DNA of 64,000 nucleotides from Calothrix brevissima NIES-22. GTDB lineage: Bacteria; Cyanobacteriota; Cyanobacteriia; Cyanobacteriales; Nostocaceae. Under the pieces are notes generated by a model, which saw only the letters and a list, made by a program, of their open reading frames with translations, was not told where the DNA came from and did not search any database. Position numbers and translations under genes: made by a program. Below, piece by piece: positions 1 to 64,000 of this stretch. The stretch spans positions 4,401,083 to 4,465,082 of the forward strand of contig NZ_AP018207.1 of assembly GCF_002367995.1 (NCBI RefSeq), written 5' to 3'. Position 1 is the first letter of the stretch. Every line of letters begins with the position of its first letter.

Positions 1-273
1 AAATAGCGCTCCTTGAATTGCCGCGCGCACAGTCGCTAACACCGCAAAATGCTTATCTACAAACTCATTTGTGCTAATCGCCTGAGTAGATTCAGTTAAA
101 GATGATTGTAAAGGCGTGCCAGTAAATACACGCTCTACAGATTGTAAGGTTTGTAAATGTTGCTCATCTAAATTCGCAAAACCAGTAATAAAACACTCAT
201 CTAAACTCGCAATCAACTCGAATATTTCTTGATTGCTTTCGCTGATTTGATGCAATGCGCCGGGGAAAGCCAT
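1..273 (-). CDS. Hypothetical protein, N-terminal part only (runs off the left edge)
   Basis: An open frame of 91 codons begins at an ATG whose first base is 273 and stays open to base 1, so only the N-terminus is present. The start reads MAFPGALHQISES and the visible part looks helical and acidic, with no motif I recognise. It lies 123 bp downstream of the SWIM zinc-finger gene on the same strand, with a tandem repeat between them, so the two could be co-transcribed. A different frame over the same bases gives a low-complexity Ser-Leu-Pro product and is judged a shadow of the repeat. Family and function are unknown. Confidence 0.55.
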   Translation of the reverse strand, partial: MAFPGALHQISESNQEIFELIASLDECFITGFANLDEQHLQTLQSVERVFTGTPLQSSLTESTQAISTNEFVDKHFAVLATVRAAIQGALF

Positions 274-281
274 GTGTTGGA

Positions 282-352
282 GACAAGGAGGACAAGGGGG
301 ACAAGGAGGACAAGGGGGACAAGGAGGACAAGGGGGACAAGGAGGACAAGGG
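282..352. repeat. Tandem repeat, about four copies of an 18-bp GGACAAGG-type unit
   Basis: The unit GACAAGGAGGACAAGGGG is repeated almost four times with nearly no variation. Related GGACAAGG-type tracts occur in this window near 15.85 kb, 44.9 kb and, in frame, inside the methyltransferase gene at 23.9 kb. It sits in the gap between two minus-strand genes and overlaps no credible coding frame. Short tandemly repeated repeats of this kind are typical of filamentous cyanobacteria. Confidence 0.9.
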
Positions 353-396
353 TTCATCGCGTCTCTGCCCAATGCCCAATGCCCCATGCCCTATAA

Positions 397-942
397 TTAA
401 ACAAACCAACTCATTTCAGGTAGGGGAGAGTTAGCGGTTTGTAATTCGAGGTAGCGGAGGTAGTTTAAGAAACGGCTGAAGACTTCGCTAGCTGGTTCTT
501 TTTTTACCGTACCGCGACGGTTGATGATGTCGTTCAGGGAAGTAATTTGACTGGGGTCGCCGGGAACTTTAAGATAATTTATTACTTGGTCAATACCGTA
601 AGTTGCGATCGCTTCTTTCATCACAGCTTGTAAATGTTTGCAGGGATAGCCGCTTAAACCTCCACAAGGGCGATTATTGTTGGTACTGCAATAATAATCT
701 AGGGTTCCAGCTTCAAAAAAAGATACATACACTCTTTCAATATCAGAACCGCTAGAAACTACTCCTTGTACGCGATGATTGAATAACTCCACAAACGGAA
801 CCTGCTTCACATCCCGCTTGGTTGCAGCATTTTTCTGGTTGGCAGCTATAAACGATGAATTAGGCATAATATCAATCATCCCCAGTTGGCGAAATGGTGA
901 AATCGTCAAATCATCATCGACAAATTTAGCAAACTCGAACAT
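397..942 (-). CDS. SWIM-type zinc finger protein
   Basis: This 181-residue protein has one recognisable feature: a Cys-rich stretch near residues 85-105 (YYCSTN, PCGG, YPCKHLQAV) that fits the C-x(n)-C-x(n)-C-x-H ligand pattern of SWIM zinc fingers. In that family the finger is followed by a helix, as seen here (CKHLQAVMKEAI). SWIM domains mediate DNA or protein binding. No catalytic domain is visible around the finger. The ATG at 942 is the only good start in the frame. The next minus-strand gene begins 123 bp downstream. The first cysteine pair is less compact than the usual CxC, so I call it SWIM-like. Confidence 0.7.
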   Translation of the reverse strand: MFEFAKFVDDDLTISPFRQLGMIDIMPNSSFIAANQKNAATKRDVKQVPFVELFNHRVQGVVSSGSDIERVYVSFFEAGTLDYYCSTNNNRPCGGLSGYPCKHLQAVMKEAIATYGIDQVINYLKVPGDPSQITSLNDIINRRGTVKKEPASEVFSRFLNYLRYLELQTANSPLPEMSWFV

Positions 943-1050
943 TCAACATGGTTTTAGCCCACTTACCATGCTCATCTATAAATTTTACATATAACAACCA
1001 TAAAAACACTTAAATTAGTGGCTCTTTGCAAAAGTTATTACAGTAAGGGT

Positions 1051-1079
1051 TAGGGACTAGGGGCTAGGGACTAGGGACA
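1051..1079. repeat. CTAGGGA-type heptanucleotide repeat
   Basis: A short run of GGGACTA/GGGGCTA heptamers. The same family recurs on both sides of the rimP-nusA gap (45.6-45.8 kb) and near 62.16 kb. It belongs to the non-coding 943-1495 gap, which also holds a 21-bp tandem repeat and a MITE-like element. Confidence 0.8.
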
Positions 1080-1152
1080 CAAACAGGTAACATTAAGTCA
1101 AAGTATGACAAATTTCATGCAAAAGTCGTCACAATCAGGCAATATCACTTAA

Positions 1153-1237
1153 CATTAAGTCTTATAGTTGTCCCATTAAGTCTTATAGTTATTCCATTAA
1201 GTCTTATAGTTGTTCCATTAAGTCTTAATAGTTGTCT
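1153..1237. repeat. Four direct copies of a 21-bp unit (CATTAAGTCTTATAGTTGTTC)
   Basis: Four consecutive copies with the core CATTAAGTCTTATAGTT are spaced 21 bp apart, the last carrying one extra base. 21 bp is two helical turns, so all copies face the same side of the helix. They lie upstream of tamB and upstream of the divergent SWIM gene. A partial CATTAAGTC also occurs at about 1091. It could be a binding array or simply another cyanobacterial tandem repeat; there are no spacers, so it is not a CRISPR. Confidence 0.85.
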
Positions 1238-1245
1238 GATTTAAG

Positions 1246-1370
1246 TATAGGAATCCTAAATCATTTGTGAAATTTACTAATTCTCATTTTTTCCTCTTGT
1301 CCTTGGCGTACTTGGCGTCTTGGCGGTTCATTAAAAAAAATATTTTCACAACTCAGATGAGATTGCTATA
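1246..1370 (+). repeat. MITE-like element, copy A (upstream of tamB)
   Basis: A 125-bp non-coding element running from TATAGGAATCCTAAATC to GATTGCTATA. Its ends are imperfect inverted repeats (TATAGGAATC versus TATAGCAATC read from the other end). A second copy, about 85-90 percent identical by eye, lies in the opposite orientation at 6790-6912, downstream of tamB. The shared core includes CTTGGCGTACTTGGCG. Ends beginning with TA, small size and no coding capacity fit a miniature inverted-repeat element mobilised in trans. Confidence 0.75.
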
Positions 1371-1495
1371 GTTTGCAAAAATGCAATCTACCACAGAGAT
1401 GATTTTAGAATTCGCATTTTCAGGCAGTCTAATAAAGGTAGACTCAATGCATAGAAGCATCTAAGAAGCTTTCTCCGGCTTCCCGTACAAATAAG

Positions 1496-4400
1496 ATGAC
1501 ACGTTCCCCGGATTCTCATCGACGGTTATGGCTGCTGATCTTAACCCGTACCAGCATTGGTTTGGTACTGGCGTTAATTGCTGGAATTGTCGGGGGTGTT
1601 TGGTGGGCGAATATTTTTATACATGAAAAGCTAGCACCGTTAATTGAAAGCAATTTGTTGCAATTGCTAGGAAGACCTGTAAAGTTAGGTGCTGTTGAAG
1701 CTTTTTCGCCTAATAGTCTGCGTTTTGGTTCTACGTCAGTTCCTGCAACAACTACAGATCCCGATAAATTAGTAGCACAAGCAGTAAATGTCGGCTTCAA
1801 TCCTTGGGAGTTAGTTTTTAACCGGACTTTAAAGCTCAATGTTACCTTAGTTCGCCCAGATATCTATATTGAACAAGATAAACAAGGGCGTTGGGTATCT
1901 ACAAGAATTAATACAGCCACTCAAGAAAATGCTGGTTTCATTAAAACTGAATTAGAAACCCTGAATCTGCAAAATGGCGTTTTAGTCTTATCGCCATTGC
2001 TACAACCAGGTAAACAGCGAATTAGCGTTGGTTTCCATCAATTGAATGGAATTGCACGTTTTTTAGAACAAAATCAACGCATCAATTTTGATATTAGCAC
2101 TCAAGCTCTATCTGGAGGTAGTTTACAAATTGCGGGAGAAACGCTACCAAAAACTGTACAAACAACTTTAAATATTCGCGCTGCTAATTTATCAGCGACT
2201 AATTTATCGCAGTTAGTGCAGACACCTGTTAACTTACAAGCGGGAACTATTAATAGTGATTTAACTGTAAATATCCCCCGCAATCAGTCGCAAACTAAGG
2301 TTTTGGGAACAGTTGATATCAATCAAGTAGTTGCACAGGTTAATAATCTTCCCACCAAAATCACGAACACTACAGGTAAATTACAGTTTGAGAATCAGCA
2401 GGTTGCACTGGCAAATTTTAGCGCTAACTTGGGTAACATTCCCGTACAAGTCAACGGGGGAATCAATGCGCAAACTGGTTATAATCTGACAGCTAATGTC
2501 AAAGCTGTCACTACCCAGAATCTTTTACAAACCTTGAATGCTAAATTACCCATCACATCAACTGGGGATTGGACAGCAAATATCAAGTTGCAAGGTGCAA
2601 TCAGAAAACCTGTAATTACAGGTGCGGTGAGTACGATTAAACCTGCTGTAATTGACCGTGTCAGCTTTGAGAATATTACCACGCAATTTCAAGGAACACC
2701 CCAGGAAATTGTGATTTCGCAAATTCAAGCTACCCCAACCCCAGGGGGGAAAATTACTGGTAAGGGAAGAGTTAGCTTAGGAAAGCAGGGAAGAGTTGCG
2801 GTAAATGTACAAGCTACTAATTTACCAGGAGATGCGATCGCGCAAACGTACAATGTTAATTTACCTAATATTCGCATTGGCACAGTCTCCGCCAATACCC
2901 AAGTTTCGGGAACTCTTGCTAATTTGCAAACTCTGGTGCAAATCCAAGCACCGATGGCGACTTATCCCGGTAAAGTCGAATTAGCGATTAATAAAGGAAT
3001 TGTTCAAATTCAGAATACAGCTTTGCGCGTAGCTGGGGGTACAGTTGCAGCGACAGGACAACTAAAAGGCGATCGCTGGCAAGCTGTAGTTGATGCGTCG
3101 CAAGTTCCCCTCCAGAGTCTAGCCCAAGCTACCAGCAATCCCGACAACCCGAATGCAACTTTACCGCCACAATTTCAAGGTACGTTAAACGGTGAATTTA
3201 ACTTAGCAGGAACGACAAAATCTTTCCAACTTCCTAATATTCAAGCTTCTGGACAAGCAAATTTAAATGTCGCTGGCGGTAGAGTTAACCTCAATAATAT
3301 TCGCCTGAATAACGGTCTGTGGCAAGCTGTCGCCAATGCTTCGCGCATCCAACTTAATCAATTTGCCAAGAATATTCAAGGACAGATTGTTAATAGTAAC
3401 TTACAAATTTCCGGTAATACTAATTCTTTCGCTTTAGCTAATATTAAAGCTGCTGGCGAAGCGCGGTTAAGTTTAGCCAGGGGAAGCGTTAACGTCAGAA
3501 ATATTCAGTTAAATAATGGTAACTGGGGAGCTACAGCCACTATTTCCCAGCTTCAATTGAATAATTTATCACAAAATTTGCGCGGGCGGTTAAATGGTGA
3601 CGTTCAAGCTGTGGGAACTACCGCTTCCTTTCAACCCCAAAACATTGCAGCTGCGGGTACTGTCAGGCTTTCCCAAGGTTTAGCCGCACTCACTCAACCT
3701 TTAACTGCTCAATTTCAATGGAATGGCAGCAACCTGCAAATTCTCCAAGCCACCGCACCCGGTTTAAGGGCATCTGGTAATATTGCTGTGGCATTGCAAC
3801 CCACTACCCAAATTACCGGCTTAAATCTCAATGTCCAAGCACAGGATTATAATTTGCAGACTCTACCGTTTAAGCTTCCAGGAAATGTGGCTTTAGCCGG
3901 AAGGGTAGATTTTAACGGACAAGTTTCCGGTACTCCCACGCAGCCAATTGCTAATGGAAATATTCGCTTAGAAAATTTAGCAGTCAATGGGTTAGCATTC
4001 GATCCAGTATTAACAGGAAATGTCAGGTATCAGCAGGGACAAGGAACGCAATTTCAAGTTGCTGGAACCCAAGATCAAATTGCAGTTTCTTTAGGCGCAA
4101 ATAATCGTCCCACTGCATTTAATATTAGACGCGATTCCACCGTCGCCACAGGACGTACCGTTGGCGATAATCTTGCAGTCAACGTCCAAGATTTTCCTAT
4201 ATCTCTAGCTAAAAGCTTCATTCCTGCCAATACCAATTTAGGCACAATTAACGGACAGTTATCCGGTAATTTAACAGTTAACCTCAATGATTATAGTTTA
4301 CTGGGTAATGTTGCCGTAGCTCAACCAAGAATTGGCAGACTCCAAGCCGATGAATTTCGCGGAAATATCAGTTATGGTAAAGGCACATTCAGTTTAACGA

Positions 4401-6739
4401 ATGGCGAATTAGTTCAAGGCGACACCCGTTATTTACTCAGTGGAAATTTACCTACCACAGGTAATAATCCCTTGCAGTTTGAAGTCAGCTTTAACCAAGC
4501 TAAAATTGAAAATCTACTGCAAACTCTAAATATATATAATTTCACAGATATTCGTACTGGCTTAAAACCGCCAAACCTAGCTGGTGCAGAAGCATTGCAA
4601 ACTCAGCCAGTTAGTTTACCCAATACAGATTTATTAGGACAAATCGATTTTCTCTCAAAAATTCAAAACCAAGTCAACCAAAATAGAACTCAACAACAAG
4701 CATCGCGACGTATTCCCAGTTTAGAAGAATTGCAAGGTATCATTAGTGGTAGATTAGGCGTAACTGGTAGTTTGCGATCTGGTTTCAATATCGGGTTTAA
4801 TTTTACAGCTAATGATTGGGTGTGGGGTAATTATAAAATTAATCAACTCATTGCTAGTGGTAATTATGAAAACGGGAATTTAAATCTACAACCTCTGCAA
4901 GTCAAGTTTAATAATTCTCTCCTAGCTTTTACAGGAAAATTAAGTCAGCAATCTCTATCAGGACAGGCGCAAGTCCAAAATTTAGCCCTAGCAGATATCA
5001 AACCTTTCTTTCCCCAATTACCTGTAGATATTGCTGGAAATATCAATGCTAATGCAACCCTTAATGGGAGTTTAAATAATCCCCAAGCCGTGGGAGAATT
5101 AGCGTTAGTAGATGGTAGTTTAAATAATCAATCTATCCAATCAGCCCAAGTTGCTTATGACTATAATAATTCTCGGTTAAATTTTGGCAGTAATGTTTTA
5201 GTTACGGGTACAGAACCAATTCAAATTAACGGGAGTATTCCGGCTCCATTACCTTTTGCTTCTACTGAGCCAGATAATAGTATTAGCATTCAAGCTAACG
5301 TACAAAATCAAGGCTTGGCATTATTAAACTTATTAAATAATCAAGTCCAGTGGGTAGATGGACAAGGACAAGTCAACGTCCAAATTCAGGGAACCTTCAA
5401 ACGACCAAGCACCACAGGCGTTGCCACAATTAATAATGCCACACTCAACGTCCAAAGCCTGACAGAACCCCTAACTAATGTTACAGGCACAGCGCAATTT
5501 GCAGGCGATCGCTTAATTGTCGATAATCTCCAAGCCCAATACAGTCGCGGACAATTAACAGCCACAGGAATTCTCCCCATTTTCGCCACTCAAAACGCCC
5601 AACAACAAGCAGCCAGCAACCCCCTCACCGTGGCGATAAATAACTTGCAATTGAACTTTCAAAACTTATATCAAGGCGGAGTTAGCGGTAACGCCGTCAT
5701 CACAGGTACAGCTTTAGCACCCCGACTCGGCGGTACAATTAAGCTAAATAACGGAGAAGTCTTACTCGGAAACACAACTGCTACAAATAATACCACCACA
5801 CCAACAGCCAATTCTCCCGACATCTCCATCACAACCCCACAAACAAAGACTAATCCTAATACTGATACCATACACACAACCGTAAATACACTTAAAATTC
5901 CTGTAGAATTTGCTAACTTACAGCTAATCCTAGCCAACGATATCCGCGTTACCCGTCAACCCCTATTTAGCTTCGTCGCCCAAGGAGACATCACACTCAA
6001 CGGTAGTTTAGCTAAACCGCGTCCCGAAGGAGAGGTGAGTTTACGAAGAGGACAGATAAATTTATTTACCACCCAATTTACCTTAGCCCGTGGTTACGAC
6101 CAAACCGCAACATTTACCCCCAGTCAAGGATTTGATCCCACCTTAGATGTGCGCCTAGTCGCCATTGTCCCCGAAGCAACACGCACCTTAGGACGAACCT
6201 CACGCATATCTAGTGAAATTCAAGATGTTTCCGCCATTAACTTTGGCACCTTAAATACTGTCCGCATTCAAGCCATCGCCAAAGGCCCAGCAAGTCAATT
6301 ATCGCGAAACCTGGTACTAACTAGCGAACCTCGCCGTAGTCGTGGTGAAATCGTCGCTTTACTTGGCGGATCATTCCTTAATACTTTACAACAAGGCGAT
6401 ACAGGTTTAGGACTAATTAACATCGCCGGTTCAGCAATATTCTCCAACTTACAAGGAACCGTCAGCCAAATCGGTGAAACCATCGGCTTAAGTGAATTAC
6501 GCCTATTTCCCACACTGGTAACTAATAGAAATACCAATGTTTCCGTCCTTGGTTTAGCAGCAGAAGGTGTATTTGATATCTCCAGAAATTTCTCTTTATC
6601 TTTATCGCGAGTCTTTGCAAGTAATGAACCCTTACTTTACAACGTAATTTATCGTTTAAATGATGAAGTGCGTGTACGTGCGGCTACTAATTTAGGCGAT
6701 GAAGGACGCGCTGTAGTTGAATATGAAAGCAGATTTTAA
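1496..6739 (+). CDS. tamB: TamB/Tic236-type translocation and assembly module protein (DUF490)
   Basis: This 1747-residue protein has one N-terminal membrane segment (about residues 14-38, LLILTRTSIGLVLALIAGIV) and then a very long, repetitive, Asn/Gln/Gly-rich beta region. The final 350-400 residues form the conserved TamB C-terminal domain, ending LGDEGRAVVEYESRF. TamB-family proteins are AsmA-like bridge proteins spanning the periplasm; they work with Omp85 proteins in outer-membrane biogenesis and, as Tic236 in plastids, link the inner envelope to the Toc75 pore. Internal duplications are visible, for example repeated LNNIRLNNGLWQAVA-type segments at about residues 590-680. The ATG at 1496 directly precedes the basic N-terminus. 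HIP1 sites inside the gene suggest native sequence. No Omp85 gene lies next to it here. Confidence 0.9.
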   Translation: MTRSPDSHRRLWLLILTRTSIGLVLALIAGIVGGVWWANIFIHEKLAPLIESNLLQLLGRPVKLGAVEAFSPNSLRFGSTSVPATTTDPDKLVAQAVNVGFNPWELVFNRTLKLNVTLVRPDIYIEQDKQGRWVSTRINTATQENAGFIKTELETLNLQNGVLVLSPLLQPGKQRISVGFHQLNGIARFLEQNQRINFDISTQALSGGSLQIAGETLPKTVQTTLNIRAANLSATNLSQLVQTPVNLQAGTINSDLTVNIPRNQSQTKVLGTVDINQVVAQVNNLPTKITNTTGKLQFENQQVALANFSANLGNIPVQVNGGINAQTGYNLTANVKAVTTQNLLQTLNAKLPITSTGDWTANIKLQGAIRKPVITGAVSTIKPAVIDRVSFENITTQFQGTPQEIVISQIQATPTPGGKITGKGRVSLGKQGRVAVNVQATNLPGDAIAQTYNVNLPNIRIGTVSANTQVSGTLANLQTLVQIQAPMATYPGKVELAINKGIVQIQNTALRVAGGTVAATGQLKGDRWQAVVDASQVPLQSLAQATSNPDNPNATLPPQFQGTLNGEFNLAGTTKSFQLPNIQASGQANLNVAGGRVNLNNIRLNNGLWQAVANASRIQLNQFAKNIQGQIVNSNLQISGNTNSFALANIKAAGEARLSLARGSVNVRNIQLNNGNWGATATISQLQLNNLSQNLRGRLNGDVQAVGTTASFQPQNIAAAGTVRLSQGLAALTQPLTAQFQWNGSNLQILQATAPGLRASGNIAVALQPTTQITGLNLNVQAQDYNLQTLPFKLPGNVALAGRVDFNGQVSGTPTQPIANGNIRLENLAVNGLAFDPVLTGNVRYQQGQGTQFQVAGTQDQIAVSLGANNRPTAFNIRRDSTVATGRTVGDNLAVNVQDFPISLAKSFIPANTNLGTINGQLSGNLTVNLNDYSLLGNVAVAQPRIGRLQADEFRGNISYGKGTFSLTNGELVQGDTRYLLSGNLPTTGNNPLQFEVSFNQAKIENLLQTLNIYNFTDIRTGLKPPNLAGAEALQTQPVSLPNTDLLGQIDFLSKIQNQVNQNRTQQQASRRIPSLEELQGIISGRLGVTGSLRSGFNIGFNFTANDWVWGNYKINQLIASGNYENGNLNLQPLQVKFNNSLLAFTGKLSQQSLSGQAQVQNLALADIKPFFPQLPVDIAGNINANATLNGSLNNPQAVGELALVDGSLNNQSIQSAQVAYDYNNSRLNFGSNVLVTGTEPIQINGSIPAPLPFASTEPDNSISIQANVQNQGLALLNLLNNQVQWVDGQGQVNVQIQGTFKRPSTTGVATINNATLNVQSLTEPLTNVTGTAQFAGDRLIVDNLQAQYSRGQLTATGILPIFATQNAQQQAASNPLTVAINNLQLNFQNLYQGGVSGNAVITGTALAPRLGGTIKLNNGEVLLGNTTATNNTTTPTANSPDISITTPQTKTNPNTDTIHTTVNTLKIPVEFANLQLILANDIRVTRQPLFSFVAQGDITLNGSLAKPRPEGEVSLRRGQINLFTTQFTLARGYDQTATFTPSQGFDPTLDVRLVAIVPEATRTLGRTSRISSEIQDVSAINFGTLNTVRIQAIAKGPASQLSRNLVLTSEPRRSRGEIVALLGGSFLNTLQQGDTGLGLINIAGSAIFSNLQGTVSQIGETIGLSELRLFPTLVTNRNTNVSVLGLAAEGVFDISRNFSLSLSRVFASNEPLLYNVIYRLNDEVRVRAATNLGDEGRAVVEYESRF

Positions 6740-6789
6740 TTCGTAATTCGTAATTCGTAATTCTTGCTAAAATATTATTTATTTACACC

Positions 6790-6912
6790 TATAGCAATCC
6801 TATCTGAGTTGTGAAAAAATTTTTTAATGAACCGCCAAGACGCCAAGTACGCCAAGGATAAGAGAAAAAATTGAGAATTGGTAAATTTTACAAATGATCT
6901 AGGATTGGTATA
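6790..6912 (-). repeat. MITE-like element, copy B (downstream of tamB, inverted relative to copy A)
   Basis: About 123 bp, starting TATAGCAATCCTATCTGAG and ending AGGATTGGTATA. Its reverse complement aligns along its whole length with the element at 1246-1370. The termini TATAGCAATCCTA and TATACCAATCCTA are a good inverted repeat. It lies between tamB and the Uma2 gene, just after a short CGTAATT tandem repeat (6741-6763). Confidence 0.75.
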
Positions 6913-7046
6913 TATAAGTAAGTCAGTGGAAATAAACATAACTATATTAAGCACTGTAAATTTCTTTAAAACCCTTACCAATGACTAATGACTAATGACA
7001 GCCCTTGCCAGTTATATTTAATTACGCCGACCTACTTAAATGTGTT

Positions 7047-7715
7047 ATGACTAGCGCTATTCCCAAATCAGAAATTACTTATCCCAGCAGCGATGGAGAA
7101 CCTGTGGCTGAAACTTACGACCATTTGTATGCACTTTTAACAACACTAGAAGTACTTAGACAATATCTACAAGGTCGCCGCGCCACAGTTTTAGCTAATC
7201 AATTCTTATATTACGCCCAAGGCTTTCCCAAATTAAGAGTAGCACCCGATGTCATGGTAATTTATGACGTTGAACCAGGGGGAAGAGATAACTACAAAAT
7301 TTGGGAAGAAAAACAAGTACCAAAGGTAATTTTTGAAATCACTTCAAAAGGAACTCAAGAAGAAGATAAAACCACTAAGAAAAATCTCTATGAAAGTTTA
7401 GAAGTAGAAGAATATTGGTTATTCGACCCCAAAGGCGAATGGATTGAACAACAATTACAAGGATATCGTTTGCGCGGAGATATTTATGAACCCATCACCG
7501 ATAATTGCAGCCAAATCTTACAACTACGCCTCGCTGTAGAAGGAAAACTAATTGGCTTTTATCGCTTAGATAATGGCGAGAAATTGTTGGTAACTGATGA
7601 ATTAATTGCAGCACTCAAACAAGAAACAGATAAACGTATCCAGGCTGAAACTCGCGCCGCCGAACTAGAATCCCTACTCTCTCGCTACCGAGAACAATTT
7701 GGCGAACTCCCATAA
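7047..7715 (+). CDS. Uma2 family (DUF820) PD-(D/E)XK-type protein
   Basis: This is a 222-residue member of the Uma2 family, which is greatly expanded in cyanobacteria and has a restriction-endonuclease-like fold. The nuclease signature is visible: RVAPDVMVIYDV supplies the acidic residue and KVIFEITSKGT supplies the E-x-S/T-K element, followed by YESLEVEEYWLFDP. The C-terminal 35 residues are an Ala/Glu/Arg-rich coiled coil, as is common in the family. I take ATG 7047 as the start; an in-frame TTG at 7005 would add 14 residues with no family resemblance. Two further Uma2 genes occur at 26.1 and 40.7 kb. The cellular role of the family is not settled. Confidence 0.85.
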   Translation: MTSAIPKSEITYPSSDGEPVAETYDHLYALLTTLEVLRQYLQGRRATVLANQFLYYAQGFPKLRVAPDVMVIYDVEPGGRDNYKIWEEKQVPKVIFEITSKGTQEEDKTTKKNLYESLEVEEYWLFDPKGEWIEQQLQGYRLRGDIYEPITDNCSQILQLRLAVEGKLIGFYRLDNGEKLLVTDELIAALKQETDKRIQAETRAAELESLLSRYREQFGELP

Positions 7716-7788
7716 AATCTCAAATATTAAGAAAACACTTGCATCGTTGAAATCCTAACTTCAGCAAAGTGTCCACCACGCAAAGAAG

Positions 7789-7813
7789 AACGCAAATCAT
7801 CATCCTTTGCGTT
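7789..7813. terminator. Inverted repeat between convergent genes
   Basis: AACGCAAA (7789-7796) and TTTGCGTT (7806-7813) are perfect complements with a 9-nt loop, between the convergent Uma2 and ferrochelatase-like genes. There is no clear U-run, so termination is only a possibility; the CTTTGCG/CTCTGCG words nearby are also a common cyanobacterial repeat. Confidence 0.35.
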
Positions 7814-7856
7814 CCTCTGCGCTGACTTAGCGTACCTTTGCGTTTAAAACTCCCCC

Positions 7857-8975
7857 TTAATGATGGTGATGGTGATGATGATGTCCATCCAAGTGAGGAT
7901 TAACCGCCACACCTTCCTCAGCCCGCAACGCGCTAATATGCTCATCAGCCCACTGTGCAACCATCGCTAAAAACTCCGGACGGTCATTCACACAAGCCAT
8001 TTGCACAAAATCCACACCGGGATGCTTCTTCTCCACAGCATGAATAATGTGGTGAACATCCAATAAAGTTTCGTGATTCTCAGTCGCAAAACCAATTGGC
8101 ATAAAGATTATCACTTTTGCACCCAATTGAATCAAGTTATTAGCCGCTTGCTCCGCATTAGGTAGCGTCCATTCAATTAGGGGAGTGTCATGGTTCAGCC
8201 AACCCACAGAAATTAAAGGATAGCGATTAATCAACTTCTCCCTTACCAATTCATACAGCGCTTCACTTTCGCTAATCCCAGAAGTAAACCCCTTCGCCTT
8301 ATGGGGACAACCATGATTCATCAACACAATCCCAATTTGCGAAGGTAGATAAGTAGCTGCTAAATCAGCATTAATCTTTTCCTCTACCAAATGCGCCATC
8401 AAATCAATATAGGCTGGCTCATTATAAAAAGAAGGAATGTAACGCATTCCTTTTAGCCAATGTTCATCACCATCAGCCAACTCAGCTAAAGCATTATTCA
8501 CCTGCTCGATCGCAATGCCACTAGTAAAGATAGAATCAACCACTAGTAGGGGATAAATTAAGATTTTGTCAAAGCCTTGAGTTTTAATCTCTGCTAAAAC
8601 TTGTTTCGGTAAAAAAGGCGCACAGAAGTTAAAAGCTTTGAAAACTTGAACGCCTTCACCCCACTTGGCTTGTAAATTCTTCTCAATCCCAGCACGTTGC
8701 TGTTCAAAGATAGCATTATGTGGGGAGATAAAATCATGATGGGTATGTCCCCACTCATGACGGTCAAATAATGCCAAAAGCTTGGCTAAAGGTGGATAAA
8801 TCCAAGTCGGGACTGGTGCAAATTTTGCTGTCAGTAGATTTAAAGCCTGTTCGTTATAGTTAGCGAAATCCTCGTAGCTTTCGACTTCGCCGTAGCCCAT
8901 AAGTAATACGGCTACTCGGTCTTGTCGTGATGATTGCTCATGGGTATGTTGTACTTTTTCCGGCGTCGCTACCAC
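7857..8975 (-). CDS. Ferrochelatase-family protein with C-terminal polyhistidine tail
   Basis: A 372-residue protein of the ferrochelatase/chelatase superfamily, which inserts a divalent metal into a tetrapyrrole. Two family hallmarks are visible: IVLMNHGCP (about residue 217), matching the active-site His motif (AHGxP in HemH), and ATENHETLLDV, matching the HIETLYE-type motif with the catalytic Glu. The N-terminus VAVLLMGYGEVESYEDF corresponds to the first strand. The chlorophyll-binding-like C-terminal tail typical of cyanobacterial HemH is absent; instead the protein ends GHHHHHHHH, a natural metal-binding tail. It starts with GTG at 8975, supported by GAGGAA 6 nt upstream. It may be a second ferrochelatase or a chelatase for another metal; the specificity cannot be read from sequence. 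Confidence 0.75.
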   Translation of the reverse strand: MVATPEKVQHTHEQSSRQDRVAVLLMGYGEVESYEDFANYNEQALNLLTAKFAPVPTWIYPPLAKLLALFDRHEWGHTHHDFISPHNAIFEQQRAGIEKNLQAKWGEGVQVFKAFNFCAPFLPKQVLAEIKTQGFDKILIYPLLVVDSIFTSGIAIEQVNNALAELADGDEHWLKGMRYIPSFYNEPAYIDLMAHLVEEKINADLAATYLPSQIGIVLMNHGCPHKAKGFTSGISESEALYELVREKLINRYPLISVGWLNHDTPLIEWTLPNAEQAANNLIQLGAKVIIFMPIGFATENHETLLDVHHIIHAVEKKHPGVDFVQMACVNDRPEFLAMVAQWADEHISALRAEEGVAVNPHLDGHHHHHHHH

Positions 8976-9137
8976 AGTGAGTTCCTCAATATAACCAGAA
9001 TGGAGAGAAATATCAAAGAAATAACTTGATTATTTCCCAGCTGAGTAAAATAAAATCCCATCCCAGGGGATAGGATAGCTACAAATATCATAACTAGGTA
9101 TTGATTTTCCTACCTCTATCGTGAGGATCTAGACAGA

Positions 9138-9181
9138 AAAATTTACTTAACAAAATTTACTGAACAAAAAATTTACTTAAC
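9138..9181. repeat. Three direct repeats AAATTTACTTAAC
   Basis: Three consecutive copies of AAAATTTACTTAAC, the middle with one change and the last with two extra As. They lie in the 8976-9559 gap upstream of both divergent transcripts (ferrochelatase-like gene and helicase operon). The spacing of 14-16 bp does not match whole helical turns, so a protein-binding array is only possible. Confidence 0.6.
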
Positions 9182-9400
9182 TGTAGATATGTAGAGCCAG
9201 CATAGTGTAACCAATAGCACATAACTGCCTTGCGATCGCCATAATTGCAGATCACCCTTCTTGGCTGACGGTACTTGTGTTGAAGCTGAAGCAGTAAGTA
9301 GGTCAACTAAGCTACTCCATCAGGTTAACAGGCCTCAAGATGGGTTGGAATAGCTTGAAATTATATACAATTTGTAATAATTATACATTCCTAACCCAAA

Positions 9401-9443
9401 CACCTCTGAAAGAAGTTGAGTTTTGTTACTTTTTTCAGAGGTG
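9401..9443 (+). promoter_or_regulatory. Leader hairpin upstream of the helicase operon
   Basis: CACCTCTGAAA (9401-9411) and TTTCAGAGGTG (9433-9443) are perfect 11-bp complements around a 21-nt loop. An in-frame TTG at 9416 lies inside this loop, which argues that translation starts further down, at ATG 9560. The hairpin could be a regulatory leader or an operator. No copy was found at the other end of the operon, so it does not look like a transposon end. Confidence 0.55.
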
Positions 9444-9559
9444 TACTCATTGCAGAAATAAAATTTTTTCGATGTAACACTGAGGATTTTCGCTCTCATA
9501 AATTAATTATTAGTTTGTTAACCATCTCATATTTAAACTTTACTAAGCTCATTAGGTAT

Positions 9560-12500
9560 ATGGAAGAAATCTTAAACGAATACTGTAAACAAGCTAATTC
9601 TGGACTACTTCTATTGAGTATGCCAACTGGTTTTGGGAAAACGTACAATGTCCTAAACTTTATTTATTCTAATTATCAAGAATTTGCTGCCCAAAACCGG
9701 AAAATTATTTTTATTACTAACCTCAAGAAGAACCTACCAATAAATGAACTACGAAAGCGGTTTATTCATGATGATAAAGGAAATGAATTTAATAAACATG
9801 TTCTTTTTATTAATTCTAACGTTGATACAGTTATTGAAAATCTTCTGGAGAATGATAACAAAATACCTGAACAGTTTAAAACAGAAATTTATAAGCAATT
9901 AAAATCTCGAATAATAACGGGCCAAAATAGTTCACTTCCAAAAGAAGTTCAAGTTATGCTAAAAAGCGAAATTCGGAAAGACCTAGAGCCAGCATTCCGC
10001 AAAAATATTCAGAAAATATTGAAAGAAAATTTTAAAAATAAAAAAGCCCGTTTATTAGCTATAAAAAATGAACAAGATTACCAATGGATTGGTAATTTAT
10101 ATCCGGCAGTATTTACAGATGAAAGAACTGTCCTGTTTATGAGTATGGATAAGTTCATTGCTCAAAACACGACACTGGTTGAGCAATCATATTACTTTAC
10201 TGAAAGATTGATTGAGAAATCTCTGATTTTTATTGATGAGTTTGATACTACGAAAGATGCTGTTCTCAACAATATTATTCAAACAGGCTTGCGTCATAGA
10301 GTCGATCTTCTTGATTTATTCTTGAATATTCATAACCACCTTATGCAAAACGAATTTCCTGAAAGGCTGCTTCAGGAATCTGGATGGCTTAAGAAAAAAT
10401 CTTACGGAAAAGATTGGTTATCTCCACGACAAAAAATTGAATCATTTCGAGATAAAGCAAGTTACATATTTAAAACATATCAATTACAACATATCTGTAA
10501 ATCTCATGATGACTTTTTGACAAAAACGAGAAACTTTCTTTTTTATGACTACCAATTTCATAATGTACTAAATCGTCATCAGCGTATCAAAATTATTGCA
10601 GATGTAGAAAACCGTACAAATTGGATTAAGTCTTTTGATATTAGAACAACAGAACCTGGTGTAGACATACAAGAGTTGCTGAGTAAGATTACCGGATTTC
10701 TAACCTATTTTCAGACAGGAATTAAGCATCTAGCTAATAATTATCGACGTTTAAAAGAAGAAAATAAAAGTAATCAAGAAGGCTTTCCACTCGAATCGGC
10801 TATTAAAACAGTTCTGAATAATTTTCTCCTTGATGAGCAAGATGTCGCATTTTTGACCAATAAAATTCTAGAAGAAGACTTACAGTATGGCTTGCAAAGC
10901 GACAAAAGAACAATCCAAAGTCAGATTTTTTATGATACAGGCTTTCGATATCACGATATCGTCGATAGTGATGAGCATGATACATTATCGAAGATATATA
11001 TGTTCAACTTTAGCCGTACACCAGAATCTTTTCTGGCGGGAGTTTGCTCACAAGCTATGGTCGTTGGTATTTCTGCAACTGCTGGACTTTATACAAATAT
11101 TGGCAATTACGATCTAGAGTATCTCAAATCCCATTTAGGAGATTCATTTATAAGTCTTAAAGAAGATGCTCTTATTAAGCTCAAAAACGCATATTCTCAA
11201 GCAACTCAAGGATACGATCAAGTAGATATACAAACTGAATTTATTGGAACAGAATCACAGCAGGAAGCAATCAAACAGCTTGAGGAGCTTTTGCGTGACC
11301 GAGAAGCAGCACAGGCTTTATGGAACAAACTTAGCCATCAAATAACTAATGATGATGATAAGAAGAGTGTTGAATTTTCATTTTGTCGTTATGTCAGGGC
11401 GTTAACTGCATGGAAATATTTTCTGGATCATTCTGATTGTCATGCCTTTCTTTGTCTCTTCAGTAAATTACCAAAGCCTTCCGATCCGAAGTTCGATCTG
11501 AACATATTGTATAAATATGCGAAATACTTATTAGATGACAAAAAAGATGCCATTGATGGTAGTGTGGAAGATACGATTTTCTTACTTAGTGGAGATAAGT
11601 TTGAAGAAAATAAAGAGAAACTGCTGAATGCTCTGAAATATAATAAACGCCGATTCATTATCTCTGCCTACCAAACAATCGGAGTTGGACAGAATTTACA
11701 ATTTCCTATTCCTTCTGAATTAGAAGCAATACACATTAATAGCTTGGCAAAAAATTCGGATATGGATATTAATGGCATTTATCTAGATAGCCCAACAAAT
11801 CTACTTGTCAATATTTATGGGAAAAATATCGCAGATGATGATTTTATCAAATACATTTTTCAATTAGAATTCTTGCGGGAAAATGGAGCTTTTTCACTTA
11901 ATACATTTAAGAGCAAGTTAGATAGAGCATTTCAGAGATATATAGGAAGATACCAGCCTAAACAAAAGGCTGAGGACTTCATAAACTTATATAATACAGG
12001 TGCTTATTCACGCTTTTTGAATAAAACCATTATCCAAGCAATAGGTCGAATATGTCGAACTAATATGAAGGCTCCAACAATCCATATTCTGGCTGATGCG
12101 TCAATCCGAAAACACTTAACTGGTTTTGCTTTACCAAAAGATGTAATTCCTGTTTGTGAATATGCTGCTCTGTTAAAATCAGCAGGTGAATCAATATGTC
12201 CATCTGAAGATTTAATAGAAGCACAAAACCGAGCATCTCTTAGAAGTCATCAAAATTCTGCTAACATACGCCGCCAACTGAATACTCCTTGGACACATAA
12301 GAGTATTAAAGCATGGCAGGATCTGAGAGAACAAACTCTCCGTCAACCTGCTATGGCAAAAGAGTCAGAATGCAATCCTAACTGGAATAGTTATTACCTA
12401 AAATTACCAAAAATTGCCGATTCATATTATTTTTCACATGAAAATGACTATGATGAGATTGAAGTTTTCTTTTCTGATGGATACGGGAAAAAAGAAGTTA

Positions 12501-13015
12501 AAGAAGTGAGTGAAAGAACTTCCCGTCTTTCAGAGTTAATGAAAATTGATCTACTACATAAATTGTTCATTGATTCTGGCTGGGCAACAGCATTTCCAAA
12601 ATCTAAACTTATGCTAACACCCCCAATGTTCAACAATATTTATAAAGGGGCGTTAGGTGAAGTATGTGGAAAACATATTTTTGAAAATTTATTAAATACT
12701 CACTTACTAGAACTGGATGTGAATGAATTTGAGTGTTTTGACTTTAAAACAGAGCAGAAAATTTATGTAGACTTCAAATTATGGAACGATCAGATTGCAG
12801 TGCCATCTGAAGAATTACTTGATAAAATTATGGAAAAAATGGCATTTGTCGGTGCAGAAAGGATTTTTGTTATCAACCTTCTTGGTACTTCAAACACACC
12901 TTTTCGTCCAATTTTGTCATTTAGTGGAAAAATTGTTGAAGTTCCTTATCTCTGTAAAAATGATAAAATCGATAACTCAGCATTGAACTTTATTCAGGGT
13001 GAATTTTGTAAATGA
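9560..13015 (+). CDS. SF2 helicase with C-terminal PD-(D/E)XK-type nuclease domain (putative defence protein)
   Basis: From ATG 9560 the protein has 1151 residues. Helicase motifs in order: Walker A MPTGFGKT (21-28), Walker B IDEFD (D226), a helical insert of about 280 residues, motif III GISATAG (about 504-510), a motif V-like segment SAYQTIGVGQNLQF, and motif VI QAIGRICR (826-833). The last 130 residues look like a restriction-endonuclease fold: GALGE (E1034), ECFDF (D1061) and YVDFKLW (D1071, K1073), then strand ERIFVINLL. The frame remains open to a TTG at 9416, but that lies in a leader hairpin. The stop overlaps the start of the next gene by 4 bp, so the two are translationally coupled. 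The gene is AT-rich and has no HIP1 site, which suggests transfer. I do not recognise a named family. Confidence 0.75.
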   Translation: MEEILNEYCKQANSGLLLLSMPTGFGKTYNVLNFIYSNYQEFAAQNRKIIFITNLKKNLPINELRKRFIHDDKGNEFNKHVLFINSNVDTVIENLLENDNKIPEQFKTEIYKQLKSRIITGQNSSLPKEVQVMLKSEIRKDLEPAFRKNIQKILKENFKNKKARLLAIKNEQDYQWIGNLYPAVFTDERTVLFMSMDKFIAQNTTLVEQSYYFTERLIEKSLIFIDEFDTTKDAVLNNIIQTGLRHRVDLLDLFLNIHNHLMQNEFPERLLQESGWLKKKSYGKDWLSPRQKIESFRDKASYIFKTYQLQHICKSHDDFLTKTRNFLFYDYQFHNVLNRHQRIKIIADVENRTNWIKSFDIRTTEPGVDIQELLSKITGFLTYFQTGIKHLANNYRRLKEENKSNQEGFPLESAIKTVLNNFLLDEQDVAFLTNKILEEDLQYGLQSDKRTIQSQIFYDTGFRYHDIVDSDEHDTLSKIYMFNFSRTPESFLAGVCSQAMVVGISATAGLYTNIGNYDLEYLKSHLGDSFISLKEDALIKLKNAYSQATQGYDQVDIQTEFIGTESQQEAIKQLEELLRDREAAQALWNKLSHQITNDDDKKSVEFSFCRYVRALTAWKYFLDHSDCHAFLCLFSKLPKPSDPKFDLNILYKYAKYLLDDKKDAIDGSVEDTIFLLSGDKFEENKEKLLNALKYNKRRFIISAYQTIGVGQNLQFPIPSELEAIHINSLAKNSDMDINGIYLDSPTNLLVNIYGKNIADDDFIKYIFQLEFLRENGAFSLNTFKSKLDRAFQRYIGRYQPKQKAEDFINLYNTGAYSRFLNKTIIQAIGRICRTNMKAPTIHILADASIRKHLTGFALPKDVIPVCEYAALLKSAGESICPSEDLIEAQNRASLRSHQNSANIRRQLNTPWTHKSIKAWQDLREQTLRQPAMAKESECNPNWNSYYLKLPKIADSYYFSHENDYDEIEVFFSDGYGKKEVKEVSERTSRLSELMKIDLLHKLFIDSGWATAFPKSKLMLTPPMFNNIYKGALGEVCGKHIFENLLNTHLLELDVNEFECFDFKTEQKIYVDFKLWNDQIAVPSEELLDKIMEKMAFVGAERIFVINLLGTSNTPFRPILSFSGKIVEVPYLCKNDKIDNSALNFIQGEFCK

Positions 13016-15120
13016 GCATTATTACAAACAGACTAAAGATAGATTTTCATGTTGATGCTATTGAACGAGACTTTGTTTTTATTCGCTTAAAACGAGAAAA
13101 AAAGGGTAAATGGTGGGGGGCGGAAGAACTAGACTACATTATTGGTAATGACTATAAAGCTATGGCAGTTGGGTATGCTCAATATGCTTATGCTATGTTT
13201 GACAAAAAATCAAATAATATTTATGAATTACGTCAAAAACTGGGAACAGATCCTAAATTTGCTAATGTATCTGCAATTGAAGTAAAGCCCCAGGCTGTTT
13301 ATAACGGAAATGATGAGTGCATATGTGAGGTCACACTTGCTCGATTATTAATAAATTCTTTAGGTGCATCACGCTCAAGATTTAAGGATCTACATTTCTC
13401 AAATCTCACTGGTACATTATTGAAAGTGCCAGCATTAACAGATAAGCTTTATGATCCAATTGGTATCGCTGAGATAACTATTAATCGTATTGATGGGAAA
13501 AAAACCGAATTCTTACTGAATGTTAGTGTAGCTAGTTATCGCAAAAAAGTTGCTATTTTAAAAGAATACAAAGGCGAGGAATTAAGAAAGATTCTTAAAA
13601 GGCCTGAATATGTCTTCCATAGTGGTACAGCATCCCTAAGAAGGTGGCTTCCTTCTGACGGGAAACAAACAGATGCTACTAAGTCCTATATAAAATGTAG
13701 TACAAAAGGAAAAAGGCGTCATACTAATTTTATTGAATTTGGAAGTATTAAAGAATTTGAAAACAGCCGAGCCGGCATTTTCCATCAAGCCTTCAAAAGT
13801 ATTCAAGAACATTTATCTGAATACATGAGTGTTGATTTTGCATCTGTTGAAATCGACGACAGCGTTGAACTAACGAACACCTTGCTTAAAAAGCCACAAC
13901 AGCTTCATTCAATACTTGATGGGCAACCAATAAACATAATAGATACAGTTCAGAATGAAGATTCTGCTGAGTTAGCAAAAAACTTAAAAGAATCACTTCT
14001 TCCTTACATCACTGATGAAAAGCTAATTACTTTTGGTAAACGTGATAAGAAAGGCGCTCTCAATTTTAGAATTATACATGATGCCGAATTTTACGAAAAA
14101 ATGGGGCAAGAAGATGAATATCTCGCTTCTACAGATATATTTCAGCGCCAACATCTTACAATTGAATCAACCATAAATATTTCTGATTCTATTGTTAAAA
14201 CAAGCATCGAAGAACTACTTATAAAGCGGGATATTAGCTCTAAAAAATTAAATCTTTTTGAGTGGTCTAAACTTGGATTGAAAGGAGTTTGGACTTTTGC
14301 AGCTTGGGATGAAGAAGCAAGTCATGTGATTTTTATGGAAATTCAGCCAAATGGAAATTTTGAATTTCATACAAGAGAGAAACGAAACATATTCAATTGG
14401 GAAAGATTTGACAAATATAAAGAATTAATGACTGAGACTGAGTCTGAAGATAAAATCAAAACACTCGAAGGTCTTGTGATTTCTGATACGGGTGATATAA
14501 ATCAGATATTCCGTACTGATGAAATCACCATTCCTGATCTTTCCAAAATTGAAACTATTATCAACGAAGTCGAGACAAAGCTTCCTGAAGATCAGCGAAC
14601 GGGAAATGCTTTGGCGGATTTGCTTGAAGAATTTATGGCTGAAGTTTCCACGAAAGATAACGACAAACTTATATTCTTCACTGAAGAATTACGCAGATTA
14701 GGTAATAACGAACTAGACAAAAGCAGTTTCCGGAAACTGATAAATGAAAATTTAGGAAAAATCTCAAATGTTACTAATGAATTACGTAGCTATCTTCTGA
14801 ACAGATATGATATTAGGCTAATTTTTTCCAAACAGAAGGAAAACCTTGAAGATTTATTTAATGCTTCTCTCCATATAAATTATTTTGGCGAGACCGAAAA
14901 AGAAGCATATTATTTTGTGGGAGAGAGAAGTGTAAAAGATTATTCTTTCAAAGATGCTTGCCATCTTCGTAAAATCGTTGCAGTGGATGAGTCAAAACTG
15001 ATATTTAGACAACTCCTTAAAACTATGGATGTTGATTTTGTCCGCACGGGGCAAAGTACCGTAGTCCCTTTTCCCTTTAAATACATTAGGGAGTATCAGA
15101 ATTTTGATATTCCTCAATAA
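13012..15120 (+). CDS. Unknown 702-residue partner of the helicase-nuclease
   Basis: This gene starts inside the stop codon of the helicase-nuclease gene (ATGA overlap), so both proteins are probably made together and may form a complex. No domain is recognisable. The first ~230 residues alternate short strands and charged loops with many Lys/Arg (VFIRLKREKKGKWWG; STKGKRRHTNF). A conserved-looking centre contains LNFRIIHDAEFYEKMG near residue 350 and QHLTIES near 382. Residues 470-620 are helical and acidic. The C-terminus ends VVPFPFKYIREYQ. I see no Walker, DEDD, HNH, PLD or HEPN signature. The size is like a long prokaryotic Argonaute, but no PIWI catalytic tetrad is visible, so that remains only a test hypothesis. 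Base composition matches the upstream gene. Confidence 0.7.
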   Translation: MSIITNRLKIDFHVDAIERDFVFIRLKREKKGKWWGAEELDYIIGNDYKAMAVGYAQYAYAMFDKKSNNIYELRQKLGTDPKFANVSAIEVKPQAVYNGNDECICEVTLARLLINSLGASRSRFKDLHFSNLTGTLLKVPALTDKLYDPIGIAEITINRIDGKKTEFLLNVSVASYRKKVAILKEYKGEELRKILKRPEYVFHSGTASLRRWLPSDGKQTDATKSYIKCSTKGKRRHTNFIEFGSIKEFENSRAGIFHQAFKSIQEHLSEYMSVDFASVEIDDSVELTNTLLKKPQQLHSILDGQPINIIDTVQNEDSAELAKNLKESLLPYITDEKLITFGKRDKKGALNFRIIHDAEFYEKMGQEDEYLASTDIFQRQHLTIESTINISDSIVKTSIEELLIKRDISSKKLNLFEWSKLGLKGVWTFAAWDEEASHVIFMEIQPNGNFEFHTREKRNIFNWERFDKYKELMTETESEDKIKTLEGLVISDTGDINQIFRTDEITIPDLSKIETIINEVETKLPEDQRTGNALADLLEEFMAEVSTKDNDKLIFFTEELRRLGNNELDKSSFRKLINENLGKISNVTNELRSYLLNRYDIRLIFSKQKENLEDLFNASLHINYFGETEKEAYYFVGERSVKDYSFKDACHLRKIVAVDESKLIFRQLLKTMDVDFVRTGQSTVVPFPFKYIREYQNFDIPQ

Positions 15121-15196
15121 GTATATAAGTTGTATTTATAAGCAATAAAGTTTTAACAATGCTCAACCCTAGCTCTGAACCAGAGATTGAAGATAG

Positions 15197-15769
15197 ATGA
15201 ACATCATCATTTGCCCTGGAATACATGAGCAAGAATTAACAGAGAGTTTTATCTCAGGGTGCTTAAATTTAAATTCTGATAGTTCAACTACAAACAAATC
15301 AGTAAATATACTAGTCTACCCACAGCAGGGCGTACTGACAATATCACCATTGCATATTTTACAATTTTTACACAATTGCTTGAGTGATAAGTTAGAATCG
15401 CCCGTAATCTTCATCAGCTTTAGCGCAGGTGTAGTTGGAGCGATGCTGGCTGCCCATTCTTGGCAACTTTTGGGGGGAAAAGTCACAGCTTTTATTGCTA
15501 TAGATGGATGGGGTGTGCCACTATGGGGTGATTTTCCCATTCATCGGATGAGCCATGATTATTTCACCCATTGGAGTTCGTCTTTATTGGGTAGTGGGAA
15601 ATATAACTTTTATGCCCAACCAGCAGTTGAACATTTATCTATTTGGCGATCGCCCCAAACCATCCGAGGTTTTGCGGTAAACCCTAATGAGGAATTTTAC
15701 CCCAAAAGCGATCGCATCACTGCTACTGAATTCATACACCTGTTGTTGCGGCAGTATGAAAGCAAATAG
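15197..15769 (+). CDS. Putative alpha/beta-hydrolase-like protein
   Basis: A 190-residue protein with an alpha/beta-hydrolase look: the N-terminal strand MNIIICPGIHEQEL, and a nucleophile-elbow-like FISFSAGVVGAML around residue 75, where S-F-S-A-G stands in for G-x-S-x-G. A late His is present (TEFIHLLLRQ), but I cannot assign a full triad. ATG 15197 follows a modest GAAGATAG. It resembles conserved uncharacterised cyanobacterial proteins. The gene contains HIP1 sites, unlike the operon just upstream, and so marks the return to native sequence. Substrate unknown. Confidence 0.55.
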   Translation: MNIIICPGIHEQELTESFISGCLNLNSDSSTTNKSVNILVYPQQGVLTISPLHILQFLHNCLSDKLESPVIFISFSAGVVGAMLAAHSWQLLGGKVTAFIAIDGWGVPLWGDFPIHRMSHDYFTHWSSSLLGSGKYNFYAQPAVEHLSIWRSPQTIRGFAVNPNEEFYPKSDRITATEFIHLLLRQYESK

Positions 15770-15850
15770 TCCGGAAAATAAAGTTGTCCAGCAGGAGTGA
15801 GAATATAGGGAAATTTTGTCACCGGAGCGATAAAAATAAGGAGATAAGGG

Positions 15851-15888
15851 AAAGGAGGACAAGAGAGACAAGGAGGACAAGGAAGATT
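15851..15888. repeat. GGACAAGG-type tandem repeat
   Basis: About five short copies of GGACAAG/GAGACAAG, the same family as at 282-352 and 44.9 kb, followed by a CCCTGC-rich repeat (15905-15952). The gap 15770-15981 holds nothing else that I can support. Confidence 0.8.
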
Positions 15889-15981
15889 TAAAGATGATTT
15901 TCTCCCCCCTGCTCCCTGCCCCCTGCTCCCTGCCCTATACCCCTGCCCTCATCTACCCCAGTACCTCTTACTTAGTATCAA

Positions 15982-17244
15982 ATGTTTCCTACAGAACCTG
16001 CTGCTGTTAATAACGGGTTTGGCGCACTGCTAAAAAACCGTAATTTTATGCTCCTGTGGATTGGGCAACTGGTTTCCCAGTTAGCAGATAAGGTATTCTT
16101 CGTACTGATGATTGCCCTGCTAGAAAACTACCCGCCCCTTCCCGGCTTGGCAGAAAGCTCAATGCACTCCACGCTCATGGTAGTGTTTACCATACCAGCG
16201 ATTCTTTTCGGTTCGGCAGGCGGTATCTTTGTTGACTTATGGCCGAAAAAGCTAATTATGGTTGGCTCAGATGTTATCCGTGGGGTATTGACGCTAGCTA
16301 TTCCGTTTTTACCACGAGAGTTTTTGTTTTTATTAATACTTGTATTTGCAGTTTCTACGGTAACGCAATTTTTTGCCCCAGCCGAACAAGCTGCTATTCC
16401 CCTATTAGTGCGCCCAGAGAATTTAATGGCAGCCAATGCCCTGTTTAGTAGCACTATGATGGGTGCTTTAATAGTGGGCTTCGCTGTGGGAGAGCCAATT
16501 TTAAGTTGGGCAAAAGAGTTTCTGGGAGAACAGTACGGTCAAGAAATTATCGTTACTGGACTATATCTATTATCAGCTGCCATGATGCAGCCGATTACCA
16601 TGAGCGAGGATAAAGCCCCAGGAACGCAGCAGGCTAAAGGTAAACCTTGGGCAGAATTAACAGAGAGTTTGCGCTATCTCAAGAAAAATCGTTTAGTCGT
16701 CAATGCTATGCTGCAATTGGTAACTTTGTATTGCGTGTTTGCAGCTTTAACAGTACTGACAATTAGATTAGCGGAAGACTTTGGTTTAAAAGAAAAACAA
16801 TTTGGCTTTTTCTTAGCAGCTGCTGGCGTAGGTATGGTCTTGGGTGCGGGAATTTTAGGTCACTGGAGTGTCAAATTGCATGGCAAACCCTTACCGTTAA
16901 TCGGATTTATGATGATGGCGCTGGTGTTAGGGGTGTTTACCTTCACTCACAACTTATTACTCGCGTTAGGACTTTGTGCATTATTAGGTGTTGGTGCAGC
17001 TTTTATTGGCGTACCCATGCAAACTCTGATTCAACAACAAGCACCTCCCAACATGCATGGTAAAGTGTTTGGTTTTCAAAATCATGCCGTAAATATTGCG
17101 CTATCTTTACCCTTAGCAATTACCGGGCCATTAACCGACTTTTTGGGTTTGCGGACTGTACTTGTAGCCATGAGTCTCATAGTTGCGACTGTCGGTGTTT
17201 GGGCTTGGAAAAATACCCGTCGAGTATTACAAGATGTCATTTAA
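15982..17244 (+). CDS. MFS transporter
   Basis: A 420-residue integral membrane protein with about twelve hydrophobic helices. It shows the MFS cytoplasmic loop 2-3 motif in the form GGIFVDLWPKK, and an N-terminal LLWIGQLVSQLADKVF segment typical of the MFS_3/EntS-LplT-like group. The C-terminal half repeats the six-helix pattern (GFFLAAAGVGMVLGAGILGHW, then IGVPMQTLIQQQAPPNMHGK, which matches the motif preceding helix 11 in this group). Likely a drug, siderophore or lipid exporter; the substrate cannot be read from sequence. It stands alone, with repeats on both sides. Confidence 0.85.
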   Translation: MFPTEPAAVNNGFGALLKNRNFMLLWIGQLVSQLADKVFFVLMIALLENYPPLPGLAESSMHSTLMVVFTIPAILFGSAGGIFVDLWPKKLIMVGSDVIRGVLTLAIPFLPREFLFLLILVFAVSTVTQFFAPAEQAAIPLLVRPENLMAANALFSSTMMGALIVGFAVGEPILSWAKEFLGEQYGQEIIVTGLYLLSAAMMQPITMSEDKAPGTQQAKGKPWAELTESLRYLKKNRLVVNAMLQLVTLYCVFAALTVLTIRLAEDFGLKEKQFGFFLAAAGVGMVLGAGILGHWSVKLHGKPLPLIGFMMMALVLGVFTFTHNLLLALGLCALLGVGAAFIGVPMQTLIQQQAPPNMHGKVFGFQNHAVNIALSLPLAITGPLTDFLGLRTVLVAMSLIVATVGVWAWKNTRRVLQDVI

Positions 17245-17255
17245 TTGATGCAGTA

Positions 17256-17310
17256 ATTGACTATTGGCTATTAACTGTTGACTGTTGACTGTTGAGCGTT
17301 GACTGTTGGA
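17256..17310. repeat. TTGACTGT-type tandem repeat
   Basis: Repeated GACTGTTGA/GACTATTGG words directly downstream of the MFS gene. The rest of the 17245-17499 gap is AT-rich and presumably holds the ilvB promoter; I could not place it. Confidence 0.75.
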
Positions 17311-17499
17311 GAAAAAAACTCGGAAAGCTGAATAAATCAACAATTAAGTCTTGTTGGCAAAAATCAAATTCTAGTTGTATAGTCTTAGCTGATATAAAAA
17401 ATAGATATTGATGTACAGATTTTATTAAAGTTTTACATTAAAATGAAATCTTAATTACAGAATCCATGCATTAACTTAGCTATTGTCAGAGGTTTGACA

Positions 17500-19395
17500 G
17501 TGCGATCGCCAACCCGAATCAGTCCCCCCCAGACCGAGAATCCTGCCCAGTCTAATACCAGCATTCCAGCCGTCTCGGTAACCCCTACCAGGGCATCCGG
17601 CGGTTTTGCTCTCCTAGACAGCCTCCAGCGCCACGGTGTTGAGTATATTTTTGGTTATCCCGGCGGAGCCATTCTGCCGATTTACGATGACCTTTACAAA
17701 GTGGAAGCAACTGGTACTATTAAGCACATTCTCGTGCGTCACGAACAAGGTGCTTCCCATGCAGCCGATGGCTATGCCCGCGCTACAGGTAAGGTAGGAG
17801 TTTGCTTTGGGACTTCCGGCCCAGGGGCGACTAACTTGGTAACAGGTATCGCCACCGCCTACATGGACTCAATCCCCATGATTGTGGTTACAGGACAAGT
17901 ACCACGGGCTTCTATTGGTACGGATGCATTCCAAGAAACCGATATTTATGGGATTACCCTACCAGTAGTTAAACACTCTTATGTAGTGCGCGACCCGAAA
18001 GATATGGCGCGGATTGTCGCCGAAGCTTTCCACATCGCCAGCACCGGACGCCCCGGCCCGGTTTTAATTGATGTGCCTAAAGATGTAGCTTTAGAAGAAT
18101 TTGACTATGTACCTGTAGAACCAGGTTCTGTAAAATTACGCGGCTATCGTCCGACAGTAAAGGGTAACCCCCGGCAAGTTAACGCCGCTATTCAATTAAT
18201 TCGCGAAAGTAACCGACCATTATTGTATGTTGGTGGCGGTGCGATCGCGGCCTCTGCCCACGAAGAAATTAAAGAACTCGCAGAATTATTTAGCATTCCC
18301 GTCACCACCACCCTCATGGGGATTGGTGCTTTTGACGAACATCATCCTCTCGCCTTGGGTATGTTGGGGATGCATGGTACAGCCTACGCTAACTTTGCGG
18401 TGACAGATTGTGACTTGTTAATCTGTGTCGGTGCGAGATTTGATGACCGGGTAACCGGCAAATTAGATGAATTTGCTTCCAAAGCGAAAGTCATTCACAT
18501 CGATATCGACCCTGCCGAAGTTGGTAAAAACCGCGTCCCAGAGGTGCCCATCGTCGGTGATGTCCGCAATGTTTTAGTTGACTTGTTACGTCGCTGCAAG
18601 CAAGCAGGGATCAAGGCGAAACCCAACCAAAACCAAGAATGGTTAACCTTAATTAACCGTTGGCGAGACGAATACCCCTTAATAGTGCCACAACACCCAG
18701 ACAGCATCTCACCCCAAGAGGTAATTGTCGAAATCGGTCGCCAAGCACCCAACGCTTTCTACACCACAGATGTCGGTCAGCATCAAATGTGGGCAGCACA
18801 GTTCCTCAAGAATGGCCCCCGTCGCTGGATTTCTAGCGCTGGTTTAGGCACTATGGGCTTTGGTGTCCCCGCCGCTATGGGTGCAAAAGCAGCCTTCCCT
18901 GATGAAGAAGTTATCTGTATCAGTGGCGATGCTAGTTTCCAAATGTGTTTGCAAGAATTGGGAACATTAGCACAATATGGCTTAAATGTCAAGACTGTCA
19001 TTCTCAACAACGGCTGGCAGGGAATGGTACGCCAGTGGCAGCAAGCCTTTTATGGCGAGCGTTATTCCTGCTCCAACATGGAAGTGGGGATGCCGGATAT
19101 TGAGTTGTTGACCAAAGCCTATGGTATTAAAGGCATGGTGATTAGCAAGCGGGAAGAACTCGCTGATGCGATCGCCGAAATGCTAGCACATAATGGCCCG
19201 GTAGTTGTTGATGTGCGCGTTACCAGAGATGAAAACTGCTATCCAATGGTAGCCCCTGGTAAGAGCAACGCTCAAATGATTGGCTTACCCAAGCAAGCGC
19301 CAAAAACTGCTGTCGAACCATTGTATTGCAACCACTGCGGCACTAAAAACCAGCCCACTCACAACTTCTGTTCTGAATGTGGTAATAAACTTTAG
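17500..19395 (+). CDS. ilvB: Acetolactate synthase large subunit with C-terminal zinc ribbon
   Basis: Catalyses the ThDP-dependent first common step of branched-chain amino-acid synthesis. Domain marks: [18 protein letters not shown] (PYR domain), catalytic Glu in [18 protein letters not shown], the central FAD/DHS domain with [10 protein letters not shown], and the ThDP motif GDASF...NN. The start is judged to be GTG 17500, because AGAGG at 17488-17492 is 7 nt upstream, whereas the TTG at 17494 would be too close; the product is 631 residues. The last 23 residues form a Cys4 zinc ribbon ([19 protein letters not shown]), not part of the usual enzyme, which ends about 35 residues earlier. The small subunit gene is not adjacent. 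Confidence 0.93.
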
Positions 19396-19476
19396 GATGG
19401 TCAATTGTTAGAGACGCGATAACCCTTGTCTGTACAATGGTCATTGGTCATTTGTTTGACAAACAAATATCTTTCT

Positions 19477-19508
19477 ACGCAGGGGATTGTATCCTCTGCG
19501 TCTTTTTT
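19477..19508 (+). terminator. Rho-independent terminator after ilvB
   Basis: ACGCAGGGGA and TCCTCTGCGT form a 10-bp stem with one G-U pair and a 5-nt loop, followed by CTTTTTT. It lies about 80 bp after the ilvB stop. The rest of the 19396-19755 gap holds only a GACTATTGAC repeat (19619-19652). Confidence 0.8.
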
Positions 19509-19755
19509 ATGACTTACGCAAGGAAAACAGAAAAATAAACCCAATAAAAATAAGACTTTGAGGGAGTTTGCGCGTAAGTATTGACCTAGCAAATAGTATA
19601 AATATCAACCAAGCATAATGACTATTGACCATTGACTATTGACTATTGACAAAAAAATCCGAGGTGATGTGCATTTAGCGATTTTTTTGGGAATCCTAGA
19701 TGTCAGGACAAAAGATAGCTATTCCCAACGATCGCAAAACTTTTAAAGGATAATT

Positions 19756-20226
19756 ATGTTTCAACGTAAATTTCCCAATAGAGGAAGCAACAGTTCCGTT
19801 GTCTTAGAACCAGAAGTAGCCATCGCCGTTATTGGATTATTTTCTGCTGCTTCGGATGATGAAGGTGTCAGTAGAACCGAAGAGTTTGCTTTGAGTGAAA
19901 TGCTAGCTGGCATTTCCCAGTTTGAAGACTTCTCAGAAAAAGACTTTGATGAATTAACAGAAAAAGTTTATGATTTGTTAGAAGAAGAAAATGCAGAAGA
20001 AGTCATTGAACTAGCGATCGCTTCCTTACCTGACGAAGAATATCGAGAAGCCGCTTATATTACCGCCCTTTTGGTAGTCGGGATTGATGGTGAAGTACCC
20101 GAAGGCGAACAGGAATATGTCTCTGAACTGCAAGACGCCTTAAATATTTCCAACCGCCGCGCACAACAGATTATAGACCACATCTTTGGCGAAGATGATG
20201 ACGAAGAATATGATTACGAAGATTAA
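19756..20226 (+). CDS. TerB-like (tellurite resistance TerB family) acidic protein
   Basis: A 156-residue, strongly acidic, all-helical protein. The segment VAIAVIGLFSAASDDEGVS and the later TALLVVGIDGEVPEGEQEYV resemble the paired metal-binding helix-loop motifs of the TerB superfamily, and cyanobacterial homologues are annotated as TerB family. The C-terminus is an acidic tail (GEDDDEEYDYED). AAAGGA sits upstream of ATG 19756. A terminator follows at 20316, so it is probably monocistronic. Its biochemical role is unknown; tellurite resistance should not be assumed. Confidence 0.75.
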   Translation: MFQRKFPNRGSNSSVVLEPEVAIAVIGLFSAASDDEGVSRTEEFALSEMLAGISQFEDFSEKDFDELTEKVYDLLEEENAEEVIELAIASLPDEEYREAAYITALLVVGIDGEVPEGEQEYVSELQDALNISNRRAQQIIDHIFGEDDDEEYDYED

Positions 20227-20315
20227 TTTTTTTGATGCAGAAAGTCCCCTCTTGTAGGCTGGGTTACCTGAGATTGGGACAAATCATCATATATCAAACT
20301 TGCAGAATCAACAAC

Positions 20316-20358
20316 AAGCTCATAATGGCGTTATCAGCGCTCTTATGAGCTTTTTATT
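20316..20358 (+). terminator. Rho-independent terminator after the TerB-like gene
   Basis: AAGCTCATAA (20316-20325) pairs perfectly with TTATGAGCTT (20343-20352), followed by TTTATTT. The remainder of the 20227-20635 gap is AT-rich upstream sequence of dacB with nothing else recognised. Confidence 0.8.
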
Positions 20359-20635
20359 TGACTGTTAATTTTTAATAATTTTCTGTAGTCAAGTAGGCAT
20401 TTTCCATCAATACCTTTAGTATTTTACTAGGCAATTTTCATCCAAAAAATTATCCTTTCTGTCTCTGATATTGAAAACTAAAATCGTCAAAAATGCACCT
20501 TTAATTTATCATAATTTGCAAAAAGAAGACGAGAGATAGTTAGGGAACATTGTTATACCATAATGAATCATTGATGTATTGCCAAGATGATTTGAATTGG
20601 TATTATTATCACAAAATATTTTTCAGCAATATTGA

Positions 20636-22105
20636 ATGACTAAAAAATCTACCATTGGCTTAACACTATTGCTTCTCACTACCCAAATAGGTGTTACTCA
20701 GCAACCAACTAAAGCTCAAACTCCCACATCAGCACCACCAACTACCACCACAAAACAAATTTGTCCCGCACAACTGGGAAGTTCTATAGAGGCTATTATC
20801 AATCGTCCCTCATTTAATCGCGTGCGTTGGGGAATCTTAATTCAACCTTTGTCATCTGGACAAACTCTCTACAGTCGAGATGCTCAAAAATACTTTATAC
20901 CAGCTTCTAATACAAAATTACTCACCACTGCTGCTGCATTACAAGAGTTAGGTACAAACTTTCGCATCCGCACCTCTATTTATCAAAATTCTAATGGAGT
21001 GTTGCGTGTTGTGGGTAGGGGAGATCCCAGTTTAGGTGATAATCAATTGCAAGCCTTAGCAAAACAATTAAGACAGAAAGGTATTACTCAAATTCAACAA
21101 TTGATTGCTGATGATAGCTATATTCAAGGAGATATAGTTAACCCTACTTGGCAATGGGAAGATGTGCAGTCAGATTATGGCGCACCTGTGAGTAGTTTTA
21201 TTTTGAATGAAAATATTTTTAGCTTCAACCTGACACCACAAGCTTTAGGTAAACCTTTACAAATAGCCTGGAATGATAGCAATGAGGAAAGACGCTGGCG
21301 GATTGTTAATCAGTCAACAACTGTGAGCAAAAATCAAGATAATAATATTGATGTTACTCGCGATTTAACAGGTACAGTTTTGCGGATTCAAGGACAGCTA
21401 ACAGAAAATTCTCAACCTTATTTAGTTACTTTACCTGTAGTCGATCCCAATTATTATTTTTTGCGGCGCTTCCGAACGATTTTAGCAACAGAAAAAATTA
21501 GTTTAGGACAAACCTTAGTATTTAATGGTGGTAATAATCAACAAGAAATTGCTGCTATTGATTCGCCTCTTTTATCACAATTAGTAACAGAGGTAAATGT
21601 CAATAGTAATAATTTATATGCCGAAGCATTGCTGCGAGCATTAGCGGTGAAACAACCAAGAGTGCCGAATAAAATTACTGCAAATTTAGGCTTAGAAGTT
21701 TTAAAGGCTAGTTTAACTAAATTGGGAGTAGATCCAACAAGTTACTCTTTAGTAGATGGTTCTGGTTTATCGCGGCGTAATTTAATATCACCAGAAGCTT
21801 TAGTACAAACTTTGCGCTTAATGGCGAAAACACCAGTTGCTGATATTTATCGTGCATCTTTACCCGTTGCTGGTAAGACTGGTACTTTAAAAAATCGCTT
21901 CCGTAACACTCCGGCTGAGGGAATTGTGCAAGCAAAAACAGGGACAATAACTGGTGCAGTTTCTTTAGCTGGATATGTGAATAATGCTAAGTATGAACCT
22001 GTAGTTTTTAGTATTATGGTGAATCAAAGCGATCGCTCTGCCAGCGAATTACGCCAAGCTATTGATGAAATTGTGGTGTTATTAGCACAATTACAGCGTT
22101 GTTAG
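20636..22105 (+). CDS. dacB: D-alanyl-D-alanine carboxypeptidase/endopeptidase, PBP4 type
   Basis: A 489-residue class C low-molecular-weight penicillin-binding protein (peptidase S13), which trims or cleaves peptidoglycan cross-links in the periplasm. The three active-site motifs are present and in order: SxxK as SNTK (residues about 90-93, PASNTKLLTTAAAL), SxN as SNN (VNVNSNNLYAEALL), and KTG as AKTGTITGAV. An N-terminal signal sequence is visible (LTLLLLTTQIGVTQQ, then Thr/Pro-rich mature start). The large insert between SxxK and SxN, typical of PBP4, is present. The length is normal for the family and the gene appears monocistronic. Confidence 0.92.
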   Translation: MTKKSTIGLTLLLLTTQIGVTQQPTKAQTPTSAPPTTTTKQICPAQLGSSIEAIINRPSFNRVRWGILIQPLSSGQTLYSRDAQKYFIPASNTKLLTTAAALQELGTNFRIRTSIYQNSNGVLRVVGRGDPSLGDNQLQALAKQLRQKGITQIQQLIADDSYIQGDIVNPTWQWEDVQSDYGAPVSSFILNENIFSFNLTPQALGKPLQIAWNDSNEERRWRIVNQSTTVSKNQDNNIDVTRDLTGTVLRIQGQLTENSQPYLVTLPVVDPNYYFLRRFRTILATEKISLGQTLVFNGGNNQQEIAAIDSPLLSQLVTEVNVNSNNLYAEALLRALAVKQPRVPNKITANLGLEVLKASLTKLGVDPTSYSLVDGSGLSRRNLISPEALVQTLRLMAKTPVADIYRASLPVAGKTGTLKNRFRNTPAEGIVQAKTGTITGAVSLAGYVNNAKYEPVVFSIMVNQSDRSASELRQAIDEIVVLLAQLQRC

Positions 22106-22109
22106 TCTA

Positions 22110-23222
22110 CTAACTTCGCTGCCAAACCTGCCATAATGCGGCTTCTAAGTCAGCAATCCACTGCTGGGGCTGAAATAAAGGCAAGTTGTGGCGGTGTGAT
22201 GCCAAAATGCGCCGCATTATCGGTAATTCGTTGGGTTCAGTTGCTAAATATACAGCCTTTTGTTCATAAGCGATCGCTGTATCGCCCACAAGCGCATCTT
22301 GTAAACCCATTGCTGCACAAATGCTAGCACCCATCCGAGAAACAAAGGTTGTACCCAAACAAGTAATTATCGGAGTTCCTGCTAACAGTGCATGAATTGC
22401 GATCGCGCCAGTGTTGGCGACAAAGGTGTCAAGAAATATATCTGCCCAGCTATAAGCTGCTTGATATTCTGCTAAAGGTAAGTGAGGCGTAAACACCAAA
22501 CGTTCGGGGGTAATACCTTGTTGTTGAGCAAGGTGACATAGAGTATCGTTCATCTCTGGGTTGCTTTCAATTAGCCACAAAACAGACTTCGGCACTTGCT
22601 GCAAAATCCGCATCCAAGAAGCAAAGACTTGCAAATCAAACTTATCGCTACGATTAAAGCAGCAGAATCTCAAGGTACTACTGGGTAAGCCAAAGTCACG
22701 CAGACTTTTAAGTTGCGGAGTAATGGCTAAGGGAGAAGCAACAAAGGCGTGGCGTAGTTCGATAATTTTTTGACTGTAATCGGCAGCTAAATCATCAGAA
22801 ATTAACCAAGAATCTGCCAGAATATATTGGATAAATTCTGACTTCATGGTGCTGGTATCTCCAAGATACTGCACTTGGATGGGCGCAGGCTGAAGTGCAA
22901 GAATTTCCGGGCGGTTCAAGCTAGTATAGCCACCTAAGTCAATTAATATATTAATGCGATCGCTGTGAATGCATTGAGCAGCATCTACCGATGACATTTG
23001 AGCAAGATTGGTAAAAACATCACATCCTGAGCGCATTTGCTCCGTAAATTCATCATCAGCATCTACCAAGCTATAGCCATAGATTTCAAATTTAGAGCGG
23101 TTATGGTATTGAAATATAGAGCTAATTAGCGTTTCTATCACCTGTTCGTGGTAATTTGCCCAAATATAGCCCAAGCGCAGTTTACGGGGATGATGCATAC
23201 AAGCGATCGCTTCCTTCTCCAA
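22110..23222 (-). CDS. OGT/SPINDLY-like glycosyltransferase (GT41) without TPR repeats
   Basis: This 370-residue protein matches the catalytic half of O-GlcNAc transferase-like GT41 enzymes: KLRLGYIWANYHEQ (N-terminal Rossmann start), ILIDLGGYTSLNRPEILALQPAPIQVQYLG (the DLxGxT...RPAPIQVxxxG signature, shortened here in sense only), FCCFNRSDKF (matching the F-C-F-N-x-x-K element) and IFLDTFVANTGAIAIHALLAGTP (matching the D-T-x-P-x-N-G-x-T-T region). GT41 proteins usually carry N-terminal TPR repeats; none precede this one, and the upstream 130 bp are non-coding. Key positions deviate slightly (STMKSEFIQYILAD instead of the canonical loop). It may glycosylate proteins or be a degenerate relative. 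Its 3' end lies 4 bp from convergent dacB. Confidence 0.8.
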   Translation of the reverse strand: MEKEAIACMHHPRKLRLGYIWANYHEQVIETLISSIFQYHNRSKFEIYGYSLVDADDEFTEQMRSGCDVFTNLAQMSSVDAAQCIHSDRINILIDLGGYTSLNRPEILALQPAPIQVQYLGDTSTMKSEFIQYILADSWLISDDLAADYSQKIIELRHAFVASPLAITPQLKSLRDFGLPSSTLRFCCFNRSDKFDLQVFASWMRILQQVPKSVLWLIESNPEMNDTLCHLAQQQGITPERLVFTPHLPLAEYQAAYSWADIFLDTFVANTGAIAIHALLAGTPIITCLGTTFVSRMGASICAAMGLQDALVGDTAIAYEQKAVYLATEPNELPIMRRILASHRHNLPLFQPQQWIADLEAALWQVWQRS

Positions 23223-23350
23223 TCACAATTGTACAGACAAGGGTTCATCGCGTCTCTGACAAATGACTAATGACACCCTTTACCATTTATCTTTAAATTG
23301 CACCGACCTATTTCAATAGATAATTAAAGTCTCACTCCTCACTAAATTTT

Positions 23351-24562
23351 ATGGGTTTTAATTCCGCATTGTATACAGTCATCGCTAATCGTATCGCCAC
23401 AAGTCCCGAAAAGCGAATTACTTTTGCTGAATATATGGATACAGTTTTATACCATCCCCAATATGGTTACTATTCCAGTCATGCAGATAAACTAGGTTTT
23501 AAAGGTGGTGACTTTTTTACATCTGTGCATTTGGGTAATGACTTTGGCGAATTACTAGCAGTACAATTCCTGCAAATGTGGGAAATTTTAGGAAAACCAG
23601 AAAGCTTTGATTTAGTAGAAATGGGAGCAGGGCAAGGACTTTTAGCATCGCATATTCTTAATTATTATCAACAGCATCACCCAGAATTTTTAACTGTACT
23701 GAAATATTTAATTATTGAAAAATCACCGACTCTCAAACAAGAACAACAGCAACGCTTACAAAATTTCTCAGTGCAATGGTGCAATTTGGAAGACATAGCA
23801 TCTAATTCCATTAAAGGGTGCTTTTTTTCTAATGAATTAGTTGATGCTTTCCCAGTGCATCAGTTTATTTTTGAGGCGGGGGAGTTGCGAGAGGTTTATG
23901 TGACAACGCGCGATGAGGGGGATGAGGAGGATGAGGGGGACAAGGAAGACAAGGGGGACAAGGGGATAGGATTTGAGGAAGTAATAGGGGAATTGTCTAC
24001 CCCCAGGTTGGCGGAATATTGGGATTTGGTGGGCATTGATTTGCGCCAGAATCATTACCCCGATGGGTATCGTAGTGAAATTAATTTGGCGGCTTTAGAC
24101 TGGTTGAGTATAGTGGCAGACCGCTTGCTGTGCGGGTATGTGTTAACAATTGATTATGGCTACCCTGCCAGCCGTTACTATAACCCCAGGCGATCGCAAG
24201 GAACCTTACAGTGCTATTATCAGCATCGCCACCATGACAACCCTTATGTCAACATCGGAGCGCAGGATATTACAGCCCATGTTGATTTTACCGCTTTAGA
24301 ACGATGGGGCGATCGCTGGGGATTAGATAAAGTAGGTTTTACTCAACAGGGATTATTTTTAATGGCATTAGGGTTGGGAAACCGGATTTCTGCCCTTTCC
24401 GAGCAAGAAAAGTCAATTTCCCAGCTATTGCGGCGGCGAGAATCTCTCCACGAACTACTCAACCCCTTAGGGTTAGGCGGTTTTGGGGTGTTAGTTCAAA
24501 GCAAAGGCTTAACAGAAACAGAAATTTCTCAACCGCTAACAGGCTTAATTGTGCCAGAGTAA
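23351..24562 (+). CDS. MidA/NDUFAF7-family (DUF185) SAM-dependent methyltransferase
   Basis: A 403-residue protein of the DUF185 family, whose eukaryotic members (NDUFAF7/MidA) methylate an arginine of complex I subunit NDUFS2. Diagnostic segments: ITFAEYMDTVLYHPQYGYYSS at the N-terminus, DFFTSVHLGNDFGELLA, the SAM-binding LVEMGAGQGLLASHIL, FSNELVDAFPVHQF, and LTIDYGYPASRYYNPRRSQGTLQCYY. NDH-1 is the cyanobacterial complex I, so a similar role is plausible, but that is inference. Residues about 188-206 are an Asp/Glu/Gly/Lys low-complexity insert encoded by an in-frame tandem repeat (23909-23969). The ATG at 23351 precedes the conserved N-terminus. Confidence 0.88.
   Translation: MGFNSALYTVIANRIATSPEKRITFAEYMDTVLYHPQYGYYSSHADKLGFKGGDFFTSVHLGNDFGELLAVQFLQMWEILGKPESFDLVEMGAGQGLLASHILNYYQQHHPEFLTVLKYLIIEKSPTLKQEQQQRLQNFSVQWCNLEDIASNSIKGCFFSNELVDAFPVHQFIFEAGELREVYVTTRDEGDEEDEGDKEDKGDKGIGFEEVIGELSTPRLAEYWDLVGIDLRQNHYPDGYRSEINLAALDWLSIVADRLLCGYVLTIDYGYPASRYYNPRRSQGTLQCYYQHRHHDNPYVNIGAQDITAHVDFTALERWGDRWGLDKVGFTQQGLFLMALGLGNRISALSEQEKSISQLLRRRESLHELLNPLGLGGFGVLVQSKGLTETEISQPLTGLIVPE
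23909..23969 (+). repeat. In-frame GGGGACAAGG-type tandem repeat inside the methyltransferase gene
   Basis: The DNA is a run of GATGAGGGG/GACAAGGGG nonamers, the same family as the intergenic tract at 282-352. It is read in frame and encodes DEGDEEDEGDKEDKGDKG. It lies between two conserved segments of the methyltransferase, in what should be a surface loop. Confidence 0.85.
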
Positions 24563-24664
24563 AAGTAGGCGAAAAGTTAAAACTCTATTAATGCTGTACT
24601 AGTCTCAGTTGACTAAGGTAACACTGTAACAGTGACAACTAAAAACCTGAGGAAACGAGGAATT

Positions 24665-24760
24665 ATGAATACCCATGATTTGTTAATGCTAGTGACGCTA
24701 CTTGCCCCCGGCATCTTACTATCTGTTGTCATTTTGGTGACATTTGCCGCAGGTGGCTAG
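24665..24760 (+). CDS. Small single-pass membrane protein (31 residues)
   Basis: Starts MNTHDLLMLVTLLAPGI and continues as one hydrophobic helix ending TFAAGG, 31 residues. The ribosome-binding region is strong (GAGGAAACGAGGA just upstream of ATG 24665), and codon use and hydrophobic pattern look like a real gene rather than chance. Many cyanobacterial photosystem, cytochrome b6f and NDH-1 subunits have this size and shape, but I cannot match it to PetN, PetM, PsbM, PsaM or Psb30. The rest of the 24563-25147 gap contains CAGGAGG and TTAACTG tandem repeats. Confidence 0.6.
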   Translation: MNTHDLLMLVTLLAPGILLSVVILVTFAAGG

Positions 24761-25147
24761 TTAAAAGAAGGCAGAAGGTGAGCCACTGCGGTGGACGGGT
24801 TCCCCGGCATAAAGCAAGTGGCGAACCCGAAGGGCAGGAGGCAGGAGGCAGAAGGAATTTCCAGATATATAGTAAATAAACGGGAATTTTTTCAGGAAAT
24901 TGTATTGATTAAATAAGTCTAATTAAATACATTTCTGATTTTGGTTCATAAATAAATTTACTTACTCTGTGAACTTATGGCAGAAAAAAGAATCTTTCTT
25001 TTAACCTTCTGCCCTCTGCCCTCTGCCTTTCTTCATTTATCAGCCATCACTGTTAACTGTTAACTGTTAACTGTACGCGATTAATCGATAATAAAAACGC
25101 GAAGTCTCACACAGGCTTCGCCTAAGCTGTACGAAAGGAACTAAACA

Positions 25148-26026
25148 ATGAAGGTGGCATTTCTGGGAACTGGACTGATGGGACTACCAATGGCGCAAAG
25201 GCTATTGGCAGCAAATATAGAGTTAGTTGCCTACAACCGCACCCCAGAAAAATTAGCACCACTACAAGCAGCTGGTGCCGAAATCGTAACAGAACCCCGC
25301 TATGCAATTCGTGCGGCTGATTGCATTATCCTCATGCTGACAAATGCGGCTGCAATTTATAGCGTGTTGCTTTCAGATACTTCCTGGCGTGCGCTTTCCG
25401 GACGCACCGTCATCCAAATGGGCACAATCACCCCTACAGAAAGCCTAGAAATTAGAGATGCTGTTGTCTCCGCAGGTGGCGAGTATATTGAAGCGCCGGT
25501 TTTAGGTAGTATACCCGAAGCCCAAGCTGGCAAACTAATTCTCATGGTAGGCGCTCGCGAAGACCAATTTCAACGTCACTTGAGTTTATTGCAAAACTTT
25601 GGCCCCGAACCCCGTTTAGTCGGGCCTGTGGGTGCTGGTGCATCAGTTAAACTAGCTTTAAATCAACTAATTGCTGCCCTGACAACTAGTTTTTCTTTGA
25701 GTTTGGCTTTTATTCAACGTCAGTATATTGACGTTGAAGTGTTTATGGAAATTCTCCGAGAAAGTAGCCTTTACGCTCCTACTTTTGATAAAAAGCTATC
25801 ACGAATGTTAGATGGTAACTTTGCCAATCCGAATTTTCCCACCAAACATTTGTTGAAAGATACAGACTTATTTATCAATGAAGCTAAAGCAGCTGAATTA
25901 GATGTTAGTAGTATTAAAGGTGTCAGGCAAATATTGCAATCCGCGATGAAAATGTCATTTGGTAATGATGATTATTCATCGGTGTTTTATGCCATCAAAG
26001 CTTGGGAAGAAGGGCGCTGGGAATAA
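25148..26026 (+). CDS. NAD(P)-dependent beta-hydroxyacid dehydrogenase (HIBADH/GLYR family)
   Basis: A 292-residue beta-hydroxyacid dehydrogenase. The N-terminal Rossmann motif is VAFLGTGLMGLPMAQRL (GxGxMGxxMA). Arg after the second strand (AYNRTPEKL) suggests NADP preference. The substrate-binding motif is GGEYIEAPVLGS, and the catalytic Lys lies in GAGASVKLALNQL (GxxGxGxxxKxxxN). The C-terminal helical domain with KDTDLFINEAK is intact. Candidate reactions are those of 3-hydroxyisobutyrate or tartronate semialdehyde, or glyoxylate/succinate-semialdehyde reduction. AAAGGAACT precedes ATG 25148. Length is normal for the family. Confidence 0.9.
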   Translation: MKVAFLGTGLMGLPMAQRLLAANIELVAYNRTPEKLAPLQAAGAEIVTEPRYAIRAADCIILMLTNAAAIYSVLLSDTSWRALSGRTVIQMGTITPTESLEIRDAVVSAGGEYIEAPVLGSIPEAQAGKLILMVGAREDQFQRHLSLLQNFGPEPRLVGPVGAGASVKLALNQLIAALTTSFSLSLAFIQRQYIDVEVFMEILRESSLYAPTFDKKLSRMLDGNFANPNFPTKHLLKDTDLFINEAKAAELDVSSIKGVRQILQSAMKMSFGNDDYSSVFYAIKAWEEGRWE

Positions 26027-26099
26027 ATAGGCAAGTTAACAGCGCGCGATCGCCTAAAATTACACTAAATTACACTATTGGGTAAAATATTCATGACCT

Positions 26100-26837
26100 A
26101 TGGTAAATTATCAACGCGATCGCGTCCTCCCAACCAGCGCTGAACTCCCATGTTCAGATGATACGCCTGTGGATAATGAAGACCAGAATTTTATTCCCAA
26201 CTTACTACTATTTCTCCTGGAGTCAATTTGGGCACACAGGAATGATTGGTTTTTTGGCATTGATATGGGGATTTACCACACTACAGGCGTGAGTCATCTA
26301 GTACCAGTAGTCCCCGATGGTTTTTTAAGCTTAGGAGTGGAACGGCGCAAAGCAGATAAATCCCGCCTCAGCTATGTAGTATGGGAAGAACAAAACATTG
26401 TCCCCAAGTTTGTTTTGGAAGTAGTTTCTAAAACTCCTGGTGATGAATATGATACAAAGCTGAATATTTACGCCCAATTGGGTGTACTTTATTACGTCAT
26501 CTACAATCCACAATATTGGCGACGCGACCAACATCAGCCATTTGAATTGTATAAATTGATTAATGGGGAATATCAACTACAAATAGGCGAACCCTTTTGG
26601 ATGCCGGAAATTAACTTAGGAATTGGGCGATCGCTCTATACATCTGGCACAATTCAACGAGAGGTACTGTATTGGTATGATGAAACTGGTACTCGCTACC
26701 CTACTGCTGATGAAATTGCACAAGCCGAACGCCAACAGCGAGAACTAGCTCAACAACAAGCTCAAGCCGAACGCCAAAAAACAGAAAAATTAGCAGCCAA
26801 GCTCAGAGAATTAGGCATCGACCCAGATAATATTTAA
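26100..26837 (+). CDS. Uma2 family (DUF820) protein
   Basis: A 245-residue Uma2 family member and paralogue of the genes at 7.0 and 40.7 kb, closest to the latter. The fold marks are VVPDGFLSLGV (acidic metal ligand), KFVLEVVSKTPGDEYDTK (E-x-S-K element) and LGVLYYVIYNP. The C-terminus is a Gln/Ala/Glu-rich coiled coil ending KLRELGIDPDNI, a tail shared with the third copy (RLRQLGVNPDDL). ATG 26100 lies 73 bp after the dehydrogenase stop, with a HIP1 site between them. The function of the family is unresolved. Confidence 0.85.
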   Translation: MVNYQRDRVLPTSAELPCSDDTPVDNEDQNFIPNLLLFLLESIWAHRNDWFFGIDMGIYHTTGVSHLVPVVPDGFLSLGVERRKADKSRLSYVVWEEQNIVPKFVLEVVSKTPGDEYDTKLNIYAQLGVLYYVIYNPQYWRRDQHQPFELYKLINGEYQLQIGEPFWMPEINLGIGRSLYTSGTIQREVLYWYDETGTRYPTADEIAQAERQQRELAQQQAQAERQKTEKLAAKLRELGIDPDNI

Positions 26838-27016
26838 TGATATTGGGAGCCTAAACTCAATTCTCCTCAAAATTACTCTTCTCTGCGTCCTCTGCGATCA
26901 GCCTGAACTTGCTTTTTATAATTAACTATGATAACTGTTATTTGATATAAACTACTGTATATCTACCAATTTATAGTACAATCTTGCTATATAGCAGGGT
27001 GTATACACTTTTTGCC

Positions 27017-27709
27017 ATGAATTTAAGTTTTTTTAAAAAGCATCCACTGTTGTTATTAACAATAATTTTCTTTGGGCTTTTTTTCAGCAGTACAGTAGTT
27101 TCTGCCGGACTTAAATTATATTTAACTCACCGGGAATCCGCCTCAATCAAAATACTAAACTCCCCAGATATTAATATTAACAAACAACAAATACCTGTTG
27201 ATAAATTACTAAAATTAATTCAGCAGCGATTGCTAATTGCACATGATGTAGCACGTTGGAAATGGAATAATCAACGCCCTATTGAGGATTTAAAACGCGA
27301 ACAGGAGTTACTATTAAAAGTTAGGCAACAAGCAACAAGCCAGAATTTAGACCCCAATAAAGTAGCAGCATTTTTTCAAGCACAAATAGACGCAGGAAAA
27401 CTGATTCAAAAAGCTGACTTTCAAAAATGGAAAAAACAAGGAATTAAATCTTTTAGTAATGTACCGGACTTAACCCAAACAATCCGACCATCCCTAGATA
27501 AATTAAACACAGAATTTCTCCTGGCTTTAACAGAATTAACTCCGGTTCTAGGCTGTACAGAGATTAGAGAATTAATTCAGTCACGTTCCCAGGTAATTAT
27601 TCAGGGTGATGGTATTGATAAACAAGTGCAGAATTTATCAATTTCACCATTACTACAATTGAAAAGCGATTCTTGTAAAGTAGTTTCCAAAGTTGAGGCT
27701 AAAGTTTAA
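27017..27709 (+). CDS. Exported chorismate mutase, AroQ gamma class
   Basis: From ATG 27017 the protein has 230 residues. A hydrophobic N-terminus (LLLLTIIFFGLFFSSTVVSA) is a signal peptide or membrane anchor. The AroQ-gamma signature follows: PVDKLLKLIQQRLLIAHDVA, RWKWNNQRPIEDLKREQELL and FFQAQIDAGKLIQ. These supply the Arg, Lys and Gln residues known to bind chorismate in this all-helical family. The enzyme would convert chorismate to prephenate outside the cytoplasm. Gamma-class mutases are secreted in several proteobacteria and mycobacteria; the purpose of a periplasmic form in a cyanobacterium is unclear. An upstream in-frame TTG (26984) is less likely because the signal peptide begins at the ATG. 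Confidence 0.85.
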   Translation: MNLSFFKKHPLLLLTIIFFGLFFSSTVVSAGLKLYLTHRESASIKILNSPDININKQQIPVDKLLKLIQQRLLIAHDVARWKWNNQRPIEDLKREQELLLKVRQQATSQNLDPNKVAAFFQAQIDAGKLIQKADFQKWKKQGIKSFSNVPDLTQTIRPSLDKLNTEFLLALTELTPVLGCTEIRELIQSRSQVIIQGDGIDKQVQNLSISPLLQLKSDSCKVVSKVEAKV

Positions 27710-27725
27710 GTAGTTGAAATGGGTA

Positions 27726-29195
27726 TTAAATATTTATACCAGCCAAGTATTTCTGTAAACCTATATGAGCGAAAGAGTAAATACCCCTTGCTCTCTCAAC
27801 CAATAAACCATTGTGAGCTTGAATATATTTAAGAATCACAGCGCTATCAATTCCTGTGAAATCTAAACTTAAAATATATTCGCAAATCTGCTGCTCAATA
27901 GCTGCTTTTAAAAACAAATATTCGCCTTTATACCAATAATTTTTTGCAATATTACGCAATAATTCTGCTGTCTGGCTCACAGAAATTTGCTGAAACATAG
28001 CATCGCATTGAATATGACGCTGGTTATCCGATTGTGTAAGCAAAATATCTAATGCTTCTTGATAAATTGCTGATGTATTTAAGTGAAAATCTGCTCTATC
28101 TTCAAAAACTAAACAGAGAAAAGTTAATAATAAAGGATTAGTAGCTAGTGATTTTAATGCTTGATTTTGTCGCAGTTTATATAAAAAATCTTCAGATTGG
28201 ATCGCGGTTTTATCCTGAAACCATTGAATAGCAAACTGGGTAATCTGCTGCTCATCAAAATCAGCAATTTCTACTTCTGTGAACTGCTCAAAAATATAAT
28301 TCTGTGCTGCAACTCGACAGGTAATTAGAAAAGAATTGGCATAAAATCGGGTAGTAAACTGGCGAATTTCCAGCAAAATTCGGTTATATTCCCTATCCCT
28401 AACTTGATCTAACCCATCTAATAAAACTACCGCTTGTCCTTGAGTGAGAAGGGTGAGCGCCGCATTGGGTGTAGTTACACCGCAATCTTCAAACTGTTCT
28501 GTAATATACTCTAGTAAGGTGGGTTGCTCTTTTATCTGTGCAAAGTCGTTGAGTTCAATAAATATTGGAACGCGATCGCCTCGATACTCACCCAAGTTAC
28601 ACTGAATAGCCAGCCACTTTAAAAAAATCGTCTTCCCGCTTCCCGGTTTGCCCAAAATCATCAATTTATCGTAGCTTTCTACAGCTTCTATCGCTGGTAA
28701 GCGCGGTTGTTGGAGAACACCCAAGTTAAAACAGTTAAACTTTGTCGGATCGAAATTCCTGACTATCTCCCCAATTTCCAGCCTTCTACGTCTAGCGATT
28801 CGCTCCCAAATGTAAACAGGAATGTAGATATTATCCAACCTTCGCGGCTTTTCCATATCCAGCACCCGCATCACCCCACAACGCCTTTGAATGCTGTTGT
28901 GGACTTTTTCGCGGACATTCTGTACCAAAACTTGAATTTGGCTGATACTAGCTGATGCTTCTTCTTCTGGGAAAGATGAAGGCTTGACAATCTCTTCCCA
29001 ATTTAAGTTAAGCTTCTCGCAAATTGTCACGAAAATATAGCGATCGACAGCTTTACCTTGAAAAAACTTAGTAACCGGCTGACGACTAATTCCTAATTCT
29101 CCCGCTAACCCTTGCTGCGTCAAAGAATTGCGGATTAGCGCAGCTTCAGCCTTACTAATTCCCTTAGCCGATGCTTGAAGCGATCGCCTACTCAT
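27726..29195 (-). CDS. HTH-NACHT NTPase (STAND), short C-terminus
   Basis: A 489-residue protein with an N-terminal helix-turn-helix (residues about 15-50, LTQQGLAGELGISRQPVTKF), then a NACHT module: Walker A GKPGSGKT (about residues 187-194), Walker B VVLLDGLDQV, FLITCRVAA (sensor-like) and NPLLLTFLCLVF (the winged-helix-proximal NP-L motif). Cyanobacterial NACHT proteins normally continue for hundreds of residues with sensor repeats; here the stop comes just after YSFAHIGLQKYLAGI, at the point equivalent to the FxHxxFQEYF motif. Bacterial NACHT proteins can act in anti-phage defence. The HTH could bind the repeats in its own promoter region. It may be a natural short form or a decayed gene. 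Confidence 0.8.
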   Translation of the reverse strand: MSRRSLQASAKGISKAEAALIRNSLTQQGLAGELGISRQPVTKFFQGKAVDRYIFVTICEKLNLNWEEIVKPSSFPEEEASASISQIQVLVQNVREKVHNSIQRRCGVMRVLDMEKPRRLDNIYIPVYIWERIARRRRLEIGEIVRNFDPTKFNCFNLGVLQQPRLPAIEAVESYDKLMILGKPGSGKTIFLKWLAIQCNLGEYRGDRVPIFIELNDFAQIKEQPTLLEYITEQFEDCGVTTPNAALTLLTQGQAVVLLDGLDQVRDREYNRILLEIRQFTTRFYANSFLITCRVAAQNYIFEQFTEVEIADFDEQQITQFAIQWFQDKTAIQSEDFLYKLRQNQALKSLATNPLLLTFLCLVFEDRADFHLNTSAIYQEALDILLTQSDNQRHIQCDAMFQQISVSQTAELLRNIAKNYWYKGEYLFLKAAIEQQICEYILSLDFTGIDSAVILKYIQAHNGLLVERARGIYSFAHIGLQKYLAGINI

Positions 29196-29257
29196 TACCC
29201 CTATATCAAAGCATTTTGTTAATTATATGACTATTTTTCCAAAAAATCATACCTATC

Positions 29258-29313
29258 TCATGCAAAAGTCATGCATAAGTCATGCCTAAGAATGATTGTA
29301 AAACATGCATAAG
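29258..29313. promoter_or_regulatory. Operator-like array of TCATGCATAAG repeats
   Basis: Three abutting 11-bp units, TCATGCAAAAG, TCATGCATAAG and TCATGCCTAAG (29258-29290), and a fourth, ACATGCATAAG, at 29303-29313. The 11-bp period equals one helical turn. The array lies in the 203-bp gap between the divergent NACHT and antitoxin genes, both of which encode HTH domains. Either protein could autoregulate through it. Confidence 0.65.
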
Positions 29314-29398
29314 AGTGCGAACCTAGAGATCTAGGTATTTGACATCTCTTACATAAAGAAGTGAAATATTATGTTACGCGATCGGTTTAGGAGGGATT

Positions 29399-30016
29399 AT
29401 GAGCGGGATTAACGTCACCATTGATGCTCCTTCCGGAAAACATGTTATGCAGCAAGCACTAGAGAAAATCGCCACAGAATTTCAGGATTATCTCAATTCA
29501 CTACAACCTGAGGAAATAAAATGTTTAGCTGAACGATTAACGCCAAAAAATATTAAGCCAAAGTATTCTCAAGCCGAAATAGACTTTGCAGCCAAGCTAG
29601 GCGCAGAACAAATTAGCGATGAAGAACGTAGCCGCTTAGAACTGGCTACCCTCACAAGAAACTTTAGGTGGAGACAAGAATTACTTAAATCGTCATTAAC
29701 GGCACCACAGGTAGCCGATTTACTCAATACAACTCGTCAGACACCACACGATCGCTTAAAAAAGCATAGCTTAATTGCTGTTCAAGATAACGGAGTCTGG
29801 AAATTTCCCACTTGGCAATTCGATCCTGAGGGGCCAGATGGAGTAGTCACTGGGCTACCAGATGTGTTAAAAGCCTTAAAAGTTCCTGCTTTCTCGAAAA
29901 TTAGCTGGTTAACTCGACCCAATAGAGGTTTAAATGGTTTAACACCCATAGAAGCCTTAAAATTTGGTCAAGTAGATGATGTCATTGCCGAAGCCAGTAC
30001 GGTAGGCGTCTTGTAG
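29399..30016 (+). CDS. MbcA/ParS/Xre-like antitoxin (DUF2384-type C-terminus)
   Basis: A 205-residue protein. The middle has an HTH-like segment (LTAPQVADLLNTTRQTPHDRLKK, residues about 100-122), and the C-terminus has the DUF2384 pattern seen in antitoxins of RES toxins: SWLTRPNRGLNGLTPIEAL (W..PN..L.G.TP.EAL), then GQVDDVIAEA. GGAGG lies upstream of ATG 29399. The partner toxin in such systems is usually encoded immediately downstream; here the RES-domain gene is 1.09 kb away on the same strand, with a terminator between. The N-terminal ~90 residues have no recognised domain. Confidence 0.75.
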   Translation: MSGINVTIDAPSGKHVMQQALEKIATEFQDYLNSLQPEEIKCLAERLTPKNIKPKYSQAEIDFAAKLGAEQISDEERSRLELATLTRNFRWRQELLKSSLTAPQVADLLNTTRQTPHDRLKKHSLIAVQDNGVWKFPTWQFDPEGPDGVVTGLPDVLKALKVPAFSKISWLTRPNRGLNGLTPIEALKFGQVDDVIAEASTVGVL

Positions 30017-30054
30017 TAGTCTGTTATTCAACAAATGATCAATCAATTAACGCG

Positions 30055-30096
30055 GAGACGCGGGGAATTAACCTTCCCTGCGTCTCTGTTTCTGTT
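30055..30096 (+). terminator. Rho-independent terminator after the antitoxin gene
   Basis: GAGACGCGGGGAA (30055-30067) pairs with TTCCCTGCGTCTC (30074-30086) around TTAACC, followed by TGTTTCTGTTT. It would separate the antitoxin transcript from the downstream RES gene. Confidence 0.75.
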
Positions 30097-31109
30097 TAAG
30101 GGTTCATTTGGTTGATTCAAGCTTCCCTTAACCGTTCATAGAAATCTGTACAAATCTACCCAAAGATAGACAATACTAGACAAATAAGTTTGTAATCTTA
30201 GTCCAAATTCCTAAAACTACAGGGATAAACGGCAATCCCTCTATCCCATCCATAAAGTTTGGGATTACTTGCACTAATTGTTGCAGACTGTTGATTCAAC
30301 GCTTATTAGGCGTTGTCTTGTCCAAAAAATAGGTAAAGTACTACTTACCATCCGATTTAACGGCGGCTTTACCTAATTTCATCATATCATAACAGGCAAA
30401 CACTACCTATAAATGGGTAAGAATGGGCAGGTTTGTACAGAATTCAACTTACAGTTTCAAACCCCTAAATCCCTGCATCTTTCATCCATATCTTCAACTA
30501 TAGACTCTTGACTCTGGACTATTGACTATTGACTATTGACTAAGTATAAATCCTGCCAAAAAAGCAAATCAGTGGCAGCTAAAAGTTACATAAACTACAG
30601 TTAAATTGATAAAAATGTCCGGAAACACGTAGCTAATACATGAAATTTGCAGTAGATGTAGTTGTAATGTACTAGTCCAGCACAGCAGAAATGCAGCTAA
30701 TATTCAAAATAGATAAAAAAGCTACGTAATCAGCTGGTTTAATTTTGAATTTAGTATGGCGGCTGTAATTTCCCAATGCAGTCAAAGTCTGCAATTTCAT
30801 TAAAGGCTGAATTATCAAGGATAGAAGATGAAATCAACCCTCAAGCTATTCTGCTTTTAAGTTGCACAATCCATTGTGAAGGCTGTTGACAGTTGACAGT
30901 TGACGGTTCACAGTTAACAGTCAACTGTCAACAATAACAATGGAATATTTTTTTACTTGGAAGTCTCTTAGTCAATTTGTCAGGAGGTAAAACACCTCAC
31001 CAAAGACATCTTGGTTTTGTGTTGTTTTCCATTCACAGGAACTTTCATCTTTGATCCTTTATCGTTCATTCTTATTCGCTCAATTATTTCTAATTTCTCC
31101 ATCAACTAG
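30097..31109. other. Non-coding 1-kb stretch between antitoxin and RES toxin genes
   Basis: No credible coding frame on either strand. It contains a GACTATTGAC repeat (30516-30541), an inverted pair GGTAAAG/CTTTACC (about 30331 and 30366) and a strong hairpin made of GTTGACAGTTGAC and GTCAACTGTCAAC (30885-30932). A GGAGG sequence occurs near 30981. It could hide a small RNA or be a remnant of an insertion. Confidence 0.6.
30885..30932. repeat. Perfect inverted repeat GTTGACAGTTGAC / GTCAACTGTCAAC
   Basis: Two 13-nt arms are fully complementary around a loop of 15-22 nt (the left arm can slide by 7 because the unit is tandem). It belongs to the GTTGACA/GTTAACA tandem-repeat family seen elsewhere in the window, here in both orientations. 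Confidence 0.7.
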
Positions 31110-31790
31110 ATGAGGAGTGACAAGGTGGTTAAACTAATTGTCCCGCCACCTAACTTTGGCAGGCCAAAACCAAAATTTCATACCTTAAAAAAGGGTACGG
31201 AACTGTTCAGAATTTTCCGGACAGATTTTGGTACGACTGCTTTAAGTTTTCGCTTTTGGGGGCCTCTTTATCGCTTTGATCATCATCGTGGGAAATTAGC
31301 TAAAGTTTCCTACGAACCTCTGGATTACCATCAACCAGACAATGATAAAGAACGCGGTATCTATTACCTTGCACCAAAAGTTTCTAGTTGTTTAGTAGAA
31401 ATTTTTGGCGATGTTGGTTGTATTGAAATTATCGATCAGCAAATTGCGATCGTCACAGCCACAAGAGATTTAAAATTACTAGATCTACGTGGTGATGGTG
31501 CAATGCGCGCTGGTGCAAATGAAGCCACCCTAGCAAAAACAGAAAAACGCGGTCTTAGCCAAGCTTGGTCACGCTATTTTTATGAACAGTCAGCAATTTA
31601 CTCTCAAATTCATGGGTTAATTTATTACAATGCCCATAATAACGAAGAAGCGATCGCAATTTACGAACGTGCCGAACATTTCTTCACCTGTAAACCCGAA
31701 AATATCTTGCCACTAAGACACGAATTATTACGAGGCGTAATTTTAAAAGCAGCCGAGGACAATAATTTAGAAGTAATTCCTTATTGGTAA
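31110..31790 (+). CDS. RES-domain toxin
   Basis: A 226-residue RES-domain protein. RES toxins degrade NAD+ and pair with Xre/MbcA-type antitoxins. Visible family elements: LFRIFRTDFG near residue 32, the RFDHHRG region (Arg of the R-E-S triad), RGIYYLAPKVSSCLVEIFG (Glu), and a C-terminal GLIYYNAHNNEEAIAIYERA strand-loop that normally carries the Ser. By eye that Ser aligns with Asn (YYN instead of YxS), so activity is uncertain. The protein is longer than a minimal RES domain (about 150 residues). Its likely antitoxin lies 1.09 kb upstream. A GC-rich terminator follows at 31814. Confidence 0.8.
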   Translation: MRSDKVVKLIVPPPNFGRPKPKFHTLKKGTELFRIFRTDFGTTALSFRFWGPLYRFDHHRGKLAKVSYEPLDYHQPDNDKERGIYYLAPKVSSCLVEIFGDVGCIEIIDQQIAIVTATRDLKLLDLRGDGAMRAGANEATLAKTEKRGLSQAWSRYFYEQSAIYSQIHGLIYYNAHNNEEAIAIYERAEHFFTCKPENILPLRHELLRGVILKAAEDNNLEVIPYW

Positions 31791-31813
31791 TTTGTTACCA
31801 TCAATTCCCGTAG

Positions 31814-31836
31814 GGGCGGGGTCTCCCCGCCCTTTT
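31814..31836 (+). terminator. GC-rich terminator after the RES gene
   Basis: GGGCGGGG and CCCCGCCC form an 8-bp stem with a TCT loop followed by TTTTC. Two further copies of the half-stem CCCCGCCCTTTT follow at about 31855 and 31884 within a 28-29-bp tandem duplication (31838-31893), so this is an expanded terminator/repeat tract. Confidence 0.8.
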
Positions 31837-31943
31837 CTTGAGCATCATTCAACCCCGCCCTTTTCTCGATCATTATTCAACCCCGCCCTTTTATTGACGA
31901 TAATTTATATATAGCTATGATTAATTAAATTTGTAGAAAAATT

Positions 31944-32861
31944 ATGATTAGCAAATCAAATCAAGAACCAACTAACAACCAAATTTCCAGAGAAGCAGTA
32001 GACTGGGTACTCAGACGAATTACTCACATCCCGAAAAATTGGTTAATTATTAGCAGTCTATTTATCTTACTCAGCACCATTCAAATTACTGGCGGTGAAA
32101 AATTTACTTTTAAATTTCAAGTAACTAATACAACAGCTATTTTCTCAGCTTTAATTTGGCTGCCATCTTTGCTAAAAATTGTAGCTTTAACCGGAGGCGC
32201 AATCAAAACCCCAGCAGGAGAAATTACAGGCTCTAGTATGATGCCGATGCTACAATCATTAACTGGAGATACTCTAGGATTTTTAATTGAGCATACTAAA
32301 TTAGCAGAAGATGTAGCACCACCACAACAGCAGTTGGAAATGCGACAAATGCGCCATGAATGGCAAAAAGCTTATGCTTCAACAGTCCCTTCTTCAGAAG
32401 CGAGAAAACAAATTGAAAGCTTAAGTCAACGCTACAAAGAACTGAGAAATTCTCTACCACCAGGTGCAAAACGTACATTTGAAATGGAATCGATTGCAGG
32501 TAGAATGCGCGCGTTAGCTTCAGAGGTAAATTTTTCTGAACCAGAGGTAAATAATCTACTGAAATCTAACGATCAAGGTAAGCGATTATTAGGACTTTCT
32601 GTCACAGAATGGTCTGGAGATGCGACTTATTTTTATACTGTGCTAAATATGATTAATAATTCAGAAACCGCTTTTGAACAGACTTGTGCATTACGCGCTG
32701 CAGAAAAGATGGTAATAAAACTTAATAATCAGCAGAAGCAAGACTTACACTCAGTGCTAGTACATCAACGCAATTACAACGAAGCAGAAAAATGCTGGAT
32801 TAGACCTAATTCTAACCGTTGGGCGTTGAGCGATCGCATTTTGACAGCCTTAGAGACGTAA
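31944..32861 (+). CDS. Uncharacterised membrane-anchored protein
   Basis: A 305-residue protein with two predicted membrane helices near the N-terminus (NWLIISSLFILLSTIQI at about 34-50, and TAIFSALIWLPSLLKIVAL at about 66-84) and a helical soluble C-terminal domain of about 200 residues. The linker includes a coiled-coil-like EMRQMRHEWQKAY segment. The last part (KRLLGLSVTEWSGDATYFYTVLNMI, then QTCALRAAEKMV) looks like helical HEAT-type packing. No enzyme motif was seen. It follows the RES gene but is separated by a terminator, so a functional link is not supported. Membrane-anchored sensor or effector roles are possible but unproven. Confidence 0.65.
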   Translation: MISKSNQEPTNNQISREAVDWVLRRITHIPKNWLIISSLFILLSTIQITGGEKFTFKFQVTNTTAIFSALIWLPSLLKIVALTGGAIKTPAGEITGSSMMPMLQSLTGDTLGFLIEHTKLAEDVAPPQQQLEMRQMRHEWQKAYASTVPSSEARKQIESLSQRYKELRNSLPPGAKRTFEMESIAGRMRALASEVNFSEPEVNNLLKSNDQGKRLLGLSVTEWSGDATYFYTVLNMINNSETAFEQTCALRAAEKMVIKLNNQQKQDLHSVLVHQRNYNEAEKCWIRPNSNRWALSDRILTALET

Positions 32862-32878
32862 TTTAATTATTAAATTTT

Positions 32879-33226
32879 TTAACGCGCCTCTAGCTTGGCG
32901 ATTCGCGTCTCTAATTTGTTGACTTGTTGCTTGAGTTCAACTACTAAAGTTGCAAGACGATCAAACATTTTGTCACGTTCTGTCTGTGATAAACTTCTGC
33001 CAGATCCACTTGCAGTTCTAGGCGTCAGAGTTGTTCTTGGCGATGGAGAAACCCTAGTTTGACCAAGTTGATACTGCAACTGATTTAACTGCAACTGCAC
33101 GCGATTTAAATCAGCTTCTAGGTTATTAATTCGCGATTCCACTTGTTGTGATGAAGCAGTATTAGATAAGAGTCCTAACCAAAGCAAAACAGCAAAAATA
33201 CCAGCCAAAAATAATCTTTTAAACAT
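32879..33226 (-). CDS. Small exported coiled-coil protein
   Basis: 115 residues. A signal peptide (LFLAGIFAVLLWLGLLSNTASS) is followed by a heptad-rich helix (VESRINNLEADLNRVQLQL), a Ser/Thr/Pro linker, and a second coiled coil (VVELKQQVNKLETRIAKLEA). Likely a periplasmic oligomer. GGGAGAAAG precedes ATG 33226 on its strand. It is convergent with the membrane-protein gene at 31.9 kb, with only 17 bp between the stops. Conserved in cyanobacteria as far as I can tell; function unknown. Confidence 0.7.
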   Translation of the reverse strand: MFKRLFLAGIFAVLLWLGLLSNTASSQQVESRINNLEADLNRVQLQLNQLQYQLGQTRVSPSPRTTLTPRTASGSGRSLSQTERDKMFDRLATLVVELKQQVNKLETRIAKLEAR

Positions 33227-33322
33227 TATTACTTTCTCCCTTGGGTAAGTAGATAGTAGGAAAAATCACTATCAACTACCCTTGACGTATCTTCTTACAT
33301 TTATTCTCCCTGTTATTCGGCT

Positions 33323-34807
33323 TTATTTATCAGGTTGTAAGTTAGAAAAAAGCCTCTGCCAATCGGTAGATTTAACCTCATTTTCTCCAGCTTTCACTTC
33401 AAATGTCAGATTAGTAGCTTGTGGTTGTTTCAAAGCTTCTATGCAAATTTTAGCCACATCTTCACGGCTAACTTTACCCCGAATATTATCGCCTTGCTCA
33501 AAAATTAATTCCTTTCCACCAGCTTCTTCAGTTAACGCGCAAGGGCGAATAATTGTGTAAGAAATTCCGCTATTTCTTAAACTTTCTTCACCTTGCAATT
33601 TCCAAGTTAAAATTCCTCCCAATTGCTCGTTTAATCTCACTGCTGGCGGTTCTTCATCCAGATTAATCCCAGGACGACCGGGACGAGTTACACCTGCGGA
33701 ACTAACTAAGATAAACTTAGGTAAAGTTGTGCCACCATAAGCTTTAATTGACTCCACTTGTAAAGTGAATCCCCCAGGCGAAAAATGAGGATTTAACGCG
33801 CCATCATATTCAAATTTACTTAACATCAATTGCAATGAGCAAACTCTGCTACTGTCAATTGCTGGCGCATCATTCACCACCTTGGCGCGAAATACAGGAA
33901 TAAAATCTGCAAAAGGAATGCGAATATTTATCCAGGTATTAGCTACAGTATCAAAAGAATAGCTATAACCAATGCCATCCCATTTCCCATCAGTCCGCAA
34001 AAATAATTTATAGCGTTTTCCATCGCCTCTAACACGCAGTTCTACACCTTCATAACCAACTAAATTAAAAGGTGGCTCTAAATTCTTAGTTCTCACAGAA
34101 GCAAAACCACCAGAATTAGCAGTAGAGACATTACCAGCAAACAAAGCTGTATTATCTACAAATTGGATATTACTGGCACTTACACCACCCATTACAACAT
34201 CATCCAATGCTCCCCAGACATTCCGCAATTCATCTGACGGTTGGCTAAAATCAAATATTATTTTTTCATTTGATTGAGCGAGATATGGTTTTGCAGCTTC
34301 TAATAAATTTTTCACACCCCGATATTCCACATTTTCGGGTGTATCGCCTACAATTTCTGGCTGATAAAATTTGACTCCTTGATAATATTTAGCTCTATCT
34401 GCTGTATCTCCTTCTACTGGTTGTACTCGCACCGCAGTACAACAAATTACAGCTTGAATATTCGCCATCACAATAGGAGTCAAAGTTTCTGGTTTAGTAA
34501 TATCTGCAACTACTAAATCAACATCATTATCCAAAATTGCCCTTGCTTTCTCAATATCGCGGACAAGACATCTTACCTGATAGCCACGTTCTAATAATCC
34601 CTTGACTACACGTTTACCTAAACCGCCAGTTGCACCAGCTACTAATATTGGACTCACATTTATTCCTCCATTAGGTTGATTTTTTTCATGTTTAGTACGT
34701 CCTTGAATTAATTTTTGAATGCAATTTAAAAAAGGAATAACCTCAAAATAGGTCAAGGTTTTGATGAACCTGCCAAAGTCCCATTGAGAACGATTTTTTT
34801 CAGTCAC
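33323..34807 (-). CDS. NAD(P)-binding SDR-like protein with inserted CIA30 domain
   Basis: 494 residues. An atypical short-chain dehydrogenase fold begins at about residue 50 with ILVAGATGGLGKRVVKGLL (GxxGxxG) and RCLVRDIEKA. It is interrupted at about residues 160-345 by a CIA30 (complex I intermediate-associated protein 30) beta-sandwich: FDFSQPSDELRNVWGALDD, VVMGGVSASNIQF, GGFASVRT and GYEGVELRVRGDGKRYKL. The SDR fold then resumes with FILVSSAGVTRPGRPGI and SYTIIRPCALTEE. Homologues with the same insertion occur in cyanobacteria and plastids. CIA30 aids complex I assembly in mitochondria, so a role in NDH-1 or photosystem biogenesis is plausible. The first ~48 residues are an unusual extension; a later start is possible. 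Confidence 0.85.
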   Translation of the reverse strand: MTEKNRSQWDFGRFIKTLTYFEVIPFLNCIQKLIQGRTKHEKNQPNGGINVSPILVAGATGGLGKRVVKGLLERGYQVRCLVRDIEKARAILDNDVDLVVADITKPETLTPIVMANIQAVICCTAVRVQPVEGDTADRAKYYQGVKFYQPEIVGDTPENVEYRGVKNLLEAAKPYLAQSNEKIIFDFSQPSDELRNVWGALDDVVMGGVSASNIQFVDNTALFAGNVSTANSGGFASVRTKNLEPPFNLVGYEGVELRVRGDGKRYKLFLRTDGKWDGIGYSYSFDTVANTWINIRIPFADFIPVFRAKVVNDAPAIDSSRVCSLQLMLSKFEYDGALNPHFSPGGFTLQVESIKAYGGTTLPKFILVSSAGVTRPGRPGINLDEEPPAVRLNEQLGGILTWKLQGEESLRNSGISYTIIRPCALTEEAGGKELIFEQGDNIRGKVSREDVAKICIEALKQPQATNLTFEVKAGENEVKSTDWQRLFSNLQPDK

Positions 34808-35100
34808 GATTGCGCCCTCACAACTTTATCTAGTTTATAGCACTCTGATATCATTCATACCTGATTTTCGGGAGATTTGGAATATACGTAAGATAGGTAT
34901 TGAGCAAATAAACTATTATCTATTTGGTAATTGCCAGTTTATAGATATGCATAATTACTATATTTATTATTTGATATTTATATGTAAAAATTACTGTATT
35001 TCAAATCCTCCGAAATACTTCAACCCTTTGAGATTGGAAAAATTTGGCATTGATGTAAATCGCAAAAAACGATATTGTCAAAAATTGTAGCTAAAATTTT

Positions 35101-35131
35101 CCATGCCCAATGCCCCATGCCCCATGCCCAT
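35101..35131. repeat. CCCATGCC-type tandem repeat at the hisC start
   Basis: CCATGCCCAATGCCCCATGCC-like units, also seen at about 368-390. The repeat ends exactly at the hisC start codon and contains several in-frame or near-frame ATGs. Confidence 0.75.
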
Positions 35132-36191
35132 GACTAACTATTTCCGCTCAAATGTTGATGCAATGGCTAGCTATGTACCTGGCGAACAGCCACCGCGAGG
35201 TACACCAATTATCAAGCTGAATAGTAACGAAAATCCTTATCCTCCCTCACCTGCGGCTTTAGAAGTTTTGCGGAATATCGATGGCGAATGGTTGCGGCGC
35301 TATCCTGAACCCTATGGTGGCGAATTTCGCCAAGCTGCTGGTAAAGTTTTAGGCATTCCTAGCGATTGGATTATTGTGGGTAATGGTAGCGATGAAGTTT
35401 TAAGTATTGTTATTCGTGCTTGTACTGAACCTGGTCGCAAAGTAGTTTACCCAATGCCTACTTATGTGCTTTACCGCACATTAACGGAGATGCAAGCAGC
35501 AGATATTCTAGAAATTCCTTACCAAGAAGATTACAGCTTACCAATAGAAGAAATTATTGCAGCTAATGGTGCAGTAACTTTTATTGCTTCTCCTAATAGT
35601 CCCTCTGGACATGTAGTCCCAAGTGAAGATTTGCGCAAATTAGCCAGTGCGTTATCTGGGGTTTTAGTGATTGATGAGGCTTATGTAGATTTTACTACAG
35701 AAAATGCTTTAGATTTAGTTCGGGAATATGAAAACGTCATTTTAATTCGCACGCTTTCTAAAGGTTACTCTTTAGCCGGATTGCGCTTGGGATTTGGGAT
35801 AGCGAATCCCCAATTATTGTCTGGGTTATTTAAAGTTAAAGATAGTTATAACATTGATGCGATCGCCTGTGCTGTTGCAACTGCGGCAATTACTGATCAA
35901 GAGTATAAAAATGCTTGTGTAGCTAAAATTACAGCCTCAAAAAATCAGCTAGCAGCCGATTTAAAACAATTAGGTTTTATTGTTTGGGATTCTCAAGCTA
36001 ATTTTTTACTAGTTCAGCCACCGCAAGGAAATGCAGAGTACCTTTATCAAAAACTGAAGGAACAACAAATTCTCATTCGCTATTTCAAACAACCAGGATT
36101 AGAAGATAAATTACGCATTTCTATTGGCACTGATGAGCAAAATCAAACTTTGGTAACAACCTTGATTAGTTTGCTTAAACAAGAAGAATAA
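35130..36191 (+). CDS. hisC: Histidinol-phosphate aminotransferase
   Basis: A 353-residue PLP-dependent aminotransferase of histidine biosynthesis (imidazole-acetol phosphate to histidinol phosphate). Marks: KLNSNENPYPPSPAALE (HisC N-terminal signature), VGNGSDEVLS, SPNSPSGHVV, VIDEAYVDF (Asp that binds the PLP ring nitrogen) and TLSKGYSLAGLRLGF with the Schiff-base Lys. ATG 35130 (MTNYFRSNVDAM) is chosen: the frame extends upstream to 35103, but those nine codons are a CCCATGCC-type tandem repeat that happens to supply extra ATGs. No other his genes adjoin, as is usual in cyanobacteria. Confidence 0.93.
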   Translation: MTNYFRSNVDAMASYVPGEQPPRGTPIIKLNSNENPYPPSPAALEVLRNIDGEWLRRYPEPYGGEFRQAAGKVLGIPSDWIIVGNGSDEVLSIVIRACTEPGRKVVYPMPTYVLYRTLTEMQAADILEIPYQEDYSLPIEEIIAANGAVTFIASPNSPSGHVVPSEDLRKLASALSGVLVIDEAYVDFTTENALDLVREYENVILIRTLSKGYSLAGLRLGFGIANPQLLSGLFKVKDSYNIDAIACAVATAAITDQEYKNACVAKITASKNQLAADLKQLGFIVWDSQANFLLVQPPQGNAEYLYQKLKEQQILIRYFKQPGLEDKLRISIGTDEQNQTLVTTLISLLKQEE

Positions 36192-36208
36192 AAGCTAAGA
36201 ATAATTAT

Positions 36209-36320
36209 TGTAATTTTAAATAACTTAATAGACCTGTAGATAAAATTGCGATCGCCTGAAAATTGTCACAATAAATGACGCCATCTTTTATTTTGAAACA
36301 ATCAATTCTATAGCATTTTT
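36209..36320. repeat. Duplicated ~110-bp segment, copy 1
   Basis: This segment (TAATTTTAAATAACTTAATAG to CAATCAATTCTATAGCATTT) is about 90-95 percent identical to 41524-41629, in the same orientation, 5.3 kb away. Copy 2 ends at the start codon of the SDH-type protease gene. On the minus strand both copies carry the end of a small reading frame (IELIVSK-stop) and, in another frame, ILSTGLLSYLKLQ-stop. Confidence 0.8.
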
Positions 36321-36449
36321 TCTATCTAGAAATTCTGGCATCTGCAAACCTAATTCCTCTGTAAATTTAAACAAATTAAGATTATTGACTTTTTCGACGC
36401 GGATACCAGTCTTTAGCCAAGATGAAGCTTTAACTACTGCTGGTGTCAT
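36288..36449 (-). CDS. Possible small protein (53 residues) or gene remnant
   Basis: The minus-strand frame starts MTPAVVKASSWLKTGI and ends ELIVSK, 53 residues, with a plausible amphipathic composition. Its last nine codons (NAIELIVSK) are also conserved in the duplicated segment at 41.6 kb. Downstream on the same strand a second frame (CDNFQAIAILSTGLLSYLKLQ split across the duplicate, conserved there with amino-acid changes) suggests an older, longer gene now frameshifted. I do not recognise a family. It could be a pseudogene. The rest of the 36192-36579 gap presumably holds the kinase promoter. Confidence 0.35.
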   Translation of the reverse strand: MTPAVVKASSWLKTGIRVEKVNNLNLFKFTEELGLQMPEFLDRKNAIELIVSK

Positions 36450-36579
36450 AGGTTTATGGCAATTGAATATATTGCTATTTTAGGCTACATCGCCAGCAGC
36501 TTAAATATTTCTGGAAACAAGACCGAGTTTTGTGTACGTCAAAGTAAAATATCAGTAAAATTACAGTCGTGAACTATAA

Positions 36580-39192
36580 ATGTGGAATCAAGGGCAGCCG
36601 TTATTTGGTAATCGCTACATTATCGAGAGAAAATTAGGCGAAGGTGGAATTGGTATCACCTATCTCGCGAAAAATCGACGGGGAGAATTGCGAGTCATCA
36701 AAACCCTCAGAGAAAAATTCCTGAATGATCCCAAATGGAGATCATACCAAGATAAATTACGGCAAGACTTTCGAGAAGAAGCAACGCAACTGTCTTTTTG
36801 TCGCCATCCTCACATTGTGCAGGTAGAAAACCTCTTTGATCAGGATAATTTGCCATGTATAGTGATGGAGTACATCGAAGGCGAAGATTTAGGCCAGCGA
36901 ATAATTGAAAAAGGGGCGTTACCGGAAGCGGAAGCACTGGAATATATTCGGCAAATTGGCGACGCTTTGATACTGGTTCACGAGAAAGGCTTACTGCATC
37001 GGGATTTGAAGCCGAATAATATTATGGTGCGTGCGGGTAAACCAGAAGCAGTGTTAATTGACTTTGGACTTGCGAGACAATTTATTTCTGGTGCAGTTCA
37101 ACGACATACAGAAAGTCTTACCCCTGGTTATGCACCACCAGAACAATATGCACCCATCGAACAACGGGGAGAATATATAGATGTTTATGCCTTAGCCGCT
37201 ACATTATATTTTTTGCTGACTGGAGAACCGCCCATGCCAGCACCAGCTAGACAGCTAAATTTTACTCTACAATCGCCTAAAGAATTGAATAGCAGTGTTA
37301 GCGACAGGGTGAATGACGCAATTATGCGGGGGATGGCGTTAAATTCCAAATTTCGTCCCCAGTCAGTGCAGAAGTTTTTGGATTTGCTGGGTGCAAGTCT
37401 CTTACCGCCAACACAGCCAGTAATATCTCCTCTCTACACACCTCAATCTGCACCAGTAACAACACAGCCAGTAATATCTCCTCCCTACACACCTCAATCT
37501 GCGCCAGTACCAACACAGCCAGTAATATCTCGTCGTCCCAATACAACCCCATCATGGGAATGCATCCACATCATCCCTGGTGTTTCTGGAATAGTAGCCC
37601 TTAGTCCCAAGGAAGATATTTTAGCAAGTGTGGCAGGTTCAGTTATTCACTTGTTTTCATCAACTACAGGTGAACTTCTCAACACCCTCACTGGTCATTC
37701 CGACTCGGTTAATTCCGTAGCCATCAGCAGTGATGGGCAATTCTTGGCTAGTGGTAGTGGTAACTACTATGGTGAAGAGAACACTATCAAACTGTGGGAT
37801 GTAGCAACAGGTAAAGAAATTCGCACTCTCACTGGTCATTCCGAAGCGGTTAATTCCGTAGCCATCAGCAGTGATGGGCAATTCTTGGCTAGTGGTGGTA
37901 GGGACAAGACTATCAAACTGTGGAATGTGGCAACAGGTAAAGAAATTCGCACTCTCACTGGTCATTCCGACTGGGTTAATTCCGTAGCCATCAGCAGTGA
38001 TGGGCAATTCTTGGCTAGTGGTGGTAGGGACAAGACTATCAAACTGTGGAATGTGGCAACAGGTAAAGAAATTCGCACCTTCACTGGTCATTCCGACTGG
38101 GTTAATTCCGTAGCCATCAGCAGTGATGGGCAATTCTTGGCTAGTGGTAGTGAAGACAAGACTATCAAACTGTGGAATGTAGCAACAGGAAGCGAAATTC
38201 GCACCCTCACTGGTCATTCCGAAGCGGTTTATTCCGTAGCCATCAGCAGTGATGGGCAATTCTTGGCTAGTGGTAGTGAAGACAAGACTATCAAACTGTG
38301 GAATCTGGCAACAGGTAAAAAAATTCGCACTCTCACTGGTCATTCCGACTGGGTTTATTCCTTAGCCATCAGCAGTGATGGGCAATTCTTGGCTAGTGGT
38401 AGTGAAGACAACACTATCAAACTGTGGGATGTGGCAACAGGTAAAGAAATTCGCACTTTCACTGGTCATTCCGACTGGGTTTATTCCGTAGCGATCAGCA
38501 GTGATGGGCAATTCTTGGCTAGTGGTAGTCAAGACAAGACTATCAAACTGTGGAATGTGGCAACAGGTAAAGAAATTCGCACTTTCACTGGTCATTCCGA
38601 AGCGGTTAATTCCGTAGCCATCAGCAGTGATGGGCAATTCTTGGCTAGTGGTGGTAGGGACAAGACTATCAAACTGTGGAATGTGGCAACAGGTAAAAAA
38701 ATTCGCACCTTCACTGGTCATTCCGACGTTGTTAAATCTGTAGCCATCAGCAGTGATGGGCAATTCTTGGCTAGTGGTAGTGAAGACAACACTATCAAAC
38801 TGTGGAATGTGGCAACAGGTAAAGAAATTCGCACTTTCACTGGTCATTCCGACTCGGTTCATTCCGTAGCCATCAGCAGTGATGGGCAATTCTTGGCTAG
38901 TGGTAGTTGGGACAAGACTATCAAACTGTGGAATGTAGCAACAGGAAGCGAAATTCGCAGCCTCACTGGTCATTCCGACTCGGTTCATTCCGTAGCCATC
39001 AGCAGTGATGGGCAATTCTTGGTTAGTGGTAGTTGGGACAAGACTATCAAACTGTGGGAAGTATCAACAGGTAAAGAAATTCACAGCCTCAGTCATTTTG
39101 ACTCAGTTATATCCGTCGTGTTTACCCCCGATGGAAGTTGGCTGGCTGCGGGAGATAATAGCGGAAATCTCAAAATTTGGCGACGCAGCTAG
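36580..39192 (+). CDS. Serine/threonine protein kinase with WD40 repeats
   Basis: 870 residues. Residues 1-275 are a Hanks-type kinase: glycine loop KLGEGGIGITYLAK, VAIK-like RVIKTLRE, HRDLKPNN catalytic loop, DFGLAR, and the APE-like APPEQYAP. A Pro/Thr/Gln linker (about 280-325) contains a tandem PVISPPYTPQSAPV repeat. Residues 325-870 hold about 13 WD40 units, of which units 2-12 are nearly identical (TGHSDWVNSVAISSDGQFLA, then IKLWNVATGKEIR) and the first is degenerate. No membrane segment is seen between kinase and propeller, so it is probably cytoplasmic. The kinase is likely active, as all key residues are present. The repeat identity points to recent amplification. Long minus-strand frames over the repeats are artefacts. 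Confidence 0.93.
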   Translation: MWNQGQPLFGNRYIIERKLGEGGIGITYLAKNRRGELRVIKTLREKFLNDPKWRSYQDKLRQDFREEATQLSFCRHPHIVQVENLFDQDNLPCIVMEYIEGEDLGQRIIEKGALPEAEALEYIRQIGDALILVHEKGLLHRDLKPNNIMVRAGKPEAVLIDFGLARQFISGAVQRHTESLTPGYAPPEQYAPIEQRGEYIDVYALAATLYFLLTGEPPMPAPARQLNFTLQSPKELNSSVSDRVNDAIMRGMALNSKFRPQSVQKFLDLLGASLLPPTQPVISPLYTPQSAPVTTQPVISPPYTPQSAPVPTQPVISRRPNTTPSWECIHIIPGVSGIVALSPKEDILASVAGSVIHLFSSTTGELLNTLTGHSDSVNSVAISSDGQFLASGSGNYYGEENTIKLWDVATGKEIRTLTGHSEAVNSVAISSDGQFLASGGRDKTIKLWNVATGKEIRTLTGHSDWVNSVAISSDGQFLASGGRDKTIKLWNVATGKEIRTFTGHSDWVNSVAISSDGQFLASGSEDKTIKLWNVATGSEIRTLTGHSEAVYSVAISSDGQFLASGSEDKTIKLWNLATGKKIRTLTGHSDWVYSLAISSDGQFLASGSEDNTIKLWDVATGKEIRTFTGHSDWVYSVAISSDGQFLASGSQDKTIKLWNVATGKEIRTFTGHSEAVNSVAISSDGQFLASGGRDKTIKLWNVATGKKIRTFTGHSDVVKSVAISSDGQFLASGSEDNTIKLWNVATGKEIRTFTGHSDSVHSVAISSDGQFLASGSWDKTIKLWNVATGSEIRSLTGHSDSVHSVAISSDGQFLVSGSWDKTIKLWEVSTGKEIHSLSHFDSVISVVFTPDGSWLAAGDNSGNLKIWRRS
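37680..39090 (+). repeat. Array of 126-bp WD40-coding repeats
   Basis: About eleven units of 126 bp, differing mainly at the codons after TGHS (DS, EA, DW, DV) and after SG (GR, SE, SQ, SW). Silent differences are few, so the array expanded or was homogenised recently. The first unit has an 8-codon insertion (NYYGEEN region). Confidence 0.9.
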
Positions 39193-39246
39193 TTGTGCAA
39201 TAACAGCGTCAAAATATTATTAGAACTGGCGAACAATAAACACAAA

Positions 39247-39471
39247 ATGAAAGCATACGAATTCCCAGCCAACGTCACCGATGAAGGCAAAATAGAATTA
39301 CCAAATGCGATTTGGCAACAATTAGCAAATAACCAGCAGGTAAAAGTAATTATTCTCGTCAATGAACCCACAGAAGAAGAACAAGAAGAAGCAGCAGCTT
39401 GGCATCGTCTTGCAGCCGAGCAATTACTAAAAGGCTACAGCGAAGATGATGCTATCTACGACACGATTTAA
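39247..39471 (+). CDS. Antitoxin-like small protein
   Basis: 74 residues starting MKAYEFPANVTDEGKIELP, with VKVIILVNEPTEEE and a C-terminal helix (WHRLAAEQLLKGYSEDDAIYD). The N-terminal beta pattern resembles AbrB/SpoVT-type antitoxins, and similar small cyanobacterial proteins are often annotated as antitoxin-like, but no toxin gene follows. It starts 55 bp after the kinase stop, and a strong terminator lies downstream. A truncated second copy is at 39967. An in-frame GTG at 39193 is less likely because conservation with the copy begins at the ATG and the upstream identity is at the DNA level. Confidence 0.7.
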   Translation: MKAYEFPANVTDEGKIELPNAIWQQLANNQQVKVIILVNEPTEEEQEEAAAWHRLAAEQLLKGYSEDDAIYDTI

Positions 39472-39505
39472 TCAATGCAACAGAAACGCACTAATTATCA
39501 GTCTC

Positions 39506-39543
39506 AGATCCCCGACTTCTTCAAGAAGTCGGGGATCTTTTTG
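39506..39543 (+). terminator. Strong rho-independent terminator
   Basis: AGATCCCCGACTTCTT and its full complement AAGAAGTCGGGGATCT form a near-perfect 16-bp stem with a 1-3-nt loop and a following TTTTTG. It would end the kinase/antitoxin-like transcript. Sequences of this type are also dispersed repeats in cyanobacteria. Confidence 0.85.
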
Positions 39544-39718
39544 TTTGTGATACCTCGCTAATTATCAGCCTTGGTGCCGCGATCGCTCAATTAGCTTTGA
39601 TATCCTTGGGTTGTTGCTGACATAAACTGTATTGCTCTACAAAAATATCAGGCGTTAGCTTAACTTACCCTAGCTATGGTTCTTTAGGGAACATCAACAA
39701 ATAAATTATCCCGCTTGT

Positions 39719-39747
39719 AGGGGCACTGGCACTGCCATGCCCTCTAG
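39719..39747. repeat. Hairpin repeat AGGGGCACTGGC / GCCATGCCCT
   Basis: Imperfect inverted repeat in the 39472-39966 gap; a GC-rich dispersed cyanobacterial hairpin type. No U-run. The neighbouring sequence shows no coding frame. Confidence 0.5.
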
Positions 39748-39820
39748 AATATTTTGATGTGTCGCAAAGATTATTGAAATTGGTATAAGTTGCGTTTGAC
39801 GCAATGAATCCCAACAGATA

Positions 39821-39966
39821 GAGATAATAGCCGTAGCGAAGATATCAAAATTTGGCATTAAAGGATCTGAGCGTAGGCGTAGCCGTTCTTAGACATCGCA
39901 CTTCGCCGCTAGTTGTAAAATAATAGCGTCAAAATAGTATTAGGACTGACGAAAACTCAACACAAC
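39821..39966 (+). pseudogene. Duplicated remnant of the kinase-WD40 3' end plus leader of the antitoxin-like gene
   Basis: GAGATAATAGC followed by ATATCAAAATTTGGC (39821-39855) matches the last codons of the kinase-WD40 gene (GDNSGNLKIW), and CGCTAGTTGTAAAATAATAGCG to the ATG (39907-39966) matches the 55-bp leader at 39188-39246. Between them about 50 bp are new or scrambled. So the duplication that made the second antitoxin-like gene also copied the end of the kinase gene. Confidence 0.6.
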
Positions 39967-40149
39967 ATGAAAGCATACGAATTTCCAGCGAATATCACCA
40001 CTGAAGGCAAAATAAAATTGCCAGATGAGATTTTGCAACAGTTAGCAAATAATCAGCAGGTGAAAGTAATTATTCTTATCAATGAACCCACCGGAGAAGA
40101 ACAAGAAGAAGCAGCTTGGCATCGTCTTGCAACCGAGCAATTATTATGA
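39967..40149 (+). CDS. Truncated paralogue of the antitoxin-like protein
   Basis: 60 residues (MKAYEFPANITTEGKIKLP to ATEQLL), about 85 percent identical to the protein at 39247, but stopping 14 residues early: the codon after EQLL is TGA where the first copy continues with KGYSED. The lost part is the acidic C-terminal helix. The upstream sequence is duplicated too. It may be a pseudogene or a shortened functional form. Followed by a 94-bp gap and hicBA. Confidence 0.6.
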   Translation: MKAYEFPANITTEGKIKLPDEILQQLANNQQVKVIILINEPTGEEQEEAAWHRLATEQLL

Positions 40150-40243
40150 GTAATCAGAATATGCAGCTTAAGTCCAATTAAAATTTTTTTACTGCAAATT
40201 TTTTATTGCAAAGCGTATCTTTACACTATGACTCACTAAATCG

Positions 40244-40468
40244 ATGAAACAAATCAAAATTATTGTTGAGAAACATCCAGATGGTTATGTAGCTTATCCT
40301 CTGGGAGTTAAAGGAGCTATAGTTGGTCAAGGCGAAACCTATGACGAAGCTTTGGCTGATGTCAAATCAGCTATTCGCTGCTATATCGAGATATTTGGCA
40401 ATAATATCTTAGAAGATGACTCACCAGTCATTGAAGCTTTTTTAACAGAAGCAGAGGTGGCTATTTAA
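40244..40468 (+). CDS. hicB: HicB-like antitoxin
   Basis: 74 residues with the HicB partial RNase-H-like fold: IKIIVEKHPDGYVAYPLGVKG, then GQGETYDEALADVKSAI and a C-terminal helix/strand. The usual DNA-binding tail is absent or very short, as in many small HicB proteins. The stop overlaps the start of hicA by one base (TAATG), so the pair is coupled. In HicBA modules HicB neutralises the HicA RNase and represses the promoter. Confidence 0.85.
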   Translation: MKQIKIIVEKHPDGYVAYPLGVKGAIVGQGETYDEALADVKSAIRCYIEIFGNNILEDDSPVIEAFLTEAEVAI

Positions 40469-40665
40469 TGCCTAAATTTCCCGTTGATGCTCCTAAAAAG
40501 AGAGTTATAAAAGCATTTGAGTTCATTGTTAGAGAACGCGAACATATTGTCATGGTGCGAAAAAATGAAGATGGCTCGGAGACACCATTAGTAATGCCTA
40601 ACCAGAGTCAAATTAAATCAGGAACATTAAGATCAATTTGCACTCAGATAGGTATTTCGCGGTAA
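40468..40665 (+). CDS. hicA: HicA-like toxin (mRNA interferase)
   Basis: 65 residues of HicA dsRBD-like fold: KKRVIKAFEFIVREREHIVMVRK, where the His matches the catalytic His of GSH-type HicA, then PLVMPNQSQIKSGTLRSI, matching the VPxHxxxxxxGTLRxI pattern. The canonical Gly-Ser before His is Arg-Glu here. It would cleave mRNA when released from HicB. The order antitoxin-toxin is the less common HicBA arrangement and is usual in cyanobacteria. Confidence 0.8.
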   Translation: MPKFPVDAPKKRVIKAFEFIVREREHIVMVRKNEDGSETPLVMPNQSQIKSGTLRSICTQIGISR

Positions 40666-40716
40666 GAATTTTTGGCAGCTTATGAACAATCTTGAAGAAA
40701 ATTATTAAACCTTACT

Positions 40717-41526
40717 ATGACCACCTTTCCTAAATATATCCCCCAATCTGACCCGCCCCTTCCGCCTGGGGAAACCTTACCCACAATGTACGATTTACCC
40801 AGCGATAACCCAGAGGAGCCAGGTTTGCCAGACTATTTTCACTTTTTACAACCCTTACTTTTATACTTAACTTTTCAACCAATAAACTGGAATCCTGAAC
40901 TAGTTTTCAGCGCTGCTGACCTCAATCTTTACTACGATTTACAACATCCTTTATGGTATAAACGCCCAGATTGGTTTGGTGTTGTCGGCGTGCAAAAACA
41001 ATATCAAGGTGAGGATTTGCGTTTAAGTTATGTGACTTGGCAAGAACCAGCCAGTCCTTTTGTAATTGTGGAATTATTATCTCCAGGTACAGAAGATGAA
41101 GATTTAGGTAATAAACAAAATGCCACAAATAAACCTCCTACTAAATGGGAAGTTTACGAACGCATTTTACGAGTTCCCTACTATATTGTGTTTAGCCGTT
41201 ACACAAATGAACTCCAAGCATTTCAATTAGTAGGCGGTCATTATGAACCGATGAATTTAACTGATGGACGCTTACTCATGCCAGAAATCGAATTAAGTTT
41301 AGGTTTATGGCAAGGGTCATTTCGAGATATTGAAAGATTGTGGTTAAGGTGGTTCACTTTAGCAGGAGAATTGATTCCTGAACCTGCTGAAGAAGCGGCT
41401 GCTGCTAATGAACGAGCTATGATTGCAGAACAAGAAGCTGAACAAGCAAAAAGAAAAGCAGCACAACTAGCAGAACGTTTGCGACAATTAGGCGTAAATC
41501 CTGATGATTTAGAAGAATTATTGTAA
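40717..41526 (+). CDS. Uma2 family (DUF820) protein
   Basis: 269 residues; the third Uma2 gene. Visible elements are KRPDWFGVVGV (acidic ligand), PFVIVELLSPGTEDED (E-x-x-S-x-G element) and YIVFSRYTNELQAF. A C-terminal Ala/Glu coiled coil ends LRQLGVNPDDLEELL, like the paralogue at 26.1 kb. The Lys of the E-x-K motif is not obvious here (ELLSPGT), so catalytic competence is less sure than in the other two. It starts 51 bp after hicA. Confidence 0.8.
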   Translation: MTTFPKYIPQSDPPLPPGETLPTMYDLPSDNPEEPGLPDYFHFLQPLLLYLTFQPINWNPELVFSAADLNLYYDLQHPLWYKRPDWFGVVGVQKQYQGEDLRLSYVTWQEPASPFVIVELLSPGTEDEDLGNKQNATNKPPTKWEVYERILRVPYYIVFSRYTNELQAFQLVGGHYEPMNLTDGRLLMPEIELSLGLWQGSFRDIERLWLRWFTLAGELIPEPAEEAAAANERAMIAEQEAEQAKRKAAQLAERLRQLGVNPDDLEELL

Positions 41527-41629
41527 TTTTAAATAACTTAATAGACCTGTAGATAGAATTGCGATCGCCTGAAAATTGTCACAATTAATGACGACATCCT
41601 TTATTTTGAGACAATCAATTCTATGGCAT
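41524..41629. repeat. Duplicated ~105-bp segment, copy 2
   Basis: Partner of 36209-36320, same orientation. It spans from the end of the Uma2 gene to the first codons of the SDH-type protease gene, so the start region of that gene lies in duplicated DNA. Confidence 0.8.
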
Positions 41630-42516
41630 TTGGTATTGGCGATTTATTCTGGATTTTCCTCCTCCTCTCTTCCCTACAACCCATCTGGCAAAAGCGTCAA
41701 ATCGAATATCGTCGTTTGCGCGCTTTACAAGAATTTGAGCAAGGACGTAACAGTCGGGTGATTTTATTAATTCACCGTCAAGAGTCTATCAGTTTACTCG
41801 GCATACCCTTATCACGCTACATCACCATTGAAGACTCAGAACAAATACTGCGTGCAATTCGCCTCACTCCCCCAGAAGTTCCTATTGACTTAATCTTGCA
41901 CACTCCCGGCGGTTTAGTTTTAGCTACCGAACAAATTGCTAGAGCATTAATTCGCCACCCAGCAAAAGTTACTGTGTTTGTACCCCACTATGCCATGAGT
42001 GGCGGCACAATGCTAGCGCTAGCTGCTGATGAAATTGTCATGGATGCAAATGCTGTCTTAGGGCCAGTCGATCCCCAATTAGGTAATTTCCCCGCAGCAA
42101 GTATCCTCAAGGTGGTAAAAGATAAACCCATCGGCGAAATTGATGACCAAACATTAATCATGGCAGATTTGTCAGCTAAAGCCATTCAACAGGTACAGCG
42201 CTTTGTGAGGACTTTGCTCAAAGACAGTATTCCTAAACAAAAAGTCAGCCCAGAAAATATTGAACCCATTATTGAAGCTTTAACAACAGGGCGTGTCACC
42301 CACGACTACCCCATTACCGTAGAGGAAGCAACAGAAATGGGGCTACCCGTGACAGTTGGATTGCCCCATTCTATTTATGAACTTATGGATCTGTATCCTC
42401 AACCACAAGGAGGCAGACCCACAGTTCAGTATATTCCCATGCCTTATGATGACCGTCGGCCAATTTTACCAACTCCTAAAGGTAGACCTTTAGAAGAACC
42501 GACTCAAAGAAGTTGA
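41623..42516 (+). CDS. SDH-type (ClpP/SppA-fold) membrane serine protease
   Basis: 297 residues. An N-terminal membrane helix (FGIGDLFWIFLLLSSLQPIW) anchors a crotonase/ClpP-fold domain: VPIDLILHTPGGLVLATEQIARAL (oxyanion glycines) and VPHYAMSGGTMLALAADEIVMD with the presumed nucleophile Ser. The following NAVLGPVDPQLG supplies a second conserved region, and the catalytic Lys/Asp would lie in the C-terminal helix. This matches the serine dehydrogenase proteinase (SDH) family, peptidases related to SppA. The C-terminal tail is Pro-rich. It is likely involved in membrane protein quality control, which is inference. Confidence 0.85.
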   Translation: MAFGIGDLFWIFLLLSSLQPIWQKRQIEYRRLRALQEFEQGRNSRVILLIHRQESISLLGIPLSRYITIEDSEQILRAIRLTPPEVPIDLILHTPGGLVLATEQIARALIRHPAKVTVFVPHYAMSGGTMLALAADEIVMDANAVLGPVDPQLGNFPAASILKVVKDKPIGEIDDQTLIMADLSAKAIQQVQRFVRTLLKDSIPKQKVSPENIEPIIEALTTGRVTHDYPITVEEATEMGLPVTVGLPHSIYELMDLYPQPQGGRPTVQYIPMPYDDRRPILPTPKGRPLEEPTQRS

Positions 42517-42538
42517 CATTGGCCAAGTATAAAAAACC

Positions 42539-43192
42539 CTAAGGTGTAGGTGAAGATGTCGGTGTAGGCGATGGTGTTGCCGATGGCGATGGCGATGGTG
42601 TTGCCGATGGCGATGGCGATGGTGTTGCCGATGGCGATGGCGATGGCGATGGTGTTGTCGTTCTTGGTTTAGTAGTTGGTTTAGCCGTCGGTGTAGGCGA
42701 TGGCTTGGGTTGTGAACCACCGATAGCTGACTTGGCTTCTGCATTCAGCTTTTGACGGAATGCTAAATCAGCAATCCCGGTTTCTTGTAACTGGAATTTT
42801 TTCTGAGCTTCCTTTACCGCCGCTTCTGTTTGCGTCCCATAAAATTGATCGCGGGGTAGGGGTTTTGTCGGCTTCAGTACTACATTTAAATTTGCTTGCA
42901 AAATTTGTACGATCTGCGCCGCCCAATCTTGAGTTTTCGGCCCAGCTACCCCATCCACACCTAACTTGTAACCTTTCTGAAATTCACGGATTGCTTGTTT
43001 TGCTTCGTTATCCGTCAGGGGTGAATTGTTTACAGTTATCTTATAGCCCAGACCATGCAACACAGAACGAAATTCCTGTGGAGTATAGTTACGCTGGCGT
43101 GCAGCAAAAGAAGCACTAGAAGACACCACAGTTGCAGTTACGAGGCAAGCAGTCACAATGCTAAAACTTGATTTTCCAAAGCCACACCACAT
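42539..43192 (-). CDS. Exported peptidoglycan-binding protein with Ser/Pro/Thr-rich tail
   Basis: 217 residues. Signal peptide (SIVTACLVTATVVSSSASFA), then two peptidoglycan-binding-1-like helical modules (SVLHGLGYKITVNN...GVDGVAGPKT at about residues 43-90, and YGTQTEAAVKEAQKKFQLQE at about 118-140), then a low-complexity tail of (S/T)P(S/T)P repeats from about residue 163. The tail is encoded by GGCGATGGC-type tandem repeats (42555-42660). It probably sits in the periplasm bound to the wall, with the tail as a flexible spacer. It is convergent with the SDH-type protease gene. Confidence 0.85.
   Translation of the reverse strand: MWCGFGKSSFSIVTACLVTATVVSSSASFAARQRNYTPQEFRSVLHGLGYKITVNNSPLTDNEAKQAIREFQKGYKLGVDGVAGPKTQDWAAQIVQILQANLNVVLKPTKPLPRDQFYGTQTEAAVKEAQKKFQLQETGIADLAFRQKLNAEAKSAIGGSQPKPSPTPTAKPTTKPRTTTPSPSPSPSATPSPSPSATPSPSPSATPSPTPTSSPTP
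42555..42660 (-). repeat. GGCGATGGCGATGGTGTTGCC-type tandem repeat (coding)
   Basis: About four and a half copies of a 24-bp unit, encoding SPSPSPSAT-type repeats in the tail of the peptidoglycan-binding protein. Likely length-variable between strains. Confidence 0.85.
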
Positions 43193-43454
43193 AAATTGAA
43201 ACTCCTTTAGTTGAAATTAGCCGAGTCTAAGAGGCTTACAGATGCATTTTAAGTTTCTTTAACATCTGTTTTGATTATGATTAATGATTTTTGATTAAAA
43301 ATACTTTAATAGGTTAATTTATTTAATAAATTATGAATATATTTTCATCCTTCGTCAGAAATATTTTTTAACAGTTGCGCCGCACTCTAAAAAGTCCTAA
43401 AACTATAGAAGCTGAAATTTTATACACAATTAGAGTATAATTCACTACTTAAAA

Positions 43455-44897
43455 ATGCTAGATTCTCAACCTTTAAAGCGATCGCAACTGTATTTTGAAA
43501 GATTGATGGCAATTACCGCCACGGTAAATTTATGCTTAGTTTTGTTTAATTTAAGTTACGTACCTTGGCGTGATTTTTATTTACGAAAATTACCGCAAAT
43601 TACCCAAATTTACGACCCTATTAAGGGAATTGAACCCCATCGAGAAACCAATAATTATCTTAAAGCTGTAGAAGCATTAGAAGAACAGGTAAGCCAGACA
43701 GGGTTACAGTCACCCCAGGTAAAAGCCAAGCTAGAAGAAATCAACCGTCTGAGCATCGAGATAATAGAAAGCAATCCCTTTGCTGGAGTGGGGAAAAGTG
43801 GTACCTTAGAAAAAATCAAAAACCGAATGCGCGATCGCGTCGGTCAAGAATCTGCAAAACAAGCATTTAGAACTTTTTGGAGTCAGCCTTATTTATCGCA
43901 AAAGGGTTGGAATTCAGAAATTATTTTTTTCAAGAAAAATATTCGTCCCTTAATAGCCACAAACTACTATCGCCGCATTGGTGAAGATGGAGATTTACTC
44001 GATAATTTTTGGCTTATTGACATACCCTTTATCGGTTTATTTGCTGTTGAGTTGCTAGTCCGCAGCTTTTTAATCAAACGCAGCCATCCGGGTTTTAACT
44101 GGTTAGATGCTTTATTGTGGCGTTGGTACGATCTTTTATTATTGCTACCATTTTGGCGATGGTTGCGAGCGATCCCCGTGGTAATTCGTCTCGATCAAGC
44201 GCGGTTAGTAAATTTACGTCCAGTATGGCGACAAATTAATCAAGGAATCGTCGCCAATTTTGCCGAAGAAATCACAGAAATTGTCGTAATTAGGGTAATT
44301 AACCAAATTCAGGGATCGATTCAGCGAGGTGAATTTACCAATTGGCTCAAGCAACAAGAGAATTTGCGTCCATATATAGATATAAATAATGTTAATGAGA
44401 TAGAAGCGATCGCCGGAATTTTAGTTCAAACCGTCGTTTACCAAGTATTACCGCAAATTCAACCAGAAATTACCGCCATTTTACGCCACAACATCAACAC
44501 AGCCTTTCAGCAAGTACCCATGTACCGTAACTTGCAAACACTCCCCGGCGTAGGACAAACCCAAACCCAACTCAGCGAGCAACTAGCCACCCAAATCACC
44601 ACTAGTTTATATAATGCTGTAGTCAGCGCCGTCGAAGATCCCGTTGGCGCAAAACTCACCAGCAAACTCGTAGAACGCTTCAGCCAAGCTTTAGGTACAG
44701 AAATCCAGAAAAAACAAGTACTTACAGAACTGCAAAGTTTGCTATTCGACTTTTTAGAAGAAGTCAAACTCAACTACGTTCAGCGCCTATCCCAAGAAGA
44801 CATAGACCAAATCGTCGAGCAAACCAGACAACTACGTACCAGAGTTCCATTCCCCCCAGCAGTAGAAAGTAGCGCCCTAGCTAGGCGAGATCAGTAA
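43455..44897 (+). CDS. Conserved membrane protein of unknown function
   Basis: 480 residues. One N-terminal membrane helix (ITATVNLCLVLFNLSYVPW), a charged helical region, then a second membrane region at about residues 190-260 (FWLIDIPFIGLFAVELLVRSF and YDLLLLLPFWRWLRAIPVV, followed by IRLDQARLVNLRPV). The rest is helical and soluble (IVVIRVINQIQGSI to the end). The Arg-rich hydrophobic helix is loosely reminiscent of voltage-sensor segments, but I do not assert an ion channel. It is probably a conserved cyanobacterial family. ATG 43455 fits. A GGACAAGG repeat follows the stop. Confidence 0.65.
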   Translation: MLDSQPLKRSQLYFERLMAITATVNLCLVLFNLSYVPWRDFYLRKLPQITQIYDPIKGIEPHRETNNYLKAVEALEEQVSQTGLQSPQVKAKLEEINRLSIEIIESNPFAGVGKSGTLEKIKNRMRDRVGQESAKQAFRTFWSQPYLSQKGWNSEIIFFKKNIRPLIATNYYRRIGEDGDLLDNFWLIDIPFIGLFAVELLVRSFLIKRSHPGFNWLDALLWRWYDLLLLLPFWRWLRAIPVVIRLDQARLVNLRPVWRQINQGIVANFAEEITEIVVIRVINQIQGSIQRGEFTNWLKQQENLRPYIDINNVNEIEAIAGILVQTVVYQVLPQIQPEITAILRHNINTAFQQVPMYRNLQTLPGVGQTQTQLSEQLATQITTSLYNAVVSAVEDPVGAKLTSKLVERFSQALGTEIQKKQVLTELQSLLFDFLEEVKLNYVQRLSQEDIDQIVEQTRQLRTRVPFPPAVESSALARRDQ

Positions 44898-45000
44898 GGG
44901 AACAGGGAAGGGAGACAAGGAGGACAAGGAGGACAAGGGAGACAAGGAAGACAAATGACCAATGACAAATGACTAATGACCATTGACTAATGACCATTGA
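44898..45000. repeat. Composite tandem repeats (GGACAAGG-type then AATGACCA-type)
   Basis: GGGAGACAAGGAGGACAAGG units up to about 44953 switch to ATGACCAATGACAAATGAC units up to 45000. It lies directly upstream of the rimP leader. Confidence 0.8.
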
Positions 45001-45038
45001 CCACCTTCAAAAGAAATGCGCTAAACTCAGATCAGAGT

Positions 45039-45118
45039 CGAACTTTTTTGAGTTCGGCACAAGACTTCTTGGAAGATATCCCTATCGCAGGAAGTGGGTC
45101 GAAGCCCACTTTTTTTAT
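45039..45118 (+). promoter_or_regulatory. rimP leader with two hairpins, the second terminator-like
   Basis: CGAACT/AGTTCG (45039-45056) forms a first short hairpin. AAGTGGGT and GCCCACTT (45092-45111) form a second stem with a CGAA loop, followed directly by a T-run (45110-45116). The rimP start codon is only 12 nt later. This looks like an attenuator or ribosome-access control at the head of the rimP-nusA-infB cluster. Confidence 0.65.
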
Positions 45119-45129
45119 TGGATTTTTGC

Positions 45130-45591
45130 ATGACTCATCCCTTAGTCCCACAAATTATAGAATTGGCGACACCAGTAGCGGAAGAACTGGGATTAGAAAT
45201 TGTTGGCGTGGTTTTTCATACTAACCAACGTCCACCAATTTTACGGGTAGATATTCGTAATCCCCAGCAAGATACTGGATTAGATGATTGCGAACGCATG
45301 AGCCGTGCTTTAGAAGCTTCCTTAGATGCGGTGGAGATTATTCCAGATACTTATGTCTTGGAAGTGTCTAGTCCTGGTATTTCGCGACAACTGGTGACAG
45401 ACAGGGAATTTATTTCTTTCAAAGGATTTCCTGTAATCGTTTCCACTTCTCCACCCCACGACGGACAGCAAGAGTGGACAGGTCAGTTGATTCGCCGGGA
45501 TGAGCAAACGGTTTATTTAAACCAAAAAGGTCGTGTAGTCGAAATTCCCCGTACTCTCATCACTAGGGTACAGATGGACGAACGCCGATAA
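45130..45591 (+). CDS. rimP: Ribosome maturation factor RimP
   Basis: 153 residues. RimP assists maturation of the 30S subunit. The family pattern is clear: [70 protein letters not shown] (the VSSPGxxRPLxxxxxF signature) and [21 protein letters not shown] 45130 (MTHPLVPQ) is chosen because an upstream in-frame GTG (45094) lies within the leader terminator stem. First gene of the rimP-nusA-ylxR-infB cluster. Confidence 0.93.
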
Positions 45592-45599
45592 CCAAGGGG

Positions 45600-45655
45600 A
45601 TAGAGGCTAGAGGCTAGAGGCTAGAGGCTAGAGGCTAGAGGCTAGGGACTAGAGT
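45600..45655. repeat. GAGGCTA heptamer array
   Basis: Six to seven copies of GAGGCTA then GGGACTAGAG, in the rimP-nusA gap. A complementary array (CTAGTCC/CTAATCC type) lies 80-190 bp downstream. Confidence 0.9.
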
Positions 45656-45733
45656 AAATGTTTTCTCTAATCCTTAGTCTCTTATGTGTAGTTATCACTA
45701 CATATTATCTAGTCTCTAATCTCTATTCTCTCA

Positions 45734-45795
45734 TCCCTAGCCCCTAGTCCCTAATCCCTAGTCCCTAGTCCCTAATCCCTAATCCCTATTCCTTA
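45734..45795. repeat. CTAGTCC/CTAATCC heptamer array
   Basis: About eight heptamers, complementary in type to the array at 45600-45655, ending shortly before the nusA ribosome-binding site (AAAGGAGAT). In RNA the two arrays could pair. Confidence 0.9.
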
Positions 45796-45816
45796 ATTTT
45801 TAAAGGAGATTATTTT

Positions 45817-47136
45817 ATGTCAATGGTTAGTTTACCTGGATTAAAAGATTTAATTGAAAGTATCAGTCGCGAACGTAATTTACCTCGGCTTGCAGTGCAA
45901 TCAGCAATTAGAGAAGCCTTACTTAAAGGTTACGAACGCTACCGTCGTGCCCAAAATTTAGAGCGCAAACAATTTGATGAAGATTACTTTGATAACTTTG
46001 AAGTTGAACTAGATATTGAAGGTGAAGGTTTTCGCGTTCTGTCTACAAAAACTATAGTTGAAGAAGTTAGTAATACCGATCATCAAATATCCTTAGATGA
46101 AGTGCAACAAGTAGCACCAGAAGCACAGTTAGGTGATTCTGTAGTGTTAGATGTCACCCCAGACCAAGGTGAATTTGGGCGGATGGCGGCGATGCAAACC
46201 AAGCAAGTATTGGCGCAAAAATTGCGGGATCAACAGCGCCAGATGGTGCAAGAAGAATTCCAAGACTTAGAAAGCACAGTGTTACAAGCCAGAGTTTTGC
46301 GGTTTGAGCGTCAATCAGTAATTTTGGCTGTCAGCAGTGGCTTTGGTCAACCAGAAGTAGAAGCAGAATTACCGAAACGCGAACAATTACCTAATGATAA
46401 TTACCGAGCCAACGCTACATTTAAGGTATATCTCAAAAAAGTTTCTCAAGGACAGCAAAGAGGCCCGCAATTATTGGTATCCCGTGCTGATGCGGGTTTA
46501 GTAGTTTATTTATTTGCTAACGAAGTCCCCGAAATTGAAGATGAAGTCGTGCGGATTGTCGCCGTAGCTAGAGAAGCTAATCCCCCTTCCCGTTACGTAG
46601 GCCCTCGGACTAAAATTGCTGTTGATACCCTCGATCGCGATGTCGATCCAGTCGGTGCTTGTATCGGCGCGCGGGGATCGCGGATTCAAGTGGTAGTCAA
46701 CGAATTACGAGGTGAAAAAATCGATGTCATTCGCTGGTCTCCAGATCCAGCCACCTACATTGCCAATGCGCTCAGTCCAGCCAGGGTAGATGAAGTACGC
46801 CTCATGGACCCAGAAACTCGGCAAACCCATGTACTAGTAGCTGAAGACCAACTCAGCTTGGCAATTGGTAAAGAAGGGCAAAACGTCAGATTAGCAGCAC
46901 GTTTAACTGGTTGGAAGATTGACATCAAAGATAAAGCAAAATACGACCATGCCGCAGAAGATGCTAAATTCCTGGCATCTCGTGCTAAATATCAAGCAGA
47001 ACAAGAAGAATTAGAAGATGAAGAAGAACTAGAAGAATTAGAAGAACTAGAAGAATTAGAAGAACTAGAAGATGATGAAAATCAGGAAGAATTAGAATTA
47101 GAAGATGACTCTTTTGATAAAAATGATGACGAGTAG
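45817..47136 (+). CDS. nusA: Transcription elongation/termination factor NusA
   Basis: 439 residues. N-terminal RNAP-binding domain (LPRLAVQSAIREALLKGYERY), S1 domain (about 130-200, VLQARVLRFERQSVILAV), and KH domains with PVGACIGARGSRIQVVVNELRGEKID and LSLAIGKEGQNVRLAARLTGWKI. The C-terminal acidic repeats of proteobacterial NusA are absent; instead there is a short low-complexity tail of EELEELEELE type (GAAGAATTA repeats in DNA), as in many cyanobacteria. AAAGGAGAT precedes ATG 45817 at good spacing. Confidence 0.95.
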   Translation: MSMVSLPGLKDLIESISRERNLPRLAVQSAIREALLKGYERYRRAQNLERKQFDEDYFDNFEVELDIEGEGFRVLSTKTIVEEVSNTDHQISLDEVQQVAPEAQLGDSVVLDVTPDQGEFGRMAAMQTKQVLAQKLRDQQRQMVQEEFQDLESTVLQARVLRFERQSVILAVSSGFGQPEVEAELPKREQLPNDNYRANATFKVYLKKVSQGQQRGPQLLVSRADAGLVVYLFANEVPEIEDEVVRIVAVAREANPPSRYVGPRTKIAVDTLDRDVDPVGACIGARGSRIQVVVNELRGEKIDVIRWSPDPATYIANALSPARVDEVRLMDPETRQTHVLVAEDQLSLAIGKEGQNVRLAARLTGWKIDIKDKAKYDHAAEDAKFLASRAKYQAEQEELEDEEELEELEELEELEELEDDENQEELELEDDSFDKNDDE

Positions 47137-47282
47137 TTTAGTAATTTTATGGAGTTTTGGTAAGATTCTTTACAGGAAGTTTATAGAAATTACCTGACAT
47201 TTAGCAACCTTGGTAAAAGCAAAAATAGATGGGCAACCTCTATTTTTTAACCAAACTGCTAAAGTGAGGTAGCACAAAATAA

Positions 47283-47558
47283 ATGAAACCAAATTATCGG
47301 CGATGTATAAGTTGTCGCCGAGTAGCACTAAAAGAAGAGTTTTGGCGGATTGTCCGCGTCTTTGAGTCGAGAACGGTACAATTAGATGAGGGCATGGGGC
47401 GTTCTGCCTATATATGCCCGCAAACTAGCTGCCTGCAAGCGGCTCAGAAAAAAAATCGACTAGGGCGATCGCTACATGCAACAGTGCCAGAAACACTGTA
47501 CCAGACATTGTGGCAGCGTCTAGCCAAAAGCAATCACCAGTCATCAAATTCTAGTTAA
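47283..47558 (+). CDS. ylxR: YlxR/RnpM family protein (DUF448)
   Basis: 91 residues. The DUF448 signature is visible: RRCISCRRVALKEEFWRIVR (usually RxCxxCR), GRSAYICPQTSCLQAA and KKNRLGRSL. The family binds RNA; the Bacillus/Clostridium homologue RnpM was reported to modulate RNase P. Its place between nusA and infB is conserved in many bacteria. ATG 47283 follows a weak GAGGTAGC. The 47137-47282 gap and 47559-47736 gap show nothing else. Confidence 0.92.
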   Translation: MKPNYRRCISCRRVALKEEFWRIVRVFESRTVQLDEGMGRSAYICPQTSCLQAAQKKNRLGRSLHATVPETLYQTLWQRLAKSNHQSSNSS

Positions 47559-47736
47559 AGAAATTTGTGACGGTAATCTCTAGTGAGTTTTGCTAATAGC
47601 CGAACTTAGGCTAGCAACATCATCTCTCTAGAATGCTTGGGTTAGTGCCAAAATAGTAAAGGGGTGTAGTTGAGAAACGGCTCTCATACAATCTGGTGAG
47701 AGGTGGAGCAATACTCCCAACAAGTTTTACTCGATT

Positions 47737-47970
47737 GTGTTGTGGAAGACTCAGAATCAGCAAAACAAAAAACTACAGAATGGCAAACTGGTAGCGCTAT
47801 TGCGCGGTTCGGCGTCAACCATCATTTTGGGTGGAGATGCCAAGATTAACCGAGACATCTCTCTTTCCTTATTGGAGGCACCGCAAAAATCTAAACGGCA
47901 ACCAAAAAACAGTAATCAAAGGATGGAGATGTCACAAACCAGGCAACCATCCGCTAAAACTGTAAATTAA
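47737..47970 (+). CDS. Small basic protein between ylxR and infB
   Basis: 77 residues from a GTG start: [20 protein letters not shown], then [21 protein letters not shown] and a Gln/Lys/Asn-rich tail. The [11 protein letters not shown] stretch is faintly like L7Ae-type proteins, which occur at this position (between nusA/ylxR and infB) in other bacteria as YlxQ, but the protein is too short and divergent for a firm call. It ends 13 bp before infB, on the same strand, with AAAGGGGAAG between. Probably part of the operon. Confidence 0.5.
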
Positions 47971-47983
47971 AGGGGAAGAGTGC

Positions 47984-50900
47984 ATGAACAACGGCAAAGT
48001 TAGAATCTATGACTTATCAAAGGAATTAAATTTGGATAACAAAGAGCTATTAGCAATATGCGACCAGCTCAACATCGCGGTCAAAAGCCATAGCAGTACA
48101 ATTTCAGATTCGGAAGCCGAACGCATTCGTTCAGCTGCAGAAAAACTCGCAACTACGAGTGGTTCGGCAAAAAAAGAAACTATATCCAATCATCCCAACG
48201 GTTCACAAGCTGGCTCGAAAAACCGACCAGCCGCACCCCACAAACAACAAATTTTGGAAATTCGTAAACCCAAAATATTGAGAAATCCTACATCCAACGC
48301 CCCAGAGGCGTCAGTTGCAATCAATAACCAACTTGCTTCTTCTGAAGCTAATCCTCCCTCTCCTCCAAGGCCTTTTGCCACACCAGTCTCGCCCATGCAG
48401 CCGACGGCACCAACTCGACCTGTACCCCGGAATGTGTCTGAGACCCCACAGCAACCAGCTGTCACAGACGCAGATCGCAAGCCTCAACCTCAGCCAACAG
48501 AAAAAATAGCAGCAGAAAAATCGGAAAAACCGGAAAGACCAGAAAAACCAAATACATCGCGGCCCAGACCAGAAAAACCGCAAAAACCACAACTAGTAGC
48601 CCCGCCCGCTCGACCTGTGGCTGAAGCAGCAGAAGCGCCGGAGTCACTGACTCAAGCAGATAAACCGATCCTCAAGCGCGAACGTCAGCAACGGCGGGAT
48701 GAAGACCGGGAGCAAATTAAGCCCAAGGCAGGAAAGCCAGCAACCGATCAATCTCCTCAGTCTTTGCCCCAAAAACAGTCTCGTCCGACGCCAGCACCAG
48801 TCAAGCCGGAAAACAGAGGCAATCGACCACCAGGCGCACCAGGACAATTTGGCGATGCACCGTCACGACCCAGCAAACCAGTACGTCCTAGTGAAGCTGT
48901 AGCAGCGATGCCAGTGGCTACCCCACCCAGACCGATGCAAGGCGGTGGCGGTAAAGCAGCAGCTATCGTCGATGAAGTAGTGCCACCAGATCTGCTGGAC
49001 TTAAAACGTCCCACTCCACCCCGTCCGGCAAAAGGTGGTAAAAAGTGGCAAGAAGAAGAAATTATTGACGAAATCAAGGAAAAATCAGGGAAGGCAGGCG
49101 TTAAAGGCAAGCGTATCAAGCCAGTCCTTGATGATGATTTTGAAGATGAAGATTTACTAGATGAAGAAGGGCTAGAAATACCAGCTACTGTCCAAGTAAG
49201 CTTGTCAATTGCTCGTCCGCCCAAGCCCAAGGCAGCTAGACCGACACAGCAACCAGCTGTAGCGATCGCCGGCCCCACAACCAGAGGTAAAAGAGCGCCA
49301 GCTAACCGCGACCAAAATCGCCGTCAAGAGAATGTAGAAGTCAAGCGCGAGCGACCAGCGAAAGTTGTGGTCACAGGCCCCTTGACAGTCCAAGAACTGG
49401 CAGATCTTTTGGTTGTCGCCGATACAGAGATTGTGAAAATCCTGTTCATGAAAGGCATGGCAGTGAGTATCACCCAAAATCTCGATATTCCCACCATTAC
49501 TTTGGTAGCCAAAGAGCTAGAAGTAGAAGTGGAAACTGCTGAACCAGAAGCAGAAGCCCGCAAAGTCACAGAAATGCTCGATTTGGCAGACATGGAAAAT
49601 CTCCATCGTCGTCCGCCAGTAGTGACAATCATGGGTCACGTAGACCACGGTAAAACTACCCTACTGGATTCCATTCGCAAAACCAAAGTGGCAGCAGGCG
49701 AAGCAGGCGGGATCACCCAGCACATTGGTGCTTACCATGTTGACATCGAACATGAAGGTCAGCCACATCAAATTGTCTTTCTGGATACTCCCGGTCACGA
49801 AGCCTTTACGGCAATGCGGGCTAGAGGAGCTAGGGTGACAGACATTGCCGTGTTGGTAGTAGCTGCTGATGATGGCGTGCGTCCCCAAACTATCGAAGCG
49901 ATTAGCCATGCTCAAGCGGCAGAAGTGCCCATTGTTGTAGCAATTAACAAGATTGACAAAGAAGGCGCACAACCAGAGCGGGTGAAACAAGAATTAACTA
50001 ATTATGGTCTCACCGCCGAAGATTGGGGTGGTGAAACAATCATGGTACCTGTGAGTGCGATCAAGGGCGAAAACCTGGATACACTCCTAGAAATGATTCT
50101 GTTGGTGGCTGAAGTTGGCGAACTATCTGCTAACCCAGACCGTCCGGCGAAAGGCACCGTCATTGAAGCTCATTTGGATAAAGCTAAGGGAGCAGTTGCT
50201 ACCTTGTTGATCCAAAATGGTACCCTGAAGGTAGGCGATATGTTAGTCGCAGGCTCGGCATTTGGTAAAGTCCGGGCAATGGTAGATGACCGAGGTAAGA
50301 GAGTTGAAGCTGGTAGCCCTTCCTTTGCAGTGGAAGTACTGGGTTTAAGCGACGTTCCTGCCGCAGGTGATGAATTCGAGGTCTTCGAGAACGAAAAAGA
50401 AGCTCGTACCTTAGCAGGCGATCGCGCCGACAAACAGCGTCAATCTCGCTTACTCCAAGGTCGCGTTACCTTAACAACTTTATCGGCCCAAGCACAAGAA
50501 GGCGAGTTGAAAGAACTCAACTTAATCCTCAAAGCCGATGTCCAAGGTTCAGTGGAAGCTATTGTGGGATCGCTCAGACAAATCCCGCAAAACGAAGTCC
50601 AAATTCGGATGCTATTAGCTACGGCTGGCGAAATCACCGAAACAGATATCGACTTAGCTGCTGCTAGTAACGCCGTCATTATTGGCTTCAACACCACTTA
50701 CGCCAGTGGCGCTAGACAAGCCGCCGATGAAGCGGGTGTCGATGTCCGGGAATACAACATCATCTACAAACTCCTAGAAGATATTCAAGGAGCCTTAGAA
50801 GGTTTGTTAGAACCGGAATTGGTCGAAGAACCTTTAGGTCAAACCGAAGTGCGTGCCGTTTTCCCAGTTGGTCGGGGAGCTGTGGCTGGTTGTTACGTTC

Positions 50901-51130
50901 AATCTGGCAAACTCGTCCGCAACTGCAAACTGCGGGTACGTCGCGGCGGTAAGGTAGTTTACGAAGGCGTTCTCGATTCCCTCAAACGGATGAAAGAAGA
51001 TGCCCGCGAAGTCAATGCCGGTTATGAATGCGGTATCGGCATAGATAAATTCCATGATTGGGCTGAAGGTGACATCATCGAAGCTTATCAAATGGTTACC
51101 AAGCGTCGCACGCTGACATTGACAAAGTAG
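47984..51130 (+). CDS. infB: Translation initiation factor IF-2
   Basis: 1048 residues. IF2 N-terminal domain at the start ([25 protein letters not shown]-type; here [19 protein letters not shown]), then a long Pro/Arg/Lys-rich linker to about residue 400, a second IF2_N ([20 protein letters not shown]), and the GTPase: [12 protein letters not shown] (G1), GGITQHIG (G2), DTPGHEAF (G3), NKID (G4) and SAIKG (G5). Domains II, III and IV follow ([30 protein letters not shown]). The long N-terminal extension is typical of cyanobacteria. AAAGGGGAAGAG precedes ATG 47984. Confidence 0.96.
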
Positions 51131-51247
51131 TGTTGAGTCTACTAGTGCTGAGTTCTAAGTCAAGTTGTGAGTTTTGAGTTCATTCTCAAAATTCCAACTA
51201 CTAACTTACAACTCAGCACTGATGACTTACAAGGCATGAATGTAAAT

Positions 51248-51901
51248 ATGGCCTCATTTCGCTCTGAACCGATTTTGTGGATTCATCTCGCCGGTTTGGC
51301 GACTCTGCCGATTTTTTTGTTTTTGTGTGTGTTGTTCCTATCCATAGGCGAGCCAGTCTTACCCGTATGGATGGAACTCTTTTTAGTAGCTGCCATCGGC
51401 GTTTTACCACTGCTGTGGATGCAATTAAGTCGTCCTTTTTACATATTCGCTATTTTGGGCATTGCTCTTAAGCCAGAAAATTTGACTGAAGAGCAGCGTA
51501 AGATGCTTTGTTTAATTAATACAAATTTAAATCGCTTTTTGGCCGTTTTAGCCGCAATATTATTAGTAGGGGTGCTGTGGCAGATATATCAAATTACTCC
51601 ACTGGTAGCAAACATTGCCAGTTTTCTACCTCAATGGCGGAGTGTGGGATTACTGCTCGCTGCTTTAGCTTTTTTAGCCAGCAATTTGTTTTTGCAAATT
51701 CCCGTGAGTGTAGCCAGACTTTTGGTGACGAATGACACAGAATTTGCAGCCATAAAACCATTACCTTTAGAAAAGATTCAGCAGGATTTCACCATCGTAG
51801 GGGTACGGGTTAATCAAATATTGCCCCAGTTATTTCACTCCCTATGGGGAAGGAAAAAAAGCACAGAACCACCCCAAGCAGAAAACTCCGATGAAGGTTA
51901 G
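51248..51901 (+). CDS. Conserved cyanobacterial low-complexity-tail membrane protein
   Basis: From ATG 51248 the protein has 217 residues and four or so membrane helices: PILWIHLAGLATLPIFLFLC, LFLVAAIGVLPLLWMQ, FLAVLAAILLVGVLWQIY and SVGLLLAALAFLASNLFLQI. A charged tail (RKKSTEPPQAENSDEG) follows. The frame extends upstream to 51167, but those codons are a repeat-like AACTCAGCACT region and not protein-like. A start at 51236 (MNVNMAS) is also possible. It follows infB closely but is probably a separate unit. Function unknown. Confidence 0.75.
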   Translation: MASFRSEPILWIHLAGLATLPIFLFLCVLFLSIGEPVLPVWMELFLVAAIGVLPLLWMQLSRPFYIFAILGIALKPENLTEEQRKMLCLINTNLNRFLAVLAAILLVGVLWQIYQITPLVANIASFLPQWRSVGLLLAALAFLASNLFLQIPVSVARLLVTNDTEFAAIKPLPLEKIQQDFTIVGVRVNQILPQLFHSLWGRKKSTEPPQAENSDEG

Positions 51902-51934
51902 GGACTTACAAAAAATAAATTACCCACATTTCCT

Positions 51935-51986
51935 AGTGCGAGCATCTTGCTCGCTGGTGTTTAAAAGCGAGCAAGATGCTCGCACT
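51935..51986. terminator. Perfect 21-bp inverted repeat (dispersed hairpin, possible terminator)
   Basis: AGTGCGAGCATCTTGCTCGCT and its exact complement are separated by a 10-nt loop GGTGTTTAAA. Each arm also contains a short internal palindrome (GCGAGCATCTTGCTCGC), so a cruciform or branched RNA is possible. There is no T-run after it. It lies 34 bp after a stop codon. This type is a known dispersed repeat style in cyanobacteria. Confidence 0.7.
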
Positions 51987-52111
51987 ACAAATTTATTGGG
52001 TATTTAAAAAATTGGATGTCCCTTAGGCAGATTTAAACTGTCTCCTGCAGAGAGTTGTCTGAAAATGAGAACTGCGCTAAATTTTGAAGTAAAACCAAGG
52101 AATGAGAAATT

Positions 52112-52309
52112 ATGGCTCAAATTCCCACCTCTAGCGATCGCCAATTTACTGATGATAGTGAAATTTGGCACAGCCTGAAATACGCGATCGCCGCTAGTTC
52201 CGGCTTCCAACGCTGGCAATTAGAACATCATGTACAATTACAAGGGCTGCGTTTAGAACAACAAGTACAGCGCTATTTGCGGGAAACTTTAGAAACACTG
52301 GCTTACTAA
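52112..52309 (+). CDS. Small conserved cyanobacterial protein
   Basis: 65 residues: MAQIPTSSDRQFTDDSEIW, then LKYAIAASSGFQRWQLE and a helix LRLEQQVQRYLRETLETLAY. Two HIP1 sites lie within the gene. AAGGAATGAGAAATT precedes ATG 52112. It has the look of a small, helical, soluble protein conserved in cyanobacteria; no domain or function is assigned. Confidence 0.65.
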   Translation: MAQIPTSSDRQFTDDSEIWHSLKYAIAASSGFQRWQLEHHVQLQGLRLEQQVQRYLRETLETLAY

Positions 52310-52450
52310 ATAAAAATTAAACCCATATTTTCAGTTAGCTAGCAAATAATGAAGTTGACGGTAGCTCATCTCCTGTAACTTCTACTTCACATAGAGAAGC
52401 GTCTAGAATTATTTCCTAGAGACTGCTAATAAAAAATATCTCACTCATTA

Positions 52451-52492
52451 ATAGGGTGCGTTAAAGTTTGTTAACGTGCCCTATTGTTTTTT
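52451..52492 (+). terminator. Terminator hairpin
   Basis: ATAGGGTGCGTTAA and TTAACGTGCCCTAT form a 14-bp stem with one mismatch pair and a 6-nt loop AGTTTG, followed by TGTTTTTT. It lies in the 52310-52693 gap; the remainder is AT-rich upstream region of the beta-helix/SLH gene. Confidence 0.75.
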
Positions 52493-52693
52493 AATTAGCA
52501 TATTTTGTCTATTAATTCTGGCACTGTAATATTTATTAATAAAACAAAAAAAGTTTTTTACTTACGTATTTCAGAATTTAGCTGATCATTCGCTAACAAT
52601 CCGGTATAGTTTTGCATGGGTTTGGTAGCTAAATAGCTGCTACCTCAAACCTTGTTTAAGGTAACCTAATTCAGCACTTCACAGACTTAAAAA

Positions 52694-54391
52694 ATGAAAT
52701 ATCGGGGTTTTGAAGTTTTGTCCGCCAAATATCTCCGTTCTGTTTTTGGCAGTAGTCCTACATCTCATCTACCATTGCGAGCCGGATTAACTACTGCATT
52801 AGTGATTGCCACTGGTTTAATCTTACCAGGTGTGGTCAATGCCGATCCCATTCCCCAGAAAGCGATGTCTACGAAGGGCTATGCCTACGCGCCAAATCTG
52901 ATAGCCCAAGTTCCCGCCACTGGAACTGTAATTTACGTGAACCCAGCCACCGGTGCAGATACAGCCGGTGGGGGAACACAAGCTGCACCTTTTAAAACTA
53001 TTACCTTTGCTCTGAGTCAAGCTCAAGCAGGGACAGTGATTCAACTCGCTGCGGGGAATTATAACCAGCAAAGTGGAGAAACTTTTCCTCTGTTAATGAA
53101 ATCAGGCGTTACACTGCGCGGTGATGAAGCCAGCAAAGGACAGACAGTCATAATTACAGGTGGCGGCTACTATACTAGCCGTACCTTTGCCAGACAGGAT
53201 ATTACAATTCTGGCGGAAAACAATACAGCGATCGCCGGTTTGACTGTCACCAACCCCAATCAACGGGGTACGGCTGTGTGGGTAGAATCCACTAATCCTT
53301 TGATTTCAAATAACACCTTTACTAAAAGCGTGCGAGAGGGAATTTTTGTCACAGGTACAGGGAATCCCAAAATTGAAAATAACATCTTTGTGCAGAATAC
53401 AGGGAATGGAATTTCCGTAACTAAATCTGCTCAAGGTGAAATTCGCAACAACTTATTTCAGGATACTGGTTTTGGAATTGCGATCGGTGGAGCTTCTACA
53501 CCTTTAGTTGTCGAAAATCAAATTATCCAAAACCAAGATGGTCTTTTTATCTCTGAAACTGCTAAACCTGTTCTCCGTAAAAATATCATTCAGAACAATA
53601 AGCGGGATGGAGTAGTAGCGACTATTAGCGCCCTTCCAGACTTGGGAACTACGGAAAATCCTGGTGGTAACCTCATCCGGAATAACACCCGTTATGATGT
53701 GCATAATGCTACAACTAGTAATAAGATAAGCGCTATTGGCAACGATATCGATCAAAAGCGCATCTTTGGTTCCGTAGAATTTGTGGCTGCTGATGTTGGT
53801 GGTGCTACCGCATTTAGTGATGTGCCCACAGGTTACTGGGCTAAGGCTTATATCGAAGCTTTATCCTCGCAAAAAATTATTGCTGGTTTTCCTGATGGTA
53901 CCTTTAAACCAAACGATCCTGTAACTCGCGCTCAATTTGCCACCATTATTAATAAAGCTTTTGCACCGCCAGCCAAACGCCCAGCCATTCAATTTAAGGA
54001 TGTCAAAAGTGATTTTTGGGCTTATGCAGCAATTCAATCTGCTTACCAAAGTCAGTTTGTTTCTGGCTATCCTGAAGGCACATTTAAACCACAGCAACAA
54101 ATTCCTAGAGTACAAGCTTTAGTAGCTTTAGCTAGCGGTCTAAATTTAACTACTGACAATCAAAATATCCTCAGCTTCTACACTGATGCTGCCCAAATTC
54201 CCAAATATGGACTGAATCAAATTGCGGCGGCAACTGCCAAGCAATTAGTGGTTAACTATCCTACAGTGAAGCAACTTAATCCTAATCGGGATGCAACCAG
54301 AGCTGAAGTTGCAGCCTTTGTTTACCAAGCACTAGTCAATGCTGGACGCGCACCAGCCATTCCATCAGCTTATTTAGTTACAGCTCAGTAA
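52694..54391 (+). CDS. DUF1565 beta-helix protein with C-terminal SLH domains
   Basis: 565 residues. A signal-like hydrophobic segment (LTTALVIATGLILPGVVNA, about 35-53) precedes a DUF1565/pectate-lyase-like right-handed beta-helix (IYVNPATGADTAGGGTQAAPFKTITFAL, split here: the G-x-D...G-P-F-K-T pattern; then repeated NNTF, ENNIF, NNLF and QNNKRDG rungs). From about residue 370 three SLH repeats follow: FSDVPTGYWAKAYIEALSSQ, FKDVKSDFWAYAAIQSAYQS and a divergent third (YTDAAQIPKYGLNQIAAATA). SLH domains bind wall polymers, so the protein should be displayed at the envelope. Ligand of the helix unknown. Confidence 0.88.
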   Translation: MKYRGFEVLSAKYLRSVFGSSPTSHLPLRAGLTTALVIATGLILPGVVNADPIPQKAMSTKGYAYAPNLIAQVPATGTVIYVNPATGADTAGGGTQAAPFKTITFALSQAQAGTVIQLAAGNYNQQSGETFPLLMKSGVTLRGDEASKGQTVIITGGGYYTSRTFARQDITILAENNTAIAGLTVTNPNQRGTAVWVESTNPLISNNTFTKSVREGIFVTGTGNPKIENNIFVQNTGNGISVTKSAQGEIRNNLFQDTGFGIAIGGASTPLVVENQIIQNQDGLFISETAKPVLRKNIIQNNKRDGVVATISALPDLGTTENPGGNLIRNNTRYDVHNATTSNKISAIGNDIDQKRIFGSVEFVAADVGGATAFSDVPTGYWAKAYIEALSSQKIIAGFPDGTFKPNDPVTRAQFATIINKAFAPPAKRPAIQFKDVKSDFWAYAAIQSAYQSQFVSGYPEGTFKPQQQIPRVQALVALASGLNLTTDNQNILSFYTDAAQIPKYGLNQIAAATAKQLVVNYPTVKQLNPNRDATRAEVAAFVYQALVNAGRAPAIPSAYLVTAQ

Positions 54392-54472
54392 GCGGTAGTT
54401 AAGCCTATTGTCCACAGATCAAAAACCGGAAATTTGAGAGGGGAATGGGCTGAAAAATTCCCAACATCAAAA

Positions 54473-54501
54473 GGGAGAGGTAAATTTAGCTTACCTCTCC
54501 C
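54473..54501. terminator. Bidirectional terminator between convergent genes
   Basis: GGGAGAGGTAA and TTACCTCTCCC are perfect 11-bp arms around ATTTAGC. Plus-strand read-out is followed by TATACTATTTT and minus-strand read-out by TTTTGATG, so it can serve both the beta-helix/SLH gene and the RTX gene. Confidence 0.75.
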
Positions 54502-54594
54502 TATACTATTTTGATCGTTCTTAAATTAGAGCATGGAATCTAATTTGAGTTGCTATCAGAAAATTCAGCCTCCAACCTCTTACCTCAAGAGGGA

Positions 54595-56619
54595 TTAGAC
54601 GAACACAAACTGAGTTGTATTGGTGAGGTTTAATTGCCCGAAAGCAGCGCCTGCGGTAACGCCTTGAACAAGAGCAATCAGATCGTCATCTGTAGTGCTG
54701 ATAGTTGAGTTTCTGTCATAAATACCTACACCTGTGAATCCTCCAGCAACCACACTATTGACTAACCGATAGTCAGCAGCTGTGCCTCTGAGCTGGATTC
54801 TATCTACCTCAGTTGCTGGTTCTCCAACAAAATCAATCAAATCAAAATCAGTAATGCGAGCAAAATCAGCATTACCAGCAGAATCATAGAGAACTGAGCC
54901 GAATATACCGCCAGTACCCAGTACGAAAGTATCTCGATCGAACAAACTACCACTGGTTAAAACATCGATTTGTCCGTCTCCACCACCATTTAAGATGTCA
55001 TTACCGGTGCCGCCAATAAGTAAGTCGTTGCCTGTGCCACCGTTAATCACATCGTTGCCAGCACCGCCATTAATGGTATCGTTGCCACCATTACCATTGA
55101 GGAGGTTATTCAGACTAGAGCCAACGATGGTTTCAGCACCTTGGCTACCTTCCACATTCTCAAAGTTGAGAATAGTTTCTGTATTTCCACCAGCAACGCT
55201 AGTTAATCCTGTTGCCAAATTGATTGTGACTGCACCAGCAAAGCTGACACCGGAGTAATCAATGGTATCGATGCCGTCGCCACCGTTGTAAACATCAAAG
55301 CTGACAAAATCATCATCAATTACGCGATCGCTACCGACTCCGCCATTTACCGTGTCTCTACCAGTACCACCGTTGAGGATGTCGTTACCTGTGTCACCGT
55401 TGAGGATATCGTTACCTGTGCCACCGTTAATCACATCGTTACCAGCACCGCCATTAATGGTATCGTTGCCACCATTACCATTGAGGAGGTTATTCAGACT
55501 AGAGCCAACGATGGTTTCAGCACCTTGGCTACCTTCCACATTCTCAAAGTTGAGAATAGTTTCTGTATTTCCACCAGCAACGCTAGTTAATCCTGTTGCC
55601 AAGTTGATTGTGACTGCACCAGCAAAAGTCACACCAGAGTAATCAATGGTATCGATGCCGTCACCACCGTTGTAAACATCAAAGCTGACAAAATCATCAT
55701 CAATTACGCGATCGCTACCGACTCCGCCATTTACCGTGTCTCTACCAGTACCACCGTTGAGGATGTCATTACCTGTACCACCGTTAATCACATCGTTACC
55801 AGCACCGCCATTAATGGTATCGTTGCCACCATTACCATTCAGGACGTTATTCGCACTGGAGCCAACGATTGTTTCAGCACCTTGGCTACCTTCCACATTC
55901 TCAAAGTTGAGAATAGTTTCTGTATTCCCGCCAGCAACGCTAGTTAATCCTGTTGCCAAGTTGATTGTGACTGCACCAGCAAAAGTCACACCAGAGTAAT
56001 CAATGGTATCAATACCATCGCCACCGTTGTAAACATCAAAGCTGACAAAATCATCATCAATTACGCGATCGCTACCGGCTCCACCGTTAACGGTATCTCT
56101 ACCAGTACCACCGTTAAGGATGTCATTACCTGTGCCACCGTTAATCACATCGTTACCAGCACCGCCATTAATGGTATCGTTGCCACCATTACCATTCAGG
56201 ACGTTATTCGCACTGGAGCCAACGATTGTTTCAGCACCTTGGCTACCTTCCACATTCTCAAAGTTGAGAATAGTTTCTGTATTTCCACCAGCAACACTAG
56301 TTAACCCTGTTGCCAAGTTGATTGTAACTGTGCCAGCAAAGCTCACACTAGAGTAATCAATGGTATCGATGCCGTCGCCACCGTTGTAAACATCGAAGCT
56401 GACAAAATCGTCATCAATTACGCGATCGCTACCGGCTCCGCCATTTACCGTATCTCTACCTGCTCCACCGTTGAGGGTGTCGTTAGTCCCAAGAGCAGTG
56501 ATAGTGTCATTACCGCCAAAGCCGTTAATGATATCAGGTCGATCTATCAATAGGGGAAATAAAGGATCAAATACACCTACCAAGTTATTGGGGTTGTTGT
56601 TACCGTTAATAGTTGCCAT
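54595..56619 (-). CDS. RTX (hemolysin-type calcium-binding) repeat protein
   Basis: From ATG 56619 (MATINGNNNPNNLVGVFDP) the protein has 674 residues, preceded by GAAGGAA. It is built of four near-identical ~119-residue modules, each with RTX nonapeptides (GGNDTINGGAGNDVINGGTG) and a spacer (VIDDDFVSFDVYNGGDGIDT, then TETILNFENVEGSQGAETIV). One module carries one extra nonapeptide (NDILNGDTG). The C-terminus (about the last 130 residues, including IRDFDLIDF-like ITDFDLIDF and YDRNSTISTTDDDLIALV) matches the calcium-binding tail common in cyanobacterial RTX proteins, likely the type I secretion signal region. It is presumably secreted and folds with Ca2+. No export genes lie adjacent. Plus-strand frames over the repeats are artefacts. 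Confidence 0.9.
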   Translation of the reverse strand: MATINGNNNPNNLVGVFDPLFPLLIDRPDIINGFGGNDTITALGTNDTLNGGAGRDTVNGGAGSDRVIDDDFVSFDVYNGGDGIDTIDYSSVSFAGTVTINLATGLTSVAGGNTETILNFENVEGSQGAETIVGSSANNVLNGNGGNDTINGGAGNDVINGGTGNDILNGGTGRDTVNGGAGSDRVIDDDFVSFDVYNGGDGIDTIDYSGVTFAGAVTINLATGLTSVAGGNTETILNFENVEGSQGAETIVGSSANNVLNGNGGNDTINGGAGNDVINGGTGNDILNGGTGRDTVNGGVGSDRVIDDDFVSFDVYNGGDGIDTIDYSGVTFAGAVTINLATGLTSVAGGNTETILNFENVEGSQGAETIVGSSLNNLLNGNGGNDTINGGAGNDVINGGTGNDILNGDTGNDILNGGTGRDTVNGGVGSDRVIDDDFVSFDVYNGGDGIDTIDYSGVSFAGAVTINLATGLTSVAGGNTETILNFENVEGSQGAETIVGSSLNNLLNGNGGNDTINGGAGNDVINGGTGNDLLIGGTGNDILNGGGDGQIDVLTSGSLFDRDTFVLGTGGIFGSVLYDSAGNADFARITDFDLIDFVGEPATEVDRIQLRGTAADYRLVNSVVAGGFTGVGIYDRNSTISTTDDDLIALVQGVTAGAAFGQLNLTNTTQFVFV
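55000..56470 (-). repeat. Four tandem ~357/384-bp RTX modules
   Basis: Equivalent positions recur at about 55052, 55436, 55795 and 56152. Spacings are 384, 359 and 357 bp within reading error; the longer module has one additional 27-bp nonapeptide-coding unit. The modules are nearly identical, with mainly silent changes. Confidence 0.85.
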
Positions 56620-56806
56620 AATGAGTATTTCCTTCAATGAAAGGATAAATACACTAACTCGTTACTTGCTGATGAAGAAACAAGGTGTATGTCTGAGAAG
56701 GTTTAACTTTCAGTGTTTTTACTCTATTAGGCAAGACAGTAGTATGTGTAGTACCCCGAAGGGTACCTTTTTTTCAAAGCCAGGAGAGTTCAATATTCAT
56801 ACAATA

Positions 56807-56848
56807 TTAAAGCGCCAAGATTAACAATTTGTTACCTTGGCGCTTTAA
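56807..56848. repeat. Perfect 13-bp inverted repeat TTAAAGCGCCAAG / CTTGGCGCTTTAA
   Basis: Arms 56807-56819 and 56836-56848 are exact complements with a 16-nt loop, followed by AAATTAC. It lies in the 56620-57112 gap between two minus-strand genes. It may terminate transcription from the DUF3493 gene (minus strand: the outside base run is TTAATATT). The rest of the gap is very AT-rich and shows no coding frame. Confidence 0.6.
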
Positions 56849-57112
56849 AAATTACTAATTTTATTAAACTAGGGTCTCGTAATTTAACTGACCCTTATTT
56901 ATGGATTTATATTCAGGGTCTTTATATGGGCTGACCCCGTTTGAACAATTTTCAGTTTCTCAGAAATTTTTTTAATTTCAGTTTTTCTAAGATTTTTTTT
57001 ATGTTTTCTGTCTTTAGGTTTCTAAATTTGAATAAAAGTTAAGTAATTTAAAGACTATAAACATATATAAAGTAAAAGCAGTTGCAAATTAATTGCTTAA
57101 CTTTGACTTAAT

Positions 57113-57382
57113 TTATGAACGTTTTTGTCTATTTTCTTCCCAGCGCCAAAGGAAGATCATCAAAGCGACAATTCCTATCTGCAACAAGAAATTAGGTAAT
57201 CCACTTTCAACATCTTTTCCCGCTAGCAGTTGGAAAAAAAGGATGAATGCGCCAATAAAACCAGAAGCACCAAAAGCAACATAGATAAATTTTCGTAAGC
57301 CACTATAAGGAGCAGCTATTTCTGCTTTCAGGCGAGCATATTGTTCCGGATTTAGGCGACTTTTTGGATTTTGTTCTACCAT
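57113..57382 (-). CDS. DUF3493 family membrane protein
   Basis: 89 residues. The start MVEQNPKSRLNPEQYARLKA and APYSGLRKFIYVAFGASGFIGAFI (split: basic pre-helix then first membrane helix) match DUF3493, a family shared by cyanobacteria and plants (the plant relative LPA3 affects photosystem II accumulation). A second helix (LLQIGIVALMIFLWRW) precedes a basic tail. ATG 57382 lies 35 bp from the divergent tRNA-Thr gene, so the two promoters overlap. The role here is inferred only from the family. Confidence 0.85.
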   Translation of the reverse strand: MVEQNPKSRLNPEQYARLKAEIAAPYSGLRKFIYVAFGASGFIGAFILFFQLLAGKDVESGLPNFLLQIGIVALMIFLWRWEENRQKRS

Positions 57383-57397
57383 GAGTACAAACTATGC

Positions 57398-57403
57398 TAT
57401 AAT
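57398..57403 (+). promoter_or_regulatory. -10 box of the tRNA-Thr promoter
   Basis: TATAAT at 57398-57403, 14 bp before the mature tRNA 5' end. A poor -35 (TTCTAC, 57374-57379) lies 18 bp upstream, inside the start of the divergent DUF3493 gene. Confidence 0.55.
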
Positions 57404-57417
57404 TACCGATTGTGTAC

Positions 57418-57489
57418 GCCGATGTGGCTCAGTGGTAGAGCAGCTGATTCGTAATCAGCAGGCCACGGGTTCAAATCCCGTCATCGGCT
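57418..57489 (+). tRNA. trnT: tRNA-Thr(CGU)
   Basis: Full cloverleaf: acceptor GCCGATG/CATCGGC with discriminator T, D arm GCTC-AGTGGTAGA-GCAG (an irregular pairing typical of D arms), anticodon arm CTGAT-TCGTAAT-closing with ATCAG overlap and anticodon CGT, and T arm ACGGG-TTCAAAT-CCCGT. CCA is not encoded. Anticodon CGU reads ACG (Thr). Confidence 0.93.
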
Positions 57490-57968
57490 TTTATTGAGTT
57501 TTTCTCTATACTAGTATCCACTAAAATGAATTTTCATTAAAAATCCGGCAGCAGGCAGACGGCAGGAGAAAAGAGATATTTTCATCCTTGGTTGTGCCAA
57601 AGCCTGGCGTAAATGGCTAGTTTGATCATGGAGACGCTTAGGCTAAAGAAGAGAAATTTCATGGCAAAGTTTGCAAGATTTTCTCATGATTAGCTGATGA
57701 GGAAATTGTTTAACTAAACTAAAAAAGGTGAATATGGCATCTTACTAGCGTTTGATGCATTTATGCTGGTTAGTTTTCCTCAGATGGGAGCATCGAAATT
57801 TTTGCGTACAATCTCCTCGGAAATAGCAAAGCCAGATAAGCGAAAGGCTCAAATAGCTTAACGCAATTTATGAGGCTTCATTTTTGTAGCGATCGCCTAA
57901 TATTCGAGATTGCCAAAACGGCATATTCCTAAATTATTTAACTAAAACTTTAAAAAATTGCTATTTAG
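57490..57968. other. Intergenic stretch without recognised genes
   Basis: A GGCAGGCAGACGGCAGG repeat lies near 57548. GATTTTCTCATGATTAGCT at about 57678 is a relative of the repeat pair at 62.2 kb. A HIP1 site occurs at about 57889. No coding frame is supported. Confidence 0.6.
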
Positions 57969-58208
57969 CTATAGAATATCTTTATTCCCAATTTGCAGTT
58001 GTTTTTTACTGCGTTTTAGTTCTTTCCACAGCAATTTGATTTGCTTATAAGCTTCTGCAGGCGGAATTTTTCCCCCAGTTTCCAGATTACAGATATAGCT
58101 TATGCGTTGGCTAAATTCTTGTAAATTTGCATTGAAAACTAGGTTTTCGGGCTGGACTTGACCGTAGTAGCGACTACGCGGGTAGAGAAAATCATCTTTA
58201 CTAGCCAA
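57969..58208 (-). CDS. Small conserved cyanobacterial protein (DUF7219-like)
   Basis: 79 residues: MASKDDFLYPRSRYYGQVQP, ENLVFNANLQEFSQRISYI, CNLETGGKIPPAEAYKQIKL and a helical end LWKELKRSKKQL. This matches, from memory, a small family found widely in cyanobacteria (annotated DUF7219). It is soluble and mostly helical with no catalytic motif. AGGAGAAAAC precedes ATG 58208. Function unknown. Confidence 0.75.
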   Translation of the reverse strand: MASKDDFLYPRSRYYGQVQPENLVFNANLQEFSQRISYICNLETGGKIPPAEAYKQIKLLWKELKRSKKQLQIGNKDIL

Positions 58209-58353
58209 TTATGTTTTCTCCTAGTTGGTTAACTCAGATTTTTCTTCACAGTCCAAAATACACCTAAAGGAATTGTTAAATTTTTCTATGCAACTTTTTG
58301 TAATATTTGTATTCCTCAATATTCGGTGCCAACTTTTGCCAGCATTTATAAAA

Positions 58354-58486
58354 ACAGTAGGACTAACGTGTCTCAACTCCAGAGGTTGTATAAAATAAAG
58401 GTTTTGATTTTTCTAAGCGCAAATACTTAGCCTTCAAAATCCTTAAGGAAAAACAGTTGTCAAACAAAATTCGTTAGCCCTACTGT
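58354..58486. repeat. MITE-like element with 15-bp terminal inverted repeats
   Basis: ACAGTAGGACTAACG at the left end and CGTTAGCCCTACTGT at the right end are complementary at 14 of 15 positions. The 133-bp interior is AT-rich and non-coding. It lies within the 58209-58904 gap, which otherwise shows no gene. Size and termini fit a miniature transposable element; only one copy is in this window, so mobility is unproven. Confidence 0.65.
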
Positions 58487-58904
58487 AAACTGACGTACTC
58501 AATATAAAGTTATGCCTTTTCAACGACCATTTTTACTATGGGAAAAAATCATATAAAATCAGATCTTTGCAATTAGACAAATAATTCCGTGAAATTAAGG
58601 AAACCAATATTGGTATTAAATAAAAATAAATCGCAGAAAATTATGCGTAGATTACTCTTTACACCTTTAATTTATTCATGGTTGAGTAGATGGTGAGACT
58701 ATTTTCTATACACAAATTTTCTCTAGACAAAATATTAAAATAACCTTCATTACGGTAAATACGAATAAAATCGGCGCAATTCGCGTTATTTATTACCAAT
58801 TATTGATGGCTAGCAGTTTGGTATCCTCACAGATAAGGCGTTGTTTCCTTCCCTATCTGTAGAAGATATTCAGAAGATATTAGCTTTTAGCTCCCGATTG
58901 ACAA

Positions 58905-59948
58905 TCAATCAAATTCAGTGAGACAAAAAGCTGTGAGTAACTCTATACAATTAGCGATCGCGCCTAGATGGGCAATTTCATAACCATGTGTATTGTGTGT
59001 GGGAAATGCTAAACAAGCAGCACGACCCACATGTCCGAATTTCATTGCAATCGATGCATCGCTGCCAAATTGACTTAAAATTGCTAGCTGTACTGGTATA
59101 TTACGCTGTTTAGCACAGTGGCGCAGTTGCCCATTCAATATTTCATCATACATGCCATAGGCATCTTGAGACAAGATTACCGGACTTTTTCCCTCTTTAA
59201 TCGGATATTCGCTGGATAAGGGGCAAATCTCTAAGGCAATCAAAGCATCCAACACCTGATTTTGGGTGAAAAATAAAGCGCCAATTGCACCCACTTCTTC
59301 TTTAGCTGAGGCTACCAAATAAACATCGACTGGTGGCTGTTTGACTTGTTGCGCCAGAGCCAGGAGAATTGCCACTGAGGCTTTGTTATCTAAAGTGTAA
59401 CTAGCAATATAATCCTTGAGCCTTATTGGGTGCTTGCGATGCTTACCAATCACCATTCTCGTTCCTGGACGGATACCTGCTGTGGCTAACTCTTCTGTTG
59501 TGAGTTTTGTTTCAATCCAGGCGTTTTCCCACTTCACAGCAGTATCTTCTTGCTGGACTTTTTGGGGTGATTCATGGGATACATGACGGGAGCCAAAACT
59601 GAGAATACCGCTAATAGTTTGGTTATCTCCTAATAAATCAACCACACCCTCACCGTAAATCCACGGATAAGAACCGCCCAGTTTGCGGACTTCCACCCGA
59701 CCCTCATCGCCAATATTTTTAACGATACCGCCAATTTCATCTTTATGGGCAGTGATGGCAATAGCTCTGTCAGAATTTTTACCAGGAATCTTGGCAATGA
59801 TATTATCACCGCGATCGCTCCAAACCTCCACACCCAGACTAGCAAATTGCTGAAGTAAAAATTGGTTAATTTCTGTTTCCACACCACTAGGGGAATGGTG
59901 CATGACTAATTCTGCAATTATTTGAAATAATTGCTCGTAATCCCACAT
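58905..59948 (-). CDS. M42-family metallopeptidase (glutamyl aminopeptidase/endoglucanase-like)
   Basis: 347 residues. M42 aminopeptidases form large tetrahedral cytosolic complexes that degrade short peptides with two metal ions. Ligand motifs: AITAHKDEIGGIVKNI (His and Asp, about residue 66), SYTLDNKASVAILLAL (bridging Asp), SAKEEVGAIGA (catalytic Glu pair), ALEICPL (acidic ligand, here Glu) and FPTHNTHGYEIAHLGAI (final His). N-terminal SPSGVETEINQFLL is typical. The gene is divergent from the class II aldolase gene with 69 bp between starts. Normal length. Confidence 0.88.
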   Translation of the reverse strand: MWDYEQLFQIIAELVMHHSPSGVETEINQFLLQQFASLGVEVWSDRGDNIIAKIPGKNSDRAIAITAHKDEIGGIVKNIGDEGRVEVRKLGGSYPWIYGEGVVDLLGDNQTISGILSFGSRHVSHESPQKVQQEDTAVKWENAWIETKLTTEELATAGIRPGTRMVIGKHRKHPIRLKDYIASYTLDNKASVAILLALAQQVKQPPVDVYLVASAKEEVGAIGALFFTQNQVLDALIALEICPLSSEYPIKEGKSPVILSQDAYGMYDEILNGQLRHCAKQRNIPVQLAILSQFGSDASIAMKFGHVGRAACLAFPTHNTHGYEIAHLGAIANCIELLTAFCLTEFD

Positions 59949-60017
59949 AGAGATAGATTTTAAGTTAACAATTAAGTATAAATATTTTTACCTAAAATCA
60001 TCTATTCAGGGAGCAAG

Positions 60018-60794
60018 ATGCAAGCTATATCTAGAGCTAAACCAAACTTTTTTCAACAACCAACCTTTGCTTCTGTTAAAGAAGAACGCCTACATCGTCA
60101 GCAACGCCTAGCCGCAGCTTTCCGGCTATTTGCGCGATTTGGATTTGATGAAGGTATTGCAGGTCATATTACAGTCCGCGATCCAGAACATCCCGATCAA
60201 TTTTGGGTCAATCCTTTAGGAAAGCACTTCGGTTTAATTCGCGTCAGTGACCTAATTTTAGTCAATCAGCAAGGTGAAGTCATCGCAGGCGATCGCCCAG
60301 TCAATACAGCCGCCTTTGCGATTCATTCTCAAATACATGCAGCTCGTCCTGATGTAGTCGCAGCAGCTCACGCCCATTCTATCTATGGTAAAAGTTGGGC
60401 TAGCCTGGGTCGTCTGCTTGACCCCCTCACCCAAGATGCTTGTGCTTTCTATCAAGACCATAGCCTGTTTGATGACTATACAGGTGTAGTTTTAGAGGTC
60501 GCTGAAGGTAAACGCATCGCCCAAACATTAGGAAAAAACAAAGCCATAATTCTTAAGAATCATGGCTTGTTAACAGTTGGTCATTCCGTTGATGAAGCTG
60601 CTTGGTGGTTTATCACAATGGAGCGCTCTTGTCAAGCTCAACTCCTAGCCCAAGCGGCTGGTCAACCGCAATTAATCAAACCAGAATCTGCCACTATTGC
60701 CCATCAGCAAGTAGGAGGGCATGATTTAGGTTGGTTTAGCTTTCAACCTTTATATGAGTTGATAGTCCACCAGGAACCCGACCTACTATCGTAA
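60018..60794 (+). CDS. Class II aldolase/adducin family protein
   Basis: 258 residues. Zinc-dependent class II aldolase fold: FGFDEGIAGHITVRDPEHP (active-site loop), FWVNPLGKHFGLI, and the Zn-binding AAAHAHSIYGKSWAS (HxH), with the third His in LKNHGLLTVG. The catalytic Glu of fuculose aldolase-type enzymes is not certain here. Likely substrate a phosphorylated sugar or related compound, but many family members act on other substrates. GGGAGCAAG precedes ATG 60018. Its last 59 bp overlap the convergent GDSL gene. Confidence 0.87.
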   Translation: MQAISRAKPNFFQQPTFASVKEERLHRQQRLAAAFRLFARFGFDEGIAGHITVRDPEHPDQFWVNPLGKHFGLIRVSDLILVNQQGEVIAGDRPVNTAAFAIHSQIHAARPDVVAAAHAHSIYGKSWASLGRLLDPLTQDACAFYQDHSLFDDYTGVVLEVAEGKRIAQTLGKNKAIILKNHGLLTVGHSVDEAAWWFITMERSCQAQLLAQAAGQPQLIKPESATIAHQQVGGHDLGWFSFQPLYELIVHQEPDLLS

Positions 60795-61818
60795 GCTGTG
60801 GCTGTTTGCGTTTGCGTCTGATTGCAGCTGCTGTACCCCAAGCTGCTATAGCCAATGTCCCCAAAGCTGGAGAAGGTTCGGGGACTGACTTCGCCTCTAG
60901 AGCATTTAGTGCTGTGGTTGCAATTAACTTATGAGTAGCGGCTGTTGGGTGATACTCATCCCAAAATAAATACTCGTCGGGATTAGAACAGGTGATGGAA
61001 GTTGTAGGACTAGTGAAGGTGAGACAAGCATCACTAATATTCTTGATGCCTAGTTTATCTTTATTGGCGATCGTCTGCTCAAATAAAGAATAAGCATCAA
61101 CATAAACAATATTGAGATCCGGTTTTTGGCTCAAAATATTCAGCGTTTGTTCTAAAGCTGAGTTAAAACTTTTGGTTGCTAGGCTAAGTTTTTCAGGATC
61201 TCGACCACCGATTTTAGCTGCTGGTAGTTTTCCTAAATCTGGTAAATTAAACACCATCAAATTTTTAACACCAACTGTATCACTTGCCAGAACATTCAAC
61301 GCTTGTGATACATATTGGGCTGGGGTAATAAAGTCTGTCTCATCAAGAAACAGAAAATCATTCGCCCCAGCCCAGAAAGTATAAAGTGCATTTGGGTTAG
61401 CCTTCTGGTTGCTGTTTTTTAAAGAATCTGCATAGCCCAGGACTTGTGCCAGTACTCCAGGTAAGGGTAAATCGGGACGGACAGCATTACCCAAACCAGT
61501 AGAAGCACCTCCAAAAGCGAAGTTGATACCTTCTGTAGGATTAACAGGATTAGTAACTAAAGTCGGATGTAAATTTAGTTCATCTCCAAGATCTTCCACC
61601 CATAGAGGCCCATTGGAAAAACGCCCATCTGCATAATTTGCAATTGGTGGGCCTGGAGGGTATGTTTGCCCCGATGCATTATATGTGTTACGACGATCGG
61701 AGAGACTATCACCAAATACGTAAAGCTGATTAAATGTGCTGATACTTGCAGCATTTGCCTTGATTGGCAACATCAAAGGTAAGAGAAAAAATCCTGCCTG
61801 AATAAATTGTTTTTTCAT
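60736..61818 (-). CDS. SGNH/GDSL esterase with PEP-CTERM-like anchor
   Basis: From ATG 61818 (MKKQFIQAGFFLLPLMLPI) the protein has 360 residues. Signal peptide, then GDSL block I LYVFGDSLSDRRN (nucleophile Ser), block III-like FWAGANDFLF (Asn) and block V DEYHPTAATH (Asp-His). This is the plant-type SGNH lipase/esterase family. Near the C-terminus VPEPSPALGTLAIAAWGTAA and RRKRKQ form a PEP-CTERM sorting signal (PEP motif, membrane helix, basic cluster), normally at the extreme end; here about 22 extra residues follow, encoded over the 3' end of the aldolase gene. The frame upstream of 61818 is unlike protein and is rejected. Exported, probably exosortase-processed. Confidence 0.85.
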   Translation of the reverse strand: MKKQFIQAGFFLLPLMLPIKANAASISTFNQLYVFGDSLSDRRNTYNASGQTYPPGPPIANYADGRFSNGPLWVEDLGDELNLHPTLVTNPVNPTEGINFAFGGASTGLGNAVRPDLPLPGVLAQVLGYADSLKNSNQKANPNALYTFWAGANDFLFLDETDFITPAQYVSQALNVLASDTVGVKNLMVFNLPDLGKLPAAKIGGRDPEKLSLATKSFNSALEQTLNILSQKPDLNIVYVDAYSLFEQTIANKDKLGIKNISDACLTFTSPTTSITCSNPDEYLFWDEYHPTAATHKLIATTALNALEAKSVPEPSPALGTLAIAAWGTAAAIRRKRKQPQLTIVGRVPGGLSTHIKVES

Positions 61819-62149
61819 GATTATGTAACTTAGGTATTCTTGGCACTGTATGAATGGAAAAAATGGGAATAATTTAAATGAAATTACTGACTTTTGATTA
61901 ATTAATAGCCAAAAAGAGCATGTTTTCTCGAATATTTGATTTTGCTTACGTATTTTTGATGAGATGAGCAAATTACGTACCAATCAAATATAAATTAAAA
62001 TGCTTTTTCGTGCCTAAATTTACGGAAGTTTTATATATATAGCCTATTTTTTTCACAAAAAATTCTCAATTTCTATCCTGAAAATTATCAGTGTGGGCAT
62101 AACTCTGCCACTTTACGCGATCGATTAGGTACGTAAGTACTAAAGAAAA

Positions 62150-62182
62150 TAGGGGCTAGAGGCTAGGGGCTAGGGGCTAGAG
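62150..62182. repeat. GGGGCTA heptamer array
   Basis: About four copies of AGGGGCT/AGAGGCT, the same family as at 1051 and 45.6 kb, within the 61819-62306 gap upstream of the GDSL gene. Confidence 0.85.
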
Positions 62183-62205
62183 AAGAGAGATTTTCATAAT
62201 TGTGG

Positions 62206-62280
62206 AATTTTCTCGTGATTAGCTAGCTTGAAAATCCCGTTGACTGTTGACTGTTAAGAGAAATTTTCTCGTGATTAGCT
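62206..62280. repeat. Direct repeat pair AATTTTCTCGTGATTAGCT
   Basis: Identical 19-bp copies at 62206-62224 and 62262-62280, separated by a TGACTGTTGACTGTT repeat. A relative lies at about 57678. Function unknown. Confidence 0.75.
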
Positions 62281-62306
62281 GACTCGAAAATGATCAGCAC
62301 TGGCTA

Positions 62307-63728
62307 TTAGGTTTGTGGACGCTGTAACTTTAAAGCATCAACAGCTGATATTCCCTCACCTTGGCTGCCAAAGTACCATAGTGCTGCTGCTGCTTCGGCG
62401 CGAGTTGCTGGTTTTTTCGGTTGAAATAATGTTGTATATCCAAATACTCGCCGAATATTTGATTGTTCGCCATTTTGATAGTCGGCTAATACGGCTCTTA
62501 AAGCTTTGGGGTCAATTTTCCCCACATCTTGAAAACCCCAGGTTTGTTTTACCGCATCTAAGTTAGCAGTAGGTAAGGCTTGGCGGCTATCTAAAGGTAT
62601 TTTCCACAGTAGCAACTGCTCCCTTGTTAAGGGTGCATCAGGACGGAATAGCACGGCGGTAGTATCCCCAGATAAAGAACTAGGAATTAATCCAGCTTCG
62701 GCTAATCCCTGAATTGCCGGAAAATCAGGATCTTTGGCGGAAACATCAGTAAAAGCAGGTTGGGTGCTGTCTGCGGCTAGACGAATTTGTTTGGCTGGAT
62801 TATTTGCATACATAGCATTGTTAGCAGCTACTAACCAACGAGCATATTCTCGCCTAGTAATGGTTTTACTAGGGGCAAATTGGCTAGTTTTTGCTTGGGC
62901 GTTGTTTTTAGTTGCTTGTATAGCTGGAGACAAAACACCTAATTTAGCTAAATCCTGAATATGCTCTCGCAGTTGTTGTGGTGCTTGGTTGATATCAGTG
63001 AATACCACAGATGTATTTGTAGTTGCGCCAGATACTTGACTGTTAGCTACAGTTCCCGGCTGTGTGGCTGTGTTTGTCGGTAGTACAGGGCCAATAAACT
63101 GCGGATCGCCTAGTTGAGGAACGCTGCTAGGAGTTTGGGCGTTATTAGTTTCAGTGACGCTGGGGCTGCTAGTTGGCGTAGCTTGCGCCGTCGCCGTGCT
63201 AGATGGTAAATACTCAATTAATAATTCAGTGGCTGTTTGTGGCTGATTAGGCGCGGGATTGGTAACTGATTGAGCTTGAATTGAAACCTTAACCAGTACG
63301 TTATTACGCTGCGCCTCAAAAACGCCGCCAACATCATCGCTAGGTTTTTGGTTAATCTGCCAATTATTAGCTTGGAACTGATTGGTATAGAAATTGGTAA
63401 TAAAATTGCTGGGGTCAGCACTTAGCCAGCGAGTTGAGACTTTTTTTTCTGTGTCAGTTGCAGGTGTAACTGTTTCTAACTTGGCATTAGGATATATCGG
63501 GATATCTTGGGGAAAATCAACTGGTAATTGAACTGTTGATTGGTTTGGCTGTGTTTGCGGTTGCTGATCCTTCGGTTCACCAAACACAACTGGGTTAGTT
63601 TGCAACTGAGGATCGGCCGCCAAAGATTGTTCTAAGTTCTTGGCGGTAGGACTGTTGGCACAGGCTGTTAACGAAGAGAGGAAAACAGCCAAACTCAGAA
63701 AAACAGCTGGATTTTTACAGGGCAGCAC
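62307..63728 (-). CDS. SLH-domain lipoprotein
   Basis: 473 residues. The N-terminus LAVFLSSLTACANS carries a lipobox (LTAC), so this is probably a lipoprotein. Residues about 70-170 form a beta domain (VDFPQDIPIYPNAKLETVTP then WLSADPSNFITNFYTNQFQ) repeated in many cyanobacterial SLH proteins. A Ser/Thr/Gln linker follows. From about residue 245 SLH-like repeats are seen: FTDINQAPQQLREHIQDLAK, TDVSAKDPDFPAIQGLAEAG and FQDVGKIDPKALRAVLADY with TRREYARWLV and TRAEAAAAL anchors. It probably connects outer and inner envelope layers or the wall. Function not established. Confidence 0.85.
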   Translation of the reverse strand: MLPCKNPAVFLSLAVFLSSLTACANSPTAKNLEQSLAADPQLQTNPVVFGEPKDQQPQTQPNQSTVQLPVDFPQDIPIYPNAKLETVTPATDTEKKVSTRWLSADPSNFITNFYTNQFQANNWQINQKPSDDVGGVFEAQRNNVLVKVSIQAQSVTNPAPNQPQTATELLIEYLPSSTATAQATPTSSPSVTETNNAQTPSSVPQLGDPQFIGPVLPTNTATQPGTVANSQVSGATTNTSVVFTDINQAPQQLREHIQDLAKLGVLSPAIQATKNNAQAKTSQFAPSKTITRREYARWLVAANNAMYANNPAKQIRLAADSTQPAFTDVSAKDPDFPAIQGLAEAGLIPSSLSGDTTAVLFRPDAPLTREQLLLWKIPLDSRQALPTANLDAVKQTWGFQDVGKIDPKALRAVLADYQNGEQSNIRRVFGYTTLFQPKKPATRAEAAAALWYFGSQGEGISAVDALKLQRPQT

Positions 63729-63809
63729 AGGAATTTATCACATCTAGTGTCAATTCCTACCCTAGCGCAGACTGTCCCCTGAAAGTTCAAGCCTTAGGAA
63801 TGAAGTTTT

Positions 63810-63855
63810 TCATTTGTCATTGGTCATTTGTCATTGGTCATTTGTCATTTGTCCT
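63810..63855. repeat. CATTTGTCATTGGT-type tandem repeat
   Basis: Repeats of TCATTTGTCATTGG with a GTCCTCCTT end, in the 63729-63872 gap. Complementary in type to the AATGACCA repeat at 44.95 kb. Confidence 0.85.
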
Positions 63856-63872
63856 CCTTCCCTACCCCCTTT

Positions 63873-64000
63873 TCACTTAACGGCAATTTGAGGTTCGGGG
63901 AATTGATGTAAAACGCGCCACAGAACGGTGTAACTACCATCTGCACGGCGTCGCACTGGGCGAAAGGCAACTAGGATGTCGCTGCTAGGTATCTTTTCTA
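63873..64000 (-). CDS. Unidentified protein, C-terminal 42 residues only (runs off the right edge)
   Basis: The minus-strand frame is open from base 64000 to a TGA stop at 63873-63875 and reads EKIPSSDILVAFRPVRRRAD, then GSYTVLWRVLHQFPEPQIAVK. The strand-turn-strand look and basic patch fit a real C-terminus; it is the only uninterrupted frame of that length there. Family unknown. Confidence 0.5.
   Translation of the reverse strand, partial: EKIPSSDILVAFRPVRRRADGSYTVLWRVLHQFPEPQIAVK

Follow-up and report, generated by a model that had tools for sequence, protein, structure and literature searches.

DdmDE is a described two-protein system that acts on plasmids. In the portion of the review PMC12409362 covered here, DdmE is presented as a DNA-guided pAgo that lacks catalytic activity and recruits an autoinhibited, dimeric DdmD, which travels on single-stranded DNA and makes nuclease-dependent cuts, with plasmids as the target. 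Whether other host nucleases complete plasmid destruction is left there as a question. Plasmid targeting by DdmDE is likewise described in the covered part of PMC12904381, one passage of which swaps the names D and E.

Here, we examined a two-gene operon within a 64-kb stretch of cyanobacterial DNA, hereafter the window. The operon belongs to the described system DdmDE, and its novelty lies mainly in where it was found. It is very probably a chromosomal DdmDE of a Nostoc-group cyanobacterium that, by analogy with the solved systems, would act on plasmids as they do. This places a named, mechanistically studied anti-plasmid system in filamentous cyanobacteria, where its insertion site is clear and relatives carry the empty site. 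No mention of DdmDE in Nostoc or methanogens was found in the literature covered, most of it short of full text.

The first gene encodes a DdmD protein

The ORF1 protein matched the DdmD model of PADLOC (E-value 3.9e-43, residues 191-1121) and, in the PDB, DdmD of L. casei (9ix4, 1.8e-53) and the V. cholerae DdmD chains (~5e-40). With a profile built from six relatives, these PDB matches reached 2.4e-83 and ~2e-62, respectively. Up to E = 1, PADLOC returned for ORF1 only DdmD and a weak Cas3c match (0.0075), and for ORF2 only DdmE; none of the Hachiman, Gabija or type I/III restriction models, to which the original prediction had likened the pair, matched either protein. Models for ApsAB may be missing from the 2023 PADLOC-DB. 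In Pfam, nothing exceeded the cut-offs for either protein, the ORF1 match to ResIII (0.28) falling below its own.

The helicase motifs of the window's DdmD are MPTGFGKT (residues 21-28), DEFD (226-229), GISATA (503-508) and QAIGRICR (826-833), and its C-terminal PD-(D/E)XK domain carries NIYKGALGE (1026-1034), FD (1060-1061) and YVDFK (1069-1073). We compared these across 35 DdmD-like proteins, including the window's own and one cut by a contig end. The Walker A GK(T/S), QAxGRxxR, the GE of GALGE and (Y/F)xDFK were kept in all 35, and DEFD in 34. Because they are conserved across this set, the motifs are not chance occurrences.

The second gene encodes an Argonaute-like DdmE

The ORF2 protein gave a weak PADLOC match to DdmE (8.6e-5, 19 bits, residues 242-697). 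Searched alone against the PDB, it matched DdmE of 9iw3 (1.8e-9) and of V. cholerae (~0.003), and a profile from seven relatives matched 9iw3 at 5.9e-24 and 8u0j at 1.7e-8. An AlphaFold2 model computed with 32 relatives reached a pLDDT of 85.3 and a pTM of 0.83; an earlier model from 7 relatives (pLDDT 47.0) was set aside. In a Foldseek search of the PDB, the first six ranks were all DdmE chains (9ixm, 9iw3, 8u3k, 9bgk, 9ezy, 8u0j), with E-values from 7.5e-37 to 3.9e-25 and TM-scores of 0.55-0.71 by query length, while other Argonautes trailed at 1.3e-10 and weaker. The model thus has the long-Argonaute-like fold of known DdmE proteins, at an identity of 16-18% over the fold alignment.

Within an alignment of 32 DdmE rows, Q380, D407, K690 and E694 never vary, and 31 rows have K405; the Q380/K405 pair may be what is left of an Argonaute MID pocket. 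Across residues 420-702, E694 is the only column that is acidic in at least 90% of these rows, so the family has no conserved PIWI catalytic tetrad. Without conserved catalytic acids, DdmE should be the guided sensor of the pair and DdmD the effector.

What the original prediction had read from the letters is confirmed, and its interpretation is partly supported. Its two coupled reading frames, the Walker A/B, SAT, QxxGRxxR and GALGE/FD/YVDFK motifs (most of them kept throughout the 35 proteins) and its two-gene helicase-nuclease defense module were all recovered, the last through the PADLOC, PDB and fold searches, which led to DdmD and DdmE. Its statement that the second protein has no recognizable domain holds for Pfam but not for PADLOC, the PDB profile or the fold comparison. 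The claim of an undescribed system does not stand, because the operon is DdmDE, an already named system whose target in the covered parts of PMC12904381 and PMC12409362 is plasmids rather than phages.

Operon architecture and gene order

The two genes overlap by the four letters ATGA at 13012-13015 (Table 1). An alternative in-frame TTG start at 9416 would extend DdmD to 1199 aa. The GC content of 9401-15120 is 33.5%, versus 40.8% for the window. HIP1 (GCGATCGC) occurs 46 times in the whole window and not once in 9401-15120, where ~4.5 sites would be expected at the outside rate (P ~0.01 for none); the AT-richness and lack of HIP1 noted at the outset are therefore borne out.

A palindrome lies upstream of ddmD, with identical letters in Nostoc sp. 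T09, and the surrounding stretch 9160-9555 is single-copy in the genome. The palindrome is a possible control element. Promoter-like sites were in no excess over shuffled sequence (31 versus 27.0, sd 5.2), nor were terminator-like sites (3 versus 2.6).

Table 1. Coordinates of the operon, its surroundings and related genes (window positions unless a locus is named)
Feature	Position	Strand	Details
ddmD (ORF1, SF2 helicase with C-terminal PD-(D/E)XK nuclease)	9560..13015	+	1151 aa, start ATG
ddmE (ORF2, Argonaute-like)	13012..15120	+	702 aa; 4-bp overlap with ddmD
Palindrome 5' of ddmD	9400..9444	.	arms 9400-9416 and 9428-9444, 17 bp each, 94% complementary
Insert without counterpart in six genus-mates	9150..15129	.	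~5.98 kb; homology breaks on both sides
Methanogen UvrD-PDDEXK genes	L051:2837-5968, L053:2566-5880, L104:8370 onward, L106:2350-5628		

The two-gene order is conserved among relatives. Setting aside the window and the plasmid locus L088, 33 distinct loci encode a complete or almost complete DdmD; DdmE or its start adjoins it in 28 of them, and in 28 of the 31 with room downstream. The exceptions are L055 and L066, whose contigs leave no room, and L062, L064 and L069, which have no DdmE.

These last three are clostridial DdmD-like genes (L062:5935-10991, L064:6001-10368, L069:5986-14682) without a detected DdmE. They form one clade (support 100/100) in which GISASS replaces GISATA. On their 3' side lie HsdM (L062), a D12-class methyltransferase (L064), and a DUF4357 protein with HsdR and HsdM (L069).

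Insertion beside hemH and patchy distribution

Comparison with genus-mates supports horizontal acquisition of ddmDE by insertion beside hemH. In five of them (G001, G002, G003, G005, G007), homology ends at window position 9150 and restarts at 15129, the gap being filled by 134-274 bp of different sequence. In the sixth (G004), homology ends at ~9153 and restarts at ~15190, and the left edge is not sharp because of an extra 33-bp match at 9193-9225 (78.8%). The insert holds ddmD, ddmE and ~400 bp upstream; no integrase was seen in these ~6 kb. hemH and a hydrolase-like gene flank the operon at a distance of 6221 bp, versus 376, 378, 381, 449, 499 and 683 bp in the six genus-mates without DdmD, the last value being an overestimate because the hydrolase match begins only at residue 32. 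Nostoc sp. T09 (G006; L034, L047) carries the operon at the same place, with both genes open and identities of 91% (DdmD) and 88% (DdmE). A second site, beside another gene, is occupied by an intact pair in Nostoc sp. CHAB 5824 and by remnants in G021 and G041. The window's flanks encode a ferrochelatase, a hydrolase-like protein, an MFS protein and a TPP enzyme and are not a defense island; a Uma2-family gene is the sole restriction-like neighbor among the flanking proteins scanned.

DdmD was matched in 11 of 98 relatives searched and DdmE in 9 of 386 cyanobacterial genomes, one of them a piece (own genome included in both counts), and a sampling scan of genome contigs gave at least 31 loci. 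Together with the empty sites, this patchiness agrees with the mobility first proposed for the module.

Methanogen relatives and a linked UvrD-PDDEXK gene

Among the matches listed, pairs from Methanolobus, Methanosarcina and Methanoculleus (L051-L053) share 54-57% (DdmD) and 49-50% (DdmE) identity with the window's, and so the same module is present in archaea too. We built a DdmD tree of 35 rows without the proteins of V. cholerae and L. casei, midpoint-rooted for drawing only. In it, the cyanobacterial rows group with those of methanogens in a single 14-row clade (100/100). Within this clade, the methanogen rows branch between L018, which is cyanobacterial, and the remaining rows (98/97), a position that makes transfer of ddmDE between bacteria and archaea likely.

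In four of six methanogen genomes with a DdmE match, a UvrD-PDDEXK gene adjoins ddmDE or, in L106, a ddmE remnant. In two of them (L051, L053) it lies upstream and reads the same way, and in the other two it is convergent; L052 has no such neighbor, and the contig of L105 ends after ddmE. Two genomes of this survey (G592, G582) have one in-frame TAG within the match. Among 199 genomes of the same methanogen class, UvrD-PDDEXK was found in 36 (E <= 1e-100) and DdmE in 5, which makes the adjacency unlikely to arise by chance. The view that UvrD-PDDEXK is merely a core gene was rejected on these counts. The adjacency may, however, stem from a shared insertion hot spot.

A bolder reading makes the cyanobacterium-methanogen clade a DdmDE subtype of its own, one that has passed between bacteria and archaea and has another guide supply, in which the linked, RecB/AddA-like UvrD-PDDEXK would make the DNA guides of DdmE in methanogens and an unlinked host enzyme would do so in cyanobacteria. 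We consider this unlikely as a whole; if true, the unsolved origin of DdmE guides would become testable.

Proposed function, alternative targets and decay

For guide type, complex formation, plasmid target and activity in the host, we infer from the solved systems how the window's pair would work. The catalytically dead, long-Argonaute-like DdmE would carry a short DNA guide and pair with plasmid DNA. Guided DdmE would then recruit DdmD, which would otherwise rest as an inactive dimer. DdmD would load on the displaced strand and move by its SF2 motor, and its PD-(D/E)XK domain would cut that strand, leading to plasmid loss. Such activity may help explain poor plasmid maintenance or transformation in some cyanobacterial strains.

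The same architecture could instead serve mainly anti-phage or general foreign-DNA defense here, since the systems that have been tested, those of V. cholerae and L. casei, are distant from this clade and the literature covered in part holds no tested cyanobacterial DdmDE. We regard this as quite improbable: DdmDE targets plasmids in the covered parts of PMC12904381 and PMC12409362, ApsAB is described in PMC11096173 as lacking activity against eight phages, and the window sequence holds no phage pointer.

DdmD was found in five of 72,556 plasmid records, one close and the other four at 22-30% identity, and DdmE in one; 50,697 phage records gave no match. The close case is plasmid pn2 (292 kb) of Nostoc sp. 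UHCC 0926, which carries a ddmDE pair (L088:8001-13564, NZ_CP117770.1), an anti-plasmid system on a plasmid, with both genes annotated as hypothetical proteins. The genome of the window itself includes eight secondary contigs (21-208 kb), presumably plasmids, so ddmDE does not keep the strain plasmid-free. Large plasmids are no contradiction, because DdmDE is described as acting primarily on small ones (PMC12409362).

Broken or partial ddmDE loci occur in five cyanobacteria and one Butyrivibrio (L019, L020, L021/L074, L022, L061, L075). That the window's copy is itself decayed and inactive is very unlikely. Decay does occur among relatives: four of the 11 DdmD matches are pieces only (G021, G024, G034, G041), that of G038 has one stop, Nostoc sp. 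JL33 (L061) is broken and the Butyrivibrio locus (L075) is interrupted. Against this, both window frames are open with all motifs intact, and Nostoc sp. T09 also keeps both genes open.

Comparison with known systems

The E. coli ApsAB system, which belongs to a sister family, resembles the window's operon in joining a helicase-nuclease to an Argonaute-like protein against plasmids (PMC11096173). That the operon is of ApsAB type, with an ApsB keeping its MID motif, is hardly credible: although the covered part of PMC11096173 places ApsA and DdmD on one continuum and reports ApsAB-like systems in some cyanobacteria, the ApsB motif it gives (Y-x3-K..QG..K) is absent from the window's DdmE, which has no QG at all, a loose form of the pattern fits only L077 among 32 DdmE rows, where it lies at residue 193, far ahead of the MID part, and the best fold matches are DdmE chains. 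It is the motif description and the DdmE fold that set the operon apart.

Among DdmDE relatives, the methanogen pairs fall in the same 14-row clade as the operon but have UvrD-PDDEXK upstream in two of three (L051-L053). V. cholerae DdmDE (8u3k, 9bgk, 9ezy, 8u0j and others) shares the two genes, the SF2 and PD-(D/E)XK DdmD and the DdmE fold. It sits in a defense region of a pathogenicity island, as described in PMC12409362, whereas the window's operon is a chromosomal insert between metabolic genes, and the DdmE proteins are 16-17% identical over the fold alignment. L. casei DdmDE (9iw3, 9ix4, 9ixm) is still distant, with 17-18% DdmE identity over the fold alignment, but is the top match of both window proteins by sequence and by fold.
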